From a virus: a stretch of 39,507 bases of DNA. Positions within the stretch are counted from its first letter, which is position 1, and each line of letters begins with the position of its first letter. The notes under the pieces were generated by a model that did not search any database, was not told where the DNA came from, and saw only the letters and a list, made by a program, of their open reading frames with translations. Location of the stretch: positions 1 to 39,507 of the IMG/VR virus record IMGVR_UViG_3300042889_002225, one strand, 5' to 3'. This document shows, piece by piece, positions 1 to 39,507 of this stretch. The position numbers were made by a program, and so were the translations under genes.

Positions 1-358
1 CAGTGCGATCAGTACAGAGATCACCCTCCAAGTAAACGTCACGAATATGAACTGTAGTGGTAGCGCGGATAATGGCTTCCAAGGTGACTTCACGTTCTAT
101 GGTATTCGCAATACTAGCATAGCTACCAGTGAATTGTATAAAAGTCAGTTTGGTGGAAGTACCTCGGGTAGTTTTCAAGTAATCATGCAGGTTGGTGATA
201 CATTGGAATTTGTAGGCCAACTAAGCGTAAGTGATATGTTGGATGGTTACGCGAGTGGTGGTGGAGGTTGTGATGTTTCTGTCATCAACCTAAGTGATGG
301 CTCCGTAGTTCTAGATACCTTCTCAGTAGGTTTGACTGCCAATACAAGTATTTTCTAA
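1..358 (+). CDS. C-terminal part of an unrecognised, possibly virion protein (5' partial)
   Basis: The reading frame is open from base 2 to the TAA at 356-358 and there is no ribosome-binding site at the internal ATG at 47, so the gene most likely starts upstream of the window. The visible 118 residues are rich in Ser, Thr, Gly and alternating hydrophobics (for example FQVIMQVGDTLEFVGQLSVS), as in beta-sandwich tail or fibre domains. I do not recognise a family. The following 680 bp are non-coding, so this is probably the last gene of a transcription unit. Confidence 0.55.
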   Translation, partial: SAISTEITLQVNVTNMNCSGSADNGFQGDFTFYGIRNTSIATSELYKSQFGGSTSGSFQVIMQVGDTLEFVGQLSVSDMLDGYASGGGGCDVSVINLSDGSVVLDTFSVGLTANTSIF

Positions 359-695
359 AAACACTTGAGAATTTTTGAGCTGATGCGTCTTCACAGCAAA
401 CAAACCTCCGCTCCATTGTGGTAGACTGGTCAGACCCACCCTCCACCCTCCACGGCTTCTTGACTGTTCTGGCAGAGATAAGATATCCACTAGATCTGAC
501 GGATAGAATCGCTTTCCCACCAAGCAGATCTCTAAACAGGATTCAAAGAGTTTTACCCAATAGTCACGCTATATAGACCCACTGGAGTCTTGGAACTATC
601 TAGTACATAGACAATACAATAGAGCAGAGTTCAGAAATTCTAGAATACTAGAATACTCTAATGACTAGAGTGGCGGATGCCATTATGGGGAGCGT

Positions 696-704
696 TGATA
701 TAAT
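696..704 (+). promoter_or_regulatory. Candidate extended -10 promoter
   Basis: TGATATAAT is a perfect extended -10 element (TGn plus TATAAT). No good -35 is visible, as expected for extended -10 promoters. It would transcribe through the hairpins and the tandem repeat towards the array. Confidence 0.35.
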
Positions 705-817
705 GACCCATTGAGCGTCAATGGTTGGATACACTACAGAGAGCACCCCCGGACAGCGTAAAGCTGAAAGCAACGCTGGGAGAGGGTATAGGGGACTCTA
801 GGGGTAGAATAAAGAGA

Positions 818-900
818 ATCCTGCAGACCAGTTAGACTGATCCTGCAGACCAGTTAGACTGATCCTGCAGACCAGTTAGACTGATCCTGCAGACCAGTTA
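818..900. repeat. 22-bp tandem direct repeat, 3.8 copies
   Basis: Copies begin at 818, 840, 862 and 884; the first three are identical over 22 bp and the last matches for 17 bp before diverging. Each unit contains the palindrome CTGCAG and the short inverted repeat CAGT-TAG-ACTG. The 22-bp period is about two helical turns, so bound proteins would sit on one face. This is too short and without spacers to be CRISPR. An iteron-like or operator-like site is possible. Confidence 0.85.
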
Positions 901-965
901 TCATTGACTAAAACTATGGTTACGGTCCAGGAGTTATTTTAGTTTACGATTTGATTCTGTATGCT

Positions 966-993
966 TTTTACCCTCCATTCTGCGTGCTATACA
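966..993 (+). promoter_or_regulatory. Sigma70-type promoter of the first array operon
   Basis: TTTTAC, 16 bp, TATACA with TGC in front of the -10 (extended). The CTCCA stretch in the spacer resembles the promoters at 8509 and 30589. Transcription would begin near 1000, which rules out the upstream TTG at 951 as start of the first array gene. Confidence 0.5.
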
Positions 994-1040
994 GATTCAG
1001 AGTAGTAGATAATACCCAGAGAGTCTGCTATAGGGGTCAT

Positions 1041-1301
1041 ATGCGTGCTTTGCCTGTGATTGATGAGGATGACCCGGTGTTCTGCCTTGCAATGCGGACA
1101 CATCTGGTATGTACCAATTTCAACACGTTGCCTCATGGAGTGGTGATTCATCAGCGTGCTCATGAGTATGTATGGTGGTTGGAAGAACGGGGGCTTGATT
1201 GGGAGTGGTGTTGGCCCAAGCGTCTTCCTGATCACTACATGATTTATATGCGAGATCCGACCATGTCTCTTTTGTTCAAGTTGACATTTGGTGGGCGATG
1301 A
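1041..1301 (+). CDS. FKL-family small protein 1
   Basis: An 86-residue protein and first member of the array. ATG 1041 is chosen because AGGGG precedes it and the likely promoter ends at 993; an upstream TTG at 951 would lie before the transcription start. It has the family pattern: a helix with conserved Trp (AHEYVWWLEERGL), a Trp-rich middle, and the C-terminus LLFKLTFGGR. Its TGA overlaps the next ATG (ATGA). Function unknown. Confidence 0.75.
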   Translation: MRALPVIDEDDPVFCLAMRTHLVCTNFNTLPHGVVIHQRAHEYVWWLEERGLDWEWCWPKRLPDHYMIYMRDPTMSLLFKLTFGGR

Positions 1302-1591
1302 ATCTAAGTGTCAAGATACCATACGATGGTCACCATTATCCAGATGAGTATGGGTGGCTCTTCTATCGTGGCCTTCAGACTATGCCTCTTCAGCGTCTCT
1401 ATAATGGTGGAGATGAGTTCTCGGCTGATTCGTTGGGTTTCCCTCTTGTCAGGCAGCCTGGTCATGAACGAACTGTTTTCACACGGGCATGGTGTGAGGG
1501 TAGTTTCAAGCAGAGTCACTGGTGGTTCAACTTTCCTCCTGGCTTTGAGGCGGAGGCGCTTATGTTCAAACTCACCTTTGGTGGTGTATGA
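1298..1591 (+). CDS. FKL-family small protein 2
   Basis: A 97-residue member starting at the ATGA overlap with gene 1. The N-terminal part holds YGWLFYRGLQ in the helix position, then a Trp/Phe-rich middle, and it ends ALMFKLTFGGV. The 3' GGTGGTGTATGA serves both as its last codons and as the region before the next start. Function unknown. Confidence 0.8.
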   Translation: MNLSVKIPYDGHHYPDEYGWLFYRGLQTMPLQRLYNGGDEFSADSLGFPLVRQPGHERTVFTRAWCEGSFKQSHWWFNFPPGFEAEALMFKLTFGGV

Positions 1592-1914
1592 GTAGTCACG
1601 TCATCGAGATAGCTCTCTTGGAGGGTAGAGTCCTCACCAAGGGCAAAGCACTACCCAAGACCGCAAGGGATCGCAATGGGCGCCGTAGGGGTGGTGCCAT
1701 GCTTCGTCCCCCTAGAGGTGGATGGATCATGACGCCTGAGGTTCGTTCTTGGATGAGAGCTCATGTGGGTGGTGGGGCCAAGTCCAGACTTGAGTTCGAT
1801 CGTGGTCATGGCGCGTATTGCTATTACGATCGTAGCTTTCACGGCATCATGATTTTCGTCTTCCGGGATGCTGAAGTCGCGATGCTGTTCAAGTTGACTT
1901 GGTATGGTGTATGA
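1588..1914 (+). CDS. FKL-family small protein 3
   Basis: A 108-residue member, ATGA overlap at both ends. The N-terminal half is unusually basic (TARDRNGRRRGG), followed by the family helix (EVRSWMRAHVG), a beta-like stretch (GIMIFVFRDAEV) and the C-terminus AMLFKLTWYGV. The basic insert could bind nucleic acid, but this is only inferred from charge. Confidence 0.8.
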   Translation: MSSHVIEIALLEGRVLTKGKALPKTARDRNGRRRGGAMLRPPRGGWIMTPEVRSWMRAHVGGGAKSRLEFDRGHGAYCYYDRSFHGIMIFVFRDAEVAMLFKLTWYGV

Positions 1915-2192
1915 TCATAGACATTCCCTGGGCGGGTGATCTCAATCCTGGACCACGTCCCCGGTTCCGTGAGGCGGTGAGGTGGTGGAGGGATCAGGGT
2001 ATTGAAGTCATCTTGTGTGAAGCCGAGCATGTACCAACTCGAACCTGTGTGCTAGTGAGCCACTATGGGGTGAATCACCCCACCTCCTGGGACACCGCCG
2101 GTCATTGGGAGGATTACAGGTCAGTGTACCGCTTCTACATCAATGAATCCTTCAAGAGCCAGGCCATGCTGTTCAAACTGGTATTCGCATGA
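1911..2192 (+). CDS. FKL-family small protein 4
   Basis: A 93-residue member. The ATG at 1911 is preferred over the upstream in-frame ATG at 1899 because it forms the ATGA overlap seen throughout the array. Helix REAVRWWRDQGIE, beta-like stretch YRFYINES, and C-terminus AMLFKLVFA without the usual final Gly pair. Unknown function. Confidence 0.8.
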   Translation: MIIDIPWAGDLNPGPRPRFREAVRWWRDQGIEVILCEAEHVPTRTCVLVSHYGVNHPTSWDTAGHWEDYRSVYRFYINESFKSQAMLFKLVFA

Positions 2193-2443
2193 TAGAGATA
2201 AGTGCCATCCCTAGTCAGATGGTAAGAGTTCATCCCAGTCAGGTTGTAGAAGCCGCTCTCTGGATATTGCAGCGCGTCGAGGCCTCTGAGCCAATTAGGC
2301 AGACTATCACCCAGGCGGCCGCTATGTGGGCTACGGAATACCAGCTTGATACTTTGAATGGAAGAATGCCTGAATTCGATTGCACTGTTCTATCTTTGAG
2401 TGCCGCGGACACCCTATTATTCAAGTTGACGTATGGAGCATAG
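2189..2443 (+). CDS. FKL-family small protein 5
   Basis: An 84-residue member with the ATGA overlap. Helix VVEAALWILQRVEA and C-terminus TLLFKLTYGA. It ends an overlapping run of five genes: after its TAG there is a 16-bp gap. Its Lys-Leu-Thr codons (AAG TTG ACG) contain the TTGACG that forms the -35 box of the promoter for the next gene. Confidence 0.8.
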   Translation: MIEISAIPSQMVRVHPSQVVEAALWILQRVEASEPIRQTITQAAAMWATEYQLDTLNGRMPEFDCTVLSLSAADTLLFKLTYGA

Positions 2444-2453
2444 GTGTTAGTCT
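2426..2453 (+). promoter_or_regulatory. Promoter for a leaderless mRNA of array gene 6
   Basis: TTGACG, 16 bp, TAGTCT with TGT directly before the -10. Six bases separate the -10 from the ATG at 2460, so transcription is predicted to begin at the start codon itself. The -35 lies inside the FKLT codons of the preceding gene. Confidence 0.6.
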
Positions 2454-2459
2454 GGATGT

Positions 2460-2768
2460 ATGTTCAAGACTCTGCGATTTGTCCGTGTAGAGCTTAACCT
2501 TCCCCATCAGGGTGAGGGGAGGCCTGCGCGTTGGTGGGAATGTCAGGAATGGTTAGCCACGCAGGGGGCCATGCCACTCAGTAACATCATGGCCGAATAC
2601 CATGAAATGGGTCCCCAGCCTCAATATCCAGCTGATCATGTGTGGTGGGATTGTTTCGATGACACGGATCGATGGTCCTGGTACTTCCCTGAGAGTCGCA
2701 AAGATCTGGCTGCTCTGTTCAAACTCACATTTGGTGGCTCGGTGTCATCGCTGACGAGATGCGCCTAA
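2460..2768 (+). CDS. FKL-family small protein 6
   Basis: A 102-residue member with its own promoter and predicted leaderless start. Helix RWWECQEWLATQGA, a Trp-rich middle (VWWDCFDD, WSWYFPES), then AALFKLTFGG. Unlike most members it continues nine residues past the Gly pair (SVSSLTRCA). No ribosome-binding site precedes ATG 2460, which fits a leaderless transcript. Confidence 0.78.
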   Translation: MFKTLRFVRVELNLPHQGEGRPARWWECQEWLATQGAMPLSNIMAEYHEMGPQPQYPADHVWWDCFDDTDRWSWYFPESRKDLAALFKLTFGGSVSSLTRCA

Positions 2769-3022
2769 TGGATCGTGAAGTCAACGACATTCCCACGCAG
2801 AATGAGATCGTTCGTGTCCCCTCGTCGATTGCCGAAGAAGCATGGCAGTGGATCATAGATCGTGGTGGTGTGAATAGTAGCGAGTCCCAGTATTTGGAAC
2901 GCACTACCTCGAATCTCGCCCGCGCCTGTAAGGACGGTCGAAAGCATATAGAGTTCATCCTCGACTCTGTGGAAATCACAGATAGTGAAAAGATGATATT
3001 CAAGTTGACGTTCGCGGGATGA
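2768..3022 (+). CDS. FKL-family small protein 7
   Basis: An 84-residue member. The ATG at 2768 overlaps the previous stop as TAATG; an in-frame ATG at 2759 would add three residues. Helix IAEEAWQWIIDRGG, C-terminus KMIFKLTFAG. Strongly charged middle. Function unknown. Confidence 0.78.
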   Translation: MDREVNDIPTQNEIVRVPSSIAEEAWQWIIDRGGVNSSESQYLERTTSNLARACKDGRKHIEFILDSVEITDSEKMIFKLTFAG

Positions 3023-3276
3023 TCAAAATTCGCCTGCGCCAAGATCTAGAAGATGATGCCGAGAAGTTCTTCTCGGACAGGAACATCACACTGAATGACG
3101 ATGCTCATGCCACGCCTCTACCCGGCAGCGTGGTGTTCGCCTATGGTGATCAGAACCTAGAAGTCCTCGAGCTCCTAGAGATACTCACCGGCAAGGAGAC
3201 CAAGCCTACTAACCGCTACTTCTTTGATGATGCCGACCGGGAACTCGCGATGTTGTTCAAGCTAACTTTTGCGTGA
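3019..3276 (+). CDS. FKL-family small protein 8
   Basis: An 85-residue acidic member with ATGA overlap. The helix position reads EDDAEKFFSDRNI, lacking the conserved Trp. C-terminus AMLFKLTFA. Its TGA is part of the GTGACA -35 box of the next promoter, which marks a new transcription start in the array. Confidence 0.78.
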   Translation: MIKIRLRQDLEDDAEKFFSDRNITLNDDAHATPLPGSVVFAYGDQNLEVLELLEILTGKETKPTNRYFFDDADRELAMLFKLTFA

Positions 3277-3302
3277 CATCCAGGTAGCCACCATTGTATG
3301 GT
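3273..3302 (+). promoter_or_regulatory. Promoter with -10-centred palindrome, array gene 9
   Basis: GTGACA, 18 bp, TATGGT; six bases then ATG 3309. A perfect inverted repeat CCACCA-TTGTA-TGGTGG (3288-3304) brackets the start of the -10. The same repeat would pair with the purine-rich GGTGG before the ATG in read-through RNA. Confidence 0.5.
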
Positions 3303-3308
3303 GGTGGT

Positions 3309-3533
3309 ATGATGTTTGCTGCCATTCCAGCCAGTCGCCTACACGGTGCGATCGCATGGCTGGCGGCCCGTGGTTATTACTCAAATGAACAGTTAGCCAA
3401 AGATCGCAACACTGCTGACATCGTGCGCGAGCACAATGGTGATGATTGCATGATTCAGGTTGATTTCCGTAACTTCCCTCCGCTCTCTCGGGAGGATGAG
3501 ATGCTATTCAAGCTCACATGGTGTGGGAGATGA
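3309..3533 (+). CDS. FKL-family small protein 9
   Basis: A 74-residue member. Tandem ATGs at 3309 and 3312 are possible starts; 3309 lies six bases after the -10 as in the other leaderless genes. Helix LHGAIAWLAARGY, beta-like stretch CMIQVDFRNF, C-terminus EMLFKLTWCGR. Function unknown. Confidence 0.75.
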   Translation: MMFAAIPASRLHGAIAWLAARGYYSNEQLAKDRNTADIVREHNGDDCMIQVDFRNFPPLSREDEMLFKLTWCGR

Positions 3534-3724
3534 ACCTCCACATAGATGTGCCAGCTCGCCGCGTCCATGAGATCACCCCTTGGTTTATGACTCAAGGTGT
3601 GGAGGAACGAGATGCTGTTAGCCAGTCGGGTTGGTTGTTCGGGAACACTCATTATCGAGTGGCCTTCTTTGAAGGTGAAAAGGAACTCGCCATGCTGTTC
3701 AAACTCTCCTTTGGGGGTGAGTAG
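3530..3724 (+). CDS. FKL-family small protein 10
   Basis: At 64 residues one of the shortest members, with ATGA overlap at 3530 (preferred to an in-frame ATG at 3518). Order: strand NLHIDVPA, helix RVHEITPWFMTQGV, strand YRVAFFEG, C-terminus AMLFKLSFGGE. It probably shows the minimal fold of the family. Confidence 0.8.
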   Translation: MNLHIDVPARRVHEITPWFMTQGVEERDAVSQSGWLFGNTHYRVAFFEGEKELAMLFKLSFGGE

Positions 3725-3732
3725 TGGTATCG

Positions 3733-3975
3733 ATGACGGTCTATGACAGCCAAGTCGAGGTGTCGTCCAAGAATGCCCACGTGGCTATGATGTGGTTAAT
3801 CCGCCGTGGCAATCTACAGCATTTTGCCAATGAGGGTCTTGCGCTGGATTTCGCGGATTGGTTGGGTGACGCCTACAGTTCCAATCCAGTCCTGATGCCC
3901 AATGTTGATTTTTGCTTTAACGAAAGCGAGCGAGAGATCGCGATGTTGTTCAAGTTGACTTGGGGTGGGAAGTGA
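3733..3975 (+). CDS. FKL-family small protein 11
   Basis: An 80-residue member. ATG 3733 is chosen because GGGGGTGAG lies about 10 bases upstream; a GTG at 3724 is an alternative. Helix NAHVAMMWLIRRGN, strand VDFCFNESE, C-terminus AMLFKLTWGGK. Confidence 0.77.
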   Translation: MTVYDSQVEVSSKNAHVAMMWLIRRGNLQHFANEGLALDFADWLGDAYSSNPVLMPNVDFCFNESEREIAMLFKLTWGGK

Positions 3976-4259
3976 AGCCGATGACTGGGTTCCTCGAACC
4001 CCTCAACAAGAAAGACGACTGGGACGATATCCATGGTCGTGCGGTCAAGGGCTTTCCCCATAAGATTGAAATCATGATTCCCGATAAGAAGCGTAACCGC
4101 TTCCTTGGTTTGTCGGAGTTCCGAGAAGAACTCTTTGGTTGGCTCAACCATTACACCACGATGGATAAGATCCAGTGGGAAGCCTACTATGACGGCCGCT
4201 TCGTCTTCTACTTCAAAGAGAAGGATGTCGCGGCGTTGTTCAAGCTGACCTACCTATGA
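3972..4259 (+). CDS. FKL-family small protein 12
   Basis: A 95-residue member that most likely starts at GTG 3972, giving a GTGA overlap; ATG 3981 is an alternative. The first half is rich in Lys and Asp, then helix FREELFGWLNHYT, strand RFVFYFKEKD and C-terminus AALFKLTYL. Confidence 0.77.
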   Translation: MKPMTGFLEPLNKKDDWDDIHGRAVKGFPHKIEIMIPDKKRNRFLGLSEFREELFGWLNHYTTMDKIQWEAYYDGRFVFYFKEKDVAALFKLTYL

Positions 4260-4543
4260 GAACATGGCGGCAATGGCAGAGGAAGATTTGTACTCTGCAC
4301 CTCCTTACCCTCAGGAAGCATCGTACCTGTATCCACGTCCGCGTCATGACTAGATATCATGACCACGCGAGGGAGTGGCTGTTCGCACGTGGTTGGACGG
4401 GTTACTATGCGATCCTCACGCCAGGAGGTATCATCCACACCATTGATTGCCAGCATGATGGTAAGGGTACCATCTTTGGATTCTCCAAGAAGCAGAAGGC
4501 ACTTGCCATAGAATTCAAGGCCTGTTGGGAATTTACGGGATGA
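4256..4543 (+). CDS. FKL-family small protein 13, divergent C-terminus
   Basis: A 95-residue member with ATGA overlap. The N-terminal 30 residues are unusually basic and Cys-containing; an internal ATG near 4346 would give the canonical length and begins just before the helix (YHDHAREWLFARGW). The C-terminal motif is degenerate (LAIEFKACWEFTG instead of AMLFKLTFGG), the weakest match in the array. Confidence 0.72.
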   Translation: MRTWRQWQRKICTLHLLTLRKHRTCIHVRVMTRYHDHAREWLFARGWTGYYAILTPGGIIHTIDCQHDGKGTIFGFSKKQKALAIEFKACWEFTG

Positions 4544-4782
4544 CTACTGTGACAATCAGAGGAGGCTGGATTAACAATCGCCAGGAATTCAAGGCCATAG
4601 ACTGGTTGCATGAACGTGGCTTCTCCTGTCATTCATTCCGAGATGGCAACAATGGCCCGATGGATGTCTCCATTGAACCCGCATATAACTCCAAGCTGGA
4701 GTCTCTCTTCTATCAATACAAGTTCAATCCAGGCTCCGAACACACCGCGGTTCTATTCAAGCTCACGTTCGGTGGCGTATGA
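4540..4782 (+). CDS. FKL-family small protein 14
   Basis: An 80-residue member starting at the ATGA overlap (4540). Helix QEFKAIDWLHERGF, strand SLFYQYKFNPG, C-terminus AVLFKLTFGGV. Arrangement and length are typical of the family. Confidence 0.8.
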   Translation: MTTVTIRGGWINNRQEFKAIDWLHERGFSCHSFRDGNNGPMDVSIEPAYNSKLESLFYQYKFNPGSEHTAVLFKLTFGGV

Positions 4783-5006
4783 GCCGGAAACGCCACTTCA
4801 CCCATGGGGTCAAACTCAACTGTAGCATTCATCAGTTCTATGCCGCCATGGAATTCTTGGAATCAGATATGAAACTCGAAGGCGAACGCGACTGGACTCC
4901 AGATATGCGGTTGCATGGTGAGGATATCTTCTATATCAATTTCACTGAATCCAAATCAGCAATGTTGTTCAAGCTATCATGGAAGATGCCGCGGATCGGA
5001 TCGTAA
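4779..5006 (+). CDS. FKL-family small protein 15
   Basis: A 75-residue member with ATGA overlap. Helix QFYAAMEFLESDM, strand IFYINFTES, then AMLFKLSW followed by a different tail (KMPRIGS). The tail codons overlap the next gene by 28 bases, so the usual GG ending has been replaced by coding overlap. Confidence 0.77.
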   Translation: MSRKRHFTHGVKLNCSIHQFYAAMEFLESDMKLEGERDWTPDMRLHGEDIFYINFTESKSAMLFKLSWKMPRIGS

Positions 5007-5218
5007 TCCGAATCAAATCTTCGATTGCCAGAGAAGCCATGATGTGGCTCTATGAGCATGAGCCAGACAAGGAATCCTTTCAAGAGGGCTATGATCAAGC
5101 TATAGCTCAAATCGAACGCAATGACGGCTTTGGTATGAGAGAGCATTACAACGTGTCCTTTCCTATTGAACGCCGTGACATGGCGATGCGGTTCAAACTC
5201 ACATGGGGTGGCGAGTGA
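4979..5218 (+). CDS. FKL-family small protein 16
   Basis: A 79-residue member. ATG 4979 gives an unusually long 28-base overlap with gene 15. Strand DRIVIRIKSS, helix IAREAMMWLYEHEP, strand YNVSFPIER, C-terminus AMRFKLTWGGE. Confidence 0.76.
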   Translation: MEDAADRIVIRIKSSIAREAMMWLYEHEPDKESFQEGYDQAIAQIERNDGFGMREHYNVSFPIERRDMAMRFKLTWGGE

Positions 5219-5436
5219 TCGATGTCCCCGTCTTGATGCACCGTGTGGCCGACGCCATGGTTTGGTTGCGTGATCGCGGAGACTACGACCATATACTGGC
5301 AAGTGAGGTTGGAAGTGTGCTTGTCTATTGGCAGGCGGTAGCCAAAGAGGGCCCCTCCAGAGATACTATCTTGTTCTCATTCAAGCCTCACCAGAAAGAC
5401 CTGGCTATGATTTTCAAGATGACTTGGTCTGGTTGA
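5215..5436 (+). CDS. FKL-family small protein 17
   Basis: A 73-residue member starting at GTG 5215 (GTGA overlap); an in-frame ATG lies at 5203. Helix VADAMVWLRDRGD, strand DTILFSFKPHQ, C-terminus AMIFKMTWSG. Confidence 0.77.
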   Translation: MIDVPVLMHRVADAMVWLRDRGDYDHILASEVGSVLVYWQAVAKEGPSRDTILFSFKPHQKDLAMIFKMTWSG

Positions 5437-5702
5437 TGCATCACCTCTACCTACCACTCGATCATTCAGCCATACAGCGAACAACCAGCCGTGGTCATAG
5501 AAACAAGCTGACACTTCATGGCGATGTCCTTGAATGGCTGTCGGCCAATGTTGGTAGTGAGAGATTAGTTCGCCATGAAGGCTGGGGTGAAGATACCTGG
5601 TATCAAGTCACAACGGTGCACCATAAGTCATTTGAACCCGTCCATGAGATCATGTTCAAATACCGCGAACACGCGATGTTGTTCAAACTAACTTTTGGGT
5701 GA
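5436..5702 (+). CDS. FKL-family small protein 18
   Basis: An 88-residue His-rich member. The start is the TGATG at 5436; the longer open frame upstream only shadows gene 17. Helix LHGDVLEWLSANVG, C-terminus AMLFKLTFG. Its TGA lies within the -35 box of the next promoter. Confidence 0.8.
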   Translation: MHHLYLPLDHSAIQRTTSRGHRNKLTLHGDVLEWLSANVGSERLVRHEGWGEDTWYQVTTVHHKSFEPVHEIMFKYREHAMLFKLTFG

Positions 5703-5726
5703 CAAGCCACCATCCTGTGTTAGAAA
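5699..5726 (+). promoter_or_regulatory. Promoter inside a 10-bp stem palindrome, array gene 19
   Basis: GTGACA, 16 bp, TAGAAA with TGT before the -10; six bases then ATG 5733. The arms CATCCTGTGT (5711-5720) and ACATAGGATG (5726-5735) are complementary over 10 pairs with one G-T, leaving TAGAA as loop. The palindrome spans the -10 and the start codon. Confidence 0.6.
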
Positions 5727-5732
5727 CATAGG

Positions 5733-6044
5733 ATGAAGATGTCTGAACGAGATCGCGCTAGACTTCAACTCGACGAGATGGGCTATCTCTCGATGACCAC
5801 TCCCATGATGAGTGGGCCAGACGCTGGCGCGATTGGTCGCTTGAATGATATGTTGTCCGGTATTGGCCTTATCGGTATGAGTTTGGAGCGTATAGCCAAT
5901 CATCGGGTCAAGAAGGATGACGTCACCAACGATAAGATTGTGTGGTTTGATGCCACTCCGAATGGTAGTCGCATGTGTCTGGTATGGCGTTATCATCCTT
6001 GCCGCCAGTCTGAGATGATGATATTCAAGTTGATCTTCGTATGA
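5733..6044 (+). CDS. FKL-family small protein 19
   Basis: A 103-residue member. ATG 5733 lies six bases after the -10 (leaderless model); ATG 5739 with AGGA upstream is the alternative. The N-terminal half (ARLQLDEMGYLS, IGRLNDMLSGIGL) is helical and lacks the Trp, and the end is MMIFKLIFV. It is the most divergent complete member in the first array. Confidence 0.74.
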   Translation: MKMSERDRARLQLDEMGYLSMTTPMMSGPDAGAIGRLNDMLSGIGLIGMSLERIANHRVKKDDVTNDKIVWFDATPNGSRMCLVWRYHPCRQSEMMIFKLIFV

Positions 6045-6319
6045 GCAACGCTCTAGAAGTCCTCGTGAAAAATCGGACCATCAGACAAGTCGTGTTGGTT
6101 CGTGATATCTCGCAGAGCGAGGCCGCGGAACAATGGCTTCAAGAACAAGGTGGTGAAAGGTTTGTTGGCCGTGCCGTCACACCGGTTCATGATAAGTCCT
6201 ACCTGTACTGGAATGAGCGAAACGCAGACAACGTCCTTCAGCTTTGGATTGGGTTCTACGAAGATAAATTCGCTATGATGTTCAAGCTCGCTTTTGGAAA
6301 GGGTTCATATGCTGGGTGA
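6041..6319 (+). CDS. FKL-family small protein 20
   Basis: A 92-residue member with ATGA overlap. Strand IRQVVLVRD, helix QSEAAEQWLQEQGG, strand LQLWIGFYEDK, motif AMMFKLAFG and a short tail KGSYAG overlapping the next gene. Confidence 0.8.
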   Translation: MSNALEVLVKNRTIRQVVLVRDISQSEAAEQWLQEQGGERFVGRAVTPVHDKSYLYWNERNADNVLQLWIGFYEDKFAMMFKLAFGKGSYAG

Positions 6320-6494
6320 TATCTATTGCCACATCGTCGAGTTTGATACCTTGAAGATGGAGGAAGTCTGGCGCTGGGTCCGAGAAAACAAAGTGGATGT
6401 CTTCCCTGGTAACTCCTACGTTCGAGGTCGATCGGCGGTTCGCTTCAGAAATGGCGATGACGCTATGATGTTCAAGTTGGTCTTCGGTGGCTGA
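6309..6494 (+). CDS. FKL-family small protein 21
   Basis: At 61 residues one of the two shortest members. ATG 6309 is supported by GGAAAGGG about six bases upstream. Strand YCHIVEFD, helix KMEEVWRWVRENKV, strand SAVRFRNGD, C-terminus AMMFKLVFGG: the minimal beta-alpha-beta-FKL layout. Confidence 0.8.
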   Translation: MLGDIYCHIVEFDTLKMEEVWRWVRENKVDVFPGNSYVRGRSAVRFRNGDDAMMFKLVFGG

Positions 6495-6814
6495 TGGTAG
6501 GCTTTGTCCCTGGTACCCGAACCATCAATATCACGGGACGAGTTGATCTGATGGACCTCCCCTATGGGAATCGTATCTATTCGTGGAAGAAACGCCCCAA
6601 GTTGAGACTAGAGATCCATGAGTGGATGATGGCAAGCGTGGGACCCGGTGGGTACTGGACCGCAGACCCAGAACAACATGAATGGGTATGGGGGCTAGAG
6701 CATCACGGCAATGTGAAATGGCTTGGTGGCAACAAGACCCATGAACTCTACGCCAGCATATTGAGTTTTGTAGATGCGGACCGTGCCATGCTATTCAAGC
6801 TCGCATGGATATGA
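6494..6814 (+). CDS. FKL-family small protein 22
   Basis: A 106-residue member, TGATG junction at 6494. Long N-terminal part (TRTINITGRVDLMDL), helix LRLEIHEWMMASVG, Trp/His-rich middle, strand ASILSFVDAD, C-terminus AMLFKLAWI. Confidence 0.8.
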   Translation: MVGFVPGTRTINITGRVDLMDLPYGNRIYSWKKRPKLRLEIHEWMMASVGPGGYWTADPEQHEWVWGLEHHGNVKWLGGNKTHELYASILSFVDADRAMLFKLAWI

Positions 6815-7011
6815 ACATTTACCCCTTGCCCTTCAAGTTCGATTGGAACTTTACCTTCTCCGAGGACAAGATCGATGACATCACGGCTTGGATGAAGGCG
6901 CAGGGAATGACCCGATGGGCTTGGCAATATGGTCCGGGCTATTTCGGAACCCTCTATTTGGCTGAAGAGGCCGACGCCATGTTGCTGAAGCTCACATGGG
7001 TGGGCGCTTAG
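6811..7011 (+). CDS. FKL-family small protein 23 (last of first array)
   Basis: A 66-residue member starting at the ATGA overlap (6811; an ATG at 6805 is in frame). Helix KIDDITAWMKAQGM, strand FGTLYLAEEA, C-terminus AMLLKLTWVGA, where the Phe of FKL is Leu. A strong bidirectional terminator follows. Confidence 0.8.
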   Translation: MNIYPLPFKFDWNFTFSEDKIDDITAWMKAQGMTRWAWQYGPGYFGTLYLAEEADAMLLKLTWVGA

Positions 7012-7020
7012 AGCGTCACA

Positions 7021-7065
7021 CAGGGAGACAGCCGCGCAGGGTAGCGCGGCTGTCTGTTATCCCTG
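7021..7065. terminator. Bidirectional terminator between array and gcrA-like gene
   Basis: Perfect 12-bp stem AGACAGCCGCGC/GCGCGGCTGTCT (7026-7055) with a six-base loop, further flanked by CAGGGA/TCCCTG. It sits between convergent genes. T-tracts are short, so efficiency is uncertain. Confidence 0.7.
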
Positions 7066-7092
7066 ACGATGTCTAGTTGAGCGCCGTTGGCC

Positions 7093-7332
7093 CTATCTAG
7101 GTAGGATTATGGGGCGACCCGTCGACTGCTTCTTCGGAGCGTACATTTTCTCTTGATGGGCCAGGCAATACGTGGCGCCCTCAGGTGTTCTACGAGCGCA
7201 GAACATGGTGTGATCGTCCTTTGCCCCAATGGGGAAACGGCATTCACGGAAACCAATCGCGATGATATCCTTGCCTTCCTCGGTGGGTTGGCCCATAGCT
7301 TCGAAGATCGTGTTGGGAGCAAGAGCTGCCAT
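7093..7332 (-). CDS. GcrA-like regulator C-terminal domain protein
   Basis: This 79-residue protein resembles the C-terminal part of GcrA, the alphaproteobacterial cell-cycle regulator that binds sigma70 RNA polymerase and CcrM-methylated promoters. The segment CRFPIG...FCARRTPEGATYCLAHQ matches the GcrA pattern CxWPIG...FCG.....G..YC..H (Cys31, Cys45, Cys55 and His58 roughly). The N-terminal helix-turn-helix of full GcrA is missing, so it may bind polymerase without DNA specificity. AAAGGACACT precedes the ATG. It follows the NUMOD1-like gene on the same strand, separated by a GC-rich hairpin (7345-7373). Family assignment is by motif memory only. Confidence 0.65.
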   Translation of the reverse strand: MAALAPNTIFEAMGQPTEEGKDIIAIGFRECRFPIGAKDDHTMFCARRTPEGATYCLAHQEKMYAPKKQSTGRPIILPR

Positions 7333-7344
7333 AGTGTCCTTTCA

Positions 7345-7373
7345 TGGATCAGGGGGCGACCAGCGCCCCCTGC
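7345..7373 (-). promoter_or_regulatory. GC-rich hairpin upstream of gcrA-like gene
   Basis: CAGGGGGCG-ACCAG-CGCCCCCTG forms a 9-bp GC-rich stem between the NUMOD1-like and gcrA-like genes. No U-tract follows on either strand, so it looks like a processing or stability element rather than a simple terminator. Confidence 0.5.
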
Positions 7374-7380
7374 CATATAG

Positions 7381-8076
7381 TTAAGCGGCTGCCTTTGCCA
7401 ACTTCCAACGGAAACCACCAGCGGTTTCCCACTGATTGTGGCAGACCTTGCTGATGCTGCTGGAGTTGATCTTCAACTCGTCAGCGGCGATAGACTGGCT
7501 TGGCCAGATACGCAGAGGCGTTCCGTCCAGGGCCATTTGGATCACAGGCTTACCGGACTTGCGGCGGCGCTTCTCTGTGGGTGCCGAACGAAGTGCGGGC
7601 ACGTTCGGTGAGGTTGCGGTCTCACCATCAGCCGCATATTGATAACAGAAACCATTGTGAGTGAAGCCCGAATCACCCGAGGACCGGAGAGCCTTGAGGA
7701 AGTCGTAGTATTGCACACCGGCCACTCGACTGGCCGACTGCACACTATGAAGTGTCTGCACTTTCACACCGTCCTTGTACTGTGTGATAGGACGAGGAGC
7801 CTTGGCAGCTTGGGGACGGAAGCCAGGGCCGCCCTGACCGGGAACAGTAGCGGCGGCGTGAGCCATAACCAACGAGCGTCCGGAAGTGTCCGGAGCCGTG
7901 TAGGCGAGAGCTGGTTGGGCAGTCACTGGCGTATTTGCAGCGCCATAGCCCACACGGGCGCCGGCGGGGATGTCAATGGTGATTGTGTCGCCTGGTGACA
8001 TCACAGCCTTGAGTCGGCCATTCAGAGTCAAATGGATCTCGACATCGAGGTTGTTCTCGAAAACGGTAGCACTCAT
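7381..8076 (-). CDS. NUMOD1/IENR1-type DNA-binding protein without nuclease domain
   Basis: ATG 8076 is chosen over the upstream ATG 8109 because AGGGAAGA lies just before it (231 residues). The C-terminal 55 residues (GKPVIQMALDGTPLRIWPSQSIAAD...SISKVCHNQWETAGGFRWK) match the NUMOD1/IENR1 helix-turn-helix repeat found beside HNH and GIY-YIG homing endonucleases. The N-terminal 45 residues form a beta-rich stretch (VEIHLTLNGRLKAVM...ITIDIPAGARV). The middle is Ala/Pro/Ser-rich, with a basic patch EKRRRKSGK. I see no nuclease motif, so a regulator or domesticated homing-endonuclease relative is likely. Its promoter at 8134-8162 is sigma70-like. Confidence 0.6.
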   Translation of the reverse strand: MSATVFENNLDVEIHLTLNGRLKAVMSPGDTITIDIPAGARVGYGAANTPVTAQPALAYTAPDTSGRSLVMAHAAATVPGQGGPGFRPQAAKAPRPITQYKDGVKVQTLHSVQSASRVAGVQYYDFLKALRSSGDSGFTHNGFCYQYAADGETATSPNVPALRSAPTEKRRRKSGKPVIQMALDGTPLRIWPSQSIAADELKINSSSISKVCHNQWETAGGFRWKLAKAAA

Positions 8077-8133
8077 AATAGAGTCTTCCCTATAGGGTGG
8101 ATGGATCATCCAGCGTGGTGCTTGGACAACCGC

Positions 8134-8162
8134 AATCTATGTAGGCTTGCCATGCGTGTCAA
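8134..8162 (-). promoter_or_regulatory. Sigma70-type promoter of the NUMOD1-like/gcrA-like operon
   Basis: On the minus strand TTGACA, 17 bp, TAGATT. An inverted repeat GGCTTG/CAAGCC overlaps the -35. Transcription would start about 50 bases before ATG 8076. Confidence 0.6.
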
Positions 8163-8176
8163 GCCTTACATTGTAA

Positions 8177-8197
8177 ACATGCTAAATCTTAGCGTGT
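8177..8197 (-). terminator. Hairpin after RNase P RNA
   Basis: ACATGCTAA-ATC-TTAGCGTGT, nine pairs with one G-T, lies six bases beyond the RNase P RNA 3' end on the minus strand. It is AT-rich with only a short T run, so it may be a terminator or a processing boundary. Confidence 0.45.
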
Positions 8198-8202
8198 TAA
8201 TG

Positions 8203-8502
8203 GACGAGAAGGTCGATAAGCCGGGTTCTGTGCCGCTTGCGCGGTGGCCACCATTCTTCTTGGACTACGGTTACCCGCAGCCTCTTCGCTCTCAACCCGG
8301 AACCTCCCGACACGATCATCGGTCCCTGCTCGAGATTGCTCCCCCAGCCCTGTCGCCCGTTGCACCCCATTCCCCGGCAAGCCGGATGGGTCTCGTCTCT
8401 GTTGCCGTGACTCGCCTCGCGGCGGGTGGTAAATTAGCCACCTGGGTGTGTCGTGGAGCCCGGACTTTCCTCTCCGTAGAGCGGCAGCCTGACCTTCTCG
8501 TC
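8203..8502 (-). ncRNA. rnpB: RNase P RNA (compact, bacterial type)
   Basis: The minus strand carries the universal RNase P RNA elements. GAGGAAAGTCCGGGCTCC lies near the 5' end (about 8474-8455) and ACAGAACCCGGCTTATCG near the 3' end (about 8231-8214); these pair to form P4. CAACAGAGA, part of the conserved central region, lies between them. The ends close with a perfect 12-bp P1 helix (8491-8502 with 8203-8214). At about 300 nt it is shorter than the 377-nt E. coli RNA, so peripheral helices are reduced. It has its own promoter at 8509-8536 and lies next to tRNA-Thr. It would mature 5' ends of tRNAs with the host or a phage protein subunit. Confidence 0.93.
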
Positions 8503-8508
8503 AGATTC

Positions 8509-8536
8509 ATAATAGCATGAACTGGATTAAGGTCAA
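8509..8536 (-). promoter_or_regulatory. Promoter of RNase P RNA
   Basis: Minus strand TTGACC, 16 bp, TATTAT with TGC before the -10. The predicted start is about base 8502, exactly the P1 5' end. The -35 overlaps the T-tract of the tRNA-Thr terminator. The -10 sits in the loop of TTCAT-GCTATT-ATGAA. Confidence 0.75.
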
Positions 8537-8566
8537 GAAAAAGGGAGAGCGTTTCCGCTCTCCCTT
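8535..8566 (-). terminator. Rho-independent terminator of tRNA-Thr
   Basis: On the minus strand AAGGGAGAGC-GGAAAC-GCTCTCCCTT followed by a T-rich run (TTTTTCTT). It starts directly at the CCA end of tRNA-Thr. Confidence 0.9.
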
Positions 8567-8641
8567 GGTGCCGGTAGCAGGAATCGAACCCACGACATCC
8601 TGATTACAAATCAGGCGCTCTGCCATCTGAGCTATACCGGC
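8566..8641 (-). tRNA. tRNA-Thr (UGU)
   Basis: A 76-nt cloverleaf on the minus strand with encoded CCA. Acceptor GCCGGTA/TACCGGC, D-arm AGCTCAGATGGCAGAGC, anticodon stem CCTGA/TCAGG with loop TTTGTAA giving anticodon TGT, and T-arm GTGGGTTCGATTCCTGC. It reads ACA and probably other ACN codons. Confidence 0.96.
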
Positions 8642-8971
8642 TTACGGTGGGCGATCTATATAGTATGACTATTTAAGCCATACCATTCTATAGGACCGTT
8701 ACTCCCACCGGGATTCCTGCTGCCTGCCACGGCTGAAGTGCGTGACAACTGAAAGCACCTCCACTAACCATTTGCACTTCTTGGCTATAAGAAGAAGCAC
8801 AGACTTTGATACCGCTATGTGGATATCAACGGGATGGCGGAAGAAATCTCCCTAAAGGCCCAGGGCCAGGCTTCCCAATCTCCAACCCTAGATGCGAGAG
8901 ACCGGTGTGACCAATTATGAATCCTCTCGGGCAAGCTCTAGGAACTCGGTGCACCCCGTTGAGGCATTATC
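8642..8971 (-). ncRNA. Untranslated structured transcript upstream of tRNA-Thr (candidate ncRNA)
   Basis: About 330 nt lie between the promoter at 8972-9001 and tRNA-Thr, with no credible ORF on either strand. A two-tier hairpin is visible: CCTAGA/TCTAGG (8887-8892 with 8937-8942) enclosing CGAGAG/CTCTCG (8895-8900 with 8924-8929), with a further inner GGT/ACC stem. A second hairpin contains CTTCTT/AAGAAG near 8777-8793. It may be a long tRNA precursor leader or a separate non-coding RNA. Confidence 0.5.
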
Positions 8972-9001
8972 AATCTACGATGCCATAGCCTGCTCTGTCA
9001 A
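8972..9001 (-). promoter_or_regulatory. Sigma70-type promoter upstream of the ncRNA/tRNA-Thr unit
   Basis: Minus strand TTGACA, 18 bp, TAGATT, the same -35 and -10 as at 8134-8162. GGCAT/ATGCC brackets the -10. Confidence 0.55.
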
Positions 9002-9036
9002 GACTTAAAGCGCCAGAAAACTCCTACCAGACCCCA

Positions 9037-9043
9037 CTAAATA
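9037..9043 (+). promoter_or_regulatory. T4-type late promoter
   Basis: CTAAATA, the phage's version of the T4 late TATAAATA box, 33 bases before ATG 9077. It rules out ATG 9047 as the translation start. Confidence 0.6.
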
Positions 9044-9076
9044 TCAATGAACAGCGCTGGAGAAGGACTTGACGCT

Positions 9077-9337
9077 ATGTCTAAGATTATCCGCTTCCCC
9101 TTCGCTGCACAGGCCAAGGGAAGTAAACAACTAAAGTTGAGTAGCCCTGATGTGGTTAATAACCAAATCCTATTGGGGCCATGGGACTTTACCTGTCCTC
9201 GATGCGCAACGCCCACGCGCTTTGAGAGTACGAACATGATTTTTCGCACACTTGACTTCTATTGTGCGAGCTGTGGTGCCCTGCACCGTGTGACCAATCC
9301 AGCATTCACACCGAGTAGTACACCACCCAAGAAATAG
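9077..9337 (+). CDS. Small zinc-ribbon protein
   Basis: ATG 9077 is chosen because AGAAGGA lies ten bases upstream and the late promoter at 9037 excludes the earlier ATG at 9047. The 86-residue product has a two-CxxC zinc ribbon (CPRC...CASC, about 22 residues apart) and a Ser/Thr/Pro-rich C-terminus ending in two lysines. Such ribbons often bind nucleic acid or proteins. No family is recognised. Confidence 0.7.
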   Translation: MSKIIRFPFAAQAKGSKQLKLSSPDVVNNQILLGPWDFTCPRCATPTRFESTNMIFRTLDFYCASCGALHRVTNPAFTPSSTPPKK

Positions 9338-9366
9338 TGACATCCAGAGCTCTCTCCTGTTAGGAT
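9337..9366 (+). promoter_or_regulatory. Promoter with ribosome-site-occluding inverted repeat (MazG-like gene)
   Basis: GTGACA, 18 bp, TAGGAT with TGT before the -10. TCTCCT (9353-9358) in the spacer pairs with the Shine-Dalgarno AGGAGA (9380-9385), and GGATT/AATCC pairs inside. Confidence 0.5.
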
Positions 9367-9389
9367 TCAGGATAATCCAAGGAGACTCC

Positions 9390-9797
9390 ATGTCTGAAAC
9401 TTTCCTACACAAATACAATGATTTCGTCGATGGGGTGACCAGCGACGCCAGCAAGAACAAATCTGACTTCATGGCACGCATCGAAGCTCTTTATGAGCAA
9501 GGTTGCGATGTGAGTCGTCTCCATACCGCCGCTGATGGTCTCGTGGCCGAAGGTGGCGAGTTTATGGAAATTGTGAAGAAGCTGACTTTCCAGGGGAAAC
9601 CCTATGATGAAGACAACATCTTCCACATGAAGCGAGAACTCGGTGACGTGATGTGGTATTGGGCGCAGGCTTGTCTCGCTCTCCAGCTAAATCCATATGA
9701 CGTTATCGAAGAGAACATTCGCAAACTGGAATCACGATACCCCGGTGGTAAGTTTGATATCCATAACAGCGAGGTTCGCAAAGAAGGAGATATCTAA
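9390..9797 (+). CDS. MazG-like nucleotide pyrophosphohydrolase
   Basis: The 135-residue protein has the MazG-type all-alpha NTP pyrophosphohydrolase layout: helix with GLVAEGGEFMEIVKK, then HMKRELGDVMWYWAQACLAL, the acidic residues that bind Mg in the family, and the C-terminal IEENIRKLESRYPGGKFD signature. Phage MazG proteins hydrolyse (d)NTPs or modulate ppGpp. AAGGAGA lies five bases before the ATG. The gene is joined to the next by TAATG. The substrate cannot be told from sequence. Confidence 0.85.
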   Translation: MSETFLHKYNDFVDGVTSDASKNKSDFMARIEALYEQGCDVSRLHTAADGLVAEGGEFMEIVKKLTFQGKPYDEDNIFHMKRELGDVMWYWAQACLALQLNPYDVIEENIRKLESRYPGGKFDIHNSEVRKEGDI

Positions 9798-10180
9798 TGT
9801 TCAGTCCGTTCCTTGATCTCAAGGCTATGAGCGAAGAAGAGTTGTTGAGTAAGATCACCACACTTACGACTAGGATGCAATACGCTCAAAACTTCGTGGG
9901 TGATCGCACAATGATCAACAGCCTCGGTGTGTATCTGGAGGCTTACCAGAATGAGTTTCAGGAGCGGCAAATCGTTAGAGCCAATGATCAGTGGACCAGT
10001 CAGTTTCCTGCCATCATTGAAAGTGAACCTGATTTGAAGATCTCCACTGTTAAGAAGCCTGGTGCTCCTGGTGGTCCAGAACTTCGCCCCGCCTTCAACA
10101 AGAAATTCGTCCGTCCAGATCTGGACATCACCCCGGTTCCTACTCGCCATGCCGAGAAGAAAGCCGATGACAAGAAATAA
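9797..10180 (+). CDS. Hypothetical protein
   Basis: A 127-residue protein translationally coupled to the MazG-like gene (TAATG). The first 70 residues are predicted helical (LLSKITTLTTRMQYAQNFV, LGVYLEAYQNEFQERQIV). The C-terminal half is Pro-rich and ends with a basic run (RHAEKKADDKK). No family recognised. Confidence 0.75.
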   Translation: MFSPFLDLKAMSEEELLSKITTLTTRMQYAQNFVGDRTMINSLGVYLEAYQNEFQERQIVRANDQWTSQFPAIIESEPDLKISTVKKPGAPGGPELRPAFNKKFVRPDLDITPVPTRHAEKKADDKK

Positions 10181-10208
10181 TCACACCCTGGAAGGCTGAG
10201 TCTGGCCG

Positions 10209-10215
10209 CTAAATA
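10209..10215 (+). promoter_or_regulatory. T4-type late promoter
   Basis: CTAAATA upstream of the gene at 10309, in the 83-base gap after the preceding gene. Confidence 0.5.
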
Positions 10216-10308
10216 GATGCAACAACGGAACCGCTCAAAACGGGCTGCTCAAGGTTTGGTTGTGTGGCTGGGCCCAGTCATAGTTCCAGTGTCTCGGAGA
10301 GATACACC

Positions 10309-11019
10309 ATGGACGACGATGAACTGATTGACGAAGACGATACCCTCTTCGTTAGTTTCAAAACTTCTTTACGCGCCATCCGTGTCATTGATCGCGAACT
10401 CCAGGCGGTGAAGATGAATCTGCGAATGGATTTTGCAGATCAGGAGACCGATGATAGCCAAGCTGTTTTCCGCAGCCAGGTTGCCATGGCCAAGATTCGA
10501 TATTGGCTCGACAACTGTGTCGAAGATTGTGTGATGTTCAATCGTGAAAACGATTGGGCCATGGGAGCCCTTCTCTCCGTGGATGAAGTATCGGATGGTG
10601 TGACTAATAGGGTCATGATCCTACCCGATGATCCGGGTGAAGACATTCTCTTACAAATCTTCCAAAGCAAACTGCAAAGCCTCGCAGGTACGAGTATGCG
10701 TATTGGCGTGTTGGAATTGGATATCGAGGATGGTAATGGTTTTCACTTCACCTACGTGGGCGAAGGGGAAATGGATCTTCCTACTAATGAGGAATGGGTA
10801 GGTGAAATTGCCTACTTCAAAAAGCCATGGTGGGCTCGTGATGATGCCTCGATGATGGATATTATGGCCACCGAGGAAACTGATCTTCACACGTTGCCCA
10901 AGTTTGCTTATTCACTGGACTTCATAGCCGATGCTCTACGCCCAGAGGATGCGCCTAGTGCTCATGTGGTTCGTTTGGATTTCAGACCACGTGTGATACA
11001 AGGTGGTATAACGGGCTGA
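10309..11019 (+). CDS. Hypothetical acidic protein
   Basis: ATG 10309 is preferred to the upstream GTG 10264 because GGAGAG lies seven bases before it (236 residues). It begins with an acidic run (MDDDELIDEDD), then a helical region (LRAIRVIDRELQAVKMNL) and a mixed alpha/beta C-terminal part containing WVGEIAYFKKPWW. The upstream late-type promoter suggests late expression. It is followed by FKL-family genes in a TGATG overlap. No family recognised. Confidence 0.75.
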   Translation: MDDDELIDEDDTLFVSFKTSLRAIRVIDRELQAVKMNLRMDFADQETDDSQAVFRSQVAMAKIRYWLDNCVEDCVMFNRENDWAMGALLSVDEVSDGVTNRVMILPDDPGEDILLQIFQSKLQSLAGTSMRIGVLELDIEDGNGFHFTYVGEGEMDLPTNEEWVGEIAYFKKPWWARDDASMMDIMATEETDLHTLPKFAYSLDFIADALRPEDAPSAHVVRLDFRPRVIQGGITG

Positions 11020-11288
11020 TGCAATACCTTCTGCTCTCCAATCCCAACGTCGGGGTGATAACTGAGAAACAAGAAGCTTTCCATCATGCCATCTACTTCA
11101 ACCATGATGATCCCATCATGGAAGAATACGAAAACGCCAGGGGTTCGATGAGAACTCGAGTTCGATATGATGCTCGCTTTTGGTTGATTGTAAACCTACC
11201 CACGGCACATCGGGTTCATCCTGATCAACGCATAGTAGCCTTCCGATCAGCTGAGAACGCTATGTGGTTCAAGTTGGTATTCGGCTAG
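11019..11288 (+). CDS. FKL-family small protein 24
   Basis: An 89-residue member, first of a second cluster, TGATG coupled to the upstream gene. The Trp helix is replaced by KQEAFHHAIYF; strand FWLIVNLP, then RIVAFRSAENAMWFKLVFG. The final pattern identifies the family despite the divergent N-terminus. Confidence 0.76.
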   Translation: MQYLLLSNPNVGVITEKQEAFHHAIYFNHDDPIMEEYENARGSMRTRVRYDARFWLIVNLPTAHRVHPDQRIVAFRSAENAMWFKLVFG

Positions 11289-11488
11289 TGCGCAACCTCA
11301 CTGAGAATATTGAAAAACACTGGACGTGTATCGTATATTCTGGTGTAGTGGATACCTCCATGTGGCAGTGGCTAATTGAATGTCCCAAAGGACAAGTCAG
11401 CTATTGGGGCATGTGGGGTTATCCCAGACTAGAATTGTTCTTCGAGTACCCCAGTGACGCCATGCTATTCAAACTTACCTATCAGTGA
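11288..11488 (+). CDS. FKL-family small protein 25
   Basis: A 66-residue member starting at GTG 11288, which shares its G with the preceding TAG. Strand WTCIVYSG, helix VVDTSMWQWLIECP, strand LELFFEYPS, C-terminus AMLFKLTYQ. Confidence 0.74.
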   Translation: MRNLTENIEKHWTCIVYSGVVDTSMWQWLIECPKGQVSYWGMWGYPRLELFFEYPSDAMLFKLTYQ

Positions 11489-11702
11489 TGTCCCACCTGC
11501 TGGATTCAGTAAGGATGACATCGCGGCTTGGCCAGCGGTGTGGATTAAGCTGACAGAGAACTATTGTCCACTGGATTGGTGTAGAACCACAATAGTGAAT
11601 CCATGGACATTCAGACTGTCCATAAAAGAGAATCGTATGGTGTTCCTGTTCATTGAACAGGATGACGCCATGTTGTTCAAACTCACATGGGGTGGGCGAT
11701 GA
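11454..11702 (+). CDS. FKL-family small protein 26
   Basis: An 82-residue member. The only early in-frame start is GTG 11454, which overlaps gene 25 by 35 bases; a non-canonical start (ATC at the gene 25 stop) cannot be excluded. Helix KDDIAAWPAVWIKL, strand MVFLFIEQD, C-terminus AMLFKLTWGGR. Confidence 0.7.
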   Translation: MTPCYSNLPISDVPPAGFSKDDIAAWPAVWIKLTENYCPLDWCRTTIVNPWTFRLSIKENRMVFLFIEQDDAMLFKLTWGGR

Positions 11703-12232
11703 TTGACCTCAAAGGTAGAGTTATCGACGAGTACGGCAACACCACATTCAACATGCAAGGTGTTATCGATCTATTGATGAAGGGTGGAGAGGTTCCTGGT
11801 ATTCAGGTTCTTGAAGAGGACGCATTCCTTAACTTCAACCAACTCTGCCGTGAATTTGATCACCCTGAGGATCAGGTCGCATTCTATCAACCACCACAAG
11901 TCCCGGTGGAAACATGGGATGCAGAAAGGCAGACGAGGTGGTTCATTCCCGAACCCTTTGTCAGTCTGAACGTTCTAGACTGGTTAGTGGAGCGTTGCAC
12001 CACTGAAGAACAAGGTATCCGTATTCTCGAGGAATGGAAACTCTTTGAGGAAAAGGGTATGGAGAACGTGTTGCGCTTCATGATCTACATGGTAGATCAT
12101 CTTCGCAGCAATGATATCCTATGGGGAGTGGGAAGGGGAAGTAGCGTGGCCAGCTATGCCCTATATCTCATAGGGGTTCACCGCATTGACAGTATGCGGT
12201 TCGGATTGGACTACAGGGAATTTCTTAAATAG
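11699..12232 (+). CDS. DnaE-motif fragment (Pol III alpha-like nucleotide-binding segment)
   Basis: Starts at the ATGA overlap (11699); 177 residues. The C-terminal 40 residues (WGVGRGSSVASYALYLIG...DSMRFGLDYREFLK) closely match the bacterial DNA polymerase III alpha signature GxGRGSSxGSLVAYxLGIT..DPLRYGLLFERFLNP. In DnaE this directly precedes the catalytic PDxDxD aspartates, and here the protein ends just before them. The first 130 residues (helices, LNVLDWLVERCTTEEQGIRILEEWKLF) resemble the helices before that motif. It cannot be a polymerase as it stands; it may be a remnant or a repurposed clamp- or DNA-binding module. Confidence 0.65.
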   Translation: MIDLKGRVIDEYGNTTFNMQGVIDLLMKGGEVPGIQVLEEDAFLNFNQLCREFDHPEDQVAFYQPPQVPVETWDAERQTRWFIPEPFVSLNVLDWLVERCTTEEQGIRILEEWKLFEEKGMENVLRFMIYMVDHLRSNDILWGVGRGSSVASYALYLIGVHRIDSMRFGLDYREFLK

Positions 12233-12247
12233 TAGCTTTTTACTGGG

Positions 12248-12254
12248 CTAAATA
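12248..12254 (+). promoter_or_regulatory. T4-type late promoter
   Basis: CTAAATA 31 bases before ATG 12285, in a short gap after the DnaE-motif gene. Confidence 0.6.
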
Positions 12255-12284
12255 ACCAGATAACAAACCTACTAGGAGTAGATT

Positions 12285-12656
12285 ATGGCAAACGGAAAGA
12301 AGCAATACGTGAGTATGCGTGGCGTAGCTATCGATATGGAAGCCATGTTGGCAGCAAACGAAAGCCTTCCGGCTCTATCGGGTGGCTCTGAAGGTGTTCG
12401 TATGAATGCCCGTGGAGACATTCTGAGCAACTTTGGTAAGGTGGCCGTCTCACGTGAGCAAATTGTTCGCGACTACTATAAGTCGAATCCACAAGGTGTG
12501 AAGCAGGTCAGCCTCCGCAACCCGCTTCCGGATACCTTCGAATCCCCTGCAGAAGCTCTTGCACGTCTAGCACCAAAAGCACCAGTTGCCGAGGAAGTGG
12601 ACACGCAAGAGGGTATTGGTAAGAAACCACGCCGCCTGGTAAACAAGGAAGACTAA
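12285..12656 (+). CDS. Hypothetical late protein
   Basis: A 123-residue protein with start supported by TAGGAG ten bases upstream and a late promoter at 12248. It starts with a short basic segment (MANGKKQYVSMRG) and ends with KKPRRLVNKED. The middle holds a helix with SREQIVRDYYKSNP. Late expression and basic ends would suit a virion or assembly protein, but I recognise no family. Confidence 0.75.
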   Translation: MANGKKQYVSMRGVAIDMEAMLAANESLPALSGGSEGVRMNARGDILSNFGKVAVSREQIVRDYYKSNPQGVKQVSLRNPLPDTFESPAEALARLAPKAPVAEEVDTQEGIGKKPRRLVNKED

Positions 12657-12657
12657 T

Positions 12658-12834
12658 ATGGGATTGTGCCCTTCGGATTTCGTGGGCCTACCCCTCCAGG
12701 ACATTCAAGTCTATCTAGACGTGAATCATCCAGGACATCGCATCTTCGCCTTTACCGTCATGGGCTGCGCATACAAACAACTCCGAATCGTTGGGCCTAC
12801 CTATAACCTAACACTCGTAGAAAAGAAGAGATAA
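12658..12834 (+). CDS. Small hypothetical protein (58 aa)
   Basis: This short ORF fills the space between two genes exactly: it begins two bases after the previous stop and its TAA overlaps the GroES-like start as TAATG. AAGGAAGA lies upstream of ATG 12658. The product (start MGLCPSDFVG, end LTLVEKKR) is beta-rich with a basic C-terminus. Tight packing supports it as real; function unknown. Confidence 0.65.
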   Translation: MGLCPSDFVGLPLQDIQVYLDVNHPGHRIFAFTVMGCAYKQLRIVGPTYNLTLVEKKR

Positions 12835-13175
12835 TGCCAGCAGGTTACGCACTATTCAAGGGTGACATTAAACCCTTAGCCAATGATGTCTTAGTCATCA
12901 ACATGGAAAAAGGCGAACGAATCACCAGAGGTGGTTTGATCGTTATTGATGACAACGGCGAGAATCGTGGCATCCGCTCTCGCTGGTGCCAAGTCTACAA
13001 GGTTGGTAGTAAGGCCGCAGAGACCGTGGATTATACCGAGGGGCAATGGATCTTCGTAGAGCACGGTCGTTGGACATACGGTTTCAATATCGAAACTCCG
13101 GATGGTCAAGACCTTTACGTTCAGAAGGTAGAGCTTAAGAGTGTGCTCGCCGTCTCCGATGAGTGTCCTCTATAA
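12834..13175 (+). CDS. GroES-like co-chaperonin (T4 gp31-like)
   Basis: The 113-residue protein has GroES features: IKPLANDVLVIN at the N-terminus (GroES IRPLHDRVLV), a mobile-loop region KGERITRGGLIVIDD (GroES E..SAGGIVL), and a C-terminal barrel strand with DLYVQKVELKSVLAV (GroES EYLILKESDILAVV). Phage gp31-type proteins replace GroES on host GroEL to fold the major capsid protein. The start forms TAATG with the upstream small gene. Identity to GroES is low but the pattern is clear. Confidence 0.82.
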   Translation: MPAGYALFKGDIKPLANDVLVINMEKGERITRGGLIVIDDNGENRGIRSRWCQVYKVGSKAAETVDYTEGQWIFVEHGRWTYGFNIETPDGQDLYVQKVELKSVLAVSDECPL

Positions 13176-13350
13176 GGTCTCTATTGATTATCAGGATAGC
13201 TTCGTAGCCATTCTAAAATGGTTGGTTGATCTTGATATTAAATGTCACTCCATAAATTACGACTTTCCAGTCGGTCAGAGGCCCGGTGTTCTCGATATAG
13301 AGTTTAACCGGGCCTCTGAGGCCCTACTATTCAAACTCACTTGGGGTTGA
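13159..13350 (+). CDS. FKL-family small protein 27
   Basis: A 63-residue member overlapping the groES-like gene by 17 bases; GTG 13141 is an alternative start. Strand LYKVSIDY, helix SFVAILKWLVDLDI, strand GVLDIEFNRAS, C-terminus ALLFKLTWG. It is one of the shortest complete members. Confidence 0.77.
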   Translation: MSVLYKVSIDYQDSFVAILKWLVDLDIKCHSINYDFPVGQRPGVLDIEFNRASEALLFKLTWG

Positions 13351-13375
13351 CAAATCCCCCATTCCTTGCAAGTCT
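13347..13375 (+). promoter_or_regulatory. Weak promoter and ribosome-site hairpin before gene 28
   Basis: TTGACA (13347-13352, sharing the TGA stop of gene 27) with a poor -10 (AAGTCT, 17-bp spacing). CCTTG/CAAGG plus AAGT/ACTT (13364-13387) would cover the AAGGAGG ribosome site in read-through RNA. Confidence 0.35.
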
Positions 13376-13395
13376 GAAACTTCAAGGAGGATCAG

Positions 13396-13797
13396 TTGAA
13401 GTTTGTACCTAGATGTCACTCCACGTTTTGGGACGTGCTCACCTTTGATGACGACGAGATTGAATCATTCTTTCCCAAGGATATACGTGGCCATTGCCGT
13501 CTAAAGAATGGCAATCTAGACTTCATCGATCCCAGATGCAGAATTCTGCGTCAAGACATCTATGAATGGTGTCTCGCTCAGTTCGGTCCTGAATTCTACA
13601 TGGAAAATGACCTGGATCGAATCTACTACGATATGGCTGATGTCCCGGACATTACCAAAAAGTCGAACCAAAAGCTTTTAGAGAAGAGACACTTGTATCA
13701 CCGCTGGTGTCTCACTGATCATCGCGGCATCGCCTTCACGGATGCCAAAGATGCTATGTTGTTCAAACTGATCTGGAGCGCTCGTGGAACTCCTTGA
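13396..13797 (+). CDS. FKL-family protein 28 (long, TTG start)
   Basis: A 133-residue member starting at TTG 13396, supported by a strong AAGGAGGA eight bases upstream. An acidic N-terminal extension (TFDDDEIESFFPKD) precedes the helix LRQDIYEWCLAQFG. The end is AMLFKLIWSARGTP, extended by overlap with the next gene. Confidence 0.78.
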   Translation: MKFVPRCHSTFWDVLTFDDDEIESFFPKDIRGHCRLKNGNLDFIDPRCRILRQDIYEWCLAQFGPEFYMENDLDRIYYDMADVPDITKKSNQKLLEKRHLYHRWCLTDHRGIAFTDAKDAMLFKLIWSARGTP

Positions 13798-14068
13798 CCT
13801 GGAAGATGACGCCGTGTGGTTTCTCTTGAATGAGCATGAAGCTGATCGCTTGTTGGAACCCTACGATCCCGATGATAAAGAGATGCCGGCCTGGCAGCAC
13901 GCCAACGGTCATCGATACCTCAAGGCGGAAAGCTACGAATGGCTTGTGGATAACATCGGCCGCCCCAATTGGGATTGGTTTATCAAAGTTATCATCAATG
14001 ATGTCAGAGTGGTATTCCGTGATCGTGATAAGGCCATTCTGTTCAAGATGACCTTTGGTGGTACGTGA
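13784..14068 (+). CDS. FKL-family small protein 29
   Basis: A 94-residue member; GTG 13784 overlaps gene 28 by 14 bases. Acidic N-terminus, helix LKAESYEWLVDNIG, strand VRVVFRDRDK, C-terminus AILFKMTFGGT. Confidence 0.76.
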   Translation: MELLDLEDDAVWFLLNEHEADRLLEPYDPDDKEMPAWQHANGHRYLKAESYEWLVDNIGRPNWDWFIKVIINDVRVVFRDRDKAILFKMTFGGT

Positions 14069-14313
14069 TGCCACAGATTCATTGGAACAGATATCGCGGT
14101 TCGATTCATTGCTATTTGGTGCAAGTCGAGGGTACGCCAGGCCAATACGACGCGATGGCAGACTGGTGTAGACGTAACGTAAAGTCTGATTTCCTACAAA
14201 GCTTCGGAGGTGACTACCCAGGAGTCCTACATCGATTTCGTTTCGAAGATGCCAAAGAAGCTATAATGTTCAAGCTAATCTTTGGCGGTCAGTATGGTAC
14301 CAACCGCGTCTGA
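14068..14313 (+). CDS. FKL-family small protein 30
   Basis: An 81-residue member at a GTGATG junction; ATG 14068 is chosen, GTG 14065 also possible. Strand IHCYLVQVEG, helix QYDAMADWCRRNV, strand VLHRFRFEDA, then AIMFKLIFGG with a seven-residue tail (QYGTNRV). Confidence 0.77.
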   Translation: MPQIHWNRYRGSIHCYLVQVEGTPGQYDAMADWCRRNVKSDFLQSFGGDYPGVLHRFRFEDAKEAIMFKLIFGGQYGTNRV

Positions 14314-14317
14314 TTTA

Positions 14318-14347
14318 TTGACGTAGAACTGGACAATCTCCTATATT
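14318..14347 (+). promoter_or_regulatory. Promoter overlapping a ribosome-site-occluding hairpin (clamp loader)
   Basis: TTGACG, 18 bp, TATATT. CTCCTA (14338-14343) pairs with TAGGAG (14366-14371), the Shine-Dalgarno of the next gene, and TTGGG/CCCAA pairs inside. RNA starting here (about 14354) lacks the blocking arm; read-through RNA contains it. Confidence 0.6.
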
Positions 14348-14377
14348 GGGTAATACATTCCCAACTAGGAGAAGCCC

Positions 14378-15328
14378 GTGTCGAAGACCGGACTATGGGT
14401 CGAGGACTATCGCCCCGCTACACTCGAGGGCTACGTCTTCAAGGACCCCAAATTCAAGAGCCAAATCGAGTACTGGCTCGCGAACAAGAGCGAACAAAAG
14501 ATTCCCATTCCCAACCTCCTATTGACTGGTGGACCTGGTACTGGCAAGACTACCATTGCTCGAGCGATCTTGAATGAGTTAGGCGTCGACAAGTACGACG
14601 TTCTGGAGATTAACGGCTCCAATACTGATGCAGCCGGTGTTGGTGCAATGCGGGAAACCATCAAGGGCTTCTGTTCGACGTGGCCCAACGGTGAGTACAA
14701 AATCGTCCACATTGAAGAAGCAGATTACCTTTCCCAAAGCGCTCAAGCAGTTCTACGCGCTGAAATCGAGACGCACGCTGATACGGTTCGTTTCATCCTA
14801 ACGGGCAACTACCCACACAAGATCATCCCTGCACTGCATAGCCGGTTCCAAAGCTATCACTTCGCAGATCTAGATCAAGATGCCTACGTGGGTCGCCTGG
14901 TTGAGATCCTGTCAGCTGAGAATGTGACCTTCGATGCCGATGACTTGGCCGCCTATTACAGCGCGGCCTATCCTGACTTGCGCAAAGCCATCAACCTCAT
15001 GCAGCAGAACACACAGAATGGTCTACTCGCGCCGTTGACTGAGATGACATCAAGTACGCAGGACTACCTGATAGAGAGCATCAGCTTGTTCCAGCAGAAG
15101 CGCTTCCAAGATGCGCGGCGTAAGATTGTCAGCCAAGCCCAGCCCGAGGATTATGAAGGTATCTATCGCTTCCTCTATCAGAACCTAGATTTCTTCAGTT
15201 CAACTGAAGCCGGACAGAGTGAAGCCATCGTGATCATCGCTAAGGGCCTGCGCAACCATGGCCTAGTGGCTGACGCAGAAATCAACCTGGCGGCTTGCTT
15301 GGTGGAACTTGGAATGATCACCCAATGA
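14378..15328 (+). CDS. Sliding-clamp loader ATPase subunit (T4 gp44-like)
   Basis: A 316-residue AAA+ protein starting at GTG 14378, with AGGAG six bases upstream. N-terminal WVEDYRPATLEGYVF is the clamp-loader box II pattern. Walker A GGPGTGKT is at 51-58. The Walker B reads hhHIEEAD (about 109-116), Glu replacing the usual Asp. Sensor 1 is LTGNYPHKIIPALHSR with the SRC-type arginine finger motif reduced to SRF. A helical C-terminal collar domain follows. With a gp62-like partner it would load the clamp onto primer-template. The next gene overlaps by ATGA. Confidence 0.92.
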   Translation: MSKTGLWVEDYRPATLEGYVFKDPKFKSQIEYWLANKSEQKIPIPNLLLTGGPGTGKTTIARAILNELGVDKYDVLEINGSNTDAAGVGAMRETIKGFCSTWPNGEYKIVHIEEADYLSQSAQAVLRAEIETHADTVRFILTGNYPHKIIPALHSRFQSYHFADLDQDAYVGRLVEILSAENVTFDADDLAAYYSAAYPDLRKAINLMQQNTQNGLLAPLTEMTSSTQDYLIESISLFQQKRFQDARRKIVSQAQPEDYEGIYRFLYQNLDFFSSTEAGQSEAIVIIAKGLRNHGLVADAEINLAACLVELGMITQ

Positions 15329-15807
15329 GCCACTCGTTAAAATGGGACGTTCGTTACCTTCAGCTTGCCAAACAAGTTGCGAGTTGGAGCAAAGACCCCA
15401 GTACTCAGACTGGCGCCGTGATAGTGCGGCCCGACAATAGTGTCGCGAGTATTGGCTACAATGGTTTCCCCAAAGGCATCGAGGATACCGACGAACGTCT
15501 CAATGATCGGGAGACCAAATACAGCTTTATCGTCCATTGTGAGATGAATGCCGTACTGAGCGCTCATGAAAGCGTTCGTGGAAACACTCTGTACACCTGG
15601 CCACTTCTGTCTTGTGATAGATGCGCTGTGCATATGATTCAAGCTGGTATCACCCGTGCGGTTGCCAGTACCTGTCCACCTGACAAGGCCACTCGCTGGC
15701 AACCTATCCTCGACGAGAGCCGGCGCCGCTTTGCGGAAGCCGGCATCGAAGTCGTTGAAATTCCATATGAACTCGTTGAGGAAAACAATGAAATCCTACC
15801 TGCGTAA
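15325..15807 (+). CDS. dCMP deaminase-like protein
   Basis: A 160-residue zinc deaminase starting at the ATGA overlap. Key residues: HCE at 71-73 (zinc His and catalytic Glu) and Cys97/Cys100 in SCDRC. The motif usually reads PCxxC; here Pro is replaced by Ser. The family converts dCMP to dUMP for dTTP synthesis. Neighbouring replication genes fit this role. T4 gp cd-like length. Confidence 0.88.
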   Translation: MSHSLKWDVRYLQLAKQVASWSKDPSTQTGAVIVRPDNSVASIGYNGFPKGIEDTDERLNDRETKYSFIVHCEMNAVLSAHESVRGNTLYTWPLLSCDRCAVHMIQAGITRAVASTCPPDKATRWQPILDESRRRFAEAGIEVVEIPYELVEENNEILPA

Positions 15808-16195
15808 TCGGCCGTTTATGGTCATCACTTACACTCGCCGTCCCAAGGTTGGTATCTCCACACAGGTCAAGAACTGGTCGGACAATACCGAGGATACCTG
15901 GGACGTGACTGAGAACATGGTCATCGTGGATCGGATCAGTGACAAGTTGATGGGTGAAGGCGAGGTCATCATAGATCTACTCAACAACGAGACTGTGAAG
16001 AACCGCCTAGGTTCAGTATCAGACGCCACCATTATCGACGGCTATGTGAAGCGCTATTACAACGATGTGAAGAGTGCGATGGCTGCTTGGGTTGCTAACA
16101 ACTCTGGCAACCTCGAGAAGATTCGCCAAATTGCCAAGGACCATAACATTGAGCTACCTAACGGAACGGCCGAAGCCGATACACCTTCCAGCTAA
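15788..16195 (+). CDS. Hypothetical protein
   Basis: ATG 15788 is chosen (GAGGAAA just upstream), overlapping the deaminase by 20 bases; the longer frame upstream is only its shadow. The 135-residue protein starts with strands (RNRPFMVITYTRR), then WDVTENMVIVDRISDKLM and a helical C-terminus (DDVKSAMAAWVANN, LEKIRQIAKDHNI). No family recognised. Its location suggests nucleotide or replication metabolism. Confidence 0.75.
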   Translation: MKSYLRNRPFMVITYTRRPKVGISTQVKNWSDNTEDTWDVTENMVIVDRISDKLMGEGEVIIDLLNNETVKNRLGSVSDATIIDGYVKRYYNDVKSAMAAWVANNSGNLEKIRQIAKDHNIELPNGTAEADTPSS

Positions 16196-16856
16196 GTTCA
16201 TCCTCACGGATGTGGATGACGCGCTCCTGGATTGGAGCACGCCATTCATTCAGTGGGTAAGGGACAATGCTTCTCGATTCACTCCAATCTGCGAGAACCT
16301 TCGCGATTGTGAGAATATCGAAATGTGGTTGAATTGCAACTACGCCGAGACCCGTGAGCTCATTGCCGAGTTCAATGGACACCCAGAGATCTGGCCTTAC
16401 TTCAAGCCTCTCCCTGGTGCACAAGAAGGTGTGAAGCGACTGGCTAATGCTGGTTATAAGTTCGTGGCAATCACAGCTTGTGATCAAGATGAGTGGACCC
16501 ATACCAACCGTTTTAATAACCTCCGGACGGCGTTTGGTGATGTCTTCGATACCCTACATTGCGTAGGACTGGGCGGTAGTAAGAATGAATATCTGGCCCG
16601 TTACAGGCACACATTCTGGGTCGAAGACAATTGGAGTCATGCCATCCACGGCGCTGAACTTGGCCACAAAAGTTTCTTGGTGGACTACAAACATTCTAGG
16701 CATCACGTCGATCAAAGGATCACCCGTGTATCAAACTGGAAAGACATTGCTGACCATATCTTGAACCAACCGGTGGTGGATCCGTTGTCGCATGTCAAAG
16801 ACATCCTTCGTGCTTCTGGTATTACCGAAGAAGCAATTGAGAAGGCCTCGCGCTAG
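16149..16856 (+). CDS. HAD-superfamily phosphatase-like protein
   Basis: The HAD motif I appears as ILTDVDDALLDW, too close to the upstream stop for any ATG. TTG 16149 with AAGGA eight bases upstream is the best start (235 residues), overlapping the previous gene by 47 bases. Further signs are KFVAITACDQ (motif II, Thr) and FWVEDN (motif IV, acidic pair reduced). A phosphatase or nucleotidase acting on small substrates is likely. The C-terminus is helical (ILRASGITEEAIEKAS). Confidence 0.7.
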   Translation: MSYLTERPKPIHLPAKFILTDVDDALLDWSTPFIQWVRDNASRFTPICENLRDCENIEMWLNCNYAETRELIAEFNGHPEIWPYFKPLPGAQEGVKRLANAGYKFVAITACDQDEWTHTNRFNNLRTAFGDVFDTLHCVGLGGSKNEYLARYRHTFWVEDNWSHAIHGAELGHKSFLVDYKHSRHHVDQRITRVSNWKDIADHILNQPVVDPLSHVKDILRASGITEEAIEKASR

Positions 16857-16868
16857 ACTATATCTCCT

Positions 16869-16907
16869 GACCTCTGCGACTTAACTACCAGCAAAAGTCA
16901 CAGAGGT
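16869..16907 (+). terminator. Imperfect hairpin before the phoH late promoter
   Basis: CCTCTG-C-GACTT pairs with AAGTC-A-CAGAGG across an intervening loop. No T-tract follows. It may act as a weak terminator for the upstream operon or as a processing site. Confidence 0.35.
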
Positions 16908-16912
16908 GGGTC

Positions 16913-16920
16913 TATAAATA
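16913..16920 (+). promoter_or_regulatory. T4-type late promoter of phoH
   Basis: TATAAATACCATT is nearly identical to the T4 late consensus TATAAATACTATT. It lies 45 bases before the phoH-like start. Confidence 0.8.
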
Positions 16921-16964
16921 CCATTGAGCAAGCCCAACACTCCAACCCTTGTAGGAGGCTTCCA

Positions 16965-17783
16965 GTGGCCAAACGCGCAAAGCGAGCTGAACGTCCAAAC
17001 CCTCGTGAGGACAGAAATACCCAAGGTGGCGGTCCACGCCCACCTCGCCGTAATTTCCGCGGTGGCGGTGGTGTCGGTGTACCAGGCGGAGAGAGTGGAT
17101 TCACATCCACATTTCCAACCGCACCAAAGAAGACCCGCGTAGAAATCATTCCACGCAACCTACAACAGGAAAACATGGTAGCTGCTCTCAACGATGAGAA
17201 CATCAACATTGTATTCGCTGTTGGTCCCGCAGGCTGCGGTAAGACCCTCCTAGCTACCATGCACGCCATCAAAATGCTTAAGACCGGACAGGTCGAGCGC
17301 ATTGTTATCACACGCCCTAACGTGGCAGTGGATGACAAGGACATTGGTTATCTACCAGGCGACATCTTGAAGAAGATGACACCTTGGATGATGCCTGTCC
17401 TCGACGTGTTCGCAGAATATTACACCCAAGATCAGATCCGCTACATGCTCGAAGAGAATGTCATCGAGATGGTTCCAATCGCTTTCATCCGCGGTCGTAC
17501 CTTCAAGAATGCCATCGTTCTAGTTGACGAAGCACAAGGCACCACACAGAACTCGATGATGTCGATCCTCACTCGTATCGGCGAAGGCTCGAAGATGATT
17601 GTTACTGGAGACCTTGCACAGAGCGATCGCGGCCAAGAAAACGGTCTGCGTGATTTCTTGACTCGCTTCGAAGACAGCGAACACATCGAAGTCATTCAAT
17701 TCAAGCGTGGAGACGTTGAGCGTCACCCGGTTGTTAAGGAAGTCCTAGACATTTACAAAGATCTGCCTCAGGCAGGATACTGA
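16965..17783 (+). CDS. phoH: PhoH-like ATPase
   Basis: A 272-residue protein starting at GTG 16965 with TAGGAGG upstream. A basic Gly/Pro/Arg-rich N-terminal tail (1-50) precedes the PhoH ATPase core: Walker A GPAGCGKT at 87-94, then ITRPNVAVDDKDIGYLPGD, and Walker B IVLVDEAQ at about 184-191, with MIVTGDLAQ as sensor. PhoH proteins are RNA-helicase-related ATPases common in T4-like phages; their role in phage is unsettled. The basic RG-rich tail would suit RNA binding. Confidence 0.93.
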   Translation: MAKRAKRAERPNPREDRNTQGGGPRPPRRNFRGGGGVGVPGGESGFTSTFPTAPKKTRVEIIPRNLQQENMVAALNDENINIVFAVGPAGCGKTLLATMHAIKMLKTGQVERIVITRPNVAVDDKDIGYLPGDILKKMTPWMMPVLDVFAEYYTQDQIRYMLEENVIEMVPIAFIRGRTFKNAIVLVDEAQGTTQNSMMSILTRIGEGSKMIVTGDLAQSDRGQENGLRDFLTRFEDSEHIEVIQFKRGDVERHPVVKEVLDIYKDLPQAGY

Positions 17784-17806
17784 GCGCAAGCTCGCAATCA
17801 CAAGCG

Positions 17807-17838
17807 GCCAGGGGAGAGGGTACTCCCCTGGCTTTTTG
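17807..17838 (+). terminator. Rho-independent terminator after phoH
   Basis: GCCAGGGGAG-AGGGTA-CTCCCCTGGC followed by TTTTTG. The T-tract runs into the TTGACT -35 of the next promoter. Confidence 0.93.
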
Positions 17839-17866
17839 TTGACTACCATCCAGTCTGTGCTAAACA
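17839..17866 (+). promoter_or_regulatory. Promoter for a leaderless mRNA (gene at 17873)
   Basis: TTGACT, 16 bp, TAAACA with TGC before the -10; six bases then ATG 17873. TCTGT-GCTAA-ACAGA forms a palindrome over the -10. TCCAG in the spacer is shared with 8509 and 30589. Confidence 0.7.
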
Positions 17867-17872
17867 GAGTGT

Positions 17873-18406
17873 ATGTTCAAAGAACGATGGATATTACCGA
17901 CGAAAGGGCAGATTGAATATCTGCGTCGCATCGACAATGGACATCTGACTTGGTATGTCAAAGAGAGTGAGATCGCCCAGCTTTATGGCGAGACACACGA
18001 AAATGGTGATCCCAAAGCTCTAGCCCTTATGTTGGCGGAAGAGCATGTCAAAGAACTCAAGAACAGTCGGGCCTTTGACGAGGGTCTCCTTGATATACGT
18101 CGTGTCGAAGAGGTCGCACCTGGTGAATGGTGCGTAGCTGTGTTTGCCACTGACCATCTCCTTCGTATCAAAGCCGTGTTGGAACGTGGTGTCTATTGGA
18201 ATCGCAACATGGATGGGCCGGACTTTGAACGCACAGAGAAGGAGTGGCAAGGCTATTTGACTCGTGGTAGCGTGACCGACTCGGTATTTGAAGCTGCGAG
18301 TAACAATCATGATCCTGAGCTTCGCAAGGTTCGAGCCGCGTTGGTGATGTTCAAGCTAACCGCGAGCCGATACGGCGACACCTGGAGGACCACCTATGCT
18401 GCGTGA
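17873..18406 (+). CDS. FKL-family related protein 31 (177 aa)
   Basis: A 177-residue protein whose ATG lies six bases after the -10 and has no ribosome-binding site, so it is probably leaderless. It is longer than array members. The C-terminal ALVMFKLTASRYG resembles the FKL motif but continues ten residues past it, so membership is tentative. The middle carries WCVAVFATDHLLRIKAVLERGVYWN. It overlaps the next gene by 11 bases. Confidence 0.72.
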   Translation: MFKERWILPTKGQIEYLRRIDNGHLTWYVKESEIAQLYGETHENGDPKALALMLAEEHVKELKNSRAFDEGLLDIRRVEEVAPGEWCVAVFATDHLLRIKAVLERGVYWNRNMDGPDFERTEKEWQGYLTRGSVTDSVFEAASNNHDPELRKVRAALVMFKLTASRYGDTWRTTYAA

Positions 18407-19151
18407 ACCATACATCACCTCTTCCGGTCTCCAAGGCATGAAGGGGATGGCCGATCATCTGGGTGAGGATCTAGAATCCTACAAGGAACGCCAGGGCCCT
18501 CCACCTCGTCGCCACGTAGAGAGGGACGACCATCCCAAAGCAGGTGTGAGTGTTACCTTGGGTGGCATGGAGGGTGAGATCATTGAGGGTCTATTAGCCT
18601 ATACCATGGACAAGGCGGGAAAAGATCCTGCGATCACCCAGTCTCTCAAGGATCTCTTGATGATTGCGCGTCTAAGCGCACCTGATACATTCATGGAGCC
18701 ATACTACGCGGCTCTGAACAAGCGCACAGATCGTCGACGTATGTGGGATGAAGACCACCAGAAGCGCATGAAGGATTGGACGGATAGTCAACGCCGCACG
18801 GAGGAGAACTATCACCGCACCGAGGGTGAGTTGAAGACTCGTTGGGCTAGAGTGTTGAAGAGTCTCAGGGCGGCCGTGAAGAAGGACCCAGACATCCGCA
18901 CTATGGCGCTAGTGGATCAACAGGTGTTCGCGTATCTGAATAAGAAAGGCTACGTTACTATTCGTGATCACATCATCAAGGACGTAGATGTGCGATTGGA
19001 TGAAGCTGGTAATGGCCTCATCCTAGACATTATTACGAAGATGGGTCTAATTGAGGCAGAGGTAACTGTTGACCGCTGGCAGAAGGGAGCCCTAGAATTG
19101 CTGAATTCTGGTAAGCCAAAGGTACGGATAGCGCCGCCGGTAGAGGCGTAA
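18396..19151 (+). CDS. Hypothetical helical protein
   Basis: A 251-residue protein, start supported by GGAGGA about eight bases upstream. The centre is strongly charged and helical (RTDRRRMWDEDHQKRMKDWTD and following), typical of a coiled-coil or rod. The C-terminal part (DQQVFAYLNKKGYVTIRDHII) may be a small winged-helix-like fold. No family recognised; a scaffold or structural role is possible. Confidence 0.72.
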   Translation: MLREPYITSSGLQGMKGMADHLGEDLESYKERQGPPPRRHVERDDHPKAGVSVTLGGMEGEIIEGLLAYTMDKAGKDPAITQSLKDLLMIARLSAPDTFMEPYYAALNKRTDRRRMWDEDHQKRMKDWTDSQRRTEENYHRTEGELKTRWARVLKSLRAAVKKDPDIRTMALVDQQVFAYLNKKGYVTIRDHIIKDVDVRLDEAGNGLILDIITKMGLIEAEVTVDRWQKGALELLNSGKPKVRIAPPVEA

Positions 19152-19203
19152 TACCAAAGAGCTCACGGGCCTGTTCGTCGCCTAGTAGTTCCCAGAGTCT
19201 CAT
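19033..19203 (-). CDS. Small antisense ORF with promoter and ribosome site
   Basis: A 56-residue minus-strand ORF (start MRLWELLGDEQARELFG). AGGAGAG lies six bases before its ATG and a late promoter CTAAATA lies 25 bases upstream (19228-19234). It overlaps the 3' end of the plus-strand gene by 119 bases, and the second half is low-complexity (Pro, Leu, Ser). The control signals are convincing, the coding part less so. Confidence 0.4.
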   Translation of the reverse strand: MRLWELLGDEQARELFGITPLPAALSVPLAYQNSAILGLPSASGQQLPLPQLDPSS

Positions 19204-19227
19204 GCCGCTCTCCTGTAGTTCGTTAGT

Positions 19228-19234
19228 TATTTAG
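19228..19234 (-). promoter_or_regulatory. T4-type late promoter, minus strand
   Basis: CTAAATA on the minus strand, divergent from the plus-strand late promoter five bases away (19239-19246). It would transcribe the small ORF at 19033-19203 and antisense into the gene ending at 19151. Confidence 0.45.
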
Positions 19235-19238
19235 CGGA

Positions 19239-19246
19239 TATAAATA
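19239..19246 (+). promoter_or_regulatory. T4-type late promoter
   Basis: TATAAATAC, a full match to the T4 late box, 23 bases before ATG 19269. Confidence 0.75.
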
Positions 19247-19268
19247 CAGGGAACCAGTGGAGACCCTT

Positions 19269-19832
19269 ATGCCTGTTGATAATAGCTTTTTCACAAGACT
19301 AAGAGATTCGGAAAGCCTCACGGATGTTCTCATCCAGATGGAGGACTTTCTCGATGGGCTAGATCTCTATGTGTTCAAGAATTGGATTGAGGGAGAAATT
19401 GTCGAAGGACCCGAGATCACCCGTTACTGGACCAAGATGGTTCTCAAGTATGATTATGATATGATGCCAGATCCCGATGGCGGCCTGCGACTTCTTAAAC
19501 ATGGAGCCTATGTGGGCTACCGCAAGGAGCAGGAAGAGCGCCCACGCGATATCAAAGATCCAAGCGACTACCGAGAAGACCGTCATGGTAAACCAGCCCT
19601 AGACATGGTTGATATCTGGCTAGTTGAAATTCATATCCCACGCCGCTTCATCGAGGAACTCGATGACGATGATCTAGAGCTTGCAGCCAGTGATGCTGAC
19701 ATACCGCTCGACCAGACCAGTGATGTGGGCGACATTGGCGGCGACTCTTCGCTAGATGCAGGGGAAGCTGATGCAAGTTCTGAAGGTGGGGACGAAGATC
19801 CAGTTGCCGCCGCCTTGGACAAGTTGGGGTAA
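19269..19832 (+). CDS. Probable virion-associated protein
   Basis: ATG 19269 is chosen (GGAG seven bases upstream) over GTG 19257 because of distance to the late promoter. The 187-residue product begins MPVDNSFFTRLRDSESLTDV, has a beta-rich middle with YWTKMVLKYDYDMMPDPDGG and ends in a very acidic low-complexity tail (DDDDLELAASDAD and beyond). Late expression and the following coupled gene suggest a structural role. I do not recognise a named family. Confidence 0.72.
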   Translation: MPVDNSFFTRLRDSESLTDVLIQMEDFLDGLDLYVFKNWIEGEIVEGPEITRYWTKMVLKYDYDMMPDPDGGLRLLKHGAYVGYRKEQEERPRDIKDPSDYREDRHGKPALDMVDIWLVEIHIPRRFIEELDDDDLELAASDADIPLDQTSDVGDIGGDSSLDAGEADASSEGGDEDPVAAALDKLG

Positions 19833-19836
19833 GGCT

Positions 19837-20556
19837 ATGAATCTTCTAGAAGGACTCAAGGAAGGTGACCTAGAAAATCTAGTTCTACCCTTGGTGAGTA
19901 TCGATGAATACGAGAGCAAGCTCGATGACGACAGTATCGTGATTGGTTTCTTCGTGGGAGATAAAGACCCAGCCGTTGACTTGAATCGCTTCATCCAAAA
20001 GGGTGCGGTCGATATCCTAGATACGGACGTGAGTCCTGCTCCCAATGAAGAAGGTCACTTCATGGTATTCGTGGAAATTCTACGCGATGAAGAGTTCCCT
20101 CAGAAACTTCTAGACATCGTGAGTAGCCTTACTGGCCTTACAGAGAATGAATCCTGGAAGTGCGTTGTCTATGGCGACGAGGTCCCACAACCTTTGACCT
20201 TGGAATATCTCGAAAAGAACGTCCGTCTCCTCAGCGTCGAAGACGCTCTACAGGAAAGCATCAAGGATTTCTTTCGTGAGAGTGTTCTTGATGGACTGGA
20301 CTGGGCTGATGGTAATCTGACATTTGAACGTCGTGGCCTGTCGAAGACCTACAAACTCGTAGACTTCGATACCTTTGAGAACCTCAGCGAGAATAATGCA
20401 GTGATGAGCCTACCTGTTCGTCTCGATGAGGAAAGCCAGGGCGTGCGACGGTTGCTGGAAGCCCTGTTGGGGGATCACTGGCTGGTGGAACACCTAGGAG
20501 GCTACGTCGTGCTATCCAGGTACAACGAGCCCAAGATGGCTCTTCTGAGGATATAA
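19837..20556 (+). CDS. Probable virion-associated protein
   Basis: ATG 19837 (AAGG upstream) begins five bases after the preceding stop; the longer frame is a shadow of that gene. The 239-residue protein has strands VLPLVSIDEYESKLDDDSIVI and PAPNEEGHFMVFVEIL, and is acidic throughout. It forms a unit with the gene before it and the ParB-like gene after it. No family recognised by name. Confidence 0.72.
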   Translation: MNLLEGLKEGDLENLVLPLVSIDEYESKLDDDSIVIGFFVGDKDPAVDLNRFIQKGAVDILDTDVSPAPNEEGHFMVFVEILRDEEFPQKLLDIVSSLTGLTENESWKCVVYGDEVPQPLTLEYLEKNVRLLSVEDALQESIKDFFRESVLDGLDWADGNLTFERRGLSKTYKLVDFDTFENLSENNAVMSLPVRLDEESQGVRRLLEALLGDHWLVEHLGGYVVLSRYNEPKMALLRI

Positions 20557-20558
20557 GG

Positions 20559-20966
20559 ATGCGCTGGCAAGAAATCGTAGAGTCAGAGGAAACCTGGTAC
20601 CCCGCCGAAGAAATTCTGCGGATTTACCCTGAGCTCAACCATGCACAGAACTTGTTGAAGTCTGTGAAATGGATGAGTGGTGTATCATTGGACCAATGTG
20701 AAGTTCGATTTTCGGTTGAGTCCATCGAGATCTTCCGCAAACAGATCGACGACATGATGGAGAGCTACTTCACTTATCTTAAGGATAAGTCGCGCATGAA
20801 GAAGATTCTACTTGATTTGAAGTCTGGAGCTCGTGCCCTTCCTGTGTTCGTTCAGGAAGGCGATGCCTCGCACTTTATTATTGAGGGCCAACACCGTGTG
20901 GTAGCTTTTGATCAGTTGGGTATGACCAAGGTCATGGTCGGCCACTTGCGGGTAATGCAAGGTTAG
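20559..20966 (+). CDS. ParB/sulfiredoxin-fold nuclease-like protein
   Basis: A 135-residue protein starting two bases after the previous stop. The C-terminal half, RALPVFVQEGDASHFIIEGQHRVVAFDQLGMTKVMV, matches the ParB-type domain core (xVxx..xxxIhEGqHRhxAh..lG...V). It includes the conserved GQHR, which binds CTP or nucleotide in this fold. The N-terminus is helical. A DNA-binding or nucleotide-dependent switch is plausible. It converges with minus-strand genes (4-base overlap). Confidence 0.75.
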   Translation: MRWQEIVESEETWYPAEEILRIYPELNHAQNLLKSVKWMSGVSLDQCEVRFSVESIEIFRKQIDDMMESYFTYLKDKSRMKKILLDLKSGARALPVFVQEGDASHFIIEGQHRVVAFDQLGMTKVMVGHLRVMQG

Positions 20967-21214
20967 AACTTTTGGAGTATGGCCTTCGTGGCGTGTTCTG
21001 CCACACCTAGGTCGCGGATTTGTTCCTTGAGTAATCCGCGAACCGCGTGATTCCCCTCCCACGTTCTAGAAAGTTCATCTTCCTTGCGGTCGATGTCCTT
21101 CTCTAGTTTCTCGAGCTCGTACTGAACCCGAGCGTAGGCCGCAAAGGGAGAGATCCAGACGTAGGGATCTTCAACACAGAGACGGTACTCTCTGTCGAGA
21201 TCGCTCTCTCTCAT
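20963..21214 (-). CDS. Hypothetical coiled-coil protein
   Basis: An 83-residue protein, last gene of a minus-strand operon, starting at TAATG after the upstream gene. The centre is a charged heptad-like helix (VQYELEKLEKDIDRKEDELSR). It converges with the ParB-like gene. No family recognised. Confidence 0.7.
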   Translation of the reverse strand: MRESDLDREYRLCVEDPYVWISPFAAYARVQYELEKLEKDIDRKEDELSRTWEGNHAVRGLLKEQIRDLGVAEHATKAILQKF

Positions 21215-21594
21215 TAGAACGACACCGTCTTCTGTTCCACATTACCAGGCGTGATCACCCAATACTCGTCAGGGTTGCCTTCAATGTCGATGTGGAAGAC
21301 GATCTTGCCGCCAATGAGGAACCTCGCGATAGTGCGCATCTCCCTTTCACCGAAGCAGCCATAGATCGACGTGTAGGAATCGTAGCCCTCGAAGAACCCG
21401 TCTTCCCGACAGGCTACCCGGAGATCCACTCCATCGAGTTCAAAGGGACCATCGAAGTAACCATCGTCAATGCCTTCGAGATCGCTGTATAGTTCTCCCA
21501 TTCCCTGTTTCATCAGGAAGGAATTCATGAGCGCGAGGTCACTGAACACGAGATTCTCGGCTTGATGAATTTCCAGTATGATCCTCAGACCCAT
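21214..21594 (-). CDS. Hypothetical protein
   Basis: Start ATG 21594 is supported by GGAGG seven bases upstream; the long upstream extension overlaps the neighbouring gene. The 126-residue acidic protein has YDSYTSIYGCFGEREMRTIARFLIGG and a C-terminal strand pair (IVFHIDIEG..EYWVITPG). Its C-terminal layout parallels the next gene upstream (DILTWQAISRFI...YFIVRYEAEG), so the two may be distant paralogs. Confidence 0.75.
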   Translation of the reverse strand: MGLRIILEIHQAENLVFSDLALMNSFLMKQGMGELYSDLEGIDDGYFDGPFELDGVDLRVACREDGFFEGYDSYTSIYGCFGEREMRTIARFLIGGKIVFHIDIEGNPDEYWVITPGNVEQKTVSF

Positions 21595-21595
21595 G

Positions 21596-21985
21596 TTAAA
21601 CCTCCGTGGCCCGGCCGCTTGCGACCTTGAATCGACGAGTCTTCTCTCCCTCGGCTTCATAGCGAACGATGAAGTAACCATCCTCGATGAAGCGGCTGAT
21701 AGCTTGCCAGGTCAGGATGTCGCCGAAGCTTGTGGCATCCACATTGTCGTCATCGTAATCGTCGGACCTTGAGGTCTCCGTGGAGGCGGAGTACTCTCCA
21801 TCCCACCACTCGCCGCTCATTTGGGCGATCACAAAGTCCTCACCCTTGACCGCCAGGATTCCCTGCCAGCTATCCTCGGCGAGCGCCTCGCCGTAGAGAG
21901 AACGGATGTCTTTGTTCTGTAGGAGCGCACGATTGGCGCTCACGAGATCGATGACGAGATCGATTTCTTTTTCTATGGTCAGCAA
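21596..21985 (-). CDS. Hypothetical protein (TTG start)
   Basis: The open frame runs back through the tRNA-Pro gene, but the promoter at 22012-22039 starts RNA near 22005, so the true start is TTG 21985 with AGGGAG six bases upstream (129 residues). Acidic middle (SRSDDYDDDNVDATS), then SFGDILTWQAISRFIEDGYFIV. Coupled to the next gene (stop at 21596, start 21594). No family recognised. Confidence 0.7.
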   Translation of the reverse strand: MLTIEKEIDLVIDLVSANRALLQNKDIRSLYGEALAEDSWQGILAVKGEDFVIAQMSGEWWDGEYSASTETSRSDDYDDDNVDATSFGDILTWQAISRFIEDGYFIVRYEAEGEKTRRFKVASGRATEV

Positions 21986-22011
21986 GTTGAGCTCCCTTGA
22001 ATTAGAGCTCC

Positions 22012-22039
22012 AATCTAGCATTGGCTGCCAGAATGTCAA
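22012..22039 (-). promoter_or_regulatory. Promoter directly after the tRNA-Pro terminator
   Basis: Minus strand TTGACA, 16 bp, TAGATT with TGC before the -10. CCAAT-GCTAG-ATTGG forms a palindrome over the -10. The -35 follows the T-tract of the terminator, as at 17839. Confidence 0.7.
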
Positions 22040-22040
22040 A

Positions 22041-22070
22041 CAAAAAGCCGCTGGATTTCTCCAGCGGCTT
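22041..22070 (-). terminator. Rho-independent terminator of tRNA-Pro
   Basis: Minus strand GCCGCTGGA-GAAA-TCCAGCGGC then TTTTTG; a GNRA-type GAAA tetraloop closes a 9-bp stem. Confidence 0.93.
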
Positions 22071-22073
22071 TGT

Positions 22074-22150
<77 letters not shown>

Positions 22151-22388
22151 ATGTAGGGCCGAAGCCCTATGGCAACCAGGATAAGTCGGTAGAGTATTAC
22201 CTCCTATAATGGAAAATCCCCATCAACTAAGCTGGGTGACCTCCACTATACCGGGATTGCTCCCGGGTCAAAATCAACAGCCCCGGGGGACCACTGGCAT
22301 TTCCACGTCCTTCCTTTCGGACAGTCCGCTCAATTGCATCTTGGTTGACAACGCTGTATTTCTACATCGCCACATTCTATTTATAGCG
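22151..22388 (-). other. Structured leader upstream of tRNA-Pro
   Basis: No ORF. On the minus strand there is a TTCG-tetraloop hairpin TAGGGC-TTCG-GCCCTA (22154-22169) just before the tRNA and a stem CCGGGA-GCAA-TCCCGG near 22251-22266. The latter is bracketed by a possible promoter, TTGACC (22266-22271) and TATAGT (22245-22250). The late promoter at 22378 would transcribe the whole stretch. Confidence 0.45.
22378..22385 (-). promoter_or_regulatory. T4-type late promoter, minus strand
   Basis: TATAAATA on the minus strand, four bases after the stop of the gene at 22389-22664, heading towards tRNA-Pro. Confidence 0.65.
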
Positions 22389-22664
22389 TCAGACCTCTTC
22401 GGAATCAACATGTCTTTTCCAGCGACCCAACCAACGTAGGTCATCCGGGTCTTGGCTACCAGCTAGGACGCGTTCGAGAGCCTCACCAGCATTAGCGAAA
22501 AAGGGATGAGCCCTATGAACTTTCTTCCTTTGAGCATTCTCCCACAGTCGTCCTTGAGCTAACAGTTCAGGACAGTCGCCATACGGACTGGTGGTGAATT
22601 TGAATTCACGATCACCATAGATGATGGTTGAAGACCAGCCGCTACTTAGGATCTGTCGTTTCAT
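22389..22664 (-). CDS. Hypothetical basic protein
   Basis: A 91-residue protein with ATGA overlap to the NADAR gene. Strand pair STIIYGDREFKFTTSPYG, then a basic helical part (LWENAQRKKVHRAHPFF) and ALERVLAGSQDPDDLRWLGRW. Coupling to NADAR suggests a shared process. No family recognised. Confidence 0.72.
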   Translation of the reverse strand: MKRQILSSGWSSTIIYGDREFKFTTSPYGDCPELLAQGRLWENAQRKKVHRAHPFFANAGEALERVLAGSQDPDDLRWLGRWKRHVDSEEV

Positions 22665-23191
22665 TTTACACCAAAGAGAACTTCACGTCGTTCTTCACGA
22701 GACATGTCAGTGAGATCAACGCGATTGCGAAGAGCTTCATCGCGAATCTCCATGAGAATTTGACCCAGGATGTTTTCACCCACCCACGAGCCACTCTTCT
22801 TACTCGCACCCCAGAAGCTACCCGAGCCACGATCCCTTGAAGTCACGTCTTCGTAGATAGGAAGGTCAGCAGTTGCAAGGAGACTCATCATGAGATCTGG
22901 ATGTTGCTCCAACTTGAGCTTCACACAGTAGATCATGTTCGTCACATCTTCGGCCGACCATGGTTCAACCACGTAGTCGTCCTTGAGAGTCTTGCTGACC
23001 ATCTTGGCAGCCATTGGACTCTTCTGTTCACGAATCTTCTCGCGACCCGGATGATCTACGGGGAGACGAAGTGCATGGAAGAGAGCCTCGCTGGTTCGGT
23101 ATTCCAGCCCATCATGAACGACCGGATGGGGAGACATGTTTCCCATCCATCCATAAGGAAGGGCGACTTTGGTGAAAGCAATCTCAGTCAT
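22661..23191 (-). CDS. NADAR-family protein (YbiA-like)
   Basis: The 176-residue protein shows the NADAR (DUF1768/YbiA) pattern: WMGNMSPHPVV..GLEYRTSEALFHALR near the N-terminus, a central DDYVVEPWSAEDVTNMIYCVKLKLEQHP, and GSFWGASKKSGSWVGENILGQILMEIRDE. NADAR proteins cleave N-glycosidic bonds of ADP-ribosylated or riboflavin-pathway substrates, and some reverse DNA ADP-ribosylation by DarT toxins. An anti-defence role in this phage is inference. ATGA overlaps on both sides place it in a small operon. Confidence 0.88.
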   Translation of the reverse strand: MTEIAFTKVALPYGWMGNMSPHPVVHDGLEYRTSEALFHALRLPVDHPGREKIREQKSPMAAKMVSKTLKDDYVVEPWSAEDVTNMIYCVKLKLEQHPDLMMSLLATADLPIYEDVTSRDRGSGSFWGASKKSGSWVGENILGQILMEIRDEALRNRVDLTDMSREERREVLFGVK

Positions 23192-23415
23192 AGTGGTCGG
23201 ATTTTCTCACAAGCCAGTATGGCATTGGCTAGATGTAAAGGAGATGGGGCAATAACCTCACACCAGTGAGTCCAGGACCATTTGTCATGATGTTGGATTA
23301 CGAAATGAGGATTGCTGACCGTGTAGAGAATGCCCACATCGGTGATTTCTGGGAACACCAATACGGCGTGTTCCTTACCAGTGGGAAGTTCGTCTTTGAG
23401 TGCTTTCCACTGCAT
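23188..23415 (-). CDS. DUF551-like small protein
   Basis: The start is ATG 23415, immediately after the CCA of tRNA-Arg; a longer start at 23427 would lie in the tRNA. The 75-residue protein resembles DUF551 (WxxhxxxLPxxxxxVLVF.......G.......W.HWxEV). The only purine-rich site (GGAG) lies inside the tRNA acceptor 3' strand. Confidence 0.65.
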   Translation of the reverse strand: MQWKALKDELPTGKEHAVLVFPEITDVGILYTVSNPHFVIQHHDKWSWTHWCEVIAPSPLHLANAILACEKIRPL

Positions 23416-23491
23416 TGGCGACTCCACCCCGACTCGAACGGGGAAATGAACCTTAGGAGGGTTCCGGTTTATCCGGTTAGCCTATGGAGTC
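23416..23491 (-). tRNA. tRNA-Arg (CCU)
   Basis: A 76-nt cloverleaf on the minus strand, CCA encoded. Acceptor GACTCCA/TGGAGTC, anticodon stem GAACC/GGTTC with loop CTCCTAA giving CCT, T-arm CCCCGTTCGAGTCGGGG. It reads AGG, a codon that is rare in many proteobacteria. The D-stem has a mismatch. Confidence 0.92.
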
Positions 23492-23543
23492 AAAAGCTTC
23501 GAGGGGCCGTCCGTAAACGTCCGGCGGATCTCAAAACCTGTCT

Positions 23544-23629
23544 TGGTGCGGATGAGAGGATTCGAACCTCCAAGTCCTTTCGGACGCCAGAACCTAAATC
23601 TGGTGCGTAGACCGTTCCGCCACATCCGC
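23544..23629 (-). tRNA. tRNA-Leu (UAG)
   Basis: An 86-nt class II tRNA on the minus strand with encoded CCA and a long variable arm (GTCCGAAAGGAC). Anticodon loop TTTAGGT between CCAGA and TCTGG gives TAG. It begins about ten bases after a late promoter. Confidence 0.95.
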
Positions 23630-23637
23630 ATACAGCT

Positions 23638-24072
23638 TTATTTAGCTGCAACTCTTTCCTTGTACTTTGTTCTTATAGCCAATGCAATCTTTTCCTTGTG
23701 CGCGGCCGTCTTTTTTGTACCAATGTTTCCCTTGCCATTCTGGTTGCCCATACGTTTCATCGCATCGGTATGACCATCTCTACGTTTGATTGCTTCGGTT
23801 GGATTTATTGGGGCACCATTCGCAATAGAGTCCATCCGATTCTCTTTGGGTGTCCCCCAATACAGACGAGTAACATTCGAACAGGCACCGTTGTGACAGG
23901 CATGGCAGAGATGGATTTGTCTGCCACTAGGAATACTGGTGTCGAGATGATATGCCAACAAACCTTTGAAGTACGCGCTCAAGCCACCACGTTCGTCACA
24001 TGGTTGTTCTAGTTTGAGATGAACTTGTCTCTCGGTCTGAGAAAGTTGCATGTATTCCTTGATATCAATCAT
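23638..24072 (-). CDS. HNH endonuclease (homing-type)
   Basis: The 144-residue protein (ATG 24072; GTG 24084 possible) has an HNH core: HLCHACHNGACSNVTRLYWGTPKENRMD, the pattern of phage homing endonucleases (CxxxxCxNPxHLxxGTxxEN). The C-terminus is Lys/Arg-rich (KKTAAHKEKIALAIRTKYK), a likely DNA-binding NUMOD3-type tail. It overlaps the upstream gene by eight bases and lies beside tRNA genes, a common site for such elements. I see no interrupted gene. Confidence 0.85.
   Translation of the reverse strand: MIDIKEYMQLSQTERQVHLKLEQPCDERGGLSAYFKGLLAYHLDTSIPSGRQIHLCHACHNGACSNVTRLYWGTPKENRMDSIANGAPINPTEAIKRRDGHTDAMKRMGNQNGKGNIGTKKTAAHKEKIALAIRTKYKERVAAK
23639..23645 (-). promoter_or_regulatory. 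T4-type late promoter of tRNA-Leu
   Basis: CTAAATA on the minus strand overlaps the TAA stop of the HNH gene; start predicted a few bases before the tRNA-Leu 5' end. Confidence 0.6.
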
Positions 24073-24361
24073 GAAATACCCCACTCTGGAAGTATTTGTC
24101 CTCCACTAGATCTGCAAAACACGGCTCCAAATTCTCAGGGAAATCAAAGAGATGGAACCAAAGCGGTCCATCGGACACCGTTGAGTAGTCAGCCTTCTCT
24201 ATCACCATATAGTGAGTCACACCTTCATTCATGAAGCGACCCACATAGTAACCACCGGTTACAGCATCTCCCTTGCATGGGCCCCAACCCTGTTCCCTCA
24301 ATGTCAGGTAAAATTTCCCTGTCACTGAACACATTCTAAGCTTACGCGGCATACTACTCAT
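24065..24361 (-). CDS. Hypothetical protein, predicted leaderless
   Basis: A 98-residue protein. No ribosome-binding site precedes ATG 24361, which lies six bases after a TAGAAC -10, so a leaderless mRNA is predicted. Gly/Tyr-rich centre (GDAVTGGYYVGRFMN) and WFHLFDFPENLEPCF. No family recognised. Confidence 0.72.
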   Translation of the reverse strand: MSSMPRKLRMCSVTGKFYLTLREQGWGPCKGDAVTGGYYVGRFMNEGVTHYMVIEKADYSTVSDGPLWFHLFDFPENLEPCFADLVEDKYFQSGVFHD

Positions 24362-24367
24362 ACGGTA

Positions 24368-24397
24368 GTTCTAATCCAGATCAATCGTAGTAGTCAA
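24368..24397 (-). promoter_or_regulatory. Promoter for a leaderless mRNA, minus strand
   Basis: Minus strand TTGACT, 18 bp, TAGAAC; six bases then ATG 24361. Confidence 0.6.
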
Positions 24398-24424
24398 TAA
24401 ACCAGGGCGACATCTCCTTGATTA

Positions 24425-24431
24425 CTAAATA
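24425..24431 (+). promoter_or_regulatory. T4-type late promoter of infA
   Basis: CTAAATA six bases before the first ATG (24437) and 30 before the GTG at 24461. The 23-49-base distance at most other late genes favours the GTG. Confidence 0.6.
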
Positions 24432-24460
24432 GGTGTATGGAAGAAGATCAAGAGGACATT

Positions 24461-24676
24461 GTGAAAGAAGACGTCATCAAACTCAAGGGTGTTGTAACTG
24501 ACGTCCTGCCCAATGCTCTATTCAAAGTAGAATTTGAGAACGGGATGGAAGTCTTTGCTCACATCAGTGGCAAGATGCGTAAGAACCACATCAACGTCCT
24601 GCTTCATGACAAAGTGGACGTGGAGATCACACCCTACGACTTCACTAAGGGTCGGATCGTTTTCCGCTACAAATAA
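24461..24676 (+). CDS. infA: Translation initiation factor IF-1
   Basis: A near full-length IF-1: [36 protein letters not shown] and [22 protein letters not shown] align end to end with E. coli IF-1 (72 residues). It is an OB-fold protein that binds the 30S A site with IF-2 and IF-3. I choose GTG 24461 (71 residues) because AGAGGA lies four bases upstream and the N-terminus then matches bacterial IF-1. ATG 24437 would add eight acidic residues, has no ribosome site, and would sit at the late-promoter start. It converges with a minus-strand gene (32-base overlap). Confidence 0.93.
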
Positions 24677-24971
24677 GCGGCATCTTGGGATTGTGCTGGT
24701 CAACGTGCCAGATCAATTTGAACAATAGGGCTTCGGATTTGTTCTCAAAAGCATAACCATTGGTGTTGGGCCAGGGATCGTCTTCGCCGAGTCCGTAACC
24801 TCTCCAGTGCCATCGGCCTTTGCAGGAATGAAGCCACTTACTGGGCTCCTTGTTCCACCAATCTATTGCACCCTTGTATCCGTGTTGAATTGTCAAGGCT
24901 TCCATTGCTGGACTAAAGCCATACCAATCAATTACATAGAATGTTGTACCACAGTATTGATCAACAATCAC
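24645..24971 (-). CDS. FKL-family small protein 32
   Basis: A 108-residue minus-strand member, GTG start with GTGA overlap (ATG 24977 also possible). Trp-rich middle ([20 protein letters not shown]), strand [10 protein letters not shown], motif ALLFKLIW followed by an 18-residue basic tail that overlaps the infA 3' end. The tail beyond the motif is unusual. Confidence 0.74.
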
Positions 24972-25351
24972 TTCCATGTGAGTTTGAACAACATGGCGTC
25001 ATCGGCGTTCCGGAATAGGACCGCATTCGAGAGCTCTTTGTATTTGCCCACCGCATTGGTATCGAAGGCAATGCAATCAATGTTGCGATCCTTCAACCAA
25101 CTATCAGCCCGATCGATTAGATCACAGAAGTCATTCAAATCAACGTATGACTCCATAGCCACAACGTGGGGATAATCGACGATCTTAAGGCTAAAGGCGT
25201 ATTCGGACTCGCCTATGATTAGATTCCGTTGTGCCTCATATTCATGTGAAGCCACGAAGGTCTGCCAGGTATCATCCCTGGGCCACCATTCTGGTTTATC
25301 CCCATGTGAGTTTAATAAAAAGGGCTGCGTTTTTGTCGTTGGTGAAGGCAT
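24968..25351 (-). CDS. FKL-family protein 33
   Basis: A 127-residue member. ATG 25351 overlaps the upstream gene by 56 bases, longer than usual; a GTG start within the frame would be shorter. Strand YAFSLKIVDYP, helix LIDRADSWLKDRNI, strand NAVLFRNADD, C-terminus AMLFKLTWK. Confidence 0.72.
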   Translation of the reverse strand: MPSPTTKTQPFLLNSHGDKPEWWPRDDTWQTFVASHEYEAQRNLIIGESEYAFSLKIVDYPHVVAMESYVDLNDFCDLIDRADSWLKDRNIDCIAFDTNAVGKYKELSNAVLFRNADDAMLFKLTWK

Positions 25352-25520
25352 AGTCCGTCATCTTCCCCTTGTAATCAAGGTGCCCCACTAGGACTTCCCA
25401 TTCCGAACCATCGACATTATCACGAAGCCATTTGGTAGCTTCGGCCAGTGCCTTGGTACTCTTGAACTTGACCTCGTATTGATAAGGTCCTCTCTTGAGC
25501 AGGAATTGCTTTAAGTTCAC
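25296..25520 (-). CDS. FKL-family small protein 34 (FIKL variant)
   Basis: A 74-residue member with GTG start in a GTGA overlap. Strand YQYEVKFKST, helix ALAEATKWLRDNVD, strand TDYAFTNDKN, C-terminus AALFIKLTWG with one extra Ile inside the FKL motif. Confidence 0.77.
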   Translation of the reverse strand: MNLKQFLLKRGPYQYEVKFKSTKALAEATKWLRDNVDGSEWEVLVGHLDYKGKMTDYAFTNDKNAALFIKLTWG

Positions 25521-25807
25521 AACCAGGTGAGCTTGAACAACATAGCTTCGTCGGAGTCATAGAAGTGGACCTTGAGGTCTTCATCCCATGAGCGACCACT
25601 CTCACTTAGATACCAGTGCTTCTTGCAGGTGGTCTTGCACCAGTCCAGCACGTCCTTGCGGAGGGTGAAGCGATTGTACTTACGCTGAGTCACACCACTG
25701 CGCTGCTTCTTTTTGTAATGCCTCATTTCTTTGGGCACTTGGAACGTGGTGGCTGCTTTCATAATGCTATTGAGCACAACTGGATGCTGGAAGTCAACTC
25801 CCACCAC
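25517..25807 (-). CDS. FKL-family small protein 35
   Basis: A 96-residue member starting at GTG 25807 (or 25804). Basic N-terminal segment (MRHYKKKQRSGVTQRKYNR), helix LRKDVLDWCKTTCK, strand LKVHFYDSD, C-terminus AMLFKLTWL. Confidence 0.75.
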   Translation of the reverse strand: MVGVDFQHPVVLNSIMKAATTFQVPKEMRHYKKKQRSGVTQRKYNRFTLRKDVLDWCKTTCKKHWYLSESGRSWDEDLKVHFYDSDEAMLFKLTWL

Positions 25808-26165
25808 CCCACGTCAGTTTGAAAAGAAGAGCTTCATCTGCATCCGTGAATGCGATACGATCATTTCTCAGATAGTGATAGTCCGCCTTGAGGTTCTCGA
25901 GACACCAACGATGCAATCCTGTGGCATTACGGTCCTTTACCTTCACCACCGTGAATGTTTGTTCCATGATCTCTTCGTAGCTCTGCAGATCCTCATCTGC
26001 ACCCTGGGATGTATCATGTATGCTGTAGAAGCTGTTGTTCAGATCATCCAAGTTACGAGCTAGTTCGTTGGACTCTTCTGGCATACCGGCGACATGCAAC
26101 GCAGTTATGAGTGAAGACAATCGCTCATAAGCCTTGTCATGCATCTCTACATCGACGTCAACCAC
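25794..26165 (-). CDS. FKL-family protein 36
   Basis: A 123-residue member; GTG 26165 gives a short overlap, ATG 26192 is possible. A helical acidic N-terminal extension (ERLSSLITALHVAG, NELARNLDDLNNSF) precedes helix ATGLHRWCLENLK, strand DRIAFTDADE and C-terminus ALLFKLTWGGGS. Confidence 0.74.
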   Translation of the reverse strand: MVDVDVEMHDKAYERLSSLITALHVAGMPEESNELARNLDDLNNSFYSIHDTSQGADEDLQSYEEIMEQTFTVVKVKDRNATGLHRWCLENLKADYHYLRNDRIAFTDADEALLFKLTWGGGS

Positions 26166-26370
26166 AGGCGAGCCTGAAGTGCATTGCGACATCCTTGAAT
26201 TCTGGCTTGAATTTCACGTGGATGGAGTAGTCGTCGCCGTTAAGTGGGATCTCATAGGTCCACATTTCAGCAGCCTTATAGGGCTTGAGCCATGCCTTGA
26301 GCTCCCGCAGCTTGTCCTTGAGCCCAGTGGGCTCTGTGACTGGAATGACGACAACAATATCCTGTACCAT
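26158..26370 (-). CDS. FKL-family small protein 37 (first of the minus array)
   Basis: A 70-residue member with predicted leaderless start (ATG 26370 six bases after the -10; ATG 26373 is adjacent). Strand DIVVVIPVTE, helix LRELKAWLKPYKA, strand YSIHVKFKPE, C-terminus AMHFRLACG, in which Lys of FKL is Arg. Confidence 0.75.
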   Translation of the reverse strand: MVQDIVVVIPVTEPTGLKDKLRELKAWLKPYKAAEMWTYEIPLNGDDYSIHVKFKPEFKDVAMHFRLACG

Positions 26371-26376
26371 CATTCC

Positions 26377-26404
26377 AGTCTAACAGATCTTTGAATTCTG
26401 CCAA
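26377..26404 (-). promoter_or_regulatory. Promoter of the minus-strand FKL array
   Basis: Minus strand TTGGCA, 16 bp, TAGACT with TGT before the -10; six bases then ATG 26370. Confidence 0.55.
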
Positions 26405-26408
26405 CCAT

Positions 26409-27338
26409 TTAATCCCACACGGGGTGGCTGGCAGTATCTTGGATGTTATGCCCATTGGCTCCCGAACTCCTCTGGAACGCCTCTAGGAAGCGCTCACGGG
26501 CTTCAGTGAACCGTTCAGGCATGACTTCTCGGAGCCTCGCGACTGCGAGTTCAAACGTAGGTACGTCGGCCTCTGTGGTTGGAACACCATAGAGAACGCT
26601 CAGGACCACGTCTGGATCAGTCAACATACCAGTTCTCGGAAACCGTGGCGCGTTTGCCACACGAGTCTCGAATACCTCGGGTTCAACTACAGTCGGACCT
26701 TGATTCTTCCGCAGACTCACTTCCCACTTGCGGTGCAAACCCTTTTCAAGGTTGTACGCCAAACCAACACGCGCCACTCTTACTCGTTCGTCGTCCGGGT
26801 TCCAGGGCTCATCACCCATGTTGAAACTACCGTCCTCGAACGCCTCGAAGTCCTTACGCATCTTGGCCATCACTCCCCACAGTGTGGAGATGGCGACACC
26901 CTTGAATTCACTGGACGCACCAGGGCTCCAGTGTGAGTACTTGAGCCACTTGGGATCACCCAGCATGAAGTCCACCTGCACAAGGCCCTTGGTGAAGTCT
27001 CCCGCTACTGGCCAGGCCGAGTTGAAGAAGTCCGAGTTCATGGTCCGTGTATTGACGTGACCCTCGGGCAGCACCTCTCGGCAACGAGCAGCAAGAGCTC
27101 GCAGATCAAACACAGGCAGGTTGGGTTCACCAACGAAACGAGGCTTGCGGTTGTTCAGGGCGACGTCTAGGTCGCCCGAGTCCGCTTGCTTACCCGCAGA
27201 ACCCAGCAGGTGTGCGGCCACGTATTCGTGGGTCAGGCCCGGAAAGGCCAGTTGTTCTACCATGTGGTGTAGAGTCGCTGGGATATCTTCCCTCTTTACT
27301 CGTACGACGTTTAGATTTGGAAAAGCGTTACCGCCCAT
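26409..27338 (-). CDS. Nucleotidyltransferase-fold protein
   Basis: ATG 27338 is preferred (310 residues) because a GTG start at 27446 would overlap the upstream gene by 47 bases. The N-terminal LLGSAGKQADSGDLDVAL (about 44-61) matches the Pol-beta-type nucleotidyltransferase signature GSxxKxxSGDxDhxl with the metal-binding DxD. The remaining sequence is unrecognised; substrate unknown. A hairpin CACCCTG/CAGGGTG (about 27346-27374) precedes the start. Confidence 0.75.
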   Translation of the reverse strand: MGGNAFPNLNVVRVKREDIPATLHHMVEQLAFPGLTHEYVAAHLLGSAGKQADSGDLDVALNNRKPRFVGEPNLPVFDLRALAARCREVLPEGHVNTRTMNSDFFNSAWPVAGDFTKGLVQVDFMLGDPKWLKYSHWSPGASSEFKGVAISTLWGVMAKMRKDFEAFEDGSFNMGDEPWNPDDERVRVARVGLAYNLEKGLHRKWEVSLRKNQGPTVVEPEVFETRVANAPRFPRTGMLTDPDVVLSVLYGVPTTEADVPTFELAVARLREVMPERFTEARERFLEAFQRSSGANGHNIQDTASHPVWD

Positions 27339-27399
27339 GACGACACCCTGTTTTCGGAATGAAAGCAGGGTGAGCGTCAGTGCGTCAATATTCAGGACA

Positions 27400-27840
27400 T
27401 CAGAAGGCGCCTTTGGCGGTTCCTCCGATGTTCGTAGCCTTGACACTCATACCAGCGTTGGCGTTGCCGGTGATTGTGTGGGCATCTACATTCATGCCTG
27501 CGTCGACACGTCCGTTGATGTCCTTCGCTTTCACGGTCATACCCGCGTCCACGTCACCAGTAATATTGCCGCAGTTGACGTCCATCCCTGCCGTGACACC
27601 ACCCGTGACCTCGCCACAGGTGAGATTTTGACTGGTTTCCACGGTATGCACCGTCCCGCCTAGGATCTCGATTGAGATCTTGGGGGTCGCCGTCATACCG
27701 TCCTGAACGACACCGTTGATGATAACTCGACCACCCACGATGTCACCGTTAATGGATATCTTGTCCCCGGAGAACACACGTCCACCGGTTTTGATATTCA
27801 TATTCTGGCCAGTTAGGTTGGCCCACCATCGCTGTAACAT
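27400..27840 (-). CDS. Beta-repeat (bactofilin-like) protein
   Basis: TGATG junction at 27840 gives 146 residues. The N-terminal MLQRWWANLTGQNMNI is followed by strands (VFSGDKISINGDIVGGRVIING). Four 15-residue repeats then start with AGM: AGMDVNCGNITGDVD, AGMTVKAKDINGRVD, AGMNVDAHTITGNAN and AGMSVKATNIGGTAK. The periodic pattern predicts a beta-solenoid like bactofilin or a tail spike shaft. It may polymerise; function unknown. Confidence 0.72.
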   Translation of the reverse strand: MLQRWWANLTGQNMNIKTGGRVFSGDKISINGDIVGGRVIINGVVQDGMTATPKISIEILGGTVHTVETSQNLTCGEVTGGVTAGMDVNCGNITGDVDAGMTVKAKDINGRVDAGMNVDAHTITGNANAGMSVKATNIGGTAKGAF

Positions 27841-28304
27841 CAGAAACCCCATTCAGTCAGTTGGGCCATTGCGGCGTCAATGCTGGTGTAATGGATCGCC
27901 CGTCCACCAGCTTCCGTCCACCTATTACAGTTTTTCAGCATATCGTCAATCAGAATATCTTCTGGACTAACCATATGCTCTTGCTTATCCTTGGAGAAGC
28001 AGGTGATGACTGGGACATGCTTACCGAGTTCTCGGCTGCACCATTCCCGCTTGCCCTCATCCGCGAGACGGAAACCACTACGTGGGCAACCCGTGAGGAT
28101 CGTGGGACTGTAGTTGGAAATGCGAGCCCAAAGCTGCAATGCACCGGGCAGAGCTGGGAGATCATGCCAGTGACGTTCGCGAGCATTGATTCGCTTCCAC
28201 ATCTCGGGTTCCGGGATGGAGCGTGGGTGCATACCGTTGAACATCTCGAATCCACGTTCGAAGTCTACGAGTACGCCGTCTAGGTCACAGAATAGCTTGG
28301 TCAT
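27840..28304 (-). CDS. HAD-family 5'-nucleotidase-like protein
   Basis: A 154-residue protein with AAGGAAG before ATG 28304. Motif I DLDGVLVDF (Asp7, Asp9), motif II LTGCP, and C-terminal LIDDMLKNCNRW (motif IV) resemble the 5'(3')-deoxyribonucleotidase (NT5C-like) family that dephosphorylates dNMPs. It would complement the dCMP deaminase and MazG in nucleotide turnover. The 170 bases upstream (28305-28472) hold no ORF. Confidence 0.85.
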   Translation of the reverse strand: MTKLFCDLDGVLVDFERGFEMFNGMHPRSIPEPEMWKRINARERHWHDLPALPGALQLWARISNYSPTILTGCPRSGFRLADEGKREWCSRELGKHVPVITCFSKDKQEHMVSPEDILIDDMLKNCNRWTEAGGRAIHYTSIDAAMAQLTEWGF

Positions 28305-28472
28305 TTCACTTCCTTCTCGATCTTCTTGATTCTAATCAACTACTATACAGACGTCCGTTAACTGAACGACTGGGTATAGCATGGCACTAAGAACCACCTC
28401 CCCGCAGCGAGGTAACTCTTAATAACACGGAATATCCAATCTTTCAATTAAAGAACAACTGGATAGGCGTGC

Positions 28473-29042
28473 TCACTTGCTTTCTGGCTTCTTCAATCCA
28501 GAAGCGGCAATCGCATTCGCGAAAGGCGTGGGCTGAGTTCCGCGCTGAACCCCAATGAGGCTCTCAATGAATTCGCGTTGTGAATCCTTGGGAAACGACT
28601 CGATGGAGGGTGCAACCTCGTGATCGCTCATCACACAGTACGCCCTGATCTGATCCTTAAAGATCTGGCTGATCATCGCACTCTTACCAGCAGCCCGTCC
28701 TGCCGCCCAGATCGCCATATTAGATTTTCCCGAACCTGCCCCCATCGAAAAGGGGTAGAGTGAATTGATATCATCGAGGAATCTGACCCGAGGTTCTGGT
28801 GGCTCCTGGTACACGAGTTTGAAATGAATTGCGGTGGACTTGCTTTTATCACCCGTGAAAATGATAGTGCGGTTGGGTGCCGTCCTAAACTTCCAGAGAG
28901 AATCCTTGCTATCATTCCATGACCACTCGGTGTGATCAGCGCAAACATGGTCAAGAAGTTTTCGGGCTTCCTCACTATCGCTTACGCGAACAGTTAACTC
29001 ATAGGAAGTTGGTGCGGCCTCACCAATAGAACAGTTTGTCAC
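28473..29042 (-). CDS. FKL-domain fusion with P-loop-like extension
   Basis: A 189-residue protein starting at GTG 29042 (GTGA overlap). Residues 1-80 are an FKL module (YELTVRVSDSEEARKLLDHV, RTIIFTGDKSKSTAIHFKLVYQ). The C-terminal 110 residues carry two Walker-A-like strings, GAGSGKS and AGRAAGKS, and a charged helical end. No Walker B or other ATPase motif is evident, so it may be a terminase-like or other P-loop remnant fused to the module. Confidence 0.7.
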   Translation of the reverse strand: MTNCSIGEAAPTSYELTVRVSDSEEARKLLDHVCADHTEWSWNDSKDSLWKFRTAPNRTIIFTGDKSKSTAIHFKLVYQEPPEPRVRFLDDINSLYPFSMGAGSGKSNMAIWAAGRAAGKSAMISQIFKDQIRAYCVMSDHEVAPSIESFPKDSQREFIESLIGVQRGTQPTPFANAIAASGLKKPESK

Positions 29043-29365
29043 AGGCTGCCTGTTAGATCTCGAATGCTATTGTAGCCCGGTAGCTCAACTACGTCGCCGT
29101 GCCACGCGAGTTTGAACAGCATGGCATCATCCTTGTGATTGAACAAGAAGTAGCCTTCATAGGCCGATGCTTCATGGCTGATGGGGGTCAAATCGCCGAA
29201 GCAACTCCAATCCCATGGCGCGCTGGACCATTGCTGACTTGCCCATGTGACCATGGGACGAATCCAGTGCTTCTCTTTAAGGAAAGCCAGGTACCGCAGA
29301 GTCTCACGACGAGGGCGATCACTACCCTCGATCGTCTCTTCATATACGGTAACCTTGTAGATCAA
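29039..29365 (-). CDS. FKL-family small protein 39
   Basis: A 108-residue member starting at TTG 29365, giving a TTGA overlap with the MazG-like gene. Strand YKVTVYEE, RPMVTWASQQW in the helix position, strand GYFLFNHKDD, motif AMLFKLAWHG, then an 18-residue tail (beginning DVVELPGYNS). Confidence 0.74.
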   Translation of the reverse strand: MIYKVTVYEETIEGSDRPRRETLRYLAFLKEKHWIRPMVTWASQQWSSAPWDWSCFGDLTPISHEASAYEGYFLFNHKDDAMLFKLAWHGDVVELPGYNSIRDLTGSL

Positions 29366-29715
29366 GCGGCATCATCCACGGCAAGCTTCTTGGCCGAAGC
29401 CTCCGCGCGTTGACGTGCCCACTTGGCTAGCTTGCGTTCAAATTCAGCCTTAATGGCTTCGAGTCGCTCGTCGTCACTCATCTCGTCTTGATCGGGCATG
29501 GGTGTGAGTAGCATATCAAAGCCAAGGATGATGGTGTCCGTCAGCTCTTCACGAACATCGGCCCACGTCATATTCTTGTGGTTGTTCTCACTGGTAACAG
29601 CCAAGACCGCCTGGCTGGTCTCCCCCACCTCCTCGCAGAGCTTTAGGCAGCGCCGATCAATGTTCTCGTGGCTTCGGCCTGGGTTGGCGTCGCGGATGGC
29701 ATCGATGATATCCAA
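29362..29715 (-). CDS. MazG-like pyrophosphohydrolase
   Basis: A 117-residue protein starting at TTG 29715 with GGAG eight bases upstream. The core LKLCEEVGETSQAVLAV and WADVREELTDTIILGFDMLL is the MazG EExxE...ExxD arrangement for Mg-dependent hydrolysis of NTP side products. The C-terminal third is a charged helix. It is unlike the MazG-like protein at 9390 in sequence, so the window has two subfamilies. It heads the two FKL genes 39 and 38. Confidence 0.88.
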   Translation of the reverse strand: MDIIDAIRDANPGRSHENIDRRCLKLCEEVGETSQAVLAVTSENNHKNMTWADVREELTDTIILGFDMLLTPMPDQDEMSDDERLEAIKAEFERKLAKWARQRAEASAKKLAVDDAA

Positions 29716-29739
29716 GAGAAATGCTCCATATTGCAGCCG

Positions 29740-29746
29740 CTAAATA
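29740..29746 (+). promoter_or_regulatory. T4-type late promoter of the spanin genes
   Basis: CTAAATA 43 bases before ATG 29789. On the opposite strand the same bases could form a -10 with TTGACG (29764-29769), giving a divergent promoter for the MazG-like gene. Confidence 0.65.
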
Positions 29747-29788
29747 GAGCATTGTTGTCTATTCGTCAATCAATAAAGGAGAGACGAA

Positions 29789-30193
29789 ATGTTGAAAGTT
29801 TACGCTATCATCGGCCTAGTGGTACTCACCCTTGCGGGTGTGGGCTATGGTTATTTTCAGTGGAGCCAAGATAAAATGGCCAAGCTGAACCAGAATATTG
29901 CAGAGCAGGGTATTGCCATTGCAGAACAAAATGATACCATCGGTAGTTTGAACGGTAGGATCGATTCAGTGCAAGGAGCCTATTCTAATTACAACGCCAA
30001 TGTTAACCGCCATCGTGAGAGTTCCGCGGAACTCTCACAAGAGATCACGGATCCGGAGATCAATAACAATGCGAGCTCCCAACCCCGTGAAACCGAGGTC
30101 ATCATCAACACGTTCACCGACAATCTCTTCAACCAGTTTGAATTGATCTCGCGTGGCCATACAACTCCGGTGCCCACAAATGAAACTCAGTAA
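29789..30193 (+). CDS. Inner-membrane spanin-like protein (i-spanin, Rz-like)
   Basis: A 134-residue protein with AAAGGAGA upstream of ATG 29789. One N-terminal transmembrane segment (about residues 4-25, YAIIGLVVLTLAGVGYGYF), then a periplasmic coiled coil (LNQNIAEQGIAIAEQNDTIG). It overlaps the start of a lipoprotein gene by 14 bases, the usual Rz/Rz1 arrangement. Spanins fuse inner and outer membranes at lysis. A late promoter precedes it. The assignment rests on architecture. Confidence 0.65.
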   Translation: MLKVYAIIGLVVLTLAGVGYGYFQWSQDKMAKLNQNIAEQGIAIAEQNDTIGSLNGRIDSVQGAYSNYNANVNRHRESSAELSQEITDPEINNNASSQPRETEVIINTFTDNLFNQFELISRGHTTPVPTNETQ

Positions 30194-30584
30194 TCTCGTT
30201 CTCATTCTCGGAAGTACGATCTTCCTATCAGGTTGCTTCACAACCACTGGTCCCATTCAAACATCACCAGCGGTGATTCCCGCGGTCATCGCACCCGTTC
30301 CCGCTCCGGTAAACATGCGTCCAGTACGCTGGCAGGTTCTAACTACTGCAGACCTACAACGTATCGTGGCCGAACAAGAAGCTAACCCAGACCCCAATTT
30401 CGTCTTGTACGCATTGGACAATGGTAACTTTCAGGCCCTCAATCTCAACCTCGTTGACATCCGCCAGTTTGTTCTAGAACAACAAGAGGTCATCACCTTC
30501 TATGAGAAGGTGGAGGCGGATGCCCATGCAGAGGCTGAAGAGGAACCTGCGCGCCGGAGATGTTTTCTAGGTCTGTGTCTGTAA
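30180..30584 (+). CDS. Outer-membrane lipoprotein, o-spanin-like
   Basis: ATG 30180 gives 134 residues with a lipoprotein signal: MKLSNLVLILGSTIFLSGC, lipobox LSGC with Cys19. A Pro/Ala-rich linker follows (PAVIPAVIAPVPAPVNM), then a folded part with ALDNGNFQALNLNLVDIRQF, an acidic run and a Cys-containing end. Partner of the gene at 29789; longer than Rz1 of lambda. Confidence 0.65.
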   Translation: MKLSNLVLILGSTIFLSGCFTTTGPIQTSPAVIPAVIAPVPAPVNMRPVRWQVLTTADLQRIVAEQEANPDPNFVLYALDNGNFQALNLNLVDIRQFVLEQQEVITFYEKVEADAHAEAEEEPARRRCFLGLCL

Positions 30585-30588
30585 TAGA

Positions 30589-30616
30589 TTGACGCACCTC
30601 CAGTTCATGCTAGAAC
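30589..30616 (+). promoter_or_regulatory. Promoter for a leaderless mRNA (dnaJ-like)
   Basis: TTGACG, 16 bp, TAGAAC with TGC before the -10; seven bases then ATG 30624. The spacer end CCAGTTCATGC is identical to the RNase P RNA promoter. GTTC/GAAC brackets the -10. Confidence 0.7.
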
Positions 30617-30623
30617 AGAATAC

Positions 30624-31493
30624 ATGAGCCATTATACCACTCTCGGAGTGGCTAGCACGGCGACCGCGGCTGAGATCAAGTCAGCCTACCGTGCATTAGC
30701 CAAGAAGCATCACCCGGACCTCAATCCGGGTAATGCTGCATCTGAGGCTCTATTCAAAGAAATCACCAACGCCTTTGATGTTCTCGGTGACGCTGAAAAG
30801 CGTTCCAAGTATGACGGTGAACAAACTGGCTTCCGTTATACGGGTGAACAACAGCAATGGGGCAGTTCAGCCCATCATGGTTTTGGTCATAGTCCCGCCT
30901 ATGACGACATTCTAGCTGATATCATGCGGCAACGTGCTCGCCGTGGGGCACATGGATTCTCAGAATATGAGGGTGTGAAGAACCGAGACATCCAACTCAC
31001 ATATACGATTACGCTGGAAGAGGCCTTCACGGGTAAGGAAACCAACCTCAAGTATAAGGTGGGTGCTGAAAGCCGTGACATTATTCTCAAGGTACCACAG
31101 GGTATTCAATCGGGGATGAAGATTCGCCATCCGGGACTGGGTGATCACGCGGCCAAAGCCGTTCCCGCTGGTGATCTCTTTGTTACCATCGACGTCATGC
31201 CACACGCTCGCTTTGTTCGTACTGGTAACGACATCATGGTCACGGCTCAGATTGATTATCTCCAGGCAATGACAGGCGGCAGCGTTGACGTTCCCACCAT
31301 CGACGGCCACACTCTTCGTCTCAAGGTACCCGCCGGGACTGCACCAGGCAAAGTGGTTCGAGTAGTGGGACGTGGTATGAACACGAGCAGAGGCCGCGGC
31401 GACATGTTCGTTGAATTTGGCGTCGTGGCTCCTGTACTCAGCAATGAGGAACGTGCAAAGATTCAGGAGATAGTCAGTCAACGAAAAGGTTGA
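30624..31493 (+). CDS. DnaJ/CbpA-type co-chaperone
   Basis: A 289-residue protein. The J-domain occupies 1-66 with HPD at 30-32; no zinc-finger CxxC repeats follow, so it is a CbpA-type (class II) J-protein. Two C-terminal beta domains follow (about 115-289; RDIILKVPQGIQSGMKIRHPG, TLRLKVPAGTAPGKVVRVVGRG). It would recruit host DnaK. No ribosome-binding site precedes the ATG, which lies seven bases after the -10, so the mRNA is predicted to be leaderless. Confidence 0.93.
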   Translation: MSHYTTLGVASTATAAEIKSAYRALAKKHHPDLNPGNAASEALFKEITNAFDVLGDAEKRSKYDGEQTGFRYTGEQQQWGSSAHHGFGHSPAYDDILADIMRQRARRGAHGFSEYEGVKNRDIQLTYTITLEEAFTGKETNLKYKVGAESRDIILKVPQGIQSGMKIRHPGLGDHAAKAVPAGDLFVTIDVMPHARFVRTGNDIMVTAQIDYLQAMTGGSVDVPTIDGHTLRLKVPAGTAPGKVVRVVGRGMNTSRGRGDMFVEFGVVAPVLSNEERAKIQEIVSQRKG

Positions 31494-31517
31494 ATTCTCG
31501 CCAACCCTTGCTATCTA
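31490..31517 (+). promoter_or_regulatory. Promoter of the def-clpA operon
   Basis: TTGAAT, 16 bp, TATCTA with TGC before the -10. The -35 overlaps the end of the dnaJ-like gene. Leader about 30 bases. Confidence 0.5.
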
Positions 31518-31555
31518 GTGAGAGCAGGCAACGATCGAACCACTGATGTCCTGCA

Positions 31556-32053
31556 ATGAACCTTATCATCCCTGAGAATTCTAAAGAGCTCCGAGAGCTC
31601 ACTCCCGCATGGGACTTCGCGGCGCCGCCCGAGGAAGCACAACCACTGGTGGCTATCATGTATGCCACAATGCGGATGGAGAATGGTGTGGGTCTGGCCG
31701 CGCCTCAGATCGGAAAGAATCACCGTATCTTCATTATGGGGGATGACACGTCATTCAAGGCGTGCTTTAATCCTGAAATCCTGAAATTCAAGGGCGACGT
31801 CGTCCTTAACGAAGAGGGGTGCCTGAGCTTTCCCGGTTTGCTCCTTAAGGTCAAACGAAGTTCAGAGATCGACGTACGGTATTGGAATCAAGACGGTGAG
31901 CTCCTAGAAGAGTCGCTCTCTGGGTTACAGTCTATATGTTTCCAACATGAACTCGATCACCTCGATGGAATTTGCTTTGACCAGCGGGTTGGTACAGTGA
32001 GTTTGGCTATGGCTAAGAATCGTCGCGCTAAGGCGTTGAAAGGAAAGCGTTAA
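31556..32053 (+). CDS. def: Peptide deformylase
   Basis: A 165-residue protein with all three catalytic motifs: GVGLAAPQIG (44-53), EGCLSFPG (87-94, metal Cys89) and QHELDHLDG (130-138, metal His131/His135 and catalytic Glu132). It removes formyl groups from nascent N-termini. The C-terminus is basic (KNRRAKALKGKR) and could contact the ribosome. Coupled to clpA by TAATG. Confidence 0.96.
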   Translation: MNLIIPENSKELRELTPAWDFAAPPEEAQPLVAIMYATMRMENGVGLAAPQIGKNHRIFIMGDDTSFKACFNPEILKFKGDVVLNEEGCLSFPGLLLKVKRSSEIDVRYWNQDGELLEESLSGLQSICFQHELDHLDGICFDQRVGTVSLAMAKNRRAKALKGKR

Positions 32054-34359
32054 TGTCGAGTACCCCACCTGTCAATGTGGACAAGGCGCAAGAGATCATC
32101 GAACGTGCCGGTGATATTGCAACCATGAACATGCACGAGTACGTGACCCTAGAGCACCTCCTGGCCAGCCTGCTTGGAGAGAGTGCGGTCAAAGAGGTGC
32201 TCATCGATCTCGACGTGGATGTGGACGAACTCGAGAAAGACCTCGTGAGTTTCTATGGTGCGGGTATCTTGCCCAAGGCCCAGGAAGGCTTTGCGGCAAG
32301 GCGCACTCCGGCTCTTATGAACGCCATTAAGCGAGCTACTGCTCAGGTCATGCTGAGTGGCCGCAAGAAGATTCAACCCACTGACCTCCTGGTGAGTCTG
32401 GTTGAACAGGCTGACGAAGACAGTCACGCTTTCTTCTTCCTGGCCAAATACGGCGTTGACGCTGACACACTAAAGTTCGTTGTCAGCCATCCTGTTCATG
32501 AAGCAGATGACGGCGAGGAAGAAGAGGATGAAACCGCGGGATTGAATAAGAACCAGCGCCTTCTTGCCAGGTACTGCATCAACCTCAATGATCAAGCGGG
32601 CAAAGGTCTCATTGATCCACTGATTGGTCGCGAGGCTGAAGTGGCCTCACTGATTCTCACCACCGCTCGTCGCACCAAGAATAACAGCGTTCTTATCGGT
32701 GAACCCGGTGTGGGTAAGACCGCCGTGGTCGAAGGCCTGGCCAAGATGATAGTCGAGGGTGACGTCCCCGATAGCATCAAGACCGCAGTAGTCTACAGCC
32801 TAGACATCAGCGCTCTAATGGCGGGTGCCAAGTTCAGGGGCGACATGGAAGAGCGCCTCAAACAGGTTCTCAAGGCCCTGGAAGAGTTGGAGCAACCCAT
32901 TCTCTTCATCGACGAAATCCATATGATTATGGGTGCTGGTGCTTCTTCGGGTGGAGGAGGCATGGACGTGGCCAACCTTCTCAAGCCTGCGTTGGCCAAG
33001 GGTCAACTGCGCTGTATTGGTAGTACGACCTACGAGGAGTTCAGGAAGTACTTTGAGAAGGACCGCGCCTTGCTGCGCCGCTTCCAACGTCTGGATATCA
33101 ATGAACCCAGCGTTGAGGATGCCAAGCGTATCGTTCATGGTCTTTCCACTGTGTATGGTGACTACCACGGCGTCACATATACCGATGAAGCCCTGGATGC
33201 AGCGGTTGAACTCACTGCTCGATATGTCAATGACAAACTTCTTCCAGACAAGGCCATCGACGTCATCGACGCCGCGGGTGCAAGGCAGAAGATCCGACCC
33301 GAGGAAGACAAGATCAAGATCATCGATCTATCGATGATCGAGGCTGAAGTCTCTAGGATTGCTCGCATCCCTGCCCGTACGGTCAAGGAAGACGAGGGCG
33401 ACAAGTTGGCTCACCTCGAGATTGATCTGAACGCTTCCGTGTTCGGTCAGGATGTCGCGGTACAGACCGTGACTGACGCGGTGATCATGGCGCGGTCCGG
33501 TCTGCGTTCTCCCAACAAGCCACAGAGTTCGTTCCTCTTCACCGGACCCACTGGTGTGGGTAAGACTGAATTGGCCAAGCAACTCAGCAGGACTTTGTCC
33601 TTGCCGTTGATCCGCTACAACATGAGCGAGTACATGGAGAAACACTCCGTCAGCAAGCTCATCGGTAGCCCTCCGGGCTACGTGGGCCACGGTGATGGTG
33701 CAGCAGGTTCGGGACTGTTGATCAACGACATCGAGAAGACACCCCACGCCATCCTGTTGCTCGACGAAATCGAGAAGGCGCACGAGGATGTGTTCAAACT
33801 CTTCCTGCAAGTCATGGATGATGGCATGCTCACGAGTTCGTCAGGTAAGACCGTGAACTTCCAGAACGTGTTGATCATCATGACCAGCAATGCTGGAGCG
33901 AGTGAACTGCAGAAGAATAACATTGGCTTTGCTCGTGAACTCGATGATCGGCAGGGGGCCGATGACGCAGAGATTAACAAGACCTTCTCTCCTGAATTCA
34001 GGAATCGCCTGGATGCCATTGTGAAGTTCTTGCCTCTTACGAAGAACAATATGATCCATATCGTGATCAAGTTCATCGAAGAGCTCAACGTCCTGGCTGC
34101 AGATAAGAACGTTCATCTGGATATGAGTCCCGAGGCACTGGAATGGTTGGCCGAGAAGGGTTATGATCCTAAGATGGGAGCTCGTCCTCTGAGTCGAGTC
34201 ATTGATGACCTGATCAAGAAGCCACTCAGCAGGGCATTGATCTTTGGTGATCTCAAGCGTGGTGGGACTGCGCTGGGTACGGTGGTTGATGGGGAGTTCA
34301 CTCTCCAGACCAATGCCAAGGCCGAGGAAAAAGTTGAAGAACTCGTCCAAGAAACCTAA
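32053..34359 (+). CDS. ClpA-like AAA+ unfoldase
   Basis: A 768-residue two-AAA protein, close to E. coli ClpA (758). An N-domain covers 1-150, then an acidic linker ([11 protein letters not shown]). D1 has Walker A GEPGVGKT (216-223) and Walker B ILFIDEIH (283-290). D2 has Walker A GPTGVGKT (498-505), the pore loop GYVG (542-545) and Walker B LLLDEIEK (568-575). There is no ClpB middle domain. IGF at 624-626 matches the [LIV]-G-[FL] ClpP-docking tripeptide, so it may dock onto host ClpP and feed it substrates. Translationally coupled to def. Confidence 0.93.
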
Positions 34360-34362
34360 ATA
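34356..34362 (+). promoter_or_regulatory. T4-type late promoter
   Basis: CTAAATA overlapping the stop codon of the clpA-like gene, upstream of the gene at 34454. Confidence 0.6.
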
Positions 34363-34370
34363 GGTGTTGA

Positions 34371-34402
34371 CCTGGAATGAGTATTAGCGTACTCATTCCA
34401 GG
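34371..34402 (+). promoter_or_regulatory. Perfect 13-bp inverted repeat
   Basis: CCTGGAATGAGTA-TTAGCG-TACTCATTCCAGG in the leader of the gene at 34454. A weak TTGACC (34367-34372)/TACTCA (34390-34395) promoter lies within it. No T-tract follows, so an operator or leader structure is more likely than a terminator. Confidence 0.6.
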
Positions 34403-34453
34403 ACACGCAGACACTGCTTCTCCAAGCGATCGACCTAAACCGGAGACAGTGCC

Positions 34454-34810
34454 ATGGATATCAAACTAGCAGAAGCCCTAGTCAGCAAAGCTCTTCTTCC
34501 CGTTGGGACAGAAGTGAAAGCGAAGTATCTCGCTGTTGGACTCGGTGGTATCGGTACCGTTCTCGTGGACGATATCTTCACCATCAAACAAATCTTCCGC
34601 AACCCCGAGGGTGAGCTACGCTTCCAACTCGAGAGTACTAGGGATGGCGTTGTTCGTCGCCTTCCCGCTGTGGCTATCTTCGAACTGGATGGTATGGATC
34701 CTGAGCGCTTTGCCGCTGTATGGGATATCAAGGCAGACGGCGGCGCGGCTAAGGTTGGCAAGCGGCGCGGACGCAAGCCCAAGGATCGGAGCATCAAAGT
34801 CGAGGGCTAA
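34454..34810 (+). CDS. Hypothetical protein with AT-hook-like tail
   Basis: A 118-residue protein (GGAG upstream of ATG 34454). A beta-rich body (GTEVKAKYLAVGLGGIGTVLVDDI, LRFQLESTRDGVVRRLP) is followed by a basic tail KVGKRRGRKPKDRSIKVEG. The RGRKP core resembles an AT-hook, suggesting minor-groove DNA binding. Two late-type promoters flank it. Family unknown. Confidence 0.72.
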   Translation: MDIKLAEALVSKALLPVGTEVKAKYLAVGLGGIGTVLVDDIFTIKQIFRNPEGELRFQLESTRDGVVRRLPAVAIFELDGMDPERFAAVWDIKADGGAAKVGKRRGRKPKDRSIKVEG

Positions 34811-34813
34811 ATA
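34807..34813 (+). promoter_or_regulatory. T4-type late promoter
   Basis: CTAAATA overlapping the stop codon of the preceding gene; 31 bases before ATG 34845. Confidence 0.6.
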
Positions 34814-34844
34814 GTGGGTGTTTATTGCACCCAGGAGGCCCCCA

Positions 34845-35015
34845 ATGGCTAAGATTCACGCTGAAGAGATCAGTATCAACGTCCTACAACTCGTTAAGGA
34901 CAATGGTATGGAACAAGACATTCTCACACCAGAGATCAGAGAAGCAATCGCGAGTGTGGTTGTTCCGATGATTGAAGAACTACTAGGCCCAGCCGCAGTA
35001 GTTGAAATCAAATAA
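34845..35015 (+). CDS. Small hypothetical late protein (56 aa)
   Basis: ATG 34845 has a strong AGGAGG six bases upstream; an earlier in-frame ATG at 34818 has none. The 56-residue product is mostly helical (NVLQLVKDNGM, EIREAIASVVVPMIEELLG). Unknown function. Confidence 0.72.
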   Translation: MAKIHAEEISINVLQLVKDNGMEQDILTPEIREAIASVVVPMIEELLGPAAVVEIK

Positions 35016-35017
35016 CA

Positions 35018-35049
35018 CAACGGGAACCTTAATCGGTTCCCGTTTCTGT
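35018..35049. terminator. Bidirectional terminator
   Basis: AACGGGAACC-TTAATC-GGTTCCCGTT between convergent genes, followed by T-rich sequence on the plus strand (TTTCTGTGTT). The stop codon of the minus-strand gene lies in the loop. Confidence 0.85.
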
Positions 35050-35436
35050 GTTGTCTTCTTCGCTTTGAATCTTCTCATCCAGTAGGGCAATCCAGCTGGT
35101 GATTTTCTGCTGATCATACATCGCAGTGGCACTGACATCCATGATGTTTCGGAACAGCTTGACTATCGCGAATGACTCGTGCCCTTCTAGGTGATTCAAA
35201 CAGAGACCAGTGCAGAGCAAACGGGTCTCTGCGTGTAGAGCTTCCCATTCGTCAACTCGCAGGCGAGCACCACCACCAAATACACTCTTAAGTGTAAGTA
35301 GGCTATAGGTTTTCACCGTCATGGGCCAGCCTTCGATGAACACATATTTGATGCCGTCGTAGGTGGCAGTCACAGGTTTGCCCGCCGTCTTGCTATAGAC
35401 GCTCCACGCCTTAATGAATTGTTCTAAACTTCTCAC
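35029..35436 (-). CDS. Hypothetical protein
   Basis: A 135-residue protein starting at GTG 35436 (weak AGGT upstream). A basic N-terminal part (KAWSVYSKTAGKPVTATYDGIKYVF) is followed by a helical middle rich in Leu/Cys (TRLLCTGLCLNHLEG) and an acidic C-terminus (SEEDNTETGTD). No family recognised. Confidence 0.68.
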   Translation of the reverse strand: MRSLEQFIKAWSVYSKTAGKPVTATYDGIKYVFIEGWPMTVKTYSLLTLKSVFGGGARLRVDEWEALHAETRLLCTGLCLNHLEGHESFAIVKLFRNIMDVSATAMYDQQKITSWIALLDEKIQSEEDNTETGTD

Positions 35437-35469
35437 GCGGTGATACCTGCCCCAATGGGTAGTGTGTGA

Positions 35470-36117
35470 TTAAAAGCCATTGAGGTCAATAGTTTCCTGC
35501 GCATCTCTATCCCAGTCGTAGGTATTCTTGCATTCAGCCTCGAAACTGTATGATCCTGCTAGGCAGAGTCTAGTGACCTTTTCCATAAAGCCAGGCCCGG
35601 GAAGAAAACCATAGCGAATGTATTTGAAAGTACGGTGCAACAAGTTCTTCTTATTACTTCTCCCGTGATCACTGGTTGCAAGGCGCATCGCCGCCAAATC
35701 CGCTAACCCTTGGGTGGATGCCGTAATGTTCTTGCCGTCGTAGGCCATCTGACAGACCGTGAAGTCAAAGTCCCGGAAGAGGGCCGTGATTCCGTGATAG
35801 CCCTTCCGCATGATTAACTGGATACGGTAAAGATTGTCACCGATGGGAACCTCGAACGTGGTGGCGTAGGCGCTCTTATAAACCTGAGTGCCTACTTTCT
35901 CTAATGCGGCCACCCATAGATGCGTTTCACCGAAACTGGAGCCGAAGAATATGTCGATGTCACCCTTGCTCAGTGGGTCGCCGTCAATCATCCTGCGCAC
36001 TGCCCCTCCCGCGATCCATGGTCCATCAAAGAGATGCAGGGGAGGAAGTAATGCCACTATGGTCTGCATCTCTGCTTGACCTAGTTGTTCTTGGCCTGGG
36101 AGAACTTGATAATCCAT
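35470..36117 (-). CDS. Poly(A)-polymerase/tRNA-nucleotidyltransferase-like protein
   Basis: 215 residues if started at ATG 36117; GTG 36153 is an alternative. WIAGGAVRRMIDGDPLSKGDIDIFF matches the class II nucleotidyltransferase signature (G-G-x-V-R, then DxD, at about 35-57). The C-terminal part has YKIRYG-like helical sequence (HRTFKYIRYGF). The family adds CCA or A tails to RNA, but phage homologues also include toxins or other transferases, so substrate is uncertain. All four phage tRNAs here already encode CCA. Confidence 0.75.
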   Translation of the reverse strand: MDYQVLPGQEQLGQAEMQTIVALLPPLHLFDGPWIAGGAVRRMIDGDPLSKGDIDIFFGSSFGETHLWVAALEKVGTQVYKSAYATTFEVPIGDNLYRIQLIMRKGYHGITALFRDFDFTVCQMAYDGKNITASTQGLADLAAMRLATSDHGRSNKKNLLHRTFKYIRYGFLPGPGFMEKVTRLCLAGSYSFEAECKNTYDWDRDAQETIDLNGF

Positions 36118-36155
36118 ACTCCATTCATAACGGCGTCCTCTTCTGTGCGTCACTA

Positions 36156-36162
36156 ATAAATA
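36156..36162 (+). promoter_or_regulatory. T4-type late promoter of the holin-like gene
   Basis: ATAAATAC, 23 bases before ATG 36186. Confidence 0.65.
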
Positions 36163-36185
36163 CGCTTAGTGATACTCTAGATCGG

Positions 36186-36650
36186 ATGAAGAACGCTATG
36201 GCAAGAGCTGCAAGGCAAACCATGACGGCCACGAAGTGGATGCGCGAGAATTGGCGCCCACTGGCCGCCTTTATCTATCTGGCTATCAACGTGTTTGACT
36301 TTTTGATCGCTCCTATTTTCATGGGACTGAACACGGAAACTACAGCTCAATTCGTCGCTGGGATCATGGGTCTTGATCCCAGCGTTCAGGCAATCATGGC
36401 CAGTAAACCCAATGGTGGTTGGACACCATTGACCCTGCAGGGGTCGGGTATGTTCCACATCAGCTTTGGTGCAATCCTAGGCGTATCGGCTTGGTCGCGT
36501 GGAACTGAGAAGGTCCATGAACTCCGTGCTGAGGCCTACGACAACGCTATGGTAAACCGTAATTCTGGACTGGATTCCTACGCCCCACCAGTATCAGTCG
36601 CCCCAACCGCAAATGTCCCGGCTTCGGTAGATTCACCAGAGGGCGACTAA
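36186..36650 (+). CDS. Holin-like membrane protein
   Basis: 154 residues from ATG 36186 (ATG 36198 also possible); the longer frame upstream is spurious. An amphipathic basic N-terminus is followed by a hydrophobic segment (LAAFIYLAINVFDFLIAPIFMG, two parts), then MFHISFGAILGVSAWSRGTEK, which matches the GxxHhxxGxhLGhsaW.RG.EK pattern of 3TM holins. The C-terminal tail is Pro/Ala-rich. With the spanins it would form the lysis set. Late promoter just upstream. Confidence 0.72.
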   Translation: MKNAMARAARQTMTATKWMRENWRPLAAFIYLAINVFDFLIAPIFMGLNTETTAQFVAGIMGLDPSVQAIMASKPNGGWTPLTLQGSGMFHISFGAILGVSAWSRGTEKVHELRAEAYDNAMVNRNSGLDSYAPPVSVAPTANVPASVDSPEGD

Positions 36651-37060
36651 TGCGGGCCGTAGATGTCGTTCTACAACTCCTAAGCACCGCTGATCCCCTG
36701 AAGCAGGCTGCCATCATTCGGCAAGCTTGGAGCCAGGACGTCACCGACTTTTGGATTGGTCTCGAGATGGCTACAAATCCAGATTATGACTTTGACGTCA
36801 AGGGTGTGCCCTTTATTGATGAAGAGGATGATGGGGACGTTGGTAGTTTCGATTTCAGTGCATTCTATGATCTAGCACTCAAGCTGGCTAACCGAGATCT
36901 GACTGCTCGGGCCGCAGACTCTGCAATCTACGATGCCGCTGGCGTGTGTAACATCACTGAATGGAATCAATGGTACCGGAGAATCTTGCTCAAAAATCTC
37001 CCCCAGGTTCTACCCATGATAGTGATTCAAAACACACTTGTAGAGTTGACAACTGAGTAG
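36650..37060 (+). CDS. Stand-alone N-terminal domain of a T4-type DNA ligase
   Basis: A 136-residue helical protein in TAATG overlap with the holin-like gene. FDFSAFYDLALKLANRDLTARAADSAI and the following NQWYRRILLKNLP resemble the N-terminal DNA-binding domain of ATP-dependent ligase T4 gp30 (LTDMLDFIEFTLATRKLTGNAAIEEL...LRRVMMRDLECG). No KxDG adenylation domain follows; instead the next gene is an NAD-dependent ligase. It may be the remnant of a replaced ligase or a DNA-binding partner. Confidence 0.6.
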   Translation: MRAVDVVLQLLSTADPLKQAAIIRQAWSQDVTDFWIGLEMATNPDYDFDVKGVPFIDEEDDGDVGSFDFSAFYDLALKLANRDLTARAADSAIYDAAGVCNITEWNQWYRRILLKNLPQVLPMIVIQNTLVELTTE

Positions 37061-37073
37061 CCTGTGTTAATCT
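37046..37073 (+). promoter_or_regulatory. Promoter of the ligase gene
   Basis: TTGACA, 16 bp, TAATCT with TGT before the -10. Start near 37080; AAGGA lies before ATG 37103. Confidence 0.65.
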
Positions 37074-37102
37074 GACTAATCGTTAGGCATAAGGAACTCG
37101 TC

Positions 37103-39052
37103 ATGTCGCTTCAACTGATCGCCCGCCAACTCATCGACGGAGACGTCGAGGTCACCCAAGAGCTACTGGTGGACGTTCTCACTGATGCCTCTGACGTGTA
37201 CCACAACGATGGCGACAGCTACATCAGCGATGCCGAGTATGATGGCCTGGAAGCGCAACTCCGCGCACTGAACCCCAAGCATCCTTTCCTCGCCCAAGTG
37301 GGCAGTGAAGTCCGGGGCGGAAAGATCAACCTGCCGGTCGGTATGGGATCGCTGGATCAGGTATATGAGGGCGACACCGAGAAGTGGATCAAGTCCAACA
37401 AGTGGGAAGACCTGTACTTCGTGGTTTCCGACAAGGAAGACGGCACGTCGGGACTGCTCTGCTACGGTGGTGGGCAGAAGACCCTGAGCATCGCGTACTC
37501 GCGCGGCAATGGACAGCAAGGCGCGGACATCACGCGGCACGTCTCGAAGATCAAGACCACCCCGGAACGGGCTCCTGAAGCCTGTATGGTCCGCACTGAA
37601 GTGATCATGGAAGACGCGGTGTTCGAAAGCCAGAAGGCTTCTGCTGAAGCTGAAGGTGGTCGGGTTTACAAGAATGCCCGAAACTATGTCGCGGGTCGGA
37701 TGAATGCTTCGTCCTCGCCCCAAGAATTCTACGACACCGTGAAGGTGATCGGCACCAGCGTCGTGGAGCCGAAGATGGGCAAAAAGGCTCAGTTTGAGTT
37801 CATGACCAAGATGGGCTTCGAGGTTCCCCACTATATTGTGGTCAAGGGCAGCGACCTCACGGACGAGTTCCTGACGGCGCACCTGGCGGATCGTCGGGCC
37901 AAGACCAAGACTGCAATCGACGGCCTGGTCATCGATCTCGATGACGCTGATGTCCGTGCTTCGCTGCGCCGCAACAGCAGCTCGCTCAACCCCATGTACT
38001 CCCGCAAGTTCAAGATCGGCGGCGAGGACAATGTGGCCGTGACCGAAGTCGTGAAAGTCCACTACGAACCTTCGAAGGCCGGCTACCTGAAGCCCCGTGT
38101 GGAGATCGTCCCCGTGGATCTCGTGGGCGTGACGATCACCTACGCGACTGGCTTCAACGCCAAGTTCATCCGCGAGAGCGGCATTGGACCGGGTGCCAAG
38201 ATCCAGATCACGCGCTCGGGTGATGTGATCCCCTTCATCCAGAAGGTCATCAGCCCCGTTACGCCGCAGCTTCCCACCGAGGCAGAATTCGGTGCCATGG
38301 ATTGGACCGACGGCAACGTGGACCTCTACCTCGTGGATGCCGACAACAATCCCACTGTTCAGCTGAACCGGATGATCGACGTGTTCGCCGGGCTGGACGT
38401 TCCCTTCCTGCGCCAGGGCAGTCTTGAGAAGCTCTACGAGGCCGGACATACCAAGGCTACGCAGATCATCAAAGCCAGCGAAGCTGATCTCTGCAAGGTC
38501 CTCGGCGACTCGGCGGGCAAGAAAGCCTACGAGGGTATTGTTGCAAAGCTGAACCCCGTGCCCCTGGGCATCCTGGCTGGTTCGAGCCAGATGATGGGTC
38601 GGGGCATTGGTCGTCGCAAGATGACGCGACTCATTGATGCGCTGGGTGACAACGATGCTTTCTCGGAAGCGATGAGCAGCGGCAAGGCAGTTCAAGAGAT
38701 TGCCAAGGTCGAGGGCTTCGAGACCCGGACGGCACAGACCATCGTGGACAACTACCCTGCGTTCCTGGCCTTCCTGGCAGAAATCGCCGGCAAGTTCACC
38801 CTCGCCGCGCCGAAGGAAAAGGTTGTCGGTGGTGATCTCGAGGGCACTGTGGTTGTGTTCACGGGCATCCGTGACAAGGACCTGGAGGCCAAGATTGAGG
38901 CCAAGGGTGGAACCATCGGGGGAAGCGTCAACGCCAAGACGACCCACCTTGTTGCCAAGGACCCTACTGGTGGGTCGAGCAAGCTGAAGAAGGCCTCTGA
39001 CATGGGCGTCAAGGTCATCGGAATCATCGAAGCACAGGAACTCTGGGGCTAA
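37103..39052 (+). CDS. ligA: NAD-dependent DNA ligase (no zinc finger visible)
   Basis: A 649-residue ligase. Domain Ia is present (YHNDGDSYISDAEYDGL, about 33-49), the adenylated Lys111 lies in KEDG, then the NTase/OB region, helix-hairpin-helix region (about 445-540) and BRCT (about 575-649, LEGTVVVFTGIRDKDLEAKIEAKGG). The Cys4 zinc finger of cellular LigA is absent: only three cysteines are scattered. The gene looks more GC-rich, with strong G/C third positions, than its neighbours, suggesting separate acquisition. AAGGA precedes the ATG. Confidence 0.95.
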   Translation: MSLQLIARQLIDGDVEVTQELLVDVLTDASDVYHNDGDSYISDAEYDGLEAQLRALNPKHPFLAQVGSEVRGGKINLPVGMGSLDQVYEGDTEKWIKSNKWEDLYFVVSDKEDGTSGLLCYGGGQKTLSIAYSRGNGQQGADITRHVSKIKTTPERAPEACMVRTEVIMEDAVFESQKASAEAEGGRVYKNARNYVAGRMNASSSPQEFYDTVKVIGTSVVEPKMGKKAQFEFMTKMGFEVPHYIVVKGSDLTDEFLTAHLADRRAKTKTAIDGLVIDLDDADVRASLRRNSSSLNPMYSRKFKIGGEDNVAVTEVVKVHYEPSKAGYLKPRVEIVPVDLVGVTITYATGFNAKFIRESGIGPGAKIQITRSGDVIPFIQKVISPVTPQLPTEAEFGAMDWTDGNVDLYLVDADNNPTVQLNRMIDVFAGLDVPFLRQGSLEKLYEAGHTKATQIIKASEADLCKVLGDSAGKKAYEGIVAKLNPVPLGILAGSSQMMGRGIGRRKMTRLIDALGDNDAFSEAMSSGKAVQEIAKVEGFETRTAQTIVDNYPAFLAFLAEIAGKFTLAAPKEKVVGGDLEGTVVVFTGIRDKDLEAKIEAKGGTIGGSVNAKTTHLVAKDPTGGSSKLKKASDMGVKVIGIIEAQELWG

Positions 39053-39270
39053 TGCACAGACTGGTACTCAACACTCTCATCAACCTGCTCATCATCATCG
39101 TCGCAATCACCGGTGCCTGGCACTTCGTGGTTGAGAAGTACATGGGCCTGCCCATGTGGCTGAGTATCATCATGGCTCTTGTAGCCATGGGCGCGGTTAT
39201 CCATACTGTCTACGTGGAGTTCACACAGGACTATATCGCGTGGTGTATTGAACGAGGCAATAAGGAGTAG
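39052..39270 (+). CDS. Small two-helix membrane protein
   Basis: A 72-residue protein in TAATG overlap with ligA. Two hydrophobic segments (about 8-24 and 36-56) flank a short loop, and the C-terminus is charged. Such proteins could be lysis or membrane-associated. No family recognised. Confidence 0.7.
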   Translation: MHRLVLNTLINLLIIIVAITGAWHFVVEKYMGLPMWLSIIMALVAMGAVIHTVYVEFTQDYIAWCIERGNKE

Positions 39271-39273
39271 ATC

Positions 39274-39507
39274 ATGGCGACGCATTCTAGCTGGCCCGGT
39301 GGTGGCGCAGGCGGCATGGGCGGTCTTGGACCGATCTTCAGTGGCATCGATGACGGTGAACCCGTCAAGAAGTTCACCTCGCAAGAGTGTATGGACGCCC
39401 TGATCGACCGACTGACCACGAATCCCGAGGATGTGCAGAACCAAATCAATCTCGTTGTGAGTGAGCAGGTCGAAGAGTACCGCAAACTGCATCCCGAGAT
39501 CACCAAT
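39274..39507 (+). CDS. Hypothetical protein (3' truncated by window)
   Basis: ATG 39274 has AAGGAG six bases upstream and lies three bases after the previous stop. The visible 78 residues begin with a Gly-rich segment (WPGGGAGGMGGLGPIF) and then a helical part (MDALIDRLTTNPEDVQNQINLV). The frame is still open at the window end. Family unknown. Confidence 0.7.
   Translation, partial: MATHSSWPGGGAGGMGGLGPIFSGIDDGEPVKKFTSQECMDALIDRLTTNPEDVQNQINLVVSEQVEEYRKLHPEITN

Follow-up and report, generated by a model that had tools for sequence, protein, structure and literature searches.

Few ribozymes are near-universal; RNase P RNA is one of them and counts as a hallmark of cells. Its presence is used as a check of genome completeness (PMC8172020), and the loss of its P13 and P14 helices is already known in some cellular RNAs (PMC8172020, PMC4919922). 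Lui et al. 2021 described megaphages that carry tRNAs and a tmRNA (PMC8172020); the open-access literature searched (subscription papers and most preprints were outside the scope) gave no account of an RNase P RNA encoded by a phage, and the passages retrieved from RNase P and jumbo-phage reviews do not mention one. A BLAST search of INPHARED turned up no annotated, genuine phage that has an RNase P RNA; the records that matched were bacterial or wrongly labelled, or were faecal scaffolds without annotation. For example, the RNase P RNA at ~115 kb in MW495066.1 (“Microcystis phage MaAM05”, L059) lies beside glyS, mtgA, fabI and fliM in a stretch that looks bacterial, and a match in a Salmonella contig in a phage collection is on bacterial DNA.

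The RNase P RNA gene described here lies in the window, the 39,507-bp stretch of viral DNA that was analysed. Like E. coli M1 RNA (rnpB, RF00010), its RNA matches the whole family model and has the P6 pseudoknot, the L15 GGU and identical P4 strands, and it shares helices P1, P2, P5–P9, P10/11, P12, P15, P16 and P18 with bacterial class A RNAs. It differs from the latter in being phage-encoded and only 300 nt long, in having no P13 or P14, a P3 of 3 bp and a barely formed P17, in its rebuilt P6 and P7, and in the joining segment after ACA, which reads GAGACGAG. The same S-domain loss is reported for RNase P RNAs without P13/P14 from archaea (type A) and candidate phyla (CPR) (PMC4919922, PMC8172020), but these RNAs are cellular, whereas the window RNA best matches bacterial class A and keeps P18 and the L15 GGU. 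What is new is thus the apparently unreported setting of a known RNA family, here with a reduced architecture; P13/P14 loss itself is not new.

An RNase P RNA gene on jumbo-phage DNA

The bacterial class A model RF00010 (Infernal, Rfam 15) matches the minus strand of the window from 8500 to 8201 with 155.8 bits (E 1.7e-48; gathering cut-off 100 bits). The match spans the full model (positions 1–367), RF00010 is the top scorer within its clan, and this is the sole copy in the virus record, which is the window itself (E 4.1e-52 when only this genome is searched). Positions 8502 and 8203 are the exact outer ends of a perfect 12-bp P1, GACGAGAAGGUC/GACCUUCUCGUC. Cellular class A RNAs score 251–341 bits, and those of 15 bacterial references are 336–434 nt long. 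The minus strand at 8502–8203 thus encodes an RNase P RNA and lies on phage DNA; that the RNA is catalytic is inferred.

A preliminary description, made without database searches, had proposed a phage-encoded RNase P RNA at 8203–8502 that was clearly shorter than host-type RNAs and had both halves of P4, a central ACAGAGA block and a perfect 12-bp P1, and it had named beforehand a covariance-model score below threshold or missing catalytic nucleotides in P4 as what would refute it. Neither refutation occurred, as the score exceeds the cut-off and both P4 strands are present, and the claim holds on the score, P4 and the phage context (below). The ends hold as well (exact P1 ends, model boundaries 8500–8201), as do the P1, the P4 halves, which are identical to those of E. 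coli, the ACAGAGA block and the shortness, whose source is the loss of P13/P14 together with a smaller P3, P12 and P17. Its further suggestion of altered protein dependence or substrate range has neither held nor failed and stays conjecture. Coordinates of the features are collected in Table 1.

Table 1. Positions of RNA, tRNA, expression and neighbouring features in the window
Feature	Position	Strand	Basis
RNase P RNA gene, 300 nt, class A type without P13/P14	8203..8502	(-)	RF00010 match and pairing
P1 5' strand	8491..8502	(-)	sequence; perfect 12 bp with 8214-8203
P1 3' strand	8203..8214	(-)	sequence
P4 5' strand, AAGUCCGGG, includes bulged U of catalytic core	8459..8467	(-)	sequence; same as E. 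coli reference
P4 3' strand, CCCGGCUU (inside ACAGAACCCGGCUUA)	8218..8225	(-)	sequence
P6 pseudoknot 5' strand, CGACAC (E. coli GGGC)	8448..8453	(-)	sequence and comparison of phage RNAs
P6 pseudoknot 3' strand, GUGUCG (E. coli GCCC), L16/17 region	8308..8313	(-)	sequence and comparison
P7 5' strand, CCCAG; partner CUGGG at 8347-8343 (E. coli GGGUG/CACCC)	8442..8446	(-)	sequence; P7 within model
L15 GGU motif	8295..8297	(-)	sequence, RF00010 alignment
Predicted sigma70-like promoter, TTGACC-16-TATTAT, extended -10 (TG)	8509..8536	(-)	10/12 consensus matches
Predicted intrinsic terminator of tRNA-Thr, 11-bp stem and T tail	8541..8566	(-)	terminator scan
tRNA-Thr(UGU), CCA encoded, candidate substrate	8566..8641	(-)	tRNA prediction and sequence
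tRNA-Pro(UGG), CCA encoded, candidate substrate	22074..22150	(-)	tRNA prediction and sequence
tRNA-Arg(CCU), ending GCCA, candidate substrate	23416..23491	(-)	tRNA prediction and sequence
tRNA-Leu(UAG), CCA encoded, candidate substrate	23544..23629	(-)	tRNA prediction and sequence
HNH-endonuclease-like gene, directly downstream of RNA	7381..8109	(-)	phrog_20162, E 2.2e-5, C-terminal 61 aa only

The contig is a genuine fragment of a T4-like jumbo phage, as shown by its phage gene families, its synteny and an overlapping contig. It encodes a MazG-like protein, a clamp loader, dCMP deaminase, PhoH, two virion structural proteins, DnaJ, peptide deformylase, a ClpA-like ATPase and an NAD ligase. 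Between 9047 and 39052 the gene order largely follows that of viral contigs of 277–465 kb that carry T4-type Gp23 capsid genes; this synteny starts ~550 bp from the RNase P RNA, the opposite flank of which holds small phage-like ORFs, and the right end of the window overlaps, at 96.6% identity, a contig from a different sample. Most of the colinear relatives have tRNA-Pro, -Arg and -Leu in common with the window, and RF00010 found no match in them, nor is there a tRNA in their corresponding upstream stretches. Two genes that are direct neighbours in the window (at 9337/9390) are separated by ~8–13 kb in the relatives, so the island of RNase P RNA, tRNA-Thr and HNH-like gene occupies a variable region. 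The HNH-like gene, for which no Pfam match was found, may hint that the island is mobile. As a separate observation, DnaJ, peptide deformylase and the ClpA-like ATPase lie in a row (30624–34359) and, with a weak Cpn10-like match at 12834–13175 that is below the Pfam cut-off, form a protein-folding and turnover cluster common to the relatives.

Fold, covariation and the reduced S-domain

The Rfam alignment places both partners of 75 model pairs in the window, and 72 of these are canonical, 29 of them differing from the family consensus on both sides. When partners were shuffled (5000 trials) the mean number of canonical pairs was 33 and the maximum 48, so the match is not due to chance; the alignment is fitted to the structure and so favours pairing, though hardly by that much. 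Plain minimum free energy folding is modestly low (z -1.5), which carries little weight either way for an RNA that relies on tertiary contacts.

The two P4 strands (AAAGUCCGGG and ACAGAACCCGGCUUA) match E. coli letter for letter, so that P4 is intact with its bulged U and the CRI/CRV strands are conserved. P6 and P16 are both present with 6 bp, and P17 is doubtful. The P6 and P4 pairings lie outside the helices of the RF00010 model, yet they agree with the fold. Elsewhere the RNA is reduced: 43 model positions are missing with P13/P14 (present in E. coli and all 15 references, though class A membership does not strictly call for them), P3 is cut to 3 bp with a UACG loop, and P12 is shrunken. 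Among 100 columns that are invariant in the 15 references, the window RNA keeps 72, has gaps at 19 (mostly P13/P14) and changes 9.

P6 is perfect, with 6–7 bp, in six phage RNAs of this reduced type, and its sequence is different in each: CGACAC/GUGUCG in the window, GAACAG/CUGUUC in G002, GAGCAG/CUGCUC in G008, CAAGCA/UGCUUG in G029, UAGAGA/UCUCUA in G003 and CUGGUGC/GCACCAG in G037. A seventh, G034, has five Watson-Crick pairs and one G-U. Single P6 duplexes arise in 0.5–4% of shuffles, and the weight therefore rests on the whole set and not on any one. That so divergent a helix is kept by covariation fits selection on tertiary structure rather than decay, an inference made from sequence alone.

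Expression, substrates and function

A predicted promoter ends 6 nt before P1, and the tRNA-Thr 3' end lies 63 nt upstream of the RNase P RNA. About 0.7 such promoter sites are expected by chance in the 851-base region. The RNA probably has its own promoter, its transcription being inferred. The terminator between tRNA-Thr and the RNA implies two separate transcription units. The preliminary description's claims of an own promoter with a predicted start at the P1 5' end and of a neighbouring tRNA-Thr thus fit the sequence, but the two genes are not predicted to be co-transcribed. No strong terminator was found past P1; there is only a weak hairpin at 8196–8178 that was spotted by eye and missed by the scan. 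We also note that tRNA-Thr and its terminator (8513–8638) are ~70% identical to the tRNA-Pro stretch of two relatives (L017 and L020), so tRNA-Thr could possibly have come from a duplication.

All four tRNAs of the window have encoded RCCA 3' ends; in bacterial RNase P the L15 GGU pairs with the tRNA 3' RCCA. RnpA (PF00825) had no match in 24 contigs (the window, its relatives and other carriers), in a search whose control was positive in 10 of 14 genomes. The lack of an RnpA match in these contigs suggests that the RNA uses host RnpA or works alone; the window is a phage fragment, and an RnpA gene elsewhere in that phage is not excluded. Borrowing of host RnpA is the simplest reading, because RNase P subunits of different bacterial species can complement each other (PMC4919922).

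We consider it likely (probability roughly 0.78) that the gene provides the phage with a functional RNase P ribozyme RNA. What the analysis shows is the sequence with its fold and covariation, the phage context and the lack of an RnpA match; transcription, RnpA recruitment, catalysis and benefit are inferences from these. In this reading, the T4-like jumbo phage would transcribe a separate 300-nt RNA from its own sigma70-type promoter, and the RNA would fold into an intact C-domain (P1, P2, P4, P5, P6, P15, P16, P18) and a reduced S-domain (P7, P8, P9, P10/11 and P12, with P13/P14 missing). It would most likely pair with host RnpA, given that no RnpA gene was found in the phage, or it may act alone; it would then cut the 5' leaders of the phage tRNAs, with their encoded RCCA ends docked on the L15 GGU. 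The probable benefit would be that tRNA maturation continues when transcription in the host has been shut down and its DNA broken down. Against this reading, the score is far under those of cellular class A RNAs, no expression or activity data stand behind it, recognition of the reduced S-domain by host RnpA is unproven, and a strong terminator past P1 is lacking. In addition, relatives that have the same tRNA-Pro, -Arg and -Leu lack the RNA, so those tRNAs do not depend on it.

The main rival, which we regard as unlikely, is that the RNA is a decoy or regulator, damping host RNase P by binding host RnpA, pre-tRNAs or both. The reduced S-domain, the independent promoter, the absence of an encoded RnpA and the relatives with the same tRNAs but no RNA all speak for it; however, the intact catalytic P4 strands and the L15 GGU would be unneeded by a pure decoy, and the tRNA-array placement in other phages (below) points to processing. 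It is much less plausible still that the gene is a recently captured, functionless host passenger. An rnpB gene could come along with DNA beside a tRNA, and the region is variable with an HNH-like gene near, but a search for exact RNA patterns (26-mer) in the genomes of 84,980 species gave no match (no host was assigned), which argues against a recent copy from a sampled host, and the 29 double-changed pairs and rebuilt P6 indicate long, selected divergence. It is very improbable that the locus stems from faulty assembly or from bacterial DNA that ended up in a viral contig, for although some RNase P RNA records in phage collections are bacterial (MaAM05, the Salmonella contig), the syntenic stretch begins ~550 bp from the RNA, the other side has phage-like small ORFs, and BLAST with the window RNA found nothing similar in plasmid or phage records.

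Other viral RNase P RNAs

IMG/VR was screened by exact pattern scans and then with RF00010, whose cut-off was exceeded in 11 contigs of 100 kb or more (G001, G002, G003, G004, G006, G008, G009, G011, G012, G028 and G039) and in some shorter contigs. These 11 are not all independent, as G001 and G011 have the same RNA and so do G004 and G008. One contig whose score of 64 bits falls under the cut-off (G032) was left out of the count, and the pattern matches L108–L110 are not RNase P RNA. The preliminary statement that RNase P RNA is nearly always a single-copy host gene, with phage copies rarely annotated, is thereby refined: the window RNA is one among many viral copies. For the other carriers, the main grounds for viral status are the IMG/VR classing and the tRNA arrays. 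Of the carriers, G028 alone gave a Gp23 match, and it has a terminase as well; terminase and sheath searches mostly gave no match and were of low information for several contigs, and in G001/G011 neither a tRNA within 1.5 kb of the RNA nor a hallmark was found.

The viral RNAs compared with that of the window (G002, G003, G004/G008, G006, G009, G012, G028/G036/G039, G029, G034 and G037) share its viral location. Most of them lie inside a tRNA array, sometimes with no spacer, whereas the window RNA has its own promoter and one tRNA nearby. We observed that in long arrays the RNA can be 0–3 nt from tRNAs (L030, L025, L074, L084), with zero bases between tRNA-Thr and the RNA in L030 and tRNAs ~2 nt away on both sides in L084; such spacing leaves it possible that the ribozyme's own ends are made by tRNA processing.

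Seven viral RNAs, that of the window included, have the reduced S-domain together with a CAGAGACGA block, and a core-alignment tree unites them (consensus support 98; split weight 86 in a second analysis). A tree of the C-domain only fails to recover this group, with the window RNA drifting toward Alphaproteobacteria without support, and a single origin of the seven was therefore dropped; common ancestry of the reduced group is not firmly supported. In the trees G006, G012 and G013 group with Actinomycetota, and G028, G036 and G039 stand apart from all references, and these separate placements make several captures likely. A bolder reading, to which taken as a whole we give only slightly better odds than its denial, is that RNase P RNA is a recurrent viral gene, which jumbo phages took from different bacteria on several occasions and placed within or close to tRNA arrays, leaving the protein subunit behind, and that the short-S-domain CAGAGACGA type may be a ribozyme lineage specific to phages and adapted to foreign RnpA or to working without protein.

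A phage-borne, streamlined copy means that what viruses can carry extends beyond tRNAs to the catalytic core of their maturation, and it sharpens, for experiment, the question why tRNAs occur in phages. With such naturally reduced ribozymes one can test which parts of the S-domain and which protein contacts are required. Caution is also in order, as an RNase P RNA match is no proof that a contig is cellular.

Two minor observations concern the neighbourhoods of other carriers. A TROVE (Ro60-like, PF05731) protein is encoded in two of them, at L065:392-1867 (E 1.4e-22) and L076:6732-8390 (6e-4, below the cut-off), and these genes raise the possibility of a broader phage RNA-handling module. An intein with an HNH-like stretch lies at L009:8725-10440, near the tRNA/RNase P array of G008.
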